Source: Sulfurimonas sp.
GTDB taxonomy: Bacteria > Campylobacterota > Campylobacteria > Campylobacterales > Sulfurimonadaceae
Direction: 5' to 3'
DNA length: 46,463 bases
NCBI GenBank assembly: GCA_030247515.1
Contig: JAOTSA010000005.1
Location: 1-46,463 of the forward strand
A program made the position numbers and the translations under genes. A model generated the notes under the pieces. It made no database searches. It was not told the origin of the DNA and saw only the letters and a program-made list of their open reading frames with translations. How positions within the stretch are numbered: the stretch's first letter is position 1; each line of letters starts with the position of its first letter. Below are positions 1 through 46,463 of this stretch, in pieces.

Positions 1-174
1 AGTTTTTTTAACGCCATCTTCAACAACGTTACAGCTCTCAATATAACCTTTTTCAACTAAAATATTTGCCATAGCCTCAACACTCTTAGAGTGAACAAGT
101 GTAGTAGCATCTAGTCTTCTCATACCAGCATTACGAATACGTGTCAACGCATCCGATACTAAATCATTAATCAT
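1..174 (-). CDS. rpsH: 30S ribosomal protein S8 (uS8), N-terminal part, cut by window edge
   Basis: The reverse strand reads 58 codons beginning [18 protein letters not shown], the usual start of bacterial S8, which binds the central domain of 16S rRNA early in 30S assembly. The frame is open to base 1, so the C-terminal half lies outside the window. It is the last visible gene of the S10-spc cluster and follows rpsN by 46 bases, its normal place in the spc part. The call rests on the N-terminal signature and gene order. Confidence 0.95.
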
Positions 175-220
175 TTTTTTCCTTTGCTAATCACTAGAAG
201 TTTCAAGCGGGGCGTAATGC

Positions 221-406
221 CTACCAGCTTGACTTTCTAACGCCTGGGATTAATCCCTCATTTGCCATTTTTCTAAAACATACACGACAGATTCCAAAGT
301 CACGGATAACAGAGTGTGGACGACCACAAATCTGACATCTTGTGTAACCACGTACTTTGAACTTTGGTTCTCTTGCCGCTTTAACAATCATCGACTTCTT
401 AGCCAT
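221..406 (-). CDS. rpsN: 30S ribosomal protein S14 type Z (uS14), zinc-binding
   Basis: A 61-residue protein of the short, zinc-binding S14 class. Cys24, Cys27, Cys40 and Cys43 form the CxxC...CxxC zinc site. S14 joins the head of the 30S subunit next to S3 and S10. The start codon overlaps the rplE stop by one base, which suggests translational coupling. The zinc-free form is about 100 residues, so length and cysteines both support type Z. Confidence 0.97.
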
Positions 407-951
407 TAGTTGCTCCCTTTAGTAAAAGGCATGCCCATTTTTTCTAATAAAGTAAATGCTGCCTTGTCAGAATCAGCAGTCGTTACAACTGTGATATTCA
501 TACCATGAATCTGAGTGATTGAATCGTAACTAACCTCTGGGAAAATTAGTTGCTCTTGTAAACCAAAGTTGTAGTTACCACGACCATCAAAACCATTTCT
601 AGGAACTCCACGGAAATCTTTTACACGAGGAAGAGCGATAGAAACTAGACGATCAAAAAAGTTATACATCTTTTCACCACGAAGTGTTACACGAACACCA
701 ACTGGCATACCCTCACGAACTTTAAAGCCCGCAACTGATTTTTTAGCTATTACAGTACTTGCTTTTTGACCTGCAATCTTAGTAATAGTATCTTCAATGT
801 TTTGGATAAGCTTGTTGTCTTTCATTGCAAAACCAGTACCAACAGAGATGATAACTTTATCCAACGCAGGAATCTGCATAGGATTTTTAATCTCTAAGTC
901 TGCTTGTAATTCAGATTTTAAACCTAAATATTTTTCTTTTAAACGAGCCAT
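406..951 (-). CDS. rplE: 50S ribosomal protein L5 (uL5)
   Basis: A 181-residue L5, which binds 5S rRNA in the central protuberance. I placed the start at the ATG of [10 protein letters not shown] because a GGAGG ribosome-binding site lies about 12 bases upstream, inside the end of rplX, and because bacterial L5 normally starts this way. The frame stays open 12 codons further upstream to 987, but that stretch overlaps rplX and has no family similarity. The core includes [16 protein letters not shown] and a C-terminal GMPF motif typical of L5. Confidence 0.96.
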
Positions 952-955
952 CTGC

Positions 956-1186
956 TTATGCCTCCACTTTACGAACATTTGAAACATCTATAGGCATCTC
1001 TTTATTGACATGTCCACCTTTAGTGTTATCTTCTGTAGGTTTGATAGCTTTCTTAGCAATTTTGCAACCCTCAACTATTACCTTATTTTTCTTTGGTAAT
1101 ACTGCAAGTACAGTAGCTTTTGTTCCGCGATCATCTCCAGCGATAATTTCTACAGTATCGCCTTTTTTGAAATTAAATTTTGCCAT
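956..1186 (-). CDS. rplX: 50S ribosomal protein L24 (uL24)
   Basis: A 76-residue L24 with the N-terminal KOW motif ([20 protein letters not shown]). It helps start 50S assembly by binding the 5' domain of 23S rRNA. The ATG at 1186 overlaps the rplN stop as TGATG. A GTG codon directly before it would add one residue and is less likely. It ends four bases before rplE. Its length matches short bacterial L24 proteins. Confidence 0.96.
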
Positions 1187-1554
1187 CACACAACCTCCGG
1201 CGCAAGAGATACGATTTTCATGAAACCGCTATAACGTACTTCACGAGCGATTGGTCCGAAAATACGAGTACCTACTGGCTCTCTCTTGTCATCAAGTATA
1301 ACAGCTGCATTATCGTCAAAACGAATTAAAGAGCCGTTTTCACGGTGAATCTCTTTACTTGTTCTAACAACAACAGCTTTTACAACTTTACCTTTTTTAA
1401 CTTTAGCAGTTGGTGTCGCTTTTTTTACAGAAGCGATAATAACATCACCAACCTGTGCATAACGACGCTTAGAACCGCCAAGTACCTTAATACACATAAC
1501 TTCCTTTGCACCTGTATTATCAGCTACATTGAGACGAGTAAACGCTTGGATCAT
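1186..1554 (-). CDS. rplN: 50S ribosomal protein L14 (uL14)
   Basis: A 122-residue L14 beginning [20 protein letters not shown], a strongly conserved family start. It sits at the subunit interface and helps form the bridge to the 30S subunit. One-base overlaps with rpsQ upstream and rplX downstream point to coupled translation within the cluster. Length is exactly that usual for the family. Confidence 0.98.
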
Positions 1555-1802
1555 TATTTAGCTCCTAGTATTACTGTTTTAAGTCTATATGATTTAGTCT
1601 TAGAAAGTGGGCGACACTCGACTGCAACAATCTGATCACCTACTTTTAACTCATTACGCTCATCATGTACTAAGTACTTCTTGAAGCGTTTTACAACTTT
1701 ATGGTAACGAGGGTGCATTACACGGCGTTCAACAACAACACTTGCTGTTTTGTCGCCTGAAATTTTCACTACATTACCTTGAATTTCACGTTTATGTGTC
1801 AT
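1554..1802 (-). CDS. rpsQ: 30S ribosomal protein S17 (uS17)
   Basis: An 82-residue S17 with the family core [27 protein letters not shown] and a basic C-terminal tail. It binds 16S rRNA directly in early 30S assembly through an OB fold. The stop overlaps the rplN start by one base and rpmC ends nine bases upstream. Order rpmC-rpsQ-rplN is the standard one across bacteria. Confidence 0.97.
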
Positions 1803-1811
1803 TGCCAGCCC

Positions 1812-1997
1812 CTATTTCGCTGCACTAAGTGCAGTGTTGATTCTAGCAACATCTTTTTTAGCGATACGAAGTTCGCTAGTGTTTTGTAGTTGCATCATCT
1901 GTCTTTTAATTTTTAGAGTAAAGAGCTGAGTCTTTTTCTCTTTTAGCATTGCCTGAAGCTCTGCTACGTTTTTATCTGCTAAATCAGAATATTTCAT
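1812..1997 (-). CDS. rpmC: 50S ribosomal protein L29 (uL29)
   Basis: A 61-residue helical protein with the L29 pattern: an N-terminal [18 protein letters not shown] helix and a second helix with [13 protein letters not shown]. It lies near the peptide exit tunnel, close to the binding site of trigger factor and the signal recognition particle. Its start lies inside the last codons of rplP (14-base overlap), so translation is probably coupled. Confidence 0.96.
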
Positions 1998-2409
1998 TGC
2001 TCATCTCCGCAGTAATAATTTTCGTTTTGAAAGGAAGTTTGTGCATAGCAAGAGTTAATGCTTCACGAGCAAGCTCTTCTGGTACACCAGCCATTTCAAA
2101 TATGATACGACCTGGCTTAATATTCATAACCCACTGATCAACTGAACCTTTACCTTTACCCATACGAGTTTCTAAAGGCTTAGCAGTTAACGGCTTAGCA
2201 GGGAATACACGAATCCAAATCTTACCACTTCTTTTAATGTGACGAGTAGCTGAAATACGAGCCGACTCAATCTGACGAGAGTTAATACGACCTGCTTCAG
2301 TTGCTTTTAAAGCAATATCACCAAATGCAAGTGAAAAACCCGAACGAGCGTAACCACGGTTACGACCTTTCATCATTTTACGATATTTCGTTCTTTTAGG
2401 CATCAGCAT
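1984..2409 (-). CDS. rplP: 50S ribosomal protein L16 (uL16)
   Basis: A 141-residue L16, starting [12 protein letters not shown] as in most bacteria. It organises the A-site region of the 50S subunit. The first ATG was kept, since the [11 protein letters not shown] form is family-typical; a second ATG lies two codons in. It starts two bases after the rpsC stop and overlaps rpmC at its end. Confidence 0.97.
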
Positions 2410-2411
2410 GA

Positions 2412-3131
2412 TTATTCAGCCTTTCCGCTATTTTCGCGTTTTGGAGCACGTTTTGGACGGCGTGCTTCTTGTTTTTCTTCTTTTGCTTCCGCTGGAATAC
2501 CTTTTGTGAGAACTTCACCTTTGAATATCCAAACTTTTACACCGATACAACCATAAGTTGTGTGTGCTTCAGCAAAACCGTAATCTATTTTTGCACGAAG
2601 AGTATGAAGTGGAACACGTCCCTCTAAATACCATTCAGTACGAGCCATTTCAGCTCCGCCAAGACGACCGCTTACAGATACCTTGATACCTTTAGCTCCG
2701 CCTCTTTGTGCATTTTGCATAACTTTTTTCATTGCACGTCTAAATGCAACACGGCGTTCTAGCTGTGTAGCAACGTTTTCAGCAACAAGTTGTGCAGAAA
2801 TCTGAGCTTTTTTCTCTTCTTTGATATTTACTGATAATGGTTTTCCAACAAGTGCTTGAAGAGTATCTTTAAGCTTCTCAATATCTGAACCTTTTTTACC
2901 AATAATAATACCAGGGCGTGCAGCAATAATAGTTACACGAAGTCTTTTTGCAGTTCTTTCTATAACGATGTTAGAAACACCAGCATAGTAAAGCTCTTTT
3001 TTCAAATATGTACGAATCTTGTGATCTTCACCTAATGAGACTGCAGCAGTCTTAAAGTTAGGAAACCATCTGCTTTCCCAGTTGCGATTGATACCAAGAC
3101 GTAAACCAATAGGATTAACTTTTTGTCCCAT
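2412..3131 (-). CDS. rpsC: 30S ribosomal protein S3 (uS3)
   Basis: A 239-residue S3. Near residues 60-80 is the type II KH motif ([15 protein letters not shown]), and the C-terminal domain carries the [23 protein letters not shown] signature region. The protein ends in a charged Lys/Arg/Glu tail of about 25 residues, which varies between species. S3 shapes the mRNA entry channel and helps helicase activity of the ribosome. One base separates it from rplV. Confidence 0.97.
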
Positions 3132-3132
3132 A

Positions 3133-3450
3133 CTATTTACCCTCTACTTCTACTAAAATATGCGCTGTCGGCTTTCTAATACCTGAAGCCATACCACGAG
3201 CACGTGGACGGAATCTCTTTAGTACTGGACCGTTATCAACACGGCAAGATGTCACAACACATTCACTAGCTTCATTACCACTGTTTGCAACTGCTGATGC
3301 AACTACTTTTGCGATAATTTTTGCTGCTTTGTTTGGTGTAAACTCTAAAGCTGCCAATGCTAGCTCAGCGTTCATACCTTGAATCTCTCTCGCAATAAGA
3401 CGAGATTTTGTTGGTGAAACACGGATAAATTTTAATAATGCTCTAGCCAT
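3133..3450 (-). CDS. rplV: 50S ribosomal protein L22 (uL22)
   Basis: A 105-residue L22 starting [25 protein letters not shown]. The long hairpin that lines the peptide exit tunnel corresponds to the segment [20 protein letters not shown]. Some macrolide resistance mutations in other bacteria map to this hairpin; nothing unusual is seen here. It lies between rpsS and rpsC with gaps of one or two bases. Confidence 0.97.
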
Positions 3451-3452
3451 GA

Positions 3453-3728
3453 TTACCCTTTCTTCTGCACAGAGCCCTTATGGCCCTTGAATGTACGAGT
3501 TGGTGCGAATTCACCTAATTTATAACCAATATGGTTCTCTGAAACAAATACAGGAACAAATTTGCGACCATCATGAACGTTTAAAGTTAAGCCAACCATC
3601 TCTGGTAAAACCATACTTCTGCGAGACCAAGTTTTGATAGGTTTTTTAGAACCTTCTGCCTTAGCTGCAACTACTTTTTTCATTAAATGATCATCAACAA
3701 ATGGACCTTTTTTTACACTTCTTGCCAT
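3453..3728 (-). CDS. rpsS: 30S ribosomal protein S19 (uS19)
   Basis: A 91-residue S19 with the start [19 protein letters not shown] and the core [18 protein letters not shown], both diagnostic. It sits in the 30S head next to S13 and contacts the A-site tRNA region. Four bases separate it from rplB. Length and sequence are normal. Confidence 0.98.
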
Positions 3729-3732
3729 TTAA

Positions 3733-4572
3733 CTACCTCTTCGGATTAGATTTACGGCGAGTAATAATAAGTTTATCACTTGCTTTTTTACGACGAGTTT
3801 TAGAACCCTTCGTTGGTTTACCCCATGGAGTAACCGGATGACGACCTGAATTCGTTTTACCTTCACCACCACCGTGCGGGTGATCGATTGGGTTCATTGC
3901 AGAACCACGAGTTTGAGGACGGATACCCATATGGCGTGTACGACCTGCTTTACCAAGAACGATATTGATGTACTCTTCGTTACCGACGATTCCAACTGTT
4001 GCCATACACTCACCAAGCACTAAACGCATCTCAGAAGAAGGCATACGAAGTGAAACGTATTTGCCATCACGACCCATAATTTGAGCAGAAGTTCCAGCTG
4101 AACGAACAAGTTGTCCGCCTTTGCCAATCTTAAGTTCAATATTATGAACAGACGTACCTACAGGGATGTTCATCAGCTTCATTGCGTTACCTGGTTTAAT
4201 GTCAACGTTGTTTGCATCTGCAATAACAGTATCTCCAACGTTTAAACCTTTTGGTAAAAGAATGTATCTTTTGTCACCATCAACATAAGTAACTAATGCA
4301 ATACGGCAGTTACGATATGGATCGTACTCTACTGTAGAGATTTTTCCTGCAATACCAAACTTATCTCTTTTGAAGTCGATAATACGGTAAAGTTTTTTAG
4401 CACCTGCTTCTTTATGACGAGATGTAATACGTCCGTTGTTGTTTCTTCCTGCTGCTGCTGGAAGTTTAACAAGCAATGAACGAACACTTGCCTTAGAAGT
4501 AATATCACTGTTTTCTACGTTCGTATAAAAACGACGAGACGGGGTTATTGGTCTATAAGTTTTTATTGCCAT
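3733..4572 (-). CDS. rplB: 50S ribosomal protein L2 (uL2)
   Basis: A 279-residue L2, one of the most conserved ribosomal proteins, placed near the peptidyl transferase centre. The C-terminal segment [15 protein letters not shown] contains the conserved histidine thought to matter for peptidyl transferase function in Escherichia coli. The SH3-like and OB-fold domains are full length. It is followed by rpsS and preceded by rplW with one base between. Confidence 0.98.
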
Positions 4573-4573
4573 C

Positions 4574-4855
4574 TTATACCGCCAAACTTTCTATTTGTGC
4601 ACCTTCTGGTAATTTCACATAAAACTTTTTGAAGTCATTTTGTTTACCAGTCATGCCACGGAATTTTTTAGTTTTTCCGTCTTGATTTAGTGAGTTAATT
4701 CTTGTTGGAATAATTCCAAAATACTCACGAAAAACCTCTTTAAGACCAGTTTTACTCATACGAGGAGAAGTTTGCACAACGATGATTCCATCCTCTTGCA
4801 TACCTAAAGTCTTCTCTGTATAGAGTATAGATTTGATATCTGTAATATCTGCCAT
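4574..4855 (-). CDS. rplW: 50S ribosomal protein L23 (uL23)
   Basis: A 93-residue L23, located at the tunnel exit where trigger factor and the signal recognition particle dock. It starts [20 protein letters not shown] and has the family segment (R)[15 protein letters not shown]. It directly abuts the rplD stop with no spacer. The sequence is more divergent than its neighbours, as is usual for L23, but gene order leaves little doubt. Confidence 0.95.
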
Positions 4856-5470
4856 TTACTTAGCCTCCCCTACAAGATTTTCCCATACTGCTTTTTCGAT
4901 CACAAGTGAACGATAGTTTGCAGCTAAATAAGCATTTAATTCATTTTCTTCAATCACATATGTGCTTGAGATGTTTTGAAATGCTAAATAAGTTTGTTCA
5001 TCTAAAACAGTTTTTACAAAAAGAGTATCTCTTTGGTTTAATGCTTTAAACATTGCTACAGCATCTTTTGTTTTACCTGATGCTATTTCAATGCTATCAA
5101 CGATAAATAAACTACCTTTGTTTGCATGCTCATTCAAAGCAAAGTTAAGAGCAAGTTTTTTCTGCTTCTTATTTACTTTAAGATCATAGTTGCGGTTGTT
5201 TTTAGGACCAAACGCTTTACCACCGCCGACAAATGTCGGAGCACGTTTAGAACCAGCACGACCACGACCGCCACCTTTTTGAGCCCATGGCTTCTTGCCA
5301 CCACCTCTGACCTCTGCACGTGTTAAAGCAGATGCAGTGTTTGCTCTCATTGCTGCTTGTGCAGACTTAACATAGAGATACAGGTTATGAGGATTGATAC
5401 CAGAAAAACTCTCTGGTAAAGCTAACTCAGAAGCTTTTTCCATTTTTTCATTTAGAACTATTGCGCTCAT
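4856..5470 (-). CDS. rplD: 50S ribosomal protein L4 (uL4)
   Basis: A 204-residue L4 with the long basic, Gly-rich tunnel loop ([20 protein letters not shown]). L4 assembles early on 23S rRNA. In Escherichia coli it also represses its own operon, but the structure needed for that was not looked for in detail here. The start overlaps the rplC stop by one base. Confidence 0.97.
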
Positions 5471-6045
5471 TATCTAGCTACCTTTATACGACCCAAAGAA
5501 CCATTTGCTCCAGATACTGAACCAACAACCGCAACGATTTTGTTCTCAGCATCAAAAGATAAAATTTCGTTCTTCACGCTATTTTGTGTATTTCCATATT
5601 GTCCAGGCATTTTCTTGCCTTTCATGACACGACCTGGCCACTCTTTTTGACCGATAGAACCTGTTCTACGACCAAATCTATGACCATGCTCTGCAGGACC
5701 GCCGCTAAAATTCCAACGCTTCATTGCGCCAGTAAAACCACGACCTTTTGTATTGAAAGTAGCTTTAACAACTTTAGCTTCTGAAAGTGGAGTTAAATCC
5801 AAATCACCAGCTTCACTGTTTGCTACTTCTAATGTAACAAAACGATTGAATTCAGAAGAAATACTATATTTCTTTTGCTGACCTTCAATTGACTTGTTCA
5901 TTTTCTTACCGCTATCGTAAGCTACAATTGCAACACCCTCGTTTACTTCACATACCTTTGCATTGAGAACTCTTAAAAGAGTAACTGGTTTGCTTGGAAC
6001 TGTGATAGTACGGCTCATACCGATTTTTTCAACAATATATTCCAC
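5470..6045 (-). CDS. rplC: 50S ribosomal protein L3 (uL3)
   Basis: A 191-residue L3, an early 50S assembly protein whose loop reaches toward the peptidyl transferase centre. The segments [20 protein letters not shown] and [20 protein letters not shown] cover the conserved loop. At the place where E. coli L3 has a methylated Gln (NQTPG), this protein reads KEWPG, as in many non-enterobacterial L3 proteins. It lies ten bases after rpsJ. Confidence 0.97.
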
Positions 6046-6055
6046 GATGACCTCC

Positions 6056-6367
6056 TTACTTATCCATAGAGCGAACTTCTACATCCACTTCCGGTGCAAG
6101 ATCGAGCTTCATTAAAGAGTCAACAGTTTCTGGCGTAGCCGATACGATGTCGATAACTCTAGCATGCATACGAATTTCAAACTGCTCACGAGAACTTTTG
6201 TTAACGTGTGGAGATTTGATAACTGTATATTTACGAATCTTTGTTGGTAAAGGTATCGGACCACGAATAGCAGCTCCTGTACGCTTAACAGCCTCTACGA
6301 TTGATGCTACAGATCTATCAAGTACACGATGATCATAAGCTTTCAATTTTAAACGAATTTTTTCCAT
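6056..6367 (-). CDS. rpsJ: 30S ribosomal protein S10 (uS10), first gene of the cluster
   Basis: A 103-residue S10 with the signature [25 protein letters not shown]. It belongs to the 30S head and in many bacteria is also the NusE transcription factor. It is the first gene of the S10-spc cluster. An AAGGA ribosome-binding site lies a few bases before the ATG, and the promoter is at 6422-6450. Confidence 0.98.
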
Positions 6368-6388
6368 GTTTTTCCTTCTAAAGAACTC

Positions 6389-6405
6389 GTCAGGTCTAGC
6401 CTAAC
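6389..6405 (-). promoter_or_regulatory. Small hairpin in the rpsJ leader
   Basis: On the reverse strand GTTAGG and CCTGAC can pair across a five-base loop (one G-U pair). It sits between the predicted transcription start and the rpsJ ribosome-binding site. It may be a simple leader hairpin; no regulatory role is shown by the sequence. Confidence 0.3.
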
Positions 6406-6421
6406 TATGTAAGGGAGCGGA

Positions 6422-6450
6422 ATTGTACCCAAACCCACTTTATTATTCAA
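6422..6450 (-). promoter_or_regulatory. Promoter of the S10-spc ribosomal cluster
   Basis: On the reverse strand a TTGAAT -35 (6445-6450) and a TACAAT -10 (6422-6427) are separated by exactly 17 bases. They lie about 55 bases before the rpsJ start, and no other ribosomal gene is upstream. This is one of the few promoters in the window with a recognisable -35, in keeping with high expression. Confidence 0.75.
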
Positions 6451-6510
6451 GGATTTAGGACGTAAAATCTGAAATTTATCAAAATTTATTTCCTTTTAAT
6501 AAGGAAATGA

Positions 6511-6516
6511 TAAAAT
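6511..6516 (+). promoter_or_regulatory. -10 box giving a probable leaderless mRNA for the ATPase gene
   Basis: TAAAAT ends six bases before the ATG at 6523, so transcription would start at or next to the start codon. No ribosome-binding site lies between. Just upstream is a 7-bp inverted repeat (TTTCCTT/AAGGAAA, 6489-6507) overlapping the -35 area, which could be an operator. The same geometry occurs at 28363, 33075 and 42380. Confidence 0.5.
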
Positions 6517-6522
6517 TGCAAC

Positions 6523-7587
6523 ATGGAAATTTTACTTGAAGAGTTATATAAAACCGATATCAGTTTGGAGAAATTCCACTTTAGAAAACTATTTTTGGAA
6601 GATAAAAGCTACCAAATCAATGGTATAACGCAAAGCGGAAAGACAAAGGTTGTAAAAAACTACCTTTTGGGTCTTAAAAAAAGCAGTTATCTCTATATTG
6701 ATTGCAATGATTTGCGGATTGAGAAAGATGGGCTAAGTGAGATTTTAGATGCGTTTTGCACAAAGTATATGATTAAAACGCTTGTTCTTGACAACTACTC
6801 TCCTAATATAAAGGTCATCAATGTTGAGCAACTTATACTCTGCTGTGAAACGCATTATGAATTTGGCTTCTTGACAACACTCAAACTCTATCCACTTGAC
6901 TATGAGGAGTTTTTAGCTTATGAACACAAATATGACTCCACTGCACTCAACCACTTTTTCAAACTTGGCGGTTTTCCCTCCATGCACAAAATCAGCTCTG
7001 ATGAACGTGCGCTATATCTGCAAAAAATGCTCAAAAATACTCTAAATGGCATCGAGCTTGACATCTTGGTCTTTTGTACAAAAATGATGGCACAAAAGAT
7101 ATCGCCCTACTCTATCTATGAACGGCTCAAGCAAACACAAAAAATATCAAAAGACAAACTTTACGCTGCTTTTGATGCACTTAGTGCAAAAGGGTATATT
7201 CATCAACTTTTAAAAGTTAATCATCCAAAAGCGGTAAGAAAAATCTATCTTTGTGATATCTCTTTAAAATCTGCACTAACAATAGAAAAGCAGTTTAGCA
7301 AACTCTTTGAAAATATGATTTATCTGGAACTTTTGAAATCAGGCAAAAACCTCTTTTACGATGATGGGGTTGATTTTTATCTGCCATCTCATGACGAAAT
7401 TATCTTGGGAATGCCTTTTGCAGATGAGAGAACGCTCTTTAAAAAGATGGAAAATATGGAGGCATTTTTGTTTACGTACCAGATAAAAAAGGTGACTGTT
7501 GTTACTATGAGTACAGAGGGAAGTATGAGCCATCCGCTCTCGCTTGTGGAGATGGTTCCTTTTGATATTTGGGCGTTGGGGGATTGA
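6523..7587 (+). CDS. ATP-binding protein of the AAA_14/DUF4143 type
   Basis: A 354-residue protein with a Walker A motif GITQSGKT at residues 34-41. The Walker B region is weak (TLVLDNYSPN). The segment FLTTLKLYPLDYEEFLAYE followed by a Gly-Gly-Phe-Pro motif near residue 150 matches the layout of AAA_14 ATPases, and the C-terminal half has the position and style of a DUF4143 domain. The cellular role of this family is poorly known. The start is probably leaderless. The end overlaps the longest rnhB reading frame and lies one base before the chosen rnhB start, so the two are likely co-transcribed. Confidence 0.7.
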   Translation: MEILLEELYKTDISLEKFHFRKLFLEDKSYQINGITQSGKTKVVKNYLLGLKKSSYLYIDCNDLRIEKDGLSEILDAFCTKYMIKTLVLDNYSPNIKVINVEQLILCCETHYEFGFLTTLKLYPLDYEEFLAYEHKYDSTALNHFFKLGGFPSMHKISSDERALYLQKMLKNTLNGIELDILVFCTKMMAQKISPYSIYERLKQTQKISKDKLYAAFDALSAKGYIHQLLKVNHPKAVRKIYLCDISLKSALTIEKQFSKLFENMIYLELLKSGKNLFYDDGVDFYLPSHDEIILGMPFADERTLFKKMENMEAFLFTYQIKKVTVVTMSTEGSMSHPLSLVEMVPFDIWALGD

Positions 7588-7588
7588 A

Positions 7589-8152
7589 GTGGATAAATTT
7601 GGAAAAATGTGCGGTATAGATGAGGCAGGGCGGGGTCCGCTTGCGGGGGATTTGGTAATGGCGGGGTGTGTTTTGCATAAACATGTAGAGGGGCTTAATG
7701 ACTCCAAAAAACTCACGCCAAAAAAAAGAGAATTTCTCTATGGGCAAATCGTTCAAAATGCAGCATATCATGTAGTGAAGTTTTCTGCAAAAGAGATAGA
7801 TGATAATGGGATATCGCTTTGTCTGAAAAGAGGGCTTGAGGAGATTATGAAAAATCTTGTTTCTACAGAATATCTTTTTGATGGAAATACAAGCTTTGGC
7901 GTACGTGGACTTACAACAATGGTGCAAGCTGATGGCAAAGTGGCAGAGGTAAGTGCCGCTTCTATCATTGCAAAAGTGACGCACGACAGAGATATCATGG
8001 AACTCGCAAAAAAATACCCAGAGTATGGGTTTGAAAAACATAAAGGGTATGGAACCGCACTTCATATAGAGATGATAAAGAAGTACGGCTACTCAGAAGT
8101 GCATAGAAAAAGCTATAAAGTCAAAGCGTTAGAAAAAACGCTCTTTGACTAA
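7589..8152 (+). CDS. rnhB: Ribonuclease HII
   Basis: A 187-residue enzyme that cuts RNA in RNA-DNA hybrids and removes single ribonucleotides from DNA. The four catalytic acids are visible: Asp11 and Glu12 in GIDEAGRG, Asp98 in FDGN and Asp115 in QADGK. The NDSKKL and KHKGYGT motifs are also present. I chose the GTG at 7589 because a GGGGGA stretch lies just upstream. The ATG at 7607 ([10 protein letters not shown], 181 residues) is a fair alternative, while the frame further upstream overlaps the ATPase gene. Its stop overlaps that of the convergent chemoreceptor gene. Confidence 0.93.
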
Positions 8153-10140
8153 AACTTTTTGGAGTTGACCTCTTGAAGTGTCTTTTGCGACATGTTGTCT
8201 AACTCCACTGCAATTGCCTCTATCTCATTGACATAGCGTGCGTTACTTGAAGTTGTTTTGTCGATTTCAATGATAGCATCTGTTGCGTCGTTGATATCAC
8301 TCACTCTCTCCTGCATATCTTCTCCTATCTCAAGAACGGCTTGTGAGAGTGTTTCTATGCTAACGTTTATCTCATGAAGGCTCTTTTGCGTGTTTTCTGC
8401 AAGTTTGCGTACCTCATCTGCGACAACTGCAAAACCACGTCCATGCTCTCCTGCACGTGCCGCTTCTATGGCAGCGTTAAGTGCAAGGAGGTTTGTCTGG
8501 TCTGCAATATCTGAGATGACACTGACAACATGTTTGATATCGGAGGATTGTGCCGCAACTTGTTTTGTTTTTTGGGAAACCTCAACGATAGCGTTGTTAG
8601 TATCTTCCATAACACGTGTTAGCTCTTGAAGTCTTCTTGCCTGTTTTGCCGATTCGCTGTTTAAAAACTGCATCTTCTCTTTAAGCACTAATGATTTTTC
8701 GGAGAGCTGATTTGCACTGCCGCTTGACTGGCGTAACATGTATGCGATAGTATCGCCGACACTGTTAAGTGCCCCAGCAACTTTACCGTTGTCATTGGAG
8801 ATTCTTGCTGTAAAATCTGACCGCTCAAAAGTACTCATTGTTGCAACAAGTTCATTTAGGTCTTGACAGATGTTTTGTTGCAATGAAACAAGCATTTTGT
8901 TGATATTTACTTTAAGCTCTTCAAGTGCTTCATTGTTTGTATTGCACTCTACATTTTGGTTGAGATGTCCCTTGTCAATAGCAATGACAACACGTTTTAC
9001 ACCCTCAATCATCATTCTATCGTTCTCTATATTTTTGCGTGTTTTTACGATATTTTCATCTACTATTTTTGACATAATCGCTATCTCATCATCGCCATGA
9101 ATCTCAATGAGTTTTGCTTGTGAACTCTCTTTGTTGAGATATCTAAAAAACTCTAAAAGTCCTTTTTCAAACTCGCCCAAAGGCGTAAGAAGCACTTTTT
9201 TCATCGCTAAAAGTATTGTAGCTGTAAGTACAACAATCAAAACAACGATTAAAGCCAAAGCACTATTTATCATACTGCTTGCTTGGTTGATGGTAGCGTC
9301 CACATCGCTTCTGTTTGCACCTAAAAGATAGAGACCAATAGCCTTGCCTTCAAAATCTTTTATCTCTGCAAATGAGTAAAAATAGTTATCATCAAGCAGA
9401 TATCCCTGCGCTAAAAGCTTCTCTATCTCTATTTTCTTTGCATCTGCAAAAAATTTATCATCCACTGTTTTTTGGCTTAGTATGTACCCACTGACACTTT
9501 TAGTCGTATCTGCCAACTTTGCAAGATGCACCAGTTTTTGATCCATAAGCACCAAAAGATTCTCTTTTTCAGCGTGAAACTGTTTGACAACCGACTCAAA
9601 TGCTTGCATAAACTCTAGCGAACCGACATACACACCATCTTTTAGCACTGGAGCTATCCCTCTGATAGTAAGTCCTGCTTGTCCTACTTCTATGGCATGC
9701 ATAGCTTTTTTTTGCTCTTTTACCTTGTTTATAGTCTGGCGAAAACTTTTTAAGTCATCTCCAAATTTCTCTGGTTCCCATGACCTTAAAAAAGATTTGA
9801 TATCTTTATCATGGATATGAAGTTTGATATTTTTGAAGTTCGTCTCATTTTTATACTTTTGACCAATCTTCTCAATTGAGGCAATAGCAAGTTTTCTATC
9901 ATTTTCACTCAATGCCTCTGCAATATTTGAGTCGTTTGCGATTGCTATTGCATTTGTCACACCAACATCAAACTTTGCACCCATTCTATCTTGAATCTTT
10001 GAGGCAAGTGAAGTCTGAATCGTCTTGTAGGTGTTCTCAATAATTTGGGATTTGAAGTAGTTTAAAACAAAAAAACCACCTAAAAGCAACACAAACGATA
10101 TAGCAGTGATAAGAATCGTTATCTTTTTTCCAACTGTCAT
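8149..10140 (-). CDS. Methyl-accepting chemotaxis protein
   Basis: A 663-residue chemoreceptor. It has an N-terminal membrane helix (about residues 7-29), a periplasmic sensor of about 260 residues that could be a dCache-like fold, a second membrane helix near 290-313, a long linker in the HAMP position, and a cytoplasmic signalling domain. The hairpin tip includes [20 protein letters not shown] and [14 protein letters not shown], the CheA/CheW contact site. There is no C-terminal CheR pentapeptide; the protein ends QEVNSKKF. An AAAGGG ribosome-binding site precedes the ATG. The ligand cannot be told from the sequence. It lies downstream of the porin gene on the same strand and may share its transcript. 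Confidence 0.93.
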
Positions 10141-10143
10141 TTT

Positions 10144-10188
10144 TTACCCTTTACTTTTTTTAAAGAGATAGTTTATCTCAAAATCGTT
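10144..10188 (-). pseudogene. Remnant tail of a second porin gene
   Basis: Between the porin stop and the chemoreceptor start, the reverse strand reads N-D-F-E-I-N-Y-L-F-K-K-S-K-G-stop. The seven residues FEINYLF are the same as the last seven of the intact porin at 10204. The two 21-base stretches encoding them agree at 17 positions, and both are followed by a similar A-rich tail with GGGTAAAAA. This looks like the 3' end of a paralogous porin left after deletion between tandem copies. It is short, so chance similarity is not fully excluded. Confidence 0.5.
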
Positions 10189-10203
10189 ATTTTTACCCTT
10201 TTC

Positions 10204-11706
10204 TTAAAATAGGTAGTTAATCTCGAAGCGGTATTCGCTGTAAGAGTCTTTATCTGTGCCATCAAGCCTATTTTCGGCATTTACATTTCCAAAACGTACT
10301 CTCGCATCAAGCTGTGGCGTTATTTGCTGTACCAAATCTATATGGATAACTTTGTTGTCAGCAATCGCTCCTGCGCTCTGCTTTGCTTCATCAAAATCCT
10401 GAATAACATAGCGAGCAAGAGTTTTAAAACCTTTAAGTATCTCTGCTTTGCCAAAATCATAGTTTGCTTCTAGCATCGCACTTTGTGTATTTGCCACCCA
10501 GTTGAGCTGTGCCATCGCACGGGTGTATCCGCCTGTCGGAAACGCTCTCCAAGGAGCAACGATATCTGCCTCATCTGCTACATCAGAGTAACCAGCGAGA
10601 AGTTTTAGTGCGCCTTTTGAAAGGACTAAACGAGCCATCCATGCGGATGCGTCAAGCGAGAAACGCTCATCATATCCAAGAAGTGTTGCAGGAGCTTTGT
10701 CTCTTCCAAGATTTCCACTCAAACTAGCACCACCGACATCGCCTCCGCCGTTATCGAACTGTTCCATATAGCGAAACCCAGGGGTAAGCGTGTAGCCACC
10801 TCCTAACTCTATCTTATAGTTTAGCTCTGCAATTACAGAAGAGAGTACCTCTGGAACAGCTGTATATGTGATGTCTAGTTTTAGATTTTCTACTGATGCG
10901 TTGCTTATAGCTCCGACAACCAGTTCATGCTCTGTATCTTCGCCTGCGTTTTTGAAGTTATTGTAACTTAACCCTTTATGCACACCTGAGTCGTCATTGC
11001 CATTCCAACTATCGCCTGAAGAGTCTTTAAAAGTGATGACATCGTGAAAGGTTGTATGGTCACGCAATTTTTGCGCTGTTAGGTAGGCAGCTTTGAGCGT
11101 TGTTTTTGGCAAATCTTTTGACTCTGCGCTAAAACCCTCAAAAGCGTTAGGAATCATCTTTGTATCGTTTGATGCAGTAAGAGCTGACTCAAAAAATTGG
11201 CGTCCATACTTGAGCGATGTTTTTGCCATATCATACTGAATATATGACTGTGCCAAGACAACCATGTCCCAGTCATTCTCTTTTTTTACCTTGTAACGGC
11301 TAAATGTATCTTTACCAGATTTTGTAAAACCAACGGCAGAGTCATCTTCTCTTAAGCTTGAAAAAGGGCTGTTTGCATAGTAAAGCCCTGCCGTTGCACT
11401 CACGCCGTAAAACGGTGCTGTTTTATAGATGATGCTTCCACCTATGCCAAATGCTTTATTGTCCGCATTGGTAGCGTTGTCTGCCGTATCCCAATCCCAA
11501 CGAAAAACATTTGTTCTTAGATGCCCATAAACCATCCCTTTTGTAAAAGCCTCTTCAAAAGTATTGGCACTTACTGGAAGTATATTGTAAACATGATCCA
11601 TATTTGGCTGCAACGTTCTCTTTGGTTTTGTCTCCTCTGCTGATGTACCACTTGCCAAAAGCAAAACGGTTGCAAGAGCTACCTTCGTAATTATTCTATT
11701 TATCAT
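10204..11706 (-). CDS. Opr-family outer-membrane porin
   Basis: A 500-residue beta-barrel protein. Residues 1-23 form a signal peptide ending in GTSAEE. The start of the mature part (TFEEAFTKGMVYGHLRTNVF) resembles OprD-like porins of Campylobacterota. The C-terminus FEINYLF ends in phenylalanine, the outer-membrane insertion signal, after alternating aromatic strands. It probably lets small solutes pass the outer membrane; the substrate is unknown. The ATG is preceded by GGGG at proper spacing. It is divergent from the octaheme cytochrome gene and shares a 190-base control region with it. Confidence 0.87.
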   Translation of the reverse strand: MINRIITKVALATVLLLASGTSAEETKPKRTLQPNMDHVYNILPVSANTFEEAFTKGMVYGHLRTNVFRWDWDTADNATNADNKAFGIGGSIIYKTAPFYGVSATAGLYYANSPFSSLREDDSAVGFTKSGKDTFSRYKVKKENDWDMVVLAQSYIQYDMAKTSLKYGRQFFESALTASNDTKMIPNAFEGFSAESKDLPKTTLKAAYLTAQKLRDHTTFHDVITFKDSSGDSWNGNDDSGVHKGLSYNNFKNAGEDTEHELVVGAISNASVENLKLDITYTAVPEVLSSVIAELNYKIELGGGYTLTPGFRYMEQFDNGGGDVGGASLSGNLGRDKAPATLLGYDERFSLDASAWMARLVLSKGALKLLAGYSDVADEADIVAPWRAFPTGGYTRAMAQLNWVANTQSAMLEANYDFGKAEILKGFKTLARYVIQDFDEAKQSAGAIADNKVIHIDLVQQITPQLDARVRFGNVNAENRLDGTDKDSYSEYRFEINYLF

Positions 11707-11826
11707 ATTTATTCCCCTTTTATGATACTTTTCTGCATAAGAGTTGATTATACTAAGGCGTATCTTACTTTTTGCTTTTATATATAAATTTCAAGCATTA
11801 CTTTAAAAAATCCCCATTAAGCTTGT

Positions 11827-11832
11827 TATAAT
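11827..11832 (+). promoter_or_regulatory. TATAAT -10 candidate upstream of the cytochrome operator
   Basis: A perfect TATAAT lies 7 bases before the inverted repeat at 11840-11876. Transcripts starting from it would begin at or inside the repeat, which fits control by a repressor or roadblock. A second, weaker -10 (TAAAAT, 11855-11860) lies between the repeat arms. Confidence 0.45.
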
Positions 11833-11839
11833 GATACAT

Positions 11840-11876
11840 TTGTAACAATTGCGTTAAAATGTCATAATTGTTACAA
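11840..11876 (+). promoter_or_regulatory. Perfect 11-bp inverted repeat, probable operator
   Basis: TTGTAACAATT (11840-11850) and AATTGTTACAA (11866-11876) are exact reverse complements with 15 bases between them. Each arm holds TTGTWACAA, itself a 9-base palindrome, so the site may bind two dimers. It covers the predicted promoter of the octaheme cytochrome gene and lies between it and the divergent porin gene. I do not recognise the motif as the site of a known regulator. An RNA hairpin is possible but lacks a following T run close by. Confidence 0.6.
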
Positions 11877-11896
11877 CCGCTTTTTTGGGAGAAAAA

Positions 11897-13210
11897 ATGA
11901 AGAAAAAAACTGTCTTAATCTTATCCATTTTACTTGTAGCTATCGCAGGCATCACGGCTTTTATGATTTATAAAAAATATGGAAAAATTGTGCCATATAT
12001 GGAGCAGCTCACAAAAGAGCAGGTAGGCGAAAATGTCAACTTGCAGCCCACTTCACAAAAAGATGCGCATTATGTCGGTTCGCAGAAGTGCCAAAAGTGT
12101 CATGAAGAGAAGTTTAAGGATTGGAAAGATTCTTACCATACAAAGATGATTCAAGATATCAAGGCAAATCCTAGTGCAATTGTGGGAGATTTTGCAACAC
12201 TTCCAGAGGATGCCGACTTTAAAAAAGAGGATATCGTCTATACCATCGGCACTAAATTTAAACAACGCTATATGATGGAAGTTGATTTTAACGGAACAAA
12301 AGATTATGTAGTAGGAAGCTATCAGTGGAATACACAGTTAAAAAAATGGCAGCCTTATAGCAGTACCAAAGATTGGTATCAAGATGCCTTTGAGAACAAC
12401 AACAGCAAAGTCGGAACATCCAAGACTTGTGACGGGTGTCATTTTACAGGATTTATGAGCCAAGAAAAACGAACCGAGCCATCCGTTTCATGTGAAGCGT
12501 GCCACGGTCCAGCGAGCAAACACGCTCTGCATCCAGAGCAAGACCTAGTTTACAAAGCAAGCAATGCCGACCCAAAACGCTCAAGTGAAGTCTGTATGCA
12601 GTGCCACATGCGCAACCGAGACAAACGACTTGAGACACATACGCTCAAAGACCTCTTTGGAGATGTGCGTGACTATCCAAAAGGGTATGAACCTGGGATG
12701 CCACTTGTTGACTATAAGAAAAAAGCACCGTTTGATGGAAAAGAGACGAGTGAATTTTACGGAAACGGTGTAGGCAAAAAAAACAGAACTCAAGGTAACG
12801 ACTATGTGCAGTCGATGATGTACAAACATGGCATCACATGTATAAATTGTCATGACCCGCATAAGCTTGATAACACAGTTGCAAAACCGTTAGGGGATGC
12901 TTCTTGTATGAAATGTCACTCTTTTGGTTCGGCAATAGGTCCGCACCAAAGTACGATTGAAGCGCATACACACCACAAAGCAGACTCTAAAGGTTCAAGT
13001 TGTATCGAGTGCCATATGCCAAAAATCGGCAAGCATCTACCCGAATCACCTGCAACCGTTCGTACGCACAGGTTTGGCTTTATCACGCCTGATGAAACCA
13101 AAAAATACAAAGTGCCAAATGCGTGCAATAGCTGTCATCAAGACAAAAGTCTTGAATGGTCTGAAGAAGCACTCAAAAAATGGGGTATGAGCCAGTGGGT
13201 GACAAAATAA
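11897..13210 (+). CDS. Octaheme cytochrome c, cytochrome c554-like
   Basis: A 437-residue protein with eight CxxCH heme sites: residues 65-69, 178-182, 199-203, 233-237, 315-319, 337-341, 369-373 and 410-414. An N-terminal hydrophobic helix (about 5-25) is a signal anchor or signal peptide. The segment YVGSQKCQKCHEEKFKDW and the spacing of later motifs match multiheme cytochromes with Cytochrome_C554-type domains, here without the TPR repeats often attached. It probably carries electrons in the periplasm; a catalytic role cannot be told. The ATG at 11897 has GGGAG upstream, so the in-frame TTG at 11885 was not used. The ChrB-like gene follows 40 bases later. Confidence 0.88.
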   Translation: MKKKTVLILSILLVAIAGITAFMIYKKYGKIVPYMEQLTKEQVGENVNLQPTSQKDAHYVGSQKCQKCHEEKFKDWKDSYHTKMIQDIKANPSAIVGDFATLPEDADFKKEDIVYTIGTKFKQRYMMEVDFNGTKDYVVGSYQWNTQLKKWQPYSSTKDWYQDAFENNNSKVGTSKTCDGCHFTGFMSQEKRTEPSVSCEACHGPASKHALHPEQDLVYKASNADPKRSSEVCMQCHMRNRDKRLETHTLKDLFGDVRDYPKGYEPGMPLVDYKKKAPFDGKETSEFYGNGVGKKNRTQGNDYVQSMMYKHGITCINCHDPHKLDNTVAKPLGDASCMKCHSFGSAIGPHQSTIEAHTHHKADSKGSSCIECHMPKIGKHLPESPATVRTHRFGFITPDETKKYKVPNACNSCHQDKSLEWSEEALKKWGMSQWVTK

Positions 13211-13217
13211 TTTAAGA

Positions 13218-13223
13218 TATAAT
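13218..13223 (+). promoter_or_regulatory. TATAAT -10 candidate before the ChrB-like gene
   Basis: A perfect TATAAT lies in the 40-base gap after the cytochrome stop, 27 bases before the ATG at 13251. It could give the ChrB-like gene its own transcript in addition to read-through. No -35 is seen. Confidence 0.4.
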
Positions 13224-13250
13224 TCCTTGAATAACTAAAAAAGGGTTAAG

Positions 13251-14189
13251 ATGCAACAAGCGGCATGGATTTTGATGTTTTACTCTATGCCCTCAAAACC
13301 TGAGCGAAATCGTTTGAGAGTTTATAGAAAACTGCAAAAAGAGGGGACGCTTGCGCTTAAAGACGGTGTTCATATTCTCCCGTTTAATGAAGATGCGCAA
13401 GAGCTTTTTATGTGGCTGCATCAAGAGATAAAAACTCTTGGCGGAGAGATGCACTTTAGTATTATTGAAAAATTTGAAACACTAAGAGGTGAAGATATTG
13501 TTACACTCTTCAAACTTCAAGCAGAAGCCTCTTATGATACGATTGAGCAGAGTGTAAAAAAGCTAAATTCAGAGCTATCTTTGGAAAAAACAACTTCAAA
13601 ACAAGAGCAGATTTTTGAGCAACAGATAAAAAAAGTAGTGCGTGATTTTGAAGAGATTCAAACGGTGGATTTTTTTGCATCAGACAAAGGCAAAACAGTG
13701 AGAGAGAGCATCCAGTCACTTCAAGCAAAACTCCACTCTGCTCCTCTGCCAAAACCCATGATTCAACTCTGCCAAGCCCAAGACTACCAAAACAGAGTGT
13801 GGCAAACAAGAAAAAAACCATTTGTTGACAGAATGGCATCTGCATGGCTTATCAAAAGATATATCGACCCAGATGCTACATTTATCTTTGGCGATGCTAT
13901 CGACACTTCAAAAGAGAACATCATTACTTACGACATGAACCAAGCGACGTTTACGCACATAGGCGACTTTTGCACCTATGAAGTGTTATTACAATCATTT
14001 CAACTTCATGAAAATGTTGTTTTACAAAATATTGGAAAAATCATCCACAATCTTGACCTCAATGACGACAAATACATCACGCCAGAGGCAGAGGGGATAA
14101 AAATGATTTTAAGTGCGATTCGAAACAGTGAGAAAGATGACAACGCCATACTTGAAAAAAGCTATGAAATCTTTGATTATTTATGCTAA
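13251..14189 (+). CDS. ChrB-like chromate resistance/regulatory protein
   Basis: A 312-residue protein with both parts of the ChrB family. The N-terminal domain (about 1-75) reads WILMFYSMPSKPERNRLRVY and ALKDGVHILPFNEDAQELF. The C-terminal Chrome_Resist domain (about 180-312) contains FVDRMASAWLIKRYIDPDA, FTHIGDFCTYEVLL and IIHNLDLND. In known systems ChrB regulates or supports the ChrA chromate efflux pump. No chrA is present in this window; the partner here is an octaheme cytochrome. AAAGGG precedes the ATG. It converges with moeA and overlaps it by four bases. Confidence 0.8.
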   Translation: MQQAAWILMFYSMPSKPERNRLRVYRKLQKEGTLALKDGVHILPFNEDAQELFMWLHQEIKTLGGEMHFSIIEKFETLRGEDIVTLFKLQAEASYDTIEQSVKKLNSELSLEKTTSKQEQIFEQQIKKVVRDFEEIQTVDFFASDKGKTVRESIQSLQAKLHSAPLPKPMIQLCQAQDYQNRVWQTRKKPFVDRMASAWLIKRYIDPDATFIFGDAIDTSKENIITYDMNQATFTHIGDFCTYEVLLQSFQLHENVVLQNIGKIIHNLDLNDDKYITPEAEGIKMILSAIRNSEKDDNAILEKSYEIFDYLC

Positions 14190-15397
14190 AAACTCTCTAG
14201 TAAAATCACACTTACAAGCGTTCCTGCTGTCAAATCACCGTCCTCTTCCCCTGTTACCATAAGAGCAGAGTTGTTTAACATGTTGGTCAGGATGGCTGAA
14301 CTTCCCACTTTTTTATCTTTAAAATCAACAAAATACTCATTATCTTCAACGGTAACGTTGCATGCGGTAAACTCTGTCAGTTTGCTTCTCTTTTTAAAAT
14401 CTTCATTTAGTTTTGCGGCTACCATTTTGTAAGCACTCTCACGCCCAAGCATCTTTGCAAGAAGCGGGAGAACATAAAGGATGGCTGTTACTGTTGATGA
14501 GTAGGCAAACCCTGGAAGTGCTACAAAAAACTTCTTCTCTTTTTGTGCCACCAATATATGTTTGCCAGGTTTGATGGCAACACCTTTGTAAACCACCTCT
14601 GCTCCAAGACGTGGAATCACATCTTTGACAAAGTCATAGTCCCCGACACTCACGCCGCCCGTACTTACCACAATATCGGCACTTGAGAGTGCATTTTGGA
14701 GTGTCTGCATGATAAGATTTTTATCATCGCCAACTGTTCCAAGCTGAACCACTTCAGCTCCTGCTTGTTCAAAAAGAGCCGCAAGAGTGTAGTTGTTGGA
14801 GCTTCTGATTTGTGCGGGATTGTCACTGAAAACTCCCAAATCCAAAATCTCACTGCCCGTTGAGACCACTGCAATTCTGGGTTTTTGTGCGACTTTGACC
14901 ATCACATGCCCAAGAGCCGCCATAACGCCAATCTCTGCAAAACCTATCTTTGTCCCTCTTTTGATAAGCACATCCCCAGCACCATACCCCTCTCCAACAG
15001 GACGCACCGCATGAGCGAGCGGTACTAGCTCATTGATGATAATAGCCCCATCTTCGACGGTTACATTTTCTATCGGGATAAGCGTATCCGCCCCATGAGG
15101 CATCATCGAACCCGTAAAAGTTTTGATACACTCGCCACTTTTGAGTGTGCGTTTCTCGTCACTTCCAGCAGGATTGTAACCGACAATCTCTATGCGCCCA
15201 CTCTCCAAATCTTCATGCAAGATAGCATACCCATCCATAGCGGCAGTTGGAAACTCTGGGTCGTTATACTTAGCCACAACGTCCTCAAAAAGCACTCTTC
15301 CTAAGGATTCGCCAAGATAAACATTTTGACTTCTTAGGGCGTCAACCTCCAAAAGTCCCAGCATCGTCTGGCTTGTTTCATAAGATAATAGACTCAT
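14186..15397 (-). CDS. moeA: Molybdopterin molybdotransferase
   Basis: A 403-residue MoeA, which inserts molybdate into adenylylated molybdopterin, the last step of molybdenum cofactor synthesis. It has FPTAAMDGYAI in the N-terminal domain and the molybdopterin-binding region STGGVSVGDYDFVKDVIPRLGA followed by KPGKHILVAQ. The full MoeA domain set is present. Its start overlaps moaE by four bases, so moaD-moaE-moeA form one operon. Confidence 0.95.
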   Translation of the reverse strand: MSLLSYETSQTMLGLLEVDALRSQNVYLGESLGRVLFEDVVAKYNDPEFPTAAMDGYAILHEDLESGRIEIVGYNPAGSDEKRTLKSGECIKTFTGSMMPHGADTLIPIENVTVEDGAIIINELVPLAHAVRPVGEGYGAGDVLIKRGTKIGFAEIGVMAALGHVMVKVAQKPRIAVVSTGSEILDLGVFSDNPAQIRSSNNYTLAALFEQAGAEVVQLGTVGDDKNLIMQTLQNALSSADIVVSTGGVSVGDYDFVKDVIPRLGAEVVYKGVAIKPGKHILVAQKEKKFFVALPGFAYSSTVTAILYVLPLLAKMLGRESAYKMVAAKLNEDFKKRSKLTEFTACNVTVEDNEYFVDFKDKKVGSSAILTNMLNNSALMVTGEEDGDLTAGTLVSVILLESF

Positions 15398-15831
15398 TTT
15401 AAAATTCCGCTCCCTTTTATAGCAGTTGAACGCTCAAGCGCATAGATGCGTTTACCGCCCTTTAAATCATACTTCCAAATCGGCGCAGAGGCTTTAAAAT
15501 CCTCTACAAACTCATCTATAAACTCCAGTGCCACACGGCGTTTTGGAGAGAAAACAGCGGCGATATAAGAAGATTCATGAAGCAGTACATCACCCCTTGA
15601 GTGTGCCATCTTTATGACCGCACCACGCTCTTTTGCCCGCTCTTGCCACGCATCAAACCATGAGTTTAAAATCGGCTCATAGATATCAAAACTAAGCCCC
15701 TCAATACCATCTTCATCCCGCACCGTTCCAACAAAAGGGATGTATGCACCGTAGTTGCTCCCGCCCTCTTGTTCATACCACTCTTTAAGTATCTTTGGCA
15801 CATCAAGCGCACCATCGTAAAGATAAAGCAT
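15394..15831 (-). CDS. moaE: Molybdopterin synthase catalytic subunit
   Basis: A 145-residue MoaE, the large subunit that moves sulfur from MoaD onto precursor Z to make molybdopterin. It contains GAYIPFVGTVRDEDG, HSRGDVLLHE and SPKRRVALEFIDEFVEDFKASAPIWK. The ATG at 15831 sits seven bases after GGAGG, so it is preferred over the GTG directly before it. It follows moaD with almost no gap and overlaps moeA by four bases. Confidence 0.95.
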   Translation of the reverse strand: MLYLYDGALDVPKILKEWYEQEGGSNYGAYIPFVGTVRDEDGIEGLSFDIYEPILNSWFDAWQERAKERGAVIKMAHSRGDVLLHESSYIAAVFSPKRRVALEFIDEFVEDFKASAPIWKYDLKGGKRIYALERSTAIKGSGILK

Positions 15832-15834
15832 CAC

Positions 15835-16056
15835 TCAACCTCCGCAAACAGGAGGCAAAAGAGCAACTCTGTCGCCGTCTTTGAGCGCAAAATCTCTACT
15901 GCTAACAAGCACATCATTTACCGCAACGGCAGAGTTTTCAAGCCACTGGCGCATCTCTTCATCCCCTTGAAGTATCTTTGCCAACTCGTTTAAGTTAGTT
16001 ATCTCAAGCTCTAGCGGGGCTTTTTGTATAGGTCCTAAAAATTCTACTCGTACCAA
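15835..16056 (-). CDS. moaD: Molybdopterin synthase sulfur carrier subunit
   Basis: A 73-residue ubiquitin-like protein ending in PPVCGG; the C-terminal Gly-Gly is thiocarboxylated and carries sulfur to MoaE. Length is typical. The start is a TTG with TAGGAG seven or so bases upstream. It is the first gene of the moaD-moaE-moeA operon, and a TATAAT -10 lies at 16087-16092 on the same strand. Confidence 0.93.
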   Translation of the reverse strand: MVRVEFLGPIQKAPLELEITNLNELAKILQGDEEMRQWLENSAVAVNDVLVSSRDFALKDGDRVALLPPVCGG

Positions 16057-16086
16057 AGGATTCTCCTAAAAATTTTCGTTTTTATG

Positions 16087-16128
16087 ATTATATCCAACTC
16101 ATCTTTTTTACAAGTTAAGCGGTATAAT
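16087..16128. promoter_or_regulatory. Divergent -10 boxes of moaD and mqnA
   Basis: TATAAT occurs on the reverse strand at 16087-16092 (for moaD) and on the forward strand at 16123-16128 (for mqnA). The 30 bases between them would hold both upstream promoter parts. Neither has a clear -35. The forward box is part of a 14-base string, TATAATTCGCAAAT, also found at 28363. Confidence 0.55.
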
Positions 16129-16150
16129 TCGCAAATAAAAGGAGTACGGT

Positions 16151-16813
16151 GTGGTTTTTGGAAAAATTGAGTATCTCAATCTTCTGCCTTTTCATGTTTT
16201 TATGAAAAGATTTGTGAGAAGTTCGCAGGCGAGCATGAGCATGAACTACCATAAAGACGTTCCTGCAAAGACAAACAAAAAGTTTCTCTCACGGAGTGTT
16301 GATGCCGCTTTTATCTCAAGCATCAGAGCCAAAGGGCGTAAACATGTCAACCTCGGCATCATCGCAAAAAAAGAGGTTTTAAGTGTCTTGATTACTCCAA
16401 ATGAGAGCTATCTTGCAGACAAAGAGTCTGAAACATCCAACCTCCTTGCAAAACTGCTCCATATCAGCGGTGAAGTGCTTATAGGCGACAAGGCTCTGCG
16501 CTACTCACTGCAAAACAAGCCCCATATCGACCTAGCAAAAAGATGGAATGAAATATACCATCTCCCATTCGTTTTTGCGCTTTTGTGCTACCACAAAGAT
16601 AAAAATCTCTACAAAAAGATAGAAAAAAACTTCCTCAAAAAAAAGATAAAGATTCCACGCTATATCATAAATGAAGCCGCATCAAGAACACAAATACCCG
16701 CACGAGATATACTTCACTACCTTACATATATCTCTTACAACCTTGATGAAAAAGCAAAAAGAGGCGTTCAAAAATTTTATAAAGAGGCACAAAGATGGTC
16801 GCAGACAAGATAG
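16151..16813 (+). CDS. mqnA: Chorismate dehydratase of futalosine menaquinone pathway (MqnA-like)
   Basis: A 220-residue protein of the MqnA/MqnD periplasmic-binding-like fold. It starts VVFGKIEYLNLLPFHVF, the usual MqnA opening, and contains SVDAAFISSIRAKGRKHVNLGI. MqnA makes 3-enolpyruvoyl-benzoate from chorismate, the first step of the alternative menaquinone pathway used by Campylobacterota. The GTG start has GGAG six bases upstream. It overlaps the next gene by 19 bases. Confidence 0.85.
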   Translation: MVFGKIEYLNLLPFHVFMKRFVRSSQASMSMNYHKDVPAKTNKKFLSRSVDAAFISSIRAKGRKHVNLGIIAKKEVLSVLITPNESYLADKESETSNLLAKLLHISGEVLIGDKALRYSLQNKPHIDLAKRWNEIYHLPFVFALLCYHKDKNLYKKIEKNFLKKKIKIPRYIINEAASRTQIPARDILHYLTYISYNLDEKAKRGVQKFYKEAQRWSQTR

Positions 16814-17265
16814 AGAAGTGGCAAAACTACCATTTTGGCGTAGCATGGCAAAAAGCGTTTGCTTTTTTAAACACGCTCTCTCCGACAACCAACGACGGAA
16901 AGTACGAGATAGAGGGCGAAGAGATTTTTGCCATCGTGATGAGCTACAACACCATTCAAAGAGAAAATGCAGTCATAGAATCGCATCAAAAATACGTTGA
17001 TATCCAAGCAACCATTCGAGGAGTTGAGGGTTTTGAGTGTTTTTGCGCAGACACACTTACCATCAAAACACCCTACGACGCTACAAAAGATATAACATTC
17101 TATGAAAAAAATGCCATCTGTCACTCCCGTATTCATGTCGCAGAGGGCTATTTTGTGATGTTTTTGCCTCATGATGCACACATGCCATGCCTAAGAGCAG
17201 ATGACAAAGAAACGTATATAAAAAAAGTGGTTGTAAAGATAAAAGCTGAGTTACTTGAAGTTTGA
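16795..17265 (+). CDS. YhcH/YjgK/YiaL family protein
   Basis: A 156-residue protein of the YhcH/YjgK/YiaL (DUF386) family. It shows the core ESHQKYVDIQATIRG and the metal-site-like segment MFLPHDAHMPCL. Family members fold like cupins, bind metal, and some act as sugar anomerases (for example on N-acetylneuraminate). Here it follows mqnA with a 19-base overlap, and there are no sugar genes nearby, so its substrate is unclear. Confidence 0.8.
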   Translation: MVADKIEKWQNYHFGVAWQKAFAFLNTLSPTTNDGKYEIEGEEIFAIVMSYNTIQRENAVIESHQKYVDIQATIRGVEGFECFCADTLTIKTPYDATKDITFYEKNAICHSRIHVAEGYFVMFLPHDAHMPCLRADDKETYIKKVVVKIKAELLEV

Positions 17266-17328
17266 TTTATCCTTTTAATACAGTTTGCAGTAAAATAAAT
17301 ATCTCTCATTTTACAACAAAGGTTTTTT

Positions 17329-17478
17329 ATGAAAATTTTCTTTCTATCTCTGCTTATTTTACTTGCCGCTCTTCTTCAAGGGTGTTCTAACACGCAACAA
17401 AGCTCTTACAACAACAACTCCGCACAGTGGCAAAAATCAGAATCTAAAAAAGCACTTGAGCGTTTGGAGAGAGAGTAA
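17329..17478 (+). CDS. Small lipoprotein, 49 residues
   Basis: The frame MKIFFLSLLILLAALLQGC reaches a lipobox (LLQGC, Cys19) and is followed by a short polar tail rich in Ser, Asn and Gln ending in LERLERE. The mature part would be about 31 residues anchored by lipid, with Ser after the cysteine. A TAAAAT -10 lies at 17291-17296 and a probable terminator covers the stop codon. No known family was recognised. An AAGG site precedes the ATG. Confidence 0.7.
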   Translation: MKIFFLSLLILLAALLQGCSNTQQSSYNNNSAQWQKSESKKALERLERE

Positions 17479-17508
17479 AATTCTCTCTCCAGACTTTTAA
17501 AAAAAGTC
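17465..17508 (+). terminator. Terminator hairpins after the small lipoprotein gene
   Basis: TGGAGAGAGA and TCTCTCTCCA pair as a 10-bp stem over a 7-base loop that includes most of the lipoprotein stop codon, followed by GAC and four T. Right after, GACTTTT-AAA-AAAAGTC forms a second small symmetric stem (17492-17508) that could also stop transcription from the convergent acidic gene. Confidence 0.55.
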
Positions 17509-17520
17509 ACAACTCTCTAA

Positions 17521-17652
17521 CTACTCCTCTTCATCCCCATAGTCATCATCATATCCATCTTCATCCTCGTACTCATCCTCATCATCATCAAGCTCTTCAT
17601 ACTCATCTTCCATCTCTTCTTCTAGTTCGTCATCATGAAAATTATCTGACAT
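17521..17652 (-). CDS. Very acidic 43-residue microprotein
   Basis: The reverse strand encodes MSDNFHDDELEEEMEDEYEE and then 23 more residues, almost all Asp, Glu, Tyr and Gly. About 70 percent of residues are Asp or Glu and there is no Lys or Arg. A good ribosome-binding site, AGGAG, lies six bases before the ATG, which argues for a real gene. No domain is known for it. It could bind metal ions or basic proteins, but that is a guess. It converges with the lipoprotein gene. Confidence 0.65.
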   Translation of the reverse strand: MSDNFHDDELEEEMEDEYEELDDDEDEYEDEDGYDDDYGDEEE

Positions 17653-17722
17653 TTTCGCTCCTATTTTGTATTTAGAAAAATTTTATCAATTTTAACTTTA
17701 AAATTTATTACAACGCCATTTT

Positions 17723-18085
17723 TTAGATGGAAAATTTATTCAGTCTGAAAATGGTATATATAAAGTTAAGTTTCACTTTACCTACACTAAACTTTTTGAA
17801 ATTTAGGTTACTAATGTTTGTACTAGTACCACCAGAGCCAGCCATAGACCAGTTTTCGCTTCTTCCTGCAAGAATCGGGGCTAAAGTTGAGAAATCAGCA
17901 CTAGACATGCTAGCGTTTGCAGTTCCCGCAGATTTGCCGAATTTAACTCCGCCGTTGACAAGCAGCTTTTGAATAGTAAAAATCGGCGTACCGTTTATCG
18001 CTAAATGCGAAGCAAAAGTATGTCTAAGTGAATGCACAACGGCTTTATGTTTTAAACAAAAATCTAGGAGTTGCTTATGGGTGTG
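17723..18085 (-). pseudogene. Tyrosine recombinase fossil fused to unrelated coding sequence
   Basis: From 18085 to 17960 the reverse strand reads HKQLLDFCLKHKAVV then HSLRHTFASHLAINGTPIF and TIQKLL. This is the box II region (HxLRHTFAS) of phage-type tyrosine recombinases. The LGH and catalytic Tyr that should follow are missing. The frame instead runs on into about 78 residues rich in Ser, Gly and Asn (AGRSENWSMAGSGGTSTNIS), which I do not recognise. Upstream the recombinase is cut off by a stop within the start of the Uma2-family gene. It is a chimeric remnant, not a working integrase. Confidence 0.65.
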
Positions 18086-18637
18086 CTAAAAATTGAAGAC
18101 ATCCCTCACTACACTTATGAAGAGTATAAGCTTTGGGAGGGTAGCTGGGAGCTGATAAACGGTGTTGCGTATGCCATGAGTCCCGCTCCGATGATAAAAC
18201 ATCAAAGTATTACAAATAAGATAGGTCGCTATTTGGATGAGGCACTTGATGGTTGCGAACTCTGTCAAGCCCTCCAGCCGATTGACTGGAAAATAAAAGA
18301 AGACACTATCCTCCAACCCGACAACAGCGTCATCTGTCATAAACCAAAAAACGAAGCTTATATCACGAAAGCACCAAAAATCATCTTTGAAGTTCTCTCA
18401 AAATCTACCGCCAAAAAAGATACGGGCATAAAATTTGATATCTATGAAAAAGAGGGTGTAGCGTACTACATCATCGTTGACCCTGATGAAAACATGGCAA
18501 AGGTTTATAAACTTCAAGAGGGAAGATATGTCAAGATGGCAGATGCAAGCGAAGAGAGCGTAGAGTTTGAGATACAAGAGTGTGGCAAGAGAATCACATT
18601 TGATTTTAGCAAGATTTGTAGGTGTTCCCACCCGTGA
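18077..18637 (+). CDS. Uma2-family (DUF820) putative endonuclease
   Basis: A 186-residue protein of the Uma2/DUF820 family, which has a PD-(D/E)XK nuclease-like fold. Visible motifs are ELINGVAYAMSPAP near the N-terminus, QPDNSVIC and APKIIFEVLSKSTAKKDTGIK, with candidate catalytic residues Asp (PDNS), Glu (FEVLS) and Lys (AKKD). Family members often come in many copies and move with mobile DNA; their role is unsettled. The ATG at 18077 has TAGGAG six bases upstream. It is flanked by a recombinase remnant and a REP-like palindrome. Confidence 0.82.
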   Translation: MGVLKIEDIPHYTYEEYKLWEGSWELINGVAYAMSPAPMIKHQSITNKIGRYLDEALDGCELCQALQPIDWKIKEDTILQPDNSVICHKPKNEAYITKAPKIIFEVLSKSTAKKDTGIKFDIYEKEGVAYYIIVDPDENMAKVYKLQEGRYVKMADASEESVEFEIQECGKRITFDFSKICRCSHP

Positions 18638-18646
18638 GATGGGAAC
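18624..18646. repeat. REP-like palindrome between Uma2 gene and flagellin
   Basis: GTTCCCA (18624-18630) and TGGGAAC (18640-18646) form a 7-bp inverted repeat around CCCGTGAGA, overlapping the last codons of the Uma2-family gene. Similar GTTCCCAC/GTGGGAAC palindromes are dispersed in many bacterial genomes. There is no T run on either side, so it is not a classical terminator. Only one copy is in this window. Confidence 0.45.
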
Positions 18647-18659
18647 GAGAAGAAAGAGA

Positions 18660-20036
18660 CTACTGTAGCAGTCTCATTACGTTTTGCTGAACAGCATTTG
18701 CTTGACTCATAGCGTATGCGCCTGACTGAGCAAGGATGTTGTGTTTTGCAAAGTTTGCACTCTCTGCCGCAAAGTCAACGTCACGAATCTGTGATTCAGC
18801 CGCTGCAACGTTTACTTGAGTAACAGATATATTTCTGATAGTTGACTCTAATTGATTCTGTGTAGAACCGATGTTTGAACGAATAGTATCAATGTTTCTT
18901 AAAGCAGCATCAGTAGTCTGAATAGCTTTTTCCGCACCTGTTCTTGTACTTACATCTATCGAGCTAAGTGCATTTGCCGTACTTGTAGTTACAGCAGCAA
19001 AACCAGCAACTGCAGTAGTTGTAATTGCCTCATCACTTGTCAAGGTAATTTTACCACCTGTTGTTGCATTTGTTAAGCCAGTAACAGCTGAACTGTCAGT
19101 ACCCGCTAATGTAATATCACTACCATCATTTGATGTAAGCACCATTTTACCACCACTATTTGTAGCAGTTACGCCTGTTCTATTTGAAATAGCATTGATT
19201 GCATTCATCAATGCACCATCACTATCATTTGCAGATACAGCCACAGCACCTATATCAATTCCGTTTAATGTCGTACCAGCTGCAAGTGTACCACCAACAA
19301 CTGCACCCTCAGTAACTGTAGTTAACGCTGTAGCTTTTACGCCAGTTACATTAGATATTGCGTTAATCTCTCTTGTTATTGCCCAAGCAGAACCCGCAGA
19401 GTGTGCCGTAGTGTTCGCTCCAGATGCAGTGTCAACAGAACTTGCTGCAGCTGCAGTACCGTTGATATTAGCAGTAACTGCTACTGCACCACCAGTTACG
19501 GCACCACCCGTATAGCTAGCAAATGCACCAATTGCATTTATCTGTGTATTACCAATACTGATACCAACTGTCTCATTTGCATATGCACCAATATGAAAAT
19601 TTTTGTTTGTAAATGTTCCATCAAGAAGATTTTGACCATTGAAAGAAGTAGTTTTCGCAATATTTTGCGCCTCTTCTAACAATTTTGTAATATCACGTTG
19701 AATCGCTCCACGAGAATCTGTATTTTGACCATCAGATGCCGCTTGGATAGATTTAGTTCTTACAGTGTTAACAATATTTTCATACTCTTCAAGCGCACCA
19801 TCAGCCGTTTGCGTAACACCGATACCATCATTTGCATTTTTAACTGCTTGACCAAGACCTGTTGACTGCGCTTTTAGAGAGTTTGCAATCGCAAGACCAG
19901 AAGCATCATCCGCCGCCGTATTGATACGAAGACCAGAACTTAGAGACTTAAGACTTCTATCAAGTCCAACATTGTTCATTGTAGCATTTCTGTGTGCGTC
20001 CATCGCACTTATGTTTGTGTTAATTCTGAAACCCAT
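18660..20036 (-). CDS. Flagellin
   Basis: A 458-residue flagellin. The N-terminal D0/D1 region (about 1-140) starts MGFRINTNISAMDAHRNA and has SSGLRINTAADDASGLAIAN. The C-terminal D1/D0 region (about 370-458) ends AVQQNVMRLLQ. The middle is rich in Thr, Ala, Gly and Val and holds two flagellin-IN-like motifs (INAISNVTGVKAT and INAISNRTGVTAT). It is the filament subunit exported by the flagellar type III system. Control is visible: a sigma-28 promoter at 20113-20140 and a CsrA-type hairpin at 20088-20101. AAGGA lies six bases before the ATG. No fli gene is adjacent. Confidence 0.96.
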   Translation of the reverse strand: MGFRINTNISAMDAHRNATMNNVGLDRSLKSLSSGLRINTAADDASGLAIANSLKAQSTGLGQAVKNANDGIGVTQTADGALEEYENIVNTVRTKSIQAASDGQNTDSRGAIQRDITKLLEEAQNIAKTTSFNGQNLLDGTFTNKNFHIGAYANETVGISIGNTQINAIGAFASYTGGAVTGGAVAVTANINGTAAAASSVDTASGANTTAHSAGSAWAITREINAISNVTGVKATALTTVTEGAVVGGTLAAGTTLNGIDIGAVAVSANDSDGALMNAINAISNRTGVTATNSGGKMVLTSNDGSDITLAGTDSSAVTGLTNATTGGKITLTSDEAITTTAVAGFAAVTTSTANALSSIDVSTRTGAEKAIQTTDAALRNIDTIRSNIGSTQNQLESTIRNISVTQVNVAAAESQIRDVDFAAESANFAKHNILAQSGAYAMSQANAVQQNVMRLLQ

Positions 20037-20042
20037 TGTAAA

Positions 20043-20101
20043 TCCTTTTTGGGTAGAGCTTTTCGCCCTATCTAGTTAATTTTATCGAGGCATCCTTGCC
20101 T
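20043..20101 (-). promoter_or_regulatory. Flagellin leader with two CsrA-type GGA sites
   Basis: In the leader RNA, AGGC-AAGGAU-GCCU (20088-20101) makes a short GC stem with GGA in the loop, the classic CsrA target form. A second AAGGA (20043-20047) is the ribosome-binding site itself. In Campylobacter jejuni CsrA binds the flaA leader and FliW counteracts it; the layout here fits the same scheme. This is inferred from sequence only. Confidence 0.55.
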
Positions 20102-20112
20102 TGATGTTAACT

Positions 20113-20140
20113 ATATCGGCACTATAAAAAAATAACTTTA
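20113..20140 (-). promoter_or_regulatory. Sigma-28 (FliA) flagellin promoter
   Basis: On the reverse strand TAAA (20137-20140) and GCCGATAT (20113-20120) are 16 bases apart. The family consensus is TAAA-N15-GCCGATAA, so the match is one base longer in spacing and differs at the last base. It lies about 77 bases before the flagellin ATG. Confidence 0.8.
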
Positions 20141-20186
20141 ATTTTTTTGGAGAAAGTTTTAAAAAAAGAGATTTGGCAAATTATGC

Positions 20187-20192
20187 TACAAT
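20187..20192 (+). promoter_or_regulatory. -10 candidate of the nucleotidyltransferase operon
   Basis: TACAAT lies 26 bases before the ATG at 20219, with AGGAGA (20208-20213) between. No -35 at proper spacing was found. The flagellin promoter lies back to back about 50 bases away. Confidence 0.45.
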
Positions 20193-20218
20193 GTATGGAT
20201 ATGTTTTAGGAGAAAGTT

Positions 20219-20554
20219 ATGATAGATATAGAGAGGCTAAAACCTGAGATTATTGAACGTCTAAAACCACTTAACCCTGATAAGATCATTCTTTTTGGCT
20301 CTTATGCTTGTGGCACTGCAAATGAGCAAAGTGACATAGACCTATTCTTGATTAAAGATGACTTAGATGTAAGTGGTTTTGATCAGTATGAACTAGAGGC
20401 CAGTCGAAGTATAACTGATTTGGTATATAAATATAAAACTGGGTTTGACCTGCTCTGCGCTTCTAACCATTACCTAAGTCAAAGAGAAGATTATTTTTAT
20501 AAAGTAGATATTTTGCAAAAAGGAAAGGTGCTTTATGAACGAAACAGCGGCTAA
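20219..20554 (+). CDS. MntA-like minimal nucleotidyltransferase
   Basis: A 111-residue protein with the nucleotidyltransferase motif GSYACGTANEQSDIDL (Gly-Ser, then Asp-x-Asp) at about residues 27-42. In type VII toxin-antitoxin pairs such proteins (MntA) AMPylate and silence a HEPN-domain toxin. The next gene encodes a HEPN protein and overlaps this one by 20 bases, so the two are translated together. Function in this organism is inferred from that pairing. Confidence 0.78.
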   Translation: MIDIERLKPEIIERLKPLNPDKIILFGSYACGTANEQSDIDLFLIKDDLDVSGFDQYELEASRSITDLVYKYKTGFDLLCASNHYLSQREDYFYKVDILQKGKVLYERNSG

Positions 20555-20945
20555 AGAGTGGCTTGTAAAAGCTTGGCATCATCATAGCTCTGGAAAGTTG
20601 CTCTTTGAAGCAAAACACTATACAGATGTTATTTCTATAGATTTGCACTATGCTATTGAGGTTACTTTAAAAGCTTTTTTGGCATATGAAAATAAGCAAA
20701 TCATCAAAACTCATAATCTTTTAGAGTTGCATAGTCATCTTTTGCACTTTATAGATTTTAACGAGGATGAAAAAGAGCTACTCAGAATAGCGACAACTTA
20801 CCATATCAAAGGTTCTTACCCTCCAAAAGACAGACAGCTTCCACCAAGAGAAGAAATTAAAAAAGTTTTAGAGTTTTCGGATGCTCTACTTAAAGAAGTC
20901 TGCACTCACCTAAATATTTCCATAGAAGAGATAAAAGCGCAATAA
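20535..20945 (+). CDS. HEPN-domain protein, partner of the nucleotidyltransferase
   Basis: A 136-residue, mainly helical protein of the HEPN domain class (COG2250 style), with AAKEWLVKAWHHHSSGKLLFEA and a C-terminal helical half. Arg84 and His90 are spaced R-x5-H, which resembles the HEPN RNase motif, but they fall where COG2250 proteins carry a conserved YxxxRYPD-like segment, so activity is uncertain. It overlaps the upstream nucleotidyltransferase by 20 bases. Confidence 0.75.
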   Translation: MNETAAKEWLVKAWHHHSSGKLLFEAKHYTDVISIDLHYAIEVTLKAFLAYENKQIIKTHNLLELHSHLLHFIDFNEDEKELLRIATTYHIKGSYPPKDRQLPPREEIKKVLEFSDALLKEVCTHLNISIEEIKAQ

Positions 20946-21015
20946 ACAGTGCTATTAAACCAGTTATGATAGAATGCCCTTTTGTTGTAAAATTTCAAAA
21001 CAAGGATACAAAGCA

Positions 21016-21417
21016 GTGAAAGATATAAGATACTTACAGAGATTTGAAAACTTTGAGAAATCATTTTTGCTTTTAAGGGCTTCATTGGATATAGAGAAGC
21101 CATCTCTTTTAGAAAAAGCTGGTGTTATACAGTTTTTTGAGACCTCTTTTGAACTTGCTTGGAAGCTTATGAAAGATTATCTTGAGTATGTTGGGTATGA
21201 TGTCAAATCTCCAAGAGACTCTATAAAAACCGCTTTTAGTATAGAACTTGTTAAAGATGCACAGAGTTGGCTTGACGCCTTAATGGATAGAAATCTAACA
21301 ACACATACTTATGATGAAACAATCGCAAATGAAGTTTATGAAAAGATAAAATATGAGTACATAGGACTTTTAGAAGGGCTGTATGTCAAGTTTAAGGATG
21401 AGATATGTTTGGACTAG
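21016..21417 (+). CDS. HI0074-family nucleotidyltransferase substrate-binding protein
   Basis: A 133-residue helical protein of the HI0074 family, with the core VIQFFETSFELAWKLMKDYL, SPRDSIKTAF and NLTTHTYDE. In Haemophilus influenzae HI0074 pairs with the nucleotidyltransferase HI0073; the family is structurally related to HEPN. I placed the start at the GTG at 21016, which has AAGGAT nine bases upstream; the frame extends upstream to 20974 without a good site. The next gene overlaps it by 13 bases. Confidence 0.8.
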   Translation: MKDIRYLQRFENFEKSFLLLRASLDIEKPSLLEKAGVIQFFETSFELAWKLMKDYLEYVGYDVKSPRDSIKTAFSIELVKDAQSWLDALMDRNLTTHTYDETIANEVYEKIKYEYIGLLEGLYVKFKDEICLD

Positions 21418-21677
21418 AGGATAAAGCTTTAGAAAAGATAAGAGAGGTACTTCACGCAAACGGTGTCAAAAAGGCGTTTATTTTTGGTTCACGGGCGAAA
21501 GGGAACTATAAAATGGGTAGTGATGTAGATTTGGCAGTTGATGCAAATGAGAGACAGATATCGTACATACTCAACGAGGAGACAAATCTTGCATACTTTT
21601 TTGATGTACTTAACCTAGAGAAGATAAAAAATAAGAATCTACTAGAACACATAAAAAGAGTTGGTATAGCTTTATAG
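21405..21677 (+). CDS. HI0073-like minimal nucleotidyltransferase
   Basis: A 90-residue nucleotidyltransferase with GSRAKGNYKMGSDVDLAV at about residues 28-45, giving the Gly-Ser and Asp-x-Asp active site. It pairs with the HI0074-like gene just before it. This is the second nucleotidyltransferase unit in tandem; here the helical partner comes first, the reverse of the pair at 20219. A terminator follows at 21689. Confidence 0.8.
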   Translation: MFGLEDKALEKIREVLHANGVKKAFIFGSRAKGNYKMGSDVDLAVDANERQISYILNEETNLAYFFDVLNLEKIKNKNLLEHIKRVGIAL

Positions 21678-21688
21678 AGCCAACTTTT

Positions 21689-21724
21689 AAAACCACCTCC
21701 ATTTCTTCTATTTGGTTTTTTTTT
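21689..21724 (+). terminator. Rho-independent terminator before topA
   Basis: AAAACCA (21689-21695) and TGGTTTT (21713-21719) pair over a 17-base loop, and nine T in total run through to 21724. It ends the nucleotidyltransferase cluster and separates it from topA. Confidence 0.6.
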
Positions 21725-21771
21725 GCTACACTTGCGAAATTGAATATACCATATATATAGGAAACTCCATT

Positions 21772-23991
21772 TTGAACCTCATTATCGTCGAATCACCTGC
21801 TAAAGCAAAGACTATCAAAAACTTCTTGGGCAAGGAGTATGCGGTTATTGCGTCTAAAGGGCATATACGGGATTTGCCTAAATCTCGCTTTGGAATAACA
21901 ATAGATGAGCAAAATCATCTCATCCCCGCTTATAGCGTTGCAAAAGAGAATGCTGCAACAGTCAAAGAGATCAATGATTTGGCAAAAAAGTGTGATATCG
22001 TCTATATCGCAACCGATGAGGACCGTGAGGGGGAGGCGATAGGGTGGCACATAGCGCATGCTATTAAAAAAAATCCCGAGGAGCTTCCTCGCATTGTTTT
22101 TCATGAGATTACAAAAACTGCTATCACAAATGCGCTCGAACATGCCCGTAAAATCGACATGGATATGGTCAATGCACAACAAGCTCGCCGTATCCTTGAC
22201 AGAGTGGTGGGGTACAAACTCTCTCCGCTTCTTAGCTCCAAAATCCAAAAAGGGCTATCTGCTGGACGTGTGCAGTCTTCTACACTTAAGCTTGTGGTTG
22301 ACAGAGAGCGTGAAATTCGCTCTTTTGTGGCAGAGGAGTATTGGACAATTGATACACTTTTTGTAAAAGATATAGAGGCTTCACTTGTAACGCACAAGGG
22401 AGAGAAGCTCCAAAAACTCTCCATCACAAACAAAGCCCAAGCTTTGGAGATAGAAAAAAGTGTTAAAGGCGACTCTTTTGTTATCACGCAAATCGAGACA
22501 AAAGAGAGAAGAAGCGCAACGCCTCCGCCTTTTATGACTTCAACACTCCAACAAGTCGCTTCAAGCAAGCTGGGATTTACTCCTAAAAAGACGATGATGG
22601 TGGCGCAAACGCTTTACGAGGGTGTAAAAACTCCAAGCGGAACATCGGGTGTTATAACTTATATGAGAACAGATTCACTTAACCTCGCACATGAGGCGGT
22701 TGTGGCTGTTCGTGGTGTAATTGAGAGTAGATTTGGTGTGAAGTATCTTCCAAGCGAACCAAAAGTCTATACTAAAAAAGCAAAAGGGGCGCAAGAGGCG
22801 CACGAGGCTATCCGCCCAACCATGCTACAGTTTACGCCTGAAGTGGCACAAAGCTTTTTAAAGCCTGATGAGATTAAGCTTTATCGCCTTATCTATGAGC
22901 GTTTTATGGCGTGTCAGATGAATGATGCTATCTTTGAGCAGCAAAGTATCACGTTTAGCGGAGAGGAAAATATCTACAGAGCTATCGGACGCAAGCTTAC
23001 TTTTGATGGTTTTTACGCACTCACAGGAGCGGAAGACAAAGACAAACTCCTCCCGACACTCAAAGAGGGCGAGGTTGCCTCTCTTCAGAGCGTGAAGCCG
23101 ACACAACACTTTACAGAGCCGCCCGCACGTTTTTCTGAGGCTTCACTTATCAAAAAGCTTGAGAGCGAGGGAATCGGTCGTCCATCCACTTATGCGCCAA
23201 CCATCGCAACGCTGAGTAACAGAACCTACGTGACTATAGAGAAAAAGCAGATCATCCCAACAGAGATGGCTTTTACGGTAACGGAGATTTTGGAGAAAAA
23301 CTTTGCAAACATCGTGGATGTCTCTTTTACGGCAAACATGGAAGAGAAACTAGACGAGGTAGCCGAGGGTCAAAGTGACTGGCAAAAACTGCTAAGTGAT
23401 TTTTATGTTGATTTCTCACGCCAAGTTGAAGAGGGTAAAACATCGATAACTTCACTTAAAATAGTGACCCCGCTAGGGAGAAACTGCCCAAAATGTGGCT
23501 CTGAACTGCTACTGCGTTCTGGAAGATTTGGAGAGTTTATCGCTTGTAGTGCTTACCCTAAATGTAAATATACCGAACAGGTAGAGGGCGAGAGAAAAGA
23601 GGAGAAAGCAGCAGGTGAAGCAAGCGGAGAGGTTTGCGATAAGTGCGGTAAAGAGATGGTACTTAAGAGCGGAAGAAACGGGCAGTTTTTGGCATGTAGC
23701 GGATATCCTGAGTGCAAAAACACCAAAAGCATTCAAGTAGAGCAAAAAATAAGCGATACACCTTGTCCTGATTGTGGTGGCAAGATAAGCCTCAAAAATT
23801 CAAGACGGGGACCGTTTTGGGGGTGTGAAAACTACCCAAAATGCAAATTTATCTCAAAGTTTGAGCCATCCCTTCATAAGTGCAAAGAGAGTGGTTGTGA
23901 CGGTACGCTTGCAAAAAGAGTTTACAGAGGCAAAGAGGTTTATGAGTGTCTCAAATGCAAAACAAGAACGCCAGCAGAGGAGATAGAGTAA
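21772..23991 (+). CDS. topA: DNA topoisomerase I
   Basis: A 739-residue type IA topoisomerase that relaxes negative supercoils. The Toprim domain has Glu7 (VESPAKAKT) and TDEDREGE at residues 81-88. The active-site Tyr297 lies in ITYMRTDSLNL. The C-terminal part carries four zinc-finger-like Cys clusters, the first three of the CPKCG...CSAYPKCKY type and the last as CKESGC...CLKC. The start is a TTG at 21772 with AGGA nine bases upstream, where family similarity begins. The frame extends 20 codons upstream but without similarity. Confidence 0.96.
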   Translation: MNLIIVESPAKAKTIKNFLGKEYAVIASKGHIRDLPKSRFGITIDEQNHLIPAYSVAKENAATVKEINDLAKKCDIVYIATDEDREGEAIGWHIAHAIKKNPEELPRIVFHEITKTAITNALEHARKIDMDMVNAQQARRILDRVVGYKLSPLLSSKIQKGLSAGRVQSSTLKLVVDREREIRSFVAEEYWTIDTLFVKDIEASLVTHKGEKLQKLSITNKAQALEIEKSVKGDSFVITQIETKERRSATPPPFMTSTLQQVASSKLGFTPKKTMMVAQTLYEGVKTPSGTSGVITYMRTDSLNLAHEAVVAVRGVIESRFGVKYLPSEPKVYTKKAKGAQEAHEAIRPTMLQFTPEVAQSFLKPDEIKLYRLIYERFMACQMNDAIFEQQSITFSGEENIYRAIGRKLTFDGFYALTGAEDKDKLLPTLKEGEVASLQSVKPTQHFTEPPARFSEASLIKKLESEGIGRPSTYAPTIATLSNRTYVTIEKKQIIPTEMAFTVTEILEKNFANIVDVSFTANMEEKLDEVAEGQSDWQKLLSDFYVDFSRQVEEGKTSITSLKIVTPLGRNCPKCGSELLLRSGRFGEFIACSAYPKCKYTEQVEGERKEEKAAGEASGEVCDKCGKEMVLKSGRNGQFLACSGYPECKNTKSIQVEQKISDTPCPDCGGKISLKNSRRGPFWGCENYPKCKFISKFEPSLHKCKESGCDGTLAKRVYRGKEVYECLKCKTRTPAEEIE

Positions 23992-23996
23992 AAACT

Positions 23997-24518
23997 ATGA
24001 AAATCGGCATCATTTCAGACACACATAAAAAACCAAAAAAAGCGCATCGTGCCATCAGTATGCTTTTAAATGACGGTGCGGAGTTTTTGGTTCATGCGGG
24101 CGATATCGTGGATATTGAAGTACTCTATCTTTTGCGTGATAGCAAAGTTCCTTACATCGCTGTTTATGGTAACAATGATGCTCATTTGGCACATTTTCAC
24201 ACACAGTTTAGCCTTGTTCAAGAGCCTTACTACTTTGAGTTTGAAAATACAAAGTTTAAGCTGATGCACCTCCCTTTTTATATGACACCAGATGCTGACG
24301 TAATTATTTTTGGGCATACGCATGAATTTTCACTACAATTTATAAAAGAGACTCTTTTTCTAAATCCTGGCGAGGTGTGTGCGAGGGACAAACCGCTCTC
24401 TGAATGGCTTCTTCTTGAGTTTGATGAAAACAGTTATCACGTCACACGCTACACACGTGTCAACAAGAGCGAAAATATAGAGAAGAAGAATTTTACTTTT
24501 ATAAGAGAAAAAAAATGA
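23997..24518 (+). CDS. YfcE/MJ0936-family phosphodiesterase
   Basis: A 173-residue metallophosphatase. Visible metal ligands are Asp8 and His10 (SDTH), Asp36 (HAGD), Asn60 (GNND), His91 (LMHLP) and His107/His109 (GHTH), followed by LNPGE. The usual HGH motif is reduced to MHLP, keeping one His. Relatives hydrolyse phosphodiesters; the physiological substrate is not known. The ATG at 23997 lies five bases after the topA stop. The last codons overlap bioB by four bases (ATGA). Confidence 0.85.
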   Translation: MKIGIISDTHKKPKKAHRAISMLLNDGAEFLVHAGDIVDIEVLYLLRDSKVPYIAVYGNNDAHLAHFHTQFSLVQEPYYFEFENTKFKLMHLPFYMTPDADVIIFGHTHEFSLQFIKETLFLNPGEVCARDKPLSEWLLLEFDENSYHVTRYTRVNKSENIEKKNFTFIREKK

Positions 24519-25357
24519 GTGAGAAGATATTTTTATGTTCTATCTGCAACATCAATAGCGGTACATGCAATGAAGACTGCAAGTTTTGTTCGCAAAGCGT
24601 GCGCTACAAAGCCGACATTGAGCGATATAAGCAAAAAGATATCTCACTCATCCTCAAAGAGGCGCAAAATGCACAAAATAGCGGTGCTTTGGGGTTTTGT
24701 CTCGTTACTTCTGACAAGGGACTAAACGATAAAACTCTTGATTTTGTCTGTAGTATTGCAGAGGTTTTGACAAAAGAGACACCAAAACTCCGCCTTATTG
24801 CATGTAACGGCACGGCAAGCGTGGAGCAGCTCTTGAGGCTTAAGGCAGCGGGCATCAAGGCGTACAACCACAACCTAGAGACTTCTCGCAACTTTTATCC
24901 TCAAATCTGCACAACGCACTCTTGGGAAGAGCGTTATGAAACTTGCCAAAATGTAAATGAGGCGGGTTTGGTGCTTATTAGCGGCGGGATTTTTGGGCTT
25001 GGAGAGACGCATGAAGAGAGGGTTTTGATGCTTGAGTCTATTGCTTCACTTCATCCAGCTTCTGTTCCAATCAACTTTTATCACCACAATGAAGCGTTGC
25101 AACTCGAGCCAAACCCACTAAGTGTTGATGAGGCGTTGGCACTTGTTGCGCTTACACGAAAGATGATTCCAGATGCACAAAGAATCATGGTAGCAGGTGG
25201 ACGAGGGCTTATGTTTGGCGCAAGAGAGGGCGAAATATTTTCCCATGGTGCGAACTCCATAGTTATAGGAAACTATCTTACAACAAGCGGTAAGGCGATG
25301 GAGAGGGATTTGGAGATGCTAAGGTCTCTCAATCTTGACATTGCCACATCCGTTTAG
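24515..25357 (+). CDS. bioB: Biotin synthase
   Basis: A 280-residue radical SAM enzyme that inserts sulfur into dethiobiotin. Cys18, Cys22 and Cys25 form the CxxxCxxC site for the [4Fe-4S] cluster. SGGIFGLGE and VAGGRG segments are present, the latter near the Arg that binds the [2Fe-2S] cluster. The protein is shorter than E. coli BioB (346 residues), as usual in Campylobacterota. It is translationally coupled to the phosphodiesterase gene. No other bio gene is in the window, though a biotin-dependent carboxylase subunit lies at 31486. Confidence 0.92.
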   Translation: MSEKIFLCSICNINSGTCNEDCKFCSQSVRYKADIERYKQKDISLILKEAQNAQNSGALGFCLVTSDKGLNDKTLDFVCSIAEVLTKETPKLRLIACNGTASVEQLLRLKAAGIKAYNHNLETSRNFYPQICTTHSWEERYETCQNVNEAGLVLISGGIFGLGETHEERVLMLESIASLHPASVPINFYHHNEALQLEPNPLSVDEALALVALTRKMIPDAQRIMVAGGRGLMFGAREGEIFSHGANSIVIGNYLTTSGKAMERDLEMLRSLNLDIATSV

Positions 25358-25366
25358 GCGAAATGG

Positions 25367-26530
25367 ATGAGCAGTTCTGCACTCTTTATCGCTCTTGCCT
25401 TTTTGATTGTACTCTCACCCGCATTTTCAAAAATCACACGGCTTCCTATAGTTGTAGTAGAGATTCTACTCGGTTCTATTGCCGTGTGGTTTGGTTTTTT
25501 AGACCCAAATAATGATGTTTTTAAATACCTCTCAAAGATAGGTTTTTTCTATCTGATGTTTTTAGCAGGGTTAGAGATAAATCTGAAAAATTTTGCCGCA
25601 CAAAGAGGAAAACTGCTGGGTAGCGCAATTCTCTATTTTATAACACTCTACTCTCTCTCTATCGGGATTTACATACTTTTCGACCTCAATCCTGTTTATA
25701 TCGTCATCATCCCAATCGTCTCGCTTGGAATGATTATGGCACTTATAAATGAGTATGGCAAAAAGTTTAAATGGCTTGAAATCGTCCTTATCGTCGGTGT
25801 AATTGGGGAGATTATCAGTATTTCGGCTATCGTTATCTATGAATCTTTTATCCACAACGGTCTTGGTTTTGAACTTGTCAAAAATATCTTTATCTTTTTT
25901 GTCGTTCTCTTTCTTATCTACCACTCTTTTAAGCTCTTAAACATTCTTTTTTGGTGGTTTCCTGAGCTTAGAACACTTATCATGCCAGAAGATGACTCCA
26001 AAGTAGAGAGCGTGCGCATCAGTGCCGCACTATTTATCGTACTTATCTCGATTATGAGTATTTTGCATATAGACATGGTTTTGGGGGCGTTTTTTGCGGG
26101 CATCTATATAGCTAACTTCTTTGAACATAAAAAAGATTTACCACATACACTGCACAAAGTCGGATTTGGCTTTTTAGTTCCTATCTTTTTTATCTATGTT
26201 GGCACAACAATGGACTTAAATATCATCTTTAGCGCAGAGATTCTCTCGCATGCTCTGCTAATTTTAGCTGCTCTGGTTTTTGTGAGGGTTGTCAGTTCAT
26301 ACCTTGCATATAGCTCGCATCTCAATCCTACAGAAACATTTCTTTTAGCTCTTGGGGACTCTATGCCCCTTACCTTTATCATCGCTATTGCGACGATTGC
26401 CTATGAAGCGGCACTTATCTCAAAAAATGAGTATCTCTCTCTCATCGTAGCTGGGATGCTCTCGGGCATTATCATCATGAGTCTGCTTAAATTTCTTATT
26501 GCTTATCTCTATGAAAAAAAGGCAGAGTAA
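25367..26530 (+). CDS. Cation:proton antiporter, CPA2 type
   Basis: A 387-residue integral membrane protein with about 11-12 hydrophobic helices, of the Na+/H+ exchanger (Kef/Nha-like) fold. The segments RLPIVVVEILLGSIAVWFGF and FLAGLEINLKNF are typical of CPA2 proteins. There is no C-terminal RCK/TrkA-N domain, unlike full KefB/C proteins. It probably exchanges Na+ or K+ for protons. It begins nine bases after bioB and ends three bases before the next gene. Confidence 0.87.
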   Translation: MSSSALFIALAFLIVLSPAFSKITRLPIVVVEILLGSIAVWFGFLDPNNDVFKYLSKIGFFYLMFLAGLEINLKNFAAQRGKLLGSAILYFITLYSLSIGIYILFDLNPVYIVIIPIVSLGMIMALINEYGKKFKWLEIVLIVGVIGEIISISAIVIYESFIHNGLGFELVKNIFIFFVVLFLIYHSFKLLNILFWWFPELRTLIMPEDDSKVESVRISAALFIVLISIMSILHIDMVLGAFFAGIYIANFFEHKKDLPHTLHKVGFGFLVPIFFIYVGTTMDLNIIFSAEILSHALLILAALVFVRVVSSYLAYSSHLNPTETFLLALGDSMPLTFIIAIATIAYEAALISKNEYLSLIVAGMLSGIIIMSLLKFLIAYLYEKKAE

Positions 26531-26533
26531 AAA

Positions 26534-26977
26534 ATGAAAATTTTTAAAATTATTCTATTTGTATCTTTTTTTGTATCTTCTATTTGGGCGCAAACACCTT
26601 TTGTCCTCACAGGCATCAAGAGTTACTACCCCGTCGTGGAGCTTAACACCGACAAGATAGACGTAAAGCAGAAACAAAAAATTCTCGATATGGTTATACA
26701 AAAGTCCACAAAACTTGGCATTGAGACCAAAAATTTCTCTACTCGTTCACTTGCTTTTCTTATCTCCTACATCGGAGTTGGCGACACACTTGCGCTTAAA
26801 GTTGAGCTGATGCTAGGAGAGAGCGTTATGCGTCTTGATACCAAAGAGGAAGTTTTTGTTCTCTCCTACTTAAATGGACGCATTTTTGTCCCAGAAAATG
26901 GCGATGAGGAGCTTTTAGAGCAGGCGGAGGAACTTTTGGATATTTTTGCAGCACAATACAAAGAGGATAATTTATGA
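26534..26977 (+). CDS. Exported protein of unknown function
   Basis: A 147-residue protein with a signal peptide (about 1-19, ending SSIWAQ). The rest is a mixed alpha/beta domain without cysteines. I do not recognise a family. It overlaps the thioredoxin-like gene by four bases, so both products are probably periplasmic and made together. Its acidic C-terminus (GDEELLEQAEELL) is likely a helix. Confidence 0.6.
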   Translation: MKIFKIILFVSFFVSSIWAQTPFVLTGIKSYYPVVELNTDKIDVKQKQKILDMVIQKSTKLGIETKNFSTRSLAFLISYIGVGDTLALKVELMLGESVMRLDTKEEVFVLSYLNGRIFVPENGDEELLEQAEELLDIFAAQYKEDNL

Positions 26978-27378
26978 AAAAGATGTTTCTGTTTTTAGCC
27001 ATGAGCGTTTTACTTTTTGGCGATGGATATAAAGAGTTTGCACAAAGCATGCAGTACGAGACGAACTATGAAAAAGCACTCAGCAGGGCAAAAGCGGAGG
27101 GCAAGAACCTAATGGTTCTTATGATAACCAACTACTGCCCTTGGTGTGCAAAGTTTGAGAAAAAAACACTTAGCGATGCGCAAATAGACGCAATGGTCAA
27201 GTCTGGCTACATCCCTCTCATTATAAACAAAGAGGAGAAAAACTTCCCCTCTTTTTTAAATGCCCCAATGGTACCAACGACCTTTTTTGTCGATGCAAAG
27301 AGCCAAAAAATCCTACATGAGAGCGTTGGTTTTTCCAGTAAAGCTGATTTTGAAATCCTTTTGAAAGCACTTAAATAA
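26974..27378 (+). CDS. Periplasmic thioredoxin-fold protein
   Basis: A 134-residue protein with a signal peptide and a thioredoxin fold. Cys55 and Cys58 form the CPWC active site; the cis-proline lies in APMVPTTFFVD. It is short, like thioredoxin-like proteins that reduce or protect thiols in the periplasm. The start overlaps the preceding exported protein by four bases. Its end overlaps the convergent FAD oxidoreductase by eight bases. Confidence 0.85.
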   Translation: MKKMFLFLAMSVLLFGDGYKEFAQSMQYETNYEKALSRAKAEGKNLMVLMITNYCPWCAKFEKKTLSDAQIDAMVKSGYIPLIINKEEKNFPSFLNAPMVPTTFFVDAKSQKILHESVGFSSKADFEILLKALK

Positions 27379-28327
27379 CCTTTTTTTCTTGGATATGACA
27401 AGCGATGGCATAACCGTGGTTTAGTCCCAATGCTATGCTTCCGCCCGACTCTTGTGTTATGTCTCCAGCTACAAAAAGCCCCTCTATATTTGTCTCGTAA
27501 TTTTCATTATGGACGGGTTTGCCATCCTCCTCTTTTATGCCTGAACTTGCCAAAAATGCGCTTGGTGTCGTACCGCCGATAGCATAAACAACTCTGTCAT
27601 AGATGCGTGGCTCTATGGTGTCAAAGTTGACTTTTACACTTGCATCTTCATTTTCCAGCGAGACTATGTCCACACCCAAAATCGCCTCGACCTCTTTGTG
27701 CATAATGGCGTTTGCGATATCTCTTTGGTTGGTGGGATTTGCCCGTCTAAAAGTCTCTCGTCTGTAGCAGATGGTTACCTCATTTTTGCCGCTCAAGTCA
27801 ACCGCATACTCGATGGCACTGTCGCCACCGCCTACAACAAGCACCCTCTCGCCGCCCATGCATGCCTCAAGCGTGTAGCCAACTCTGCCCTTTATCTCAA
27901 GCGGGATTTTGTAGTCGGGCTTATTTGGCTTGCCCATCCTGCCGATAGTTACTACCACATACTTTGCATTGATGCTTCCGCCGCCCACAAAAACTTCAAA
28001 GTATCCATCTCTTTTTTCTATCTTTTGCACCTCTGTATGGGTTTTTAGCTCCACAGAGTGGTGTGCTAAAATCTCGTCAAAAAAGTCTAAGGTACTCTCC
28101 TTTGTCCCATCCACAAAGTAGATACGCCCGTCAAGTTCGACCTTTTGCCCTTTCCAATCTTTATCAACCCGCTTGTTGTCTTTGTAGTATTTTCGTATGG
28201 TAGAGTTGTGGTTTTGGTCTTTTTCAAGCAAAACGATATCCCGAATGCCTTGCAGATAACTCTCCACAGCCGTAGCGATTCCAGCAGGTCCTGCACCAAT
28301 GATGGCAAGATTGTACATATGGTTCAT
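27371..28327 (-). CDS. FAD/NAD(P)-dependent oxidoreductase, thioredoxin reductase-like fold
   Basis: A 318-residue flavoprotein. The FAD site is IGAGPAGIATA (about 9-19), the NAD(P) site VVGGGDSAIEYA in the middle, and a second FAD motif VAGDITQESGGSI near the C-terminus. The CxxC active site of thioredoxin reductase is absent, so it resembles YpdA-like oxidoreductases. Its electron acceptor is unknown. The ATG at 28327 has AAGGA six bases upstream. It converges with the thioredoxin-like gene, but pairing with it cannot be shown. Confidence 0.85.
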   Translation of the reverse strand: MNHMYNLAIIGAGPAGIATAVESYLQGIRDIVLLEKDQNHNSTIRKYYKDNKRVDKDWKGQKVELDGRIYFVDGTKESTLDFFDEILAHHSVELKTHTEVQKIEKRDGYFEVFVGGGSINAKYVVVTIGRMGKPNKPDYKIPLEIKGRVGYTLEACMGGERVLVVGGGDSAIEYAVDLSGKNEVTICYRRETFRRANPTNQRDIANAIMHKEVEAILGVDIVSLENEDASVKVNFDTIEPRIYDRVVYAIGGTTPSAFLASSGIKEEDGKPVHNENYETNIEGLFVAGDITQESGGSIALGLNHGYAIACHIQEKKVI

Positions 28328-28362
28328 AAAAAATCCTTGTTTAGTGTAGCCCTATTTTATAC

Positions 28363-28368
28363 TATAAT
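28363..28368 (+). promoter_or_regulatory. -10 box of the methyltransferase-asnB operon
   Basis: TATAAT ends six bases before the ATG at 28375 that opens a tiny ORF, so the RNA should begin at that ATG. The string TATAATTCGCAAAT is the same as at the mqnA promoter (16123). Confidence 0.55.
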
Positions 28369-28374
28369 TCGCAA

Positions 28375-28407
28375 ATGAAAATGAAAAATATTTATAACAA
28401 TGCCTAA
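28375..28407 (+). CDS. Possible leaderless leader peptide overlapping the methyltransferase start
   Basis: A ten-residue frame, MKMKNIYNNA, begins seven bases after the -10 box and ends with TAA at 28405-28407, which overlaps the first codons of the methyltransferase gene (ATG at 28400). The methyltransferase has no ribosome-binding site of its own. Translation of the small frame would bring ribosomes to that start. No protein is known; the case rests on geometry alone. Confidence 0.4.
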   Translation: MKMKNIYNNA

Positions 28408-28984
28408 AGTCGATAACAAAACATTCTACTCCACTGCCATAGAGAAGTACGGCATCACAGCCAAAGGCGTAAACTGGCACTCAAAAGAGTCGCAAAAAGT
28501 GCGCTTTGACATCATTTTGGAGATGTTGCCTCAAGATATGAGCAGCTACAGCGTTGCGGATGCGGGGTGTGGATTTGGCGATTTGTACCTCTACATGTAT
28601 AAGAAAAAAAGAGTGCCAAAAGAGTACATCGGCATAGATGCGCTGGTGGATATGTACTCCATCGCAAGTGAGCGGACTGGGTGCGAAATCATCGTTGCGG
28701 ATATCTGTAAGGATGCACTCCCTCCTGCCGATTTTTATATTTGCAGCGGTGCAATGAATGTTTTAGAGGAGTTTGAGAGCTATCTTTTTGTGCAAAACTG
28801 CTTCAAATCTTCTCGCATCGGTTTTTGTTTCAATGTCCTTCACGGCGAGCAAAAGAGCCAGACTTACAACTACCTCACAACGGAACAGATTATGCAGATG
28901 GCAAATCATTTGGGGGTTAAAGAGGTAATTTTGCAAGATGAGTACATGCAAGACGATATTACCGTCATGTTTTTAAAGGCTTAA
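28400..28984 (+). CDS. Class I SAM-dependent methyltransferase
   Basis: A 194-residue protein with the SAM-binding motif VADAGCGFGDLYLYM at about residues 51-65 and the second motif YIGIDALVDMY. The substrate is unknown. There is no good ribosome-binding site, and the start lies inside a tiny upstream ORF. It is followed one base later by asnB, so both are on one transcript. Confidence 0.82.
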   Translation: MPKVDNKTFYSTAIEKYGITAKGVNWHSKESQKVRFDIILEMLPQDMSSYSVADAGCGFGDLYLYMYKKKRVPKEYIGIDALVDMYSIASERTGCEIIVADICKDALPPADFYICSGAMNVLEEFESYLFVQNCFKSSRIGFCFNVLHGEQKSQTYNYLTTEQIMQMANHLGVKEVILQDEYMQDDITVMFLKA

Positions 28985-28985
28985 A

Positions 28986-30791
28986 ATGTGTGCTATTTTT
29001 GGGATTTTGGGTGAGTATGATGAGCATACCGCCAAAAATGCACTTGCCACGCTTACGCACAGAGGACCCGATTTTTGCGGTGTTGTGCAGCGTCAAAACC
29101 TCTTTTTTGCCCATCAGCTTCTCAGTATCATGGACACCACCTCCCCAACCAACCAACCGCTCATCCATAAGAAGATTTTACTCTCATTCAACGGGGAGAT
29201 TTACAACTTCAAAGAGCTTCAAGCAGAGTTAAAGGAGAGCTTTGTCTTTACATCTGGCAACGAGGGCGAGGTTCTCATCGCCGCCTATCTCAAATGGGGT
29301 GTGGAGTTTGTAGCGCATTTGCGAGGGATGTTTGCTATCGCTCTTTTAGATGATGAAACCCTCTACCTTTTTCGTGACAGACTTGGCAAAAAACCGCTCT
29401 TTTATCTCCACCAAAACGCATTTATCTTTGCTTCGGAGATAAAAGCACTTCTTCCTTTTTTACACAAAACGGAGATGGACGGCGATGCGCTTTTGAGCTA
29501 TCTCTCCTTTTTGGCACCCACCCCGCCATTTACTTTTTTTAAAGGTATCAAAAAACTGGGAGCGGGAGAGTACCTTGTTTATAAAAACGGTGCTTACGAG
29601 GTAAAGCGATATTTTGACCTTTTAGACGCAAAACCAAATCTCATCACCGACAAAGAAGAGGCGGTTTTTCTGGTGCGAGAACTGCTTGAAGAGTCCATAA
29701 ATATGCGTCTAAACGCCGATGCGCCAATGGCATCGCTTCTCTCAGGCGGCATCGACAGTGCGGCAATAAACGCATATGCTCTCAAAAGCGGTGCAAATCT
29801 TCAAACCTACACTTTGGGCTACAAAGAGTTTGCAAAGTACGATGAGCGGCAAAATGCAAAAGAGAGCGCAAGACTTTTAGGCGTGAAAAACCAAGAGGTT
29901 GTCATAGGACAAGAGGAGTTTTCAGAGGCAAGTGAGCGGGTTTTGGAGACGCTTGACGAACCGCTCAACGACCCAGCCGCCGTTCCTCTTTACCTCCTTT
30001 TTGAGCAAATCAAAAAAGATGGTTACAGAGTAGTTTTAAGCGGGGAGGGAAGCGATGAACTCTTTTTAGGGTATCGGCAATATTTTGAATTTTTGGATGT
30101 GCAGAACTTGACACGGCTAAAAAACAAAAACTGGCTAAGTAACTATTTTCACTCCAACTTCTCCATGAACAGAGAGTGGGAACGCTACAAAAGAGTCTTT
30201 GACGACACGCTTTTGTTTCGCACTACTGGGGAGAGCTTTAGCGATTTGCAAAAAAATATCGCTATGCGCCAAAATGTAAGAGACAACGAATCGCTCAAAT
30301 ACATAAAAAGCTACCGAGAACGCTTTGACGCATCCGCACACACGGATGAGAGCATCTGGTATAGTTACATCGACTTGCACCTCTTCCAAGCCGAACACTA
30401 TCTTGCAAAGCTTGACCGTGTCAGCATGGCGCACAGCGTTGAGTCCCGCACACCATTTTTGGATCACAAACTAGCCTCTCTCATCTTTAGCATCGACCCA
30501 AAAATCCGCTACCAAGATGGCGTAACAAAAGCACTTTTAAAAGAGGTTTTAAAACCGCATATAGATACAAAAATACTCACAAGAAAGAAAAAAGGGTTCT
30601 CAAATCCGTTTATGGAGTACCTCATAGAGAGCAAAAAGATAGATATTATCAGAGAAGTAAATGAGCAGAGCGGAATTTTTAAGAGAGATAAGCTTGAGGA
30701 GTACATACAAAAAGCCCACGCAGGCGGCTTCAAGCAGCACGTCTGGGGGCTTTATGTGCTTAGTGTTTGGATAAAGAGGTATCTTTTATAA
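28986..30791 (+). CDS. asnB: Asparagine synthase (glutamine-hydrolysing)
   Basis: A 601-residue two-domain enzyme. Cys2 is the glutaminase nucleophile after Met removal (MCAIFG), with THRGPD and FNGEIYNF in the glutaminase domain. The synthetase domain has the ATP PP-loop SGGIDS at 253-258 and HSVESRTPFLDHKLA near 480. It makes asparagine from aspartate, or amidates a related acceptor, using glutamine. It follows the methyltransferase gene by one base and converges with the carbonic anhydrase gene. Confidence 0.92.
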   Translation: MCAIFGILGEYDEHTAKNALATLTHRGPDFCGVVQRQNLFFAHQLLSIMDTTSPTNQPLIHKKILLSFNGEIYNFKELQAELKESFVFTSGNEGEVLIAAYLKWGVEFVAHLRGMFAIALLDDETLYLFRDRLGKKPLFYLHQNAFIFASEIKALLPFLHKTEMDGDALLSYLSFLAPTPPFTFFKGIKKLGAGEYLVYKNGAYEVKRYFDLLDAKPNLITDKEEAVFLVRELLEESINMRLNADAPMASLLSGGIDSAAINAYALKSGANLQTYTLGYKEFAKYDERQNAKESARLLGVKNQEVVIGQEEFSEASERVLETLDEPLNDPAAVPLYLLFEQIKKDGYRVVLSGEGSDELFLGYRQYFEFLDVQNLTRLKNKNWLSNYFHSNFSMNREWERYKRVFDDTLLFRTTGESFSDLQKNIAMRQNVRDNESLKYIKSYRERFDASAHTDESIWYSYIDLHLFQAEHYLAKLDRVSMAHSVESRTPFLDHKLASLIFSIDPKIRYQDGVTKALLKEVLKPHIDTKILTRKKKGFSNPFMEYLIESKKIDIIREVNEQSGIFKRDKLEEYIQKAHAGGFKQHVWGLYVLSVWIKRYLL

Positions 30792-31445
30792 CTCCTCTTC
30801 CACCTTAAGCGAACTAAGCGGTAAAAACTGTGAAATCTCTGGGTCGTAGTACTCTATCTCGCCGTTTTCTATGTCGTATATCCATCCGTGAATAGCGATT
30901 TCGCCGATGTCAACTCTTTTTTTAACCGATGGATAAGTTAAAAGATTTTCTAGTTGCGAGACGACGGATAATTTCTCAGTAAGACGATATAAAACCTCTC
31001 TGTCTGCCTTTAAACCCAAAGCCAAAATAGCTTGAGATTTTGCGCTCTCTCCAAGTGTGAGCCATGTTTTTGTGTGAACCAACTCTGGATTGTTATCGCA
31101 GCTTTTTTCATGGATAGCCTCAATCGCACCGCACTTTGTATGCCCGCAAACAATGATGTTTTTTACTTCAAGCACACTTACCGCATACTCAATCGCCGAA
31201 GCAGTAGAGTGAAAATCTTCATCAGGCTTATAAGGGGCAACAAAATTGCCCACATTACGAACAACAAAGAGGTCGCCCGGAGGGCTTTGTGTAATAAGGT
31301 TAGGCAAAACTCTTGAGTCTGAACAGCCGATATAGAGTGCTTTTGGTACTTGCCCTTTATCGGCAAGTTGCAAAAACTCCTTCTCATATGCCTTAAAAAA
31401 ACTCTTTTGGAAAAGCTCATTTCCCTTTATGATAGCATCTTGCAT
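30786..31445 (-). CDS. Beta-class carbonic anhydrase
   Basis: A 219-residue zinc enzyme that interconverts CO2 and bicarbonate. Zinc ligands are Cys41, His102 and Cys105, and the Asp43/Arg45 dyad lies in CSDSR. The segments VVRNVGN and CGHTKCGA are typical. There is no signal peptide, so it acts in the cytoplasm. Together with the upstream biotin carboxylase on the same strand, it fits a role in supplying bicarbonate, though this link is an inference. Confidence 0.93.
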   Translation of the reverse strand: MQDAIIKGNELFQKSFFKAYEKEFLQLADKGQVPKALYIGCSDSRVLPNLITQSPPGDLFVVRNVGNFVAPYKPDEDFHSTASAIEYAVSVLEVKNIIVCGHTKCGAIEAIHEKSCDNNPELVHTKTWLTLGESAKSQAILALGLKADREVLYRLTEKLSVVSQLENLLTYPSVKKRVDIGEIAIHGWIYDIENGEIEYYDPEISQFLPLSSLKVEEEL

Positions 31446-31485
31446 TGTTCAAGCCCCTCATTTTTGTTTCAAATTGTACCCAGTT

Positions 31486-32937
31486 TTAATGTCTAGTAAC
31501 TAACTTATGCTCTTTTATCTTATTTATAAGGTTAGCGATAAATGAAGTTTTTTCTTCCTCTTTTGCTATTGATTTTGTAGCTTTTAGGTTAAAGAGTTCC
31601 ATCTTTTTATCAAGGTAGCTTGTATCTAGTTTTCCTGCAATAAAATCAGCATCTTTTACTATCTCTCTATGAAGAGACAAGTTTGTGGTAACGCCGTCGA
31701 TATAAAATTCATCTAAAGCTCTTGACGCTTTTTTTACAGCACCTTCCCAGTCAAGCGCCCAAACGATAAGCTTTCCAACCATTGAGTCATAGTTTGGAGG
31801 AATTGTGTACCCTGCATACGCACTTGAGTCGATTCTAACACCAGGACCACCAGGAGTGATGTAGTTTGTGATAGTTCCAACTGATGGCATAAAGTTGTTT
31901 TGAGGATTTTCAGCGTTGATTCTAAACTCGATTGCATATCCGCGGAATTTAATCTCTTCTTGTAAAAATTTCAGCTTATCGCCCTCTGCGATTTCTATCA
32001 TTCTTTGAATAATGTCTATTCCTGAGATAATCTCCGTTACAGGATGCTCGACTTGAACCCTAGTATTCATCTCGATGAAGTAGATATTGTCGTCTGCATC
32101 AAGTAGATATTCGACTGTTCCAACGCTCTCATAGCCTAGTTTTAGCATTGCTTTTGTTGAAATTCTATAAAGCTCTTTTCTTGCTTCAGGGCTTAGTCTC
32201 GGAGATGGAGCGATTTCGATTACTTTTTGGTGTCTTCTTTGAATCGAACAATCTCTCTCGCCTAAGTGTACAACATTTCCGTATTTATCGGCAACTATTT
32301 GGATTTCGATATGTCTTGGATTTTCTACATATTTCTCGATGAAAACTTCACCTTTTCCAAAATATTTTATCGCTTCATTTGTTGCAGAGTCAAACATTTC
32401 ATTAAAAAGATTTGCACTTTTAACGATTCTCATACCTCTTCCGCCGCCGCCAAAAGCAGCTTTTATGATAACAGGAAAACCTATTTGAGTAGCAACTCTT
32501 GCGCCCTCTGCTTTATCTATAACAGGCTCATCTGTTCCTTCTAAAACAGGTACGCCAATCTCTCTCATTGCAACTTTTGAAGCCATTTTGTCGCCAAAAA
32601 GTGCGATGTGTGCCGGTTTTGGATCGATAAAAATAAGTCCTCTGTCTTCACAAGCCTGTGCAAACTCTGCATTTTCAGACAAGAAGCCGTATCCTGGGTG
32701 GATAGCATCACAACCTGCTTTAAGTGCAAGTGTGATAATGCGGTCATAGTCAAGATAAGCTTGAAGCGCATCTCCCATAATCGGGTAGCATTCGTCGGCT
32801 TTTTTTACCCAAATCCCCTCAACATCAACTTCTGAGAAGATAGCTACACTTTTTATATCTAACTCTTTACACGCTCTAATAATTCTTAGAGCGATTTCGC
32901 CTCTGTTTGCAACAAGTATCTTGGTAATCTTTTTCAT
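31486..32937 (-). CDS. Biotin carboxylase subunit (AccC/PycA type)
   Basis: A 483-residue ATP-grasp enzyme that carboxylates biotin on a carrier protein. It starts KKITKILVANRGEIALRIIRA and contains the ATP loop AFGGGGRGMRIV, HLGERDCSIQRRHQK and EMNTRVQVEHPVTE. It is about 30 residues longer than the usual AccC (near 450). Similar tails occur in the A subunits of pyruvate and 2-oxoglutarate carboxylases, so it may serve one of those rather than fatty acid synthesis. A TATAAA -10 lies at 32970-32975. No carrier gene is adjacent. Confidence 0.88.
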   Translation of the reverse strand: MKKITKILVANRGEIALRIIRACKELDIKSVAIFSEVDVEGIWVKKADECYPIMGDALQAYLDYDRIITLALKAGCDAIHPGYGFLSENAEFAQACEDRGLIFIDPKPAHIALFGDKMASKVAMREIGVPVLEGTDEPVIDKAEGARVATQIGFPVIIKAAFGGGGRGMRIVKSANLFNEMFDSATNEAIKYFGKGEVFIEKYVENPRHIEIQIVADKYGNVVHLGERDCSIQRRHQKVIEIAPSPRLSPEARKELYRISTKAMLKLGYESVGTVEYLLDADDNIYFIEMNTRVQVEHPVTEIISGIDIIQRMIEIAEGDKLKFLQEEIKFRGYAIEFRINAENPQNNFMPSVGTITNYITPGGPGVRIDSSAYAGYTIPPNYDSMVGKLIVWALDWEGAVKKASRALDEFYIDGVTTNLSLHREIVKDADFIAGKLDTSYLDKKMELFNLKATKSIAKEEEKTSFIANLINKIKEHKLVTRH

Positions 32938-33074
32938 TATATGAACCTTGTGGATAAATTTGACGAAATTTTATACTTTTAAAAAAATAAATTCTTCACT
33001 ATTTATGCTCATAAAACTATCTATTCTTGCTAAATAAATAGTCTGTTTTTGTACTAAAAACATAAAATATTTGC

Positions 33075-33080
33075 TACAAT
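33075..33080 (+). promoter_or_regulatory. -10 box giving a probable leaderless mRNA for the AraC-type gene
   Basis: TACAAT ends seven bases before the ATG at 33088. No ribosome-binding site lies between. The predicted transcription start coincides with the start codon. Confidence 0.5.
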
Positions 33081-33087
33081 TGTTTTC

Positions 33088-33963
33088 ATGAAAAAAGAGA
33101 CACTTCAAAAAAGAGTACAAATCGCCAACGATATCATGTACTATGTTTATACGCACATCGACACAAATATCGACATGGAAGAGTTGAGCGAGGATTTAAA
33201 AGTCAGCAAATTTCACATGCACAGAATCTTCAAAGAGATATTTGGAAAAAACATTTATGAGAGCATCAAATCCATCCGACTGCAAAAAGCCTCAAATCTG
33301 CTACTTACCAACAGATACTCAACCATCAGCGATGTGGCAAATATCTGTGGTTACAGCTCTCAAACATCCTTTTTGCGTGTTTTTAAAGAGCGATTTGGCA
33401 TGACGCCAAAAGAGTGGAAGAGCGGCGGATATAAAAAGTTTTCACAGCATATCATTGAGCAGTCCAAAAAAGCCAAAAAATCAACCGCAAAATTTGACCA
33501 CATAGAGCCAACCATCGTAAAAATGCCGCTCATTGAGAGCTACTACATCAGACATAGCGGCTACAACGCACAGATAAAACAGACTTGGCAAAAACTGCAA
33601 ACTTGGATCTTTAGCAACAATATAAAAGAGCATAAACAAATCGCACTCTTCCACGACAACCCAACCGTAACACCGCTTCATGAGTGCCAGTATGTCGCAT
33701 GCGTCGTTGTAGAAAAAGGGACAAAAGTTCAAAGCGACAGACTCCCAAAGTTCAACATTTCAGACGGTATTTATGCAAAGTTTGATTTGGTCGGGGAACA
33801 GGGAGACATGCTAAGATTTATCCAGTGGGTATACCATGAATGGCTCCCAAAAAGCGAGTACGAAACCACCACAAAACCGCCCTATGTTATCTACAAAAAG
33901 AACAATTATCTAAGCGAGGATAGCAGGTTTGAGATTAGTTTTTATCTCTCTATCAAGTTTTAG
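33088..33963 (+). CDS. AraC-family regulator with GyrI-like domain
   Basis: A 291-residue regulator. The AraC DNA-binding part comes first (about 10-105), with two helix-turn-helix units; the second contains ISDVANICGYSSQTSFLRVF and FGMTPKEWK. The C-terminal half (about 135-291) is GyrI-like, a small-molecule binding fold, as in Rob/BmrR-like proteins. Such regulators often control drug or stress responses. Its targets are unknown. It is divergent from the biotin carboxylase gene across 150 bases. Confidence 0.88.
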   Translation: MKKETLQKRVQIANDIMYYVYTHIDTNIDMEELSEDLKVSKFHMHRIFKEIFGKNIYESIKSIRLQKASNLLLTNRYSTISDVANICGYSSQTSFLRVFKERFGMTPKEWKSGGYKKFSQHIIEQSKKAKKSTAKFDHIEPTIVKMPLIESYYIRHSGYNAQIKQTWQKLQTWIFSNNIKEHKQIALFHDNPTVTPLHECQYVACVVVEKGTKVQSDRLPKFNISDGIYAKFDLVGEQGDMLRFIQWVYHEWLPKSEYETTTKPPYVIYKKNNYLSEDSRFEISFYLSIKF

Positions 33964-34849
33964 ACAGCCCTATCTTCCTCGCACTCAAAAAAAGATAATC
34001 TTTCCCCGTTATCACTGCTCTGTACTTTTTTTGCTGGAGGTATTTTTTGCAAAAGTGTATATCTTTTAGGACCAAACTTAGTTCGCTAAATGGGTAGTTT
34101 GGGGCTTTTGCGCCGTATATCATTTCGCCGTCTATCCATCTGCAGTTTGGAAAACCTAGCACTATAGCGCCGCCATCAGCAAGAAAGTTTTGGTAAAGAG
34201 ACATAAAAGTAGCGTTAAACTCGATGTTGGAACTTTGCAGTGTGCCGATGGAGATGATTAGGTCAAATCTTCCCAAGTTTAGCTCTTCAAGCTTGTTGAT
34301 GTCATGGCAAAAAAATGAGACATTTTTATCTGCACAAAACGCCTCTTTTGCGTACTCTATGGCTGAAGCGGAGTAGTCGATGCCGACAAACTCTATGGCT
34401 TCAAACGCATCGCATCCGAGCATCTCTTTGATAACTTCAAACTCATCTCCACGGTTGATGCCGAGATTTAAAACTCTCTTTTTACTTTTTACATCCACAA
34501 ACTCCAACGCCTTTTGGTAGTGATATAAAAAACTGAACTCTTTTGTTTTGTCGATAGCAAAAAAGGCACTCTCTACACCATACTTCTCACTGCTTGCGTC
34601 ATCGGAGTTGTGAAAAGAGCTTTTTTGGGAGAGTTTTTGAAATCTCAAAATTGTCGTTGAATCGTTTTTGAGAGGTGTGAGGAGTTTCATGTAAAAAAGC
34701 TGTGCCAAATCTACAAAAGTTTTGTAGCCAAAATAGTCTATATCGGTGTCTAGCAAGGAGACCTCAACTACCTCTTTGCCCTCTACACATAGAGCCTCAA
34801 AACTTTGGAGTATCTCTTTTGCGTTTTTGTTTTTTAGGTCTAACTGCAT
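33953..34849 (-). CDS. SAM-dependent methyltransferase, class I
   Basis: A 298-residue protein with a class I methyltransferase domain in the C-terminal two thirds: RVLNLGINRGDEFEVI at about 125-140, VGIDYSASAIEYAK, and FDLIISIGTLQSS. The N-terminal 100 residues are not recognised. The substrate is unknown. It is translated just after upp (one-base overlap) and converges with the AraC-type gene, overlapping it by 11 bases. Confidence 0.75.
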   Translation of the reverse strand: MQLDLKNKNAKEILQSFEALCVEGKEVVEVSLLDTDIDYFGYKTFVDLAQLFYMKLLTPLKNDSTTILRFQKLSQKSSFHNSDDASSEKYGVESAFFAIDKTKEFSFLYHYQKALEFVDVKSKKRVLNLGINRGDEFEVIKEMLGCDAFEAIEFVGIDYSASAIEYAKEAFCADKNVSFFCHDINKLEELNLGRFDLIISIGTLQSSNIEFNATFMSLYQNFLADGGAIVLGFPNCRWIDGEMIYGAKAPNYPFSELSLVLKDIHFCKKYLQQKKYRAVITGKDYLFLSARKIGLSKT

Positions 34850-35472
34850 TATTCGACGGTATTGTAAGAGCGGTCTCCTGCATCTCCAAGCCCTGGGATG
34901 ATAAACTTGTCATCATTTAGTTTTTCATCTATCTGTGCGATATAGACATCCACCTCTGGGTATGCGTGGCTGACTTTTTCTAAGCCCTCTGGAGAGCCGA
35001 TGATGTTGAGCGTGATTATCTTTAGCGGCTCTCTTTTTGAGATAAGTTCTAGTGCGTCCATCATCGAACCACCCGTTGCAACCATCGGGTCAACCAAGAT
35101 GATGGTTTTCCCCTTGCACTCAGGCAATCTGTCATAGTAAAGAACGCTTTTGTGCGTGGTCTCGTCTCTCTTCATCGCCAAAAATCCCGCAGAAGCTCCC
35201 GCCAACACATCGATAGCACTATCAAGCATCGGCATACCTGCTCTCAAAACTGTAGCAACGATAATATTTGCTTCATCTATCACCGCATAGCTCTCTTTAC
35301 CCCGCCATGTCGTGATGCTTTTTTGAACCAAAAGAGGCTCTTTTAGTGCTTCATAGAGCAGTTGTTTGGTAATCTCGCCTATGGTACGACGAAACCGTAA
35401 AGCATCACTGCTTTGGTCTCGTAAATGTGCAATCAATGTTTTTGTCAGGTGATTTGAGAGTTCATAAACCAT
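34849..35472 (-). CDS. upp: Uracil phosphoribosyltransferase
   Basis: A 207-residue enzyme that turns uracil and PRPP into UMP, the main uracil salvage step. The PRPP loop is VDPMVATGGSMMDAL, and the uracil-binding end GLGDAGDRSYNT is conserved. Length is typical. It follows the CopD-like gene by nine bases and overlaps the methyltransferase gene by one. dCMP deaminase further upstream is also in pyrimidine metabolism. Confidence 0.95.
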   Translation of the reverse strand: MVYELSNHLTKTLIAHLRDQSSDALRFRRTIGEITKQLLYEALKEPLLVQKSITTWRGKESYAVIDEANIIVATVLRAGMPMLDSAIDVLAGASAGFLAMKRDETTHKSVLYYDRLPECKGKTIILVDPMVATGGSMMDALELISKREPLKIITLNIIGSPEGLEKVSHAYPEVDVYIAQIDEKLNDDKFIIPGLGDAGDRSYNTVE

Positions 35473-35481
35473 TTTTTGCCC

Positions 35482-35937
35482 TTATGAGAGTATATGTCTT
35501 AGCTGCATTGCGTACCACAAAACAACGAGATTAAGGAAGAAAATCAGCATAGAACTAGCACGTGAGACTATCTTTTGAAGCGTTGTGCGATTGCCTTTGT
35601 GTGTCTTAAGTGCTATGCGCATATGGATGATAGTTAGAAGCGTGATAGTACCTACATAAAAGAGTTTATTTGCCATCATGTAGCCAAGCGTTGAGTTGTT
35701 GGCATCAAGTGTTAGTACGGAAATAAGGTTAAAATGAACAAAGAGAAAACTTCCCGTGCTAATGAGAACAATAAGCCAAAAAGTCTCAAAATAGCCATAA
35801 ATCGGTCCTAGATACTCATAAGTTTGTGCTTGCGCCTCTTTGCCCCTTAGCAGTATGCCAAGCGCAAAAAGAAGCAAAGCACCCCCTATCCACGCTGTTG
35901 CTGCTAGTATGTGGATATATAAAACTACATTGACCAT
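35482..35937 (-). CDS. CopD-like integral membrane protein
   Basis: A 151-residue protein with four predicted membrane helices. It starts MVNVVLYIHILAATAWIGGA, which has the His and Trp pattern (H-xx-A-xxx-W-x-GG) of CopD and HemJ-type proteins, suggesting heme or copper binding. The exact role is open. The ATG at 35937, seven bases after GAGG, is preferred over the GTG just before. It overlaps the NifU-like stop by one base. Confidence 0.65.
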   Translation of the reverse strand: MVNVVLYIHILAATAWIGGALLLFALGILLRGKEAQAQTYEYLGPIYGYFETFWLIVLISTGSFLFVHFNLISVLTLDANNSTLGYMMANKLFYVGTITLLTIIHMRIALKTHKGNRTTLQKIVSRASSMLIFFLNLVVLWYAMQLRHILS

Positions 35938-36473
35938 CACTTAACCTCTTTTTTGACAAAATGGCACTCTGTAGTGGAGTATGGACACATTTTTGAGATG
36001 CTAAGTTCAAACTGCTCTTCCTCTATGCCGCCAAGTTTGCGCTCGTAATGGCGCATTGCGGCACGAAAAGCGGTTAGTACCATATTTGCGCTGTCTTGAT
36101 GCTCTGTTGAGATGCGCTCTACCTGCTCGCCCTCTGGTTTTGAGGTATCTACTTTTGGTTTTGGAAGTGATGCGTAACTCTCTTGCAAATCTTTCTCTAA
36201 TGCCATAACAGTCTCAAGTGCGTTCTCTACACTGTCGCCTTTTATCATCTCTGTAAAAAGTGAACCGAGTGTCGTTGTATCTTGTGTGCCGTTTGTACCA
36301 AACATGACATCCAAGATACTCTCTTCGTCTCTTTTAATGTACATAATCACATAACTTTTTGTTGCATGGTCTATACCCACGCCCACACAAGAAGCATCTT
36401 CAAGCTTGCCATAGTTCTCTGGCTGCATCAGATGTTTGCCGATTTCTGCTTGTAACTCTTTATCTTCTACCAC
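35937..36473 (-). CDS. NifU/IscU-like scaffold homologue without cluster cysteines
   Basis: A 178-residue protein whose residues 14-145 align by eye with the IscU/NifU fold: HLMQPENYGKLED, then YVIMYIKRDEESILDVMF, then SLFTEMIKGDSVENA, then SANMVLTAFRAAMRHYE. All three cluster-ligand cysteines of IscU are lost: the CGD site reads IDHATKS, the GCG site reads TNGTQDT, and the HCS site reads HQDS. The remaining Cys are 29, 163 and 170. It cannot assemble clusters the usual way and may have another task. It overlaps the dCMP deaminase gene by seven bases. Confidence 0.7.
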   Translation of the reverse strand: MVEDKELQAEIGKHLMQPENYGKLEDASCVGVGIDHATKSYVIMYIKRDEESILDVMFGTNGTQDTTTLGSLFTEMIKGDSVENALETVMALEKDLQESYASLPKPKVDTSKPEGEQVERISTEHQDSANMVLTAFRAAMRHYERKLGGIEEEQFELSISKMCPYSTTECHFVKKEVK

Positions 36474-36913
36474 TCTTCTTCTCCAAGTTTTTCTATACTT
36501 ACGCCATTATCTTTGATAAATTTTGAGATTACCTCTGAGTGCGTATGCTCGTAAGGTTTGAGATAAACGATGCGCTCTATCCCGCTGACAATGATGTTTT
36601 TACTGCACTCACTGCATGGTTCAAGCGTTACATAGATGGTAGCTCCTTCTATGCTTATACCTTTTCTTGCCGCCCAGATGATGGCGTTCATCTCTGCGTG
36701 AATCTCATATGTTTTTGACCATTCATGATGCTCTGAAGTGTAGTTGCCATCCCAATGCTCACGGCAGTTTACATATCCAGCAGGTGTCCCGTTGTAACCA
36801 GTGGAGAGAATCCGCCCATCTTTAACGATAACAGCTCCTACCTGTTTTGAGACGCACTTTGAGGCAGTGGCTATCTCTTTTGCGATGTTTATAAAGTTCG
36901 CATCACTGAGCAT
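36467..36913 (-). CDS. Deoxycytidylate deaminase
   Basis: A 148-residue zinc enzyme of the dCMP/ComEB deaminase family, which makes dUMP for thymidylate synthesis. Zinc ligands are His72 (with catalytic Glu74 in HAEMNA), Cys100 and Cys103 (PCSEC). The substrate-binding segment GYNGTPAG is present. It abuts the SurA-like gene and overlaps the NifU-like gene. The ComEB alternative name refers to the same fold; no competence genes are nearby. Confidence 0.92.
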   Translation of the reverse strand: MLSDANFINIAKEIATASKCVSKQVGAVIVKDGRILSTGYNGTPAGYVNCREHWDGNYTSEHHEWSKTYEIHAEMNAIIWAARKGISIEGATIYVTLEPCSECSKNIIVSGIERIVYLKPYEHTHSEVISKFIKDNGVSIEKLGEEEW

Positions 36914-37753
36914 CTATTTTGCTTCTCGAACAAGTTGGATATCGGCATTGCCTCGCAATCTTGCAAAGTAGTCATTTAAAACCTGCTCTCTTTTTTCTCC
37001 CATTACAAGGTTGGCAAGCTGATTTTTCATCTCTTCGTAACTATTTTTGGAAGGTTTTTGAGTCTCTTTGAGGTAAAAACTCATATATGCCCCTTTTTGG
37101 TCCATAATAATAGGGGTAAAACTTTTAGGTTCTGTTTTTTCCAAAAGCTGCGCAAGTTCAGGAGAGATGGTGTCATAAGGAAGAGTACGTTCCTCAATCT
37201 TTACCTCATTTGAGGAGAAAACAGGCGTTGCTATTTTTTTTCTAAGTGCCTCTTCGTTTGATGAAGAGTAGAGCGTTACCACAAAAGCTTTTGGGCGCAT
37301 AAACTGCTCTTTGTGAAGCTCATAATACTCTTTCATTTTCTCCTCATCGGGAGCTTCCATGGATGCGTAAGCTATGGCAGAATAGAGTTTTTGCGAGAGA
37401 AGTTTTTCTCTGACTTTCTCTTTAAACTCTGCGGAACTCAAACCATTTGACTCACGCACGGCATCGTAAAGCTGCTCAACGCTCATCTTGTTTGCGGCAG
37501 CTGTCTTTTTTATATCCTCATACACTTCAGTAGGATTGACGCTTATCTTTCTCTCGACAATTTCAGCGGCTTCAAGCTTTTTTCGTATCAGGATGTCTCT
37601 TGCGATTGTCGCATCCATCTTTGTAAGACGCATCTCCTCTTTAACATCATAAACTGATATAGGCTCTCCCTTGACAACGGCACTTACACCATTGACAAGT
37701 TCGGCACTAAGCACTGTGGCAAATAAAAACGGCAATAAAATTATTTTATACAT
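36914..37753 (-). CDS. SurA-like periplasmic chaperone/prolyl isomerase
   Basis: A 279-residue protein with a signal peptide (about 1-17, ending LSAELVNG). The N-terminal helical SurA-type chaperone domain begins GVSAVVKGEPISVYDVKEEM, and a parvulin-like segment follows in the second half. It resembles PEB4/CBF2-type proteins of Campylobacter, which help outer-membrane proteins fold. Key parvulin residues are not clear, so isomerase activity is uncertain. Confidence 0.8.
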   Translation of the reverse strand: MYKIILLPFLFATVLSAELVNGVSAVVKGEPISVYDVKEEMRLTKMDATIARDILIRKKLEAAEIVERKISVNPTEVYEDIKKTAAANKMSVEQLYDAVRESNGLSSAEFKEKVREKLLSQKLYSAIAYASMEAPDEEKMKEYYELHKEQFMRPKAFVVTLYSSSNEEALRKKIATPVFSSNEVKIEERTLPYDTISPELAQLLEKTEPKSFTPIIMDQKGAYMSFYLKETQKPSKNSYEEMKNQLANLVMGEKREQVLNDYFARLRGNADIQLVREAK

Positions 37754-37845
37754 AATGGCTTCCTCTTAAATCAAAGGTGGTTATTTTACCCGCTTTTAAC
37801 AAATGTTTGCTTAAAATTGCGCAACTATTCACTAAAGGTTTTTTC

Positions 37846-39234
37846 ATGGTTGTAACTCGTTTTGCTCCAAGTCCTACGGGCTATTTGCACATTGGCGGTT
37901 TGAGAACGGCTCTTTTTTCCTATCTTTGGGCGAGAAAAAACGGCGGCAAATTTCTTCTTCGCATTGAAGATACAGACAAGGCAAGAAACTCGCAAGAGGC
38001 GGCAGAGGCGATTGTAAAGGCATTTCATTGGTTGGGTTTAGAGCATGATGGCGAGATAACCTACCAATCCCAAAGAGACGACATCTATGCCATCTACATT
38101 CAGCGTCTTTTGGATGAGGGCAAAGCGTACAGATGCTACATGTCCAAAGAGGAGCTTGATGCGCTTAGAGAGGCACAAACTGCAAACAAAGAGCGTGCAA
38201 AGTATGACGGCAGATACCGTGACTTTACGGGTGTGCCGCCAGAGGGTGTAGAGCCTGTTATCCGCATCAAAGCACCATTAGAGGGCGAAATCATCGTTCA
38301 TGACGGTGTCAAAGGGGATGTTGTTTTCAAAGCGGAAGATATCTTGGATGATTTTGTTATCGCCAGAGGTGACGGTTCACCGACTTACAACTTTGTCGTC
38401 TCAATTGATGACCATCTTATGGGCGTTACGGAGGTTATCCGTGGAGATGACCACCTCTCAAACACACCAAAACAGATAGTGGTTTATGAAGCACTCGGGT
38501 TTGATGTACCAAAGTTTTACCATGTCCCGATGATTCACAACCATGAGGGCAAAAAACTCTCCAAAAGAGACGGTGCGACGGATGTTATGGCGTACAAAGA
38601 GATGGGCTACACGCCACAGGCACTTCTGAACTTTTTAGTGCGTCTTGGATGGAGCAACGGTGATCAGGAGATTTTTTCTATGGATGAGATGATGGAGTGT
38701 TTCAACCCTAAAAATATCAACCGCTCCGCTTCCATCTACAACACCGAAAAGCTCGACTGGCTCAACTCTCACTACATCAAAAACACGCCAAATGAGGAGC
38801 TGGCAGAACTGCTTGAGCCATACGGTCTTTTGCTCACTTCTCATGACAAAAAAGAGATTTTGCTTGACGCACTAAAAGAGAGAGCAAAAACACTCAAAGA
38901 GATGGCACAGCTTGTCAACGAAATCATCATCGCTCCTGAGAGTTTAGATGAAAAAGCCGTTGAAAAGGCGTTTAAAGGGGATGCAAAAGAGGTACTTGAA
39001 AACTTTGCAGCAAAAGTAGGTGCGTGCAGTGAGCTTCATCTTCCAAGCGACTACCACCACCTCATGGAAGAGGTCGTCAAAGAGATGAACATCGGTTTTG
39101 GCAAAATCGGACAGCCGTTGCGTGTGGCACTTTTAGGCAAAATGAGCGGTCCAGGGCTTGATAGCGTTATGGCGATTATCGGCAAAGATGAGACGATAGC
39201 AAGAGTAAAGAGCGCACTCGAACAGATTGCATGA
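37846..39234 (+). CDS. gltX: Glutamate-tRNA ligase
   Basis: A 462-residue class I tRNA synthetase. The signature HIGH appears as HIGG at residues 15-18 (PSPTGYLHIGGLRTALF), and KLSKR lies near residue 240 (GKKLSKRDGA). The start at 37846 has AAAGG upstream and begins with the family motif MVVTRFAPSPTG; the frame is open for 23 codons before it without similarity. Campylobacterota often have two GltX copies, one charging tRNA-Gln; which one this is cannot be told. Confidence 0.94.
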   Translation: MVVTRFAPSPTGYLHIGGLRTALFSYLWARKNGGKFLLRIEDTDKARNSQEAAEAIVKAFHWLGLEHDGEITYQSQRDDIYAIYIQRLLDEGKAYRCYMSKEELDALREAQTANKERAKYDGRYRDFTGVPPEGVEPVIRIKAPLEGEIIVHDGVKGDVVFKAEDILDDFVIARGDGSPTYNFVVSIDDHLMGVTEVIRGDDHLSNTPKQIVVYEALGFDVPKFYHVPMIHNHEGKKLSKRDGATDVMAYKEMGYTPQALLNFLVRLGWSNGDQEIFSMDEMMECFNPKNINRSASIYNTEKLDWLNSHYIKNTPNEELAELLEPYGLLLTSHDKKEILLDALKERAKTLKEMAQLVNEIIIAPESLDEKAVEKAFKGDAKEVLENFAAKVGACSELHLPSDYHHLMEEVVKEMNIGFGKIGQPLRVALLGKMSGPGLDSVMAIIGKDETIARVKSALEQIA

Positions 39235-39761
39235 AAAGAGTTCTGATTTTGCATGGCTGGGGCGGAAGCGATTTTCCTCACTGGCAGAGTTGGTTGGCGG
39301 GCGAAATCGCTAAAGATTACGGTTGTGTGAGCTTTTTGAAGTTTAGCAATATCGATTTTCCAGACAAAGATATCTGGCTTAGAGAGTTGCAAGCGGAAAT
39401 AGCGGCATTTAGACCAAATATCGTCGTTTGCCACTCCATCGCCAACACGCTTTGGTTTCAGCTCTGCAACGGTGGCGGCATAAAGGAGCTTGAGAAACTT
39501 TTTCTTGTAGCTCCGCCTAGTTTTGGATGTGACATCACAGAGCTTGAGAGCTTTTTTCCATGTCCTATCCCTAAAAAGCTTTATGCAAAAGAGGCACTGC
39601 TTGTCACCTCGACAAACGACCCTTATATGTCACAAAATGAGGCGGCAGAGCTTCAAGGGACGCTTGGCATAGAGATGATGGTTTTAGAAAATGCGGGACA
39701 TATAAACACAAACAGCGGCTATGGCGAGTGGCAATGGATATTAGAAGAGATAAAAAGGTAA
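39231..39761 (+). CDS. RBBP9/YdeN-type alpha/beta hydrolase
   Basis: A 176-residue serine hydrolase. It starts RVLILHGWGGSDFPHWQSWL, characteristic of the RBBP9/YdeN family. The catalytic triad is Ser69 in CHSIAN, Asp130 in STNDPY and His157 in AGHINT. The nucleophile elbow has Cys in place of the first Gly. The substrate is unknown. It overlaps gltX by four bases and precedes the ABC-F gene by nine. Confidence 0.87.
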   Translation: MKRVLILHGWGGSDFPHWQSWLAGEIAKDYGCVSFLKFSNIDFPDKDIWLRELQAEIAAFRPNIVVCHSIANTLWFQLCNGGGIKELEKLFLVAPPSFGCDITELESFFPCPIPKKLYAKEALLVTSTNDPYMSQNEAAELQGTLGIEMMVLENAGHINTNSGYGEWQWILEEIKR

Positions 39762-39770
39762 AAACAAATC

Positions 39771-41606
39771 ATGATACAACTTATAAATATTTCAAAAAAT
39801 TTCGGCAAACAAGAGCTTTTTAGTAATCTTAACTTCAAACTAAACTCTGGCAACAAAGTCGGGCTTGTAGGGCGCAACGGTAGCGGAAAATCAACGCTTT
39901 TTAAACTCATTCTCGGAGAGGATACTCCCGATATAGGCGAAGTAGTTATCCCTAAAGGGTACAAAATAGGCGCACTTAAGCAGTATTTGGAGTTTAGCGA
40001 GACGACACTTAGAGAAGAGGCGGCACTCGCACTTGAAGAGGATATGAAGTACGATATCTACCGTGTTGAGAAGATTCTCTTTGGTTTGGGCTTTACGCAT
40101 GAGGATTTGGAGAAAAACCCGCTCTCATTTTCGGGCGGCTATCAGATTCGTATCAACCTTGCGAAACTGCTTGTAACAGAGCCAAACCTGCTACTCTTGG
40201 ATGAGCCGACAAACTACCTTGACATTCTTTCACTCAGATGGCTCAAAAACTTTTTAAAAGCCTTTGAGGGCGAGGTTATCATCATCACCCACGACAGAGA
40301 TTTTATGGACGGCGTGACAACACATACGATGGGGATTATCCGCCGAAACCTCAACATCATTCAGGGCGATACGCATAAATTTTACGACCAGCTAAAAGCA
40401 AACGAAGAGCTTTATGAGAAGCAGAAGATTTCACAAGACAAAAAAGTAAAAGAGCTTGAGGATTTTATCGCCCGCAACAAAGCCCGTGCCTCAACTGCCG
40501 CTCTTGCACAGTCAAAAGTAAAACAGCTTGAGAAGATGGATTTGCTTGAAGATTTGGGTTACGACTCCACGCTTGAGTTTGACTTCAACTACAAAGATAC
40601 GCCTGCAAAAGTTCTGCTTGATGTAAAAAATCTTGGCTTTGGCTACACCCCTGACAATATCTTGTTTAAAAACATCTCTTTTGTGCTTGAAAAAGGGGAG
40701 AGACTTGGCATCATCGGAAAAAACGGTAAAGGAAAATCAACCCTTCTCAACACCATTGCAGGGGAGCTAAAAGCACTTGAGGGCGAAGTACATATGCACA
40801 CAACCACCGAGTTTGCGCACTTTGGACAGACCAACATCGCAAGACTGCATCCAAACAGCAATGTTTTGGATGAGATTCACTCTGCAAACACAAAACTCTC
40901 CGCACAAGCCATCCGTGGCATCGCAGGGGCTATGATGTTTAGCGGTGACAGCGCAGACAAAAAAGTTTCGCTTCTCTCAGGGGGCGAAAAAAGCCGTGTC
41001 ATGCTTGGACAGATTTTGGCTCGCAATGTCAATCTTCTCTTTCTCGATGAGCCTACAAACCACTTGGACATGGACTCCATCGAAGCACTAACCGTAGCTA
41101 TCCAAAAGTTCAAAGGCTCTGTTATCATCGTAACCCACTCCGAAGAGTTGCTCCGCCGTGTGTGCGACAGACTTATCGTCTTTACAAGAAGCGGTGCAGA
41201 GTATTTTGACGGCGGTTACGACCTCTTCTTAGAAAAAATGGGCTGGGAAGAGGAAGAAGAGGATGAATCTGCAAAACCAAAACCAAAAAGCAGCTTCAAA
41301 GACAACAAAAAAACAAAAGCCGATTTGGTGAGAAACAAAAACAAACTAGTCTCTCCAATCAAGAAAAAAGTAGAAAAATTAGAAGCCTCAATCATCAAAA
41401 GCGAAGAAACGCTTGCATCGCATCAGAAAAAGCTTCTTGAAGCAACAACCAAAAACGACAGTTTTAAAATCATAGAGTTCTCGAAACTCGTCTCCATGGA
41501 GCAAAAAGAGGTAGAGAAAATGTTTGAACTTTTAGAGATTTTACAAAACGAGTTCGACACGATTTCGGGAGATTTTGATGCGAAAATCGCGGAGATTGGG
41601 GAGTAG
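39771..41606 (+). CDS. ABC-F family ATPase (Uup-like)
   Basis: A 611-residue soluble protein with two ABC ATPase domains and no membrane part, as in ABC-F translation factors. The first has Walker A GRNGSGKST (34-42), signature SFSGGYQIR and LLLLDEPTNYLD. The second has GKNGKGKST, LLSGGEKSR and LFLDEPTNHLD. The linker has helical, charged P-site-tRNA interaction features, and the last 90 residues form a coiled coil like the Uup C-terminal domain. ABC-F proteins act on the ribosome during stalling. It follows the hydrolase and gltX in one cluster. Confidence 0.92.
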   Translation: MIQLINISKNFGKQELFSNLNFKLNSGNKVGLVGRNGSGKSTLFKLILGEDTPDIGEVVIPKGYKIGALKQYLEFSETTLREEAALALEEDMKYDIYRVEKILFGLGFTHEDLEKNPLSFSGGYQIRINLAKLLVTEPNLLLLDEPTNYLDILSLRWLKNFLKAFEGEVIIITHDRDFMDGVTTHTMGIIRRNLNIIQGDTHKFYDQLKANEELYEKQKISQDKKVKELEDFIARNKARASTAALAQSKVKQLEKMDLLEDLGYDSTLEFDFNYKDTPAKVLLDVKNLGFGYTPDNILFKNISFVLEKGERLGIIGKNGKGKSTLLNTIAGELKALEGEVHMHTTTEFAHFGQTNIARLHPNSNVLDEIHSANTKLSAQAIRGIAGAMMFSGDSADKKVSLLSGGEKSRVMLGQILARNVNLLFLDEPTNHLDMDSIEALTVAIQKFKGSVIIVTHSEELLRRVCDRLIVFTRSGAEYFDGGYDLFLEKMGWEEEEEDESAKPKPKSSFKDNKKTKADLVRNKNKLVSPIKKKVEKLEASIIKSEETLASHQKKLLEATTKNDSFKIIEFSKLVSMEQKEVEKMFELLEILQNEFDTISGDFDAKIAEIGE

Positions 41607-41711
41607 AAAAGCGTTATAAAGATTGCCTGCCTAAATATCTATTACCTAGAATATAGGGATAATAGAAAATTATAAATTTTGTAGTAAAATATGGTTTATT
41701 AGGGGATGACC

Positions 41712-42378
41712 ATGATAAACTCGCATAAGTTTCTAAAATCTGTTCTTGATACTGTAACACAACACATTGCCGTGATTGATGGAGATGGGCAGATTGTTTA
41801 TGTCAATAAAAGTTGGATTACCTTTGGGCAAAGCAATAGTTGTTGTATAGATATCAAGTGGGAGATGATTAATTACCTCAATGAGTGTGACAAAGCTGCA
41901 TCAAATGGCGATGAATTTGGAACTAAGGCGGCAGAGGGTATAAGAGATGTCATAAACGGTACAAGAGACTCTTTTTACTTTGAGTATCCATGTCATAGCC
42001 CGTATGAAAAGAGATGGTTTATGATGAGGGTTAAGCCGTTTAAGCTGGGTGAGACTGATTTTTATGTTATTTGCACATAGACCTACCGACCTTTGCGCAA
42101 GGTACGGTGGAGAAGAGTTTGCCATAGTTCTGGGTGCTACCGCTGAAAATTCACTTGACATGATGAACGATTTGCTTGACGCTATTCGTGCTTTAGACAT
42201 TGCAAATATAAACTCTTCCGTAATCCCAATACTAACTGTAAGCATCGGACTAGCAACCATCCATCCAGATATCGACACCAAAACACAAGAGCTTATAGCC
42301 GCCGCAGACGAGATGCTCTACAAAGCCAAAGAGAGCGGCAGAAATAGAGTTTTATATAAAAACTTTAGACCTATCTAG
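41712..42378 (+). pseudogene. Broken PAS-GGDEF diguanylate cyclase
   Basis: The first frame (41712-42080) encodes a PAS domain of about 120 residues, FLKSVLDTVTQHIAVIDGDG onward, ending in a stop after FYVICT. In another frame just past this point, 42070-42378 encodes RPTDLCARYGGEEFAIVLGA to a natural GGDEF end (AADEMLYKAKESGRNRV). The missing piece, about 130 residues, would hold the linker and first half of the GGDEF domain. A deletion with frame shift best explains this. The GGEEF motif remains but the nucleotide-binding start of the domain is gone, so the product should be inactive. Confidence 0.8.
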
Positions 42379-42379
42379 C

Positions 42380-42385
42380 TATAAT
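42380..42385 (+). promoter_or_regulatory. -10 box giving a probable leaderless mRNA for the AddB-like gene
   Basis: TATAAT ends six bases before the ATG at 42392, directly after the broken PAS-GGDEF gene. There is no ribosome-binding site, so the mRNA likely starts at the ATG. Confidence 0.55.
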
Positions 42386-42391
42386 CCATCC

Positions 42392-44773
42392 ATGAACAGT
42401 TCCCTAATCATCCTACCGACCCAGCGTGCCATTCGTCACTTGCAGTTTGACGTTGATGGTGCAAATCTTTTTTTGCCTAACTATATCACGATGCACGATT
42501 TTCTCTCAAGAATTTGTGTTGCGCATAGACTCAAGGCTCTTGATGCGGATAGCAGAGTTTTGCTTCTTTTGGAGGCGAGCGACTTTAAAAATTTCCAAAA
42601 CCTCTCCATTGAACGCAATTTTTTCACATTTACAAAAAACGCTTCTTATATTTTTGGCTTTTTTGAAGAGTTGAGTGCCGAGATGTACGAGATAGAAGCA
42701 CTTGAGAGAGCAGATGTCTATGGGGAGTATGAGGAGCATATCGCCATACTTCTTGAGCTTTATGGGCGTTATGAAAAACTCTGTAGCCAAAAGGGAGTGC
42801 TTGACCCAATTTTTTTGCCTAAAAACTACAGTTTCAATGAAGATTATGTAAAAAAATATGAAAAAATCGAGCTTCATGCAGAGGGGCATCTGACCAACTT
42901 TGAGTTTGAGGTGCTTGAGCGGTGTTGTGCGTTTTGTGAGGTGGAGATACATCTTGGTGCGAGCAGATTTAACACAAAAATGGTAAAAAAATTTGCGACA
43001 TTTGGCATAGAACTGGAGGCGGGATTTGACTACACAATCTCACTGGACAAAAAAGCCATTGTTGCAAAAGAGAGGACGAATGAGAACAAAAACATCGAGT
43101 GCCACTCCTTTAGCGAGAACCTTTTGCAAGCCGCTTTTGTCAAAAAAAAGATATATGACTTTATCCAAAAAGGGTACAAACCCGAAAATATAGCAGTGAT
43201 TCTTCCAAATGAGAAATTTGCCGACACGCTAAGGCTCTTTGATGCAAAGTCCAACTTCAACTTTGCGATGGGTACGCCTTTTGGCGGCAGTTTGATGTAC
43301 AAAAAACTTGATGCGACATGTGCCTACATAGAGCAAAACTCCAAAGAGAATGAAGCTAGAATGCAAAGAGTAGGTACTGAATTTTACCAATCGCTACGCT
43401 CCATCTATGGGCAGATGAGTCAAGATGTGGATATTTTGGGATTTTTGAAAGAGTACAAAGAGAGTTTTGGCAATAAACGAGAGATAAAGATTTTTGAAGA
43501 GGAGCTTTACTCCTTTAAACATATCTTGCCTTTTATGCATGACATGAGCGTAAAATCGGTCTTAAACCTCTTTTTGCAAAGAGTCTCAAGCAGGTCACTT
43601 GATGATGTGCGTGGCGGCAAGATTACGGTGATGGGGGTTTTAGAGACACGTTTGGTCGCCTTTGATGCGGTTGTGATAGTCGATTTTGATGATAAAAATG
43701 TCCCAAAAAAGAGCGACAAAGATATGTTTTTAAACACAGCCATCAGGGAAGTAGCAAATCTTCCTACTATGAGCGATAGAGAAAATCTGCAAAAACACTA
43801 CTACGAGAGGCTTATCAACAACTCAAAAGAGGTCGCCATAAGCTTTGTCGCCTCAAAAGAGAGCAAGGGTTCGAGATTTTTAAAACAGCTTGGCATAAAA
43901 GAGAGCAACGCTCATGACGAACAGGACTACGCCTCTGTACTCTTCACAAAAGCCGCCAAAGTGCCAAAAGAGGAGCAGGAGATAGTTGTCGAGTGGAGTT
44001 TTAGGGAGCGAAAACTCTCTGCAACAGAGCTAAAAACATTTTTGACATGCAAAAGAAAATACTACTACAACTACATCGCCCATATCAAAAACCACGAAAT
44101 CCCAAAAGATATGCCAAAAGAGCATGAAATCGGCTCTGACGTGCATGATGCACTAAAAGAGCTTTACAGCAAAAAAAGCTTTTACGATGACGCCAATGAA
44201 CTTTTGCGAGATTTGCAAAAAGAGCTAGGCAACGCATGCGGCGAAAGCGAGTTAGAACACTACCTCATGGCACTGCAAGCCAAAAAAATGGAGCTATTTT
44301 GTCATAATGAAGTTGAGAGATTTGGCGAGGGATGGAGCGTGGCGCATTGTGAGGCAAGCACACAGCGAGAGTTCGCAGGCATGACACTCACAGGACGCAT
44401 CGACAGGATAGACAAACGAGACAATGAACTCTACATCATCGACTACAAAACAGGCTCTTACGCCATCTACACAGAGAAAAATTTCACAGAAGCGACAGAC
44501 TTTCAACTGGAGTTTTACTATCTTTTAGCGCAAAATTTCGGCGATGTTAATGGGTGCGCTGTGAGCGATAGAGAGGAAGTACTCTTGGGGTGCGGATACT
44601 ACGACCTAAAAGAGTCCAAAATAGTTGACGAACCGTTTTTAAAAGAAAAGTTAGCCGTTTTGGAATCACACGTGAGAGATTTGCAAAACATCCACTCCCT
44701 TGAGTGCAACAAGTGTGAAGAGATAAAAAACTGTTTGTATTGTGAGTATAAGGTTATGTGCGGGAGGGAGTGA
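42392..44773 (+). CDS. addB: AddB-like PD-(D/E)XK nuclease/helicase subunit
   Basis: A 793-residue protein of the AddB type, one half of the AddAB enzyme that processes DNA double-strand breaks for RecA repair. The N-terminal part (about 1-520) is the degenerate helicase-like region, opening SSLIILPTQRAIRHLQFD. The C-terminal nuclease has TGRIDRID and ELYIIDYKTG, giving Asp, Asp and Lys of the active site. Cys553 with Cys772, 775, 781, 784 and 790 probably bind a [4Fe-4S] cluster. The start seems leaderless. No addA follows in this window; a HipA-like gene is there instead. Confidence 0.85.
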   Translation: MNSSLIILPTQRAIRHLQFDVDGANLFLPNYITMHDFLSRICVAHRLKALDADSRVLLLLEASDFKNFQNLSIERNFFTFTKNASYIFGFFEELSAEMYEIEALERADVYGEYEEHIAILLELYGRYEKLCSQKGVLDPIFLPKNYSFNEDYVKKYEKIELHAEGHLTNFEFEVLERCCAFCEVEIHLGASRFNTKMVKKFATFGIELEAGFDYTISLDKKAIVAKERTNENKNIECHSFSENLLQAAFVKKKIYDFIQKGYKPENIAVILPNEKFADTLRLFDAKSNFNFAMGTPFGGSLMYKKLDATCAYIEQNSKENEARMQRVGTEFYQSLRSIYGQMSQDVDILGFLKEYKESFGNKREIKIFEEELYSFKHILPFMHDMSVKSVLNLFLQRVSSRSLDDVRGGKITVMGVLETRLVAFDAVVIVDFDDKNVPKKSDKDMFLNTAIREVANLPTMSDRENLQKHYYERLINNSKEVAISFVASKESKGSRFLKQLGIKESNAHDEQDYASVLFTKAAKVPKEEQEIVVEWSFRERKLSATELKTFLTCKRKYYYNYIAHIKNHEIPKDMPKEHEIGSDVHDALKELYSKKSFYDDANELLRDLQKELGNACGESELEHYLMALQAKKMELFCHNEVERFGEGWSVAHCEASTQREFAGMTLTGRIDRIDKRDNELYIIDYKTGSYAIYTEKNFTEATDFQLEFYYLLAQNFGDVNGCAVSDREEVLLGCGYYDLKESKIVDEPFLKEKLAVLESHVRDLQNIHSLECNKCEEIKNCLYCEYKVMCGRE

Positions 44774-44829
44774 TTGTTTATAGAGAAGAAATCAAGAAAA
44801 ATATGAAGCTTTTTTAAGCTAAATAAAAA

Positions 44830-44835
44830 TATAAT
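44830..44835 (+). promoter_or_regulatory. -10 candidate of the HipA-like gene
   Basis: TATAAT lies 37 bases before the ATG at 44873 in an AT-rich gap after addB. A small hairpin, AGCTT-TTTT-AAGCT (44807-44820), precedes it. No -35 was found. Confidence 0.4.
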
Positions 44836-44872
44836 ATAAAACTTAAATATATAAATTATTGGACGATTTTGG

Positions 44873-46411
44873 ATGAAAGAGAAGATACTGCTTGACCTTT
44901 TTGAGCTAGAACCGCAGCTTACTAAAAAAGAGATTGAAGAAAAAACTTATATCAAAGGTTCAACTCTCAACAACATTCTAAAAACTCTTGTAGAAACAAA
45001 CAAACTTGAGAGAGTTGGCAAAGGCAGAGCTACTTACTACAAACGAGTCTATCAAGAAAGCTACTCCTATAAAAACATTACCGTTTTAAAAGATGGTTTG
45101 GTTGTGGGTGAGCTTAGTTTTGGAGATGGAAAATACTACTTCAGATACTCCGATGCCTACAAGGGCAAAGAGCTTATAGGGCTAAAAAACGATAAAAGCA
45201 CGCATGAGAGCAGTGAACTTTTTTATATCTTTGAAAACCTCATACCAGAATCGCATCGAAGAGAAAAACATATCGACATCTCAAAGTATGAAGATTTAGC
45301 CGACAGCCTCACGACACTTCTGCACACCCACGGCTCCTATGAGTTTGTCTATACATACGAGCTTTTTAAGTACAAAAAAAGAAGCGATAAAAAACCAAAT
45401 TGGATTACGCTCAAAAACAAGATACTTCAAAACCATAACTATCCAAATCTCTTAAACTACACTCTTGATATAGAAGATGCCATACTTGAAGACAGAAGCA
45501 ACATCGACTACTCTTCACTCAGCGGCTATCAAAATAAAATCGATGTGAACATAGATGAAAAAACAAAAACCGTCTTTATAGATACCAAAAATCCACACTA
45601 CCTCTTAAAACCATTTAACAAAAACATAGGACACTATTTTGGAGATAAAAAAGCATACTATCCGCATGTGCTGGTAAATGAGCATCTTTTTATGAGTTTT
45701 GCTAAAAATGAGCTTGGGTTTGATGTGCCTTATAGCGGACTTATTTATCACAATGAAGTTTTTCACTACATCATCAAGCGGTTTGACAGATATGAGGAGT
45801 TCAGATATGAACAGTATGACTTTGGGCAGTTTTTAAACATGCCGAGTGTCAACAAATACAAGGCAAGCAGTGACGAAGTATTTGCAAAAGCAGATGTCAT
45901 ACTTCAAGACAAAAGCTCTAAAATGGAGCTGCTGCGATTTTACTTCTACTCCTACATCATCCAACACGGCGACTTACATGTAAAAAACCTAGCAGCACTC
46001 AACATAGGAAGAGACAACTACATCTTTGCCCCGCTTTATGATGTTATCTCTCTGGGAGTTATAAAAGGCAAAGATATCGACGACTTAGCCCTGCCGATAC
46101 AAAGAGTGCATAAAAACCAAAAATCCAAGTTCACTGTTGAGGACTTTTTACACCTCGCCGACATTCTGCATCTCAACCGCCTTGAAGTAAAAAAAGAGAT
46201 GAGAAAACTCCTTGTCATCTTTATAGAGAAGTTTCCGCTCTACATCGAAAAGACAAAAGAGCTCTTAAGTCTTGATGAACTCATCATCAGTAAAACAAGA
46301 GCGAAAAAAACAGACTTTATAACCAAACTAAAGAACTTTTATGATGAACGCATGATTGCTTTGAAGAAAGCTGGGATTTTTGAAGAGTTGGGAATAGATG
46401 GTGAAAAGTAG
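44873..46411 (+). CDS. HipA-like kinase with fused N-terminal winged helix
   Basis: A 512-residue protein. Residues 1-58 form a winged helix-turn-helix (LTKKEIEEKTYIKGSTLNNI). Residues 68-130 resemble the HipA N-terminal domain (VLKDGLVVGELSFGDGKYYF). The kinase part has SGYQNK (217-222), the ATP lysine Lys246 (LLKPFNKN), IIKRFDRY (300-307), HGDLHVKN (365-372, with Asp367 and Asn372) and APLYD with Asp390. So kinase residues look intact. HipA kinases phosphorylate tRNA synthetases such as GltX and cause growth arrest; the DNA-binding antitoxin HipB is usually a separate gene, but here a DNA-binding domain is fused. Confidence 0.85.
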   Translation: MKEKILLDLFELEPQLTKKEIEEKTYIKGSTLNNILKTLVETNKLERVGKGRATYYKRVYQESYSYKNITVLKDGLVVGELSFGDGKYYFRYSDAYKGKELIGLKNDKSTHESSELFYIFENLIPESHRREKHIDISKYEDLADSLTTLLHTHGSYEFVYTYELFKYKKRSDKKPNWITLKNKILQNHNYPNLLNYTLDIEDAILEDRSNIDYSSLSGYQNKIDVNIDEKTKTVFIDTKNPHYLLKPFNKNIGHYFGDKKAYYPHVLVNEHLFMSFAKNELGFDVPYSGLIYHNEVFHYIIKRFDRYEEFRYEQYDFGQFLNMPSVNKYKASSDEVFAKADVILQDKSSKMELLRFYFYSYIIQHGDLHVKNLAALNIGRDNYIFAPLYDVISLGVIKGKDIDDLALPIQRVHKNQKSKFTVEDFLHLADILHLNRLEVKKEMRKLLVIFIEKFPLYIEKTKELLSLDELIISKTRAKKTDFITKLKNFYDERMIALKKAGIFEELGIDGEK

Positions 46412-46463
46412 AATATGTCAAAATGAAATACTTTTGTGGGTTTGGTATTAGATTGTATTATTA

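Follow-up and report, generated by a model that had tools for sequence, protein, structure and literature searches.

A candidate ChrB-regulated octaheme cytochrome operon, a putative chromate-response circuit whose output is a reductase and not a pump

The window, i.e. the whole 46,463-nt stretch of Sulfurimonas sp. DNA that was analyzed, contains an octaheme cytochrome gene and a chrB gene behind a long promoter palindrome. The sequence points to a conserved ChrB-regulated operon that would be a version of the known chromate-response circuit of ChrB in which a reductase replaces the pump. The regulatory half of this proposal is well supported by the sequence features described below, and the chemistry is what we infer.

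The cytochrome gene (11897-13210, + strand) has an ATG start, which is preceded by GGGAG at 11887-11891, and encodes a protein of 437 aa with eight CXXCH motifs. Its stop codon is separated by 40 bases from the start of chrB (13251-14189, + strand), which encodes 312 aa with a ChrB_N and a ChrB_C domain. The ORFs, the CXXCH count, and the Pfam matches confirm the first-pass annotation, which had described an octaheme cytochrome followed at this distance by a full-length ChrB. A consensus scan predicts a sigma-70-like promoter for both genes (11803-11832, + strand; TTAAAA-18-TATAAT with TG before the -10 box), a consensus match only, with agreement at 10 of 12 positions. On the other side of the operator, a divergent OprD-family porin gene (10204-11706, - strand) is separated from the cytochrome gene by 190 bp.

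To characterize the distribution of the pairing, one genome per species was scanned (84,980 species), which yielded 80 cytochrome loci. chrB lies directly behind the cytochrome gene in the window and in three Campylobacterota MAGs, i.e. the loci L022, L023 (Sulfuricurvum), and L024 (Sulfurovum). In L027, from a Planctomycetota MAG, chrB precedes the cytochrome gene with one small ORF in between. These five loci and the chrB-less L025 form one clade of the cytochrome tree (SH-aLRT 97%); L025 and the similar L026 have the cytochrome without ChrB. In L067, from a gammaproteobacterial MAG, a gene for an exported ChrB_C-only protein directly precedes the cytochrome gene. ChrA is absent from the genomes of L022 (G361), L023, L024, L027, and L067.

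Close homologues of the window ChrB were found in 2 of 397 sampled Campylobacterota genomes, the second being G361, and close cytochrome orthologues (at least 56% identity) in nine sampled genomes of this phylum. PF09828 had matches in 3 of 394 Campylobacterota genomes, the third match being a short, exported protein encoded in a different context. When 150 Pseudomonadota and 199 Planctomycetota genomes were sampled, ChrB_C never had a multiheme gene nearby, showing that direct cytochrome-ChrB pairing is rare. Viral contigs had zero ChrB matches, and plasmids contained only remote relatives of the cytochrome (best 37%, Granulicella) and no cytochrome-chr unit. We found no description of the cytochrome-ChrB pairing, or of the ChrB-ABC pairing discussed below, in the open-access literature.

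Most cytochrome orthologues lack ChrB and adjoin a two-component system or a rhodanese gene. The arrangement aroE, cytochrome, response regulator, and kinase occurs in 21 rows of the cytochrome tree, and a rhodanese gene lies upstream of the cytochrome gene in six rows. The enzyme is therefore also under other control, and these neighborhoods indicate that the cytochrome is a movable module with ChrB as one of several partners. The conserved pairing that the first-pass annotation had proposed to survey in Campylobacterota thus holds within the cytochrome clade of the window, but it is not general in the phylum; the two genes are not neighbors in most orthologues (e.g. the Sulfurovum aroE loci), but they are inside this clade. 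Pairing in only five to six genomes, together with the many orthologues without ChrB, could be taken to mean that the two genes are chance neighbors without a functional link. However, different families show the same gene order, with gaps of 9-40 bases and a shared operator, and the pairing is found in more than one phylum and in several parts of the cytochrome tree, so that we regard this explanation as very unlikely.

A further observation concerns the Sulfurovum-type loci L029, L031, L033, L035-L039, L041, L044, L047, L050, L054, L056, L057, L060-L063, L066, and L077, which have a fixed run of trpE-like, aroE, cytochrome, response regulator, and histidine kinase genes. Another signal may control the same cytochrome there.

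The candidate ChrB operator (11840-11876, 37 bp, no strand) is a perfect 11-bp inverted repeat with a 15-bp spacer, TTGTAACAATT-N15-AATTGTTACAA. It begins eight bases after the TATAAT box, which ends at 11832, and thus lies downstream of the -10 box and upstream of the ribosome-binding site, a classical blocking position. The repeat occurs once in the window, with 0 expected in shuffles, and the genome contains no second copy with three or fewer mismatches. Sites of 37 bp with the same ends lie ahead of the first gene of the operons in L022 and L023, and a 40-bp variant lies at the chrB operon promoter of L024. When the upstream regions of 71 cytochrome genes were compared, the chrB-bearing window, L022, and L023 had the three best sites, each of exactly 37 bp; the close relatives L025 and L026 have neither chrB nor an operator site.

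We also scanned 2.59 Mb of fetched loci with the degenerate pattern TTGTWACAATW-N-WATTGTWACAA, with spacers of 5-25 bp (21 lengths) and with W positions that were chosen after L191 had been seen. With up to two mismatches, every match was at a chrB operon promoter (window, L191, L197, L027, and L024). The sites of L191 and L197, which are planctomycete ChrB-ABC operons, lie inside the operon promoter and have the same 15-bp spacer as the window; the L027 operator has a 6-bp spacer and is about one turn shorter. Across 298 Campylobacterota genomes, the 15-bp version gave chance-like two-mismatch matches in 11 genomes besides that of the window.

For comparison, the ChrB site of Ochrobactrum tritici, GTAGATCTTATCTCATTATTGTAGTAACATCTAC (GTAGAT-N22-ATCTAC), is a long palindrome that is imperfect and overlaps the -10 box (PMC3817168). 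The site of chrBA from Shewanella sp. ANA-3, TTGTAGACTTTCCTACCTTTGTGTAACTAAATCTACAA (TTGTAGA-N24-TCTACAA), is, like that of the window, a long promoter-proximal palindrome with TTGTA...TACAA ends, the lengths being 38 and 37 bp, respectively. Ahead of 49 chrB operons, a simple palindrome search gave a modest excess over shuffles, and the spacing-resolved pattern was clearer, with 38 bp as the length with the clearest excess (11 versus 2.5). From these sequence comparisons, it is probable that ChrB binds the operator and regulates the cytochrome gene through it, and we propose that ChrB is an autoregulating repressor.

A segment of about 110 bp with promoter and operator is directly duplicated in L023 (6270-6375 and 7140-7240), and the two copies flank a gene for a small exported rhodanese-like protein that lies between the OprD porin gene and the barrel-cytochrome-chrB operon. 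The second operator copy (6313-6349) was considered as proof of porin regulation and rejected, because it is part of the duplication and its promoter faces away from the porin gene.

The ChrB protein of the window matches ChrB_C (PF09828) with 135 bits, compared with a gathering threshold of 25, and ChrB_N (PF20229) marginally, with 25.7 bits at a cut-off of 23. Its structural model has a Cas2/PaaX-like fold in the N-terminal domain, and a PDB fold search with the model retrieved relatives for this domain only and none for ChrB_C. For ChrB of O. tritici, DNA contacts are attributed to R18 and R23, and the chromate response requires R180, R187, and H229 (PMC3817168). We matched these published positions to homologues, which identified R21, R26, R187, R194, and H236 of the window protein as the respective counterparts. 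The PF09828 match, the marginal PF20229 match, the residues, and the promoter palindrome place the protein in the ChrB family. The first-pass annotation had suggested that ChrB has a different job here. This was not supported, because the residues for DNA binding and for the ligand response, as well as the layout of the operator, match an ordinary ChrB, and the most economical interpretation is a change of the target gene alone.

The window operon shares with chrBACF (TnOtChr of O. tritici 5bvl1) and chrBA (plasmid of Shewanella sp. ANA-3) the conserved ChrB residues and the location of chrB inside the operon under its control. Unlike in these systems, chrB is the last gene and not the first, and both a ChrA pump and a superoxide dismutase are missing. 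Unlike in chrBA, the target in operons of the window type is an octaheme cytochrome, which is accompanied by an outer-membrane barrel in some of them. The absence of ChrA, which had been noted from the window, was verified for the whole assembly: PF02417 had zero matches in the 99.98% complete genome, with positive search controls, and the genome contains a single ChrB_C domain. With ChrA in neither the operon nor the genome, the operon falls outside the chrBA efflux group.

The cytochrome can be classified as an octaheme c-type cytochrome in the broad sense, with eight CXXCH motifs in one chain. All eight motifs are invariant across 14 aligned relatives with 36-74% identity. A hydrophobic N-terminal helix (residues 2-28 in the AlphaFold2 model) would serve as a signal or membrane anchor, from which we infer export to the periplasm, and we propose that the protein is a periplasmic terminal reductase. 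The model is poor (pLDDT 46.5) and was used for this helix alone, so that the active site cannot be named. The closest solved structure by sequence is PDB 6I5B (E 1.8e-21), i.e. OcwA, a terminal reductase with nine hemes that belongs to the NrfA/c554/MccA lineage (PMC6703420). Both proteins are thus multiheme c-type cytochromes of the NrfA/c554 lineage. OcwA of Thermincola potens differs in having nine hemes instead of eight, whereas the window cytochrome belongs to a Gram-negative host and, unlike OcwA, is predicted to be periplasmic with an N-terminal helix. A THHK stretch of the window protein resembles the distal His-His pair of OcwA, and it is variable in relatives (HH, KH, or RH).

OcwA is slow on nitrite and hydroxylamine, and this kinship could suggest a cytochrome for nitrogen compounds or for general electron transfer, with ChrB sensing redox or metal stress and not an oxyanion substrate of the cytochrome. 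However, none of the curated NCBIfam models for OTR, MccA, HAO, and NrfA scored at or near its cut-off; the top NCBIfam score was that of a GSU2203-type decaheme protein, with 56 bits versus the required 325. This reading also leaves the control by ChrB unexplained, and we consider it unlikely.

Low-potential multiheme cytochromes can reduce Cr(VI) (PMC3523564). The Cr(VI)-reducing multihemes of Desulfovibrio, Geobacter, and Shewanella resemble the window cytochrome in class, i.e. they are low-potential c-type cytochromes able to reduce chromate. They differ in that a chromate-type regulator is not known for them.

The ligand-response residues are kept in nearly all sampled ChrB proteins, including those linked to ABC transporters. 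Because they are near-universal in the family, they do not prove that chromate is the ligand; they indicate a functional ligand domain, not which ligand is bound. To our knowledge, chromate is the sole tested or known ligand of the ChrB family, and it is our first guess for the window protein, with an even chance of being correct. The same circuit might instead respond to another substrate, so that ChrB would sense selenite, tellurite, sulfite, thiosulfate, arsenate, or a similar anion, which the cytochrome would reduce. The ChrB proteins of the Campylobacterota cytochrome operons form a long-branched clade of their own (100%), apart from the ChrA-linked clade and the ABC-linked planctomycete clade. 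Some chrB genes adjoin TauE/SafE or SulP transporter genes, several Sulfurovum loci have rhodanese genes flanking the cytochrome gene, and L023 has a rhodanese-like gene nearby. These Campylobacterota taxa are sulfur oxidizers, which also fits another anion. Set against this are the status of chromate as the only tested ligand and the retention of all chromate-response residues; another oxyanion is possible, but we would not expect it.

Small outer-membrane barrels are encoded by the first gene of the operons in L022, L023, and L024. The barrel assignment is weak, as the L022 copy has no Pfam match and only a related L083 protein reaches a barrel family. A search of the window genome with the small barrel of L024 gave no match, which is a weak test for a divergent barrel. 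The first-pass annotation had named the porin as a partner of the pair. Its divergent position across the operator stands, but the tie is weak: a divergent OprD gene is found in just one of the three Campylobacterota relatives (L023), where the rhodanese-like gene and the duplicated operator segment separate it from the operon. The porin is a possible member with weak support, and its membership is only suggestive. The MtrAB/PioAB conduits consist of a large barrel housing a decaheme cytochrome, whereas the barrels near the cytochrome loci, of about 245 aa or of OprD type, look too small for a multiheme protein.

Seven planctomycete operons join full-length ChrB with ABC genes, most of them with a barrel. 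Barrel, MFS transporter, and FbpABC-type ABC genes accompany ChrB in L184, L191, L196, L197, and L111, and partly in L193 and L202. As an example of gene content, L197:5451-13596 and L191:6195-13258 encode a barrel, ChrB, an MFS transporter, an FbpA-like binding protein, a permease, and an ATPase, to which L197 adds a 207-aa DUF protein. The L067 run consists of an FbpA-like binding protein, a permease, an ATPase, the exported ChrB_C protein, and the cytochrome, and the octaheme cytochrome of L078 lies beside barrel and ABC genes of the planctomycete type. These arrangements could mean that both the cytochrome and the ChrB domain are parts of an FbpABC-type import system for metal or anion acquisition, in which the cytochrome reduces the cargo. 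However, the pair has no neighboring ABC genes in the window, L022, L023, and L024. In addition, iron is doubtful: in L078:3593-4594 and related FbpA-like binding proteins, a TDTDD stretch takes the place of the tyrosine pair that binds iron, so that a cargo other than plain Fe(III) is likely. We regard a role in metal or anion acquisition as quite improbable for the window pair.

Exported ChrB_C-only proteins are encoded in different phyla, i.e. at L209:7947-8558 (- strand), L067:5660-6214 (+ strand), and L263:1429-1899 (- strand). Those of L067, L209, and L263 lie within FbpABC-type gene sets, as in the Campylobacterota genome G040, and are possibly extra subunits or accessory binding proteins of the ABC transporter. 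Speculatively, ChrB_C could serve generally to bind oxyanions or metals within a wider system in which one and the same substrate is sensed, passed through the outer membrane, moved by an ABC transporter, and reduced by a multiheme protein. The chrBA pump would then be the best-known branch and the window operon a branch with reductase output; we hold this generalization to be doubtful.

For the window, our preferred reading is a ChrB-controlled, oxyanion-inducible detoxification operon that acts by reduction and not by efflux, although we put it slightly below an even chance. It is the simplest reading because an inducible periplasmic multiheme cytochrome lies beside an oxyanion-type sensor and no pump is present. 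Ligand-free ChrB bound to the 37-bp palindrome would block transcription of the cytochrome gene and chrB. Chromate or a close oxyanion in the cytoplasm would bind to ChrB_C and release ChrB, and the octaheme cytochrome would then be made and exported. It would draw low-potential electrons from the quinol or periplasmic cytochrome pool and reduce the oxyanion in the periplasm before its entry, e.g. Cr(VI) to poorly soluble Cr(III). Either the small barrel (in the three Campylobacterota relatives) or the divergent OprD (in the window) could serve as the entry port. Whether the cytochrome indeed reduces the ligand of ChrB is evenly balanced in our estimate. The earlier idea of an oxyanion-reducing module is thus retained in part: the ChrA-less unit is real and recurs in relatives, and reduction is its most likely function, but the role of ChrB is probably unchanged.

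In the known ChrB operons, the end product is a pump, and the reduction of chromate by cytochromes is usually viewed as incidental. A ChrB-controlled cytochrome, if the proposal is true, would be a dedicated inducible reduction system, with use in bioremediation and biosensors. The operator common to these operons, together with the partners that recur (barrel, ABC transporter, and cytochrome), offers a direct route to what ChrB proteins sense in general. The operon suggests that some bacteria may answer a toxic oxyanion by reduction instead of export.
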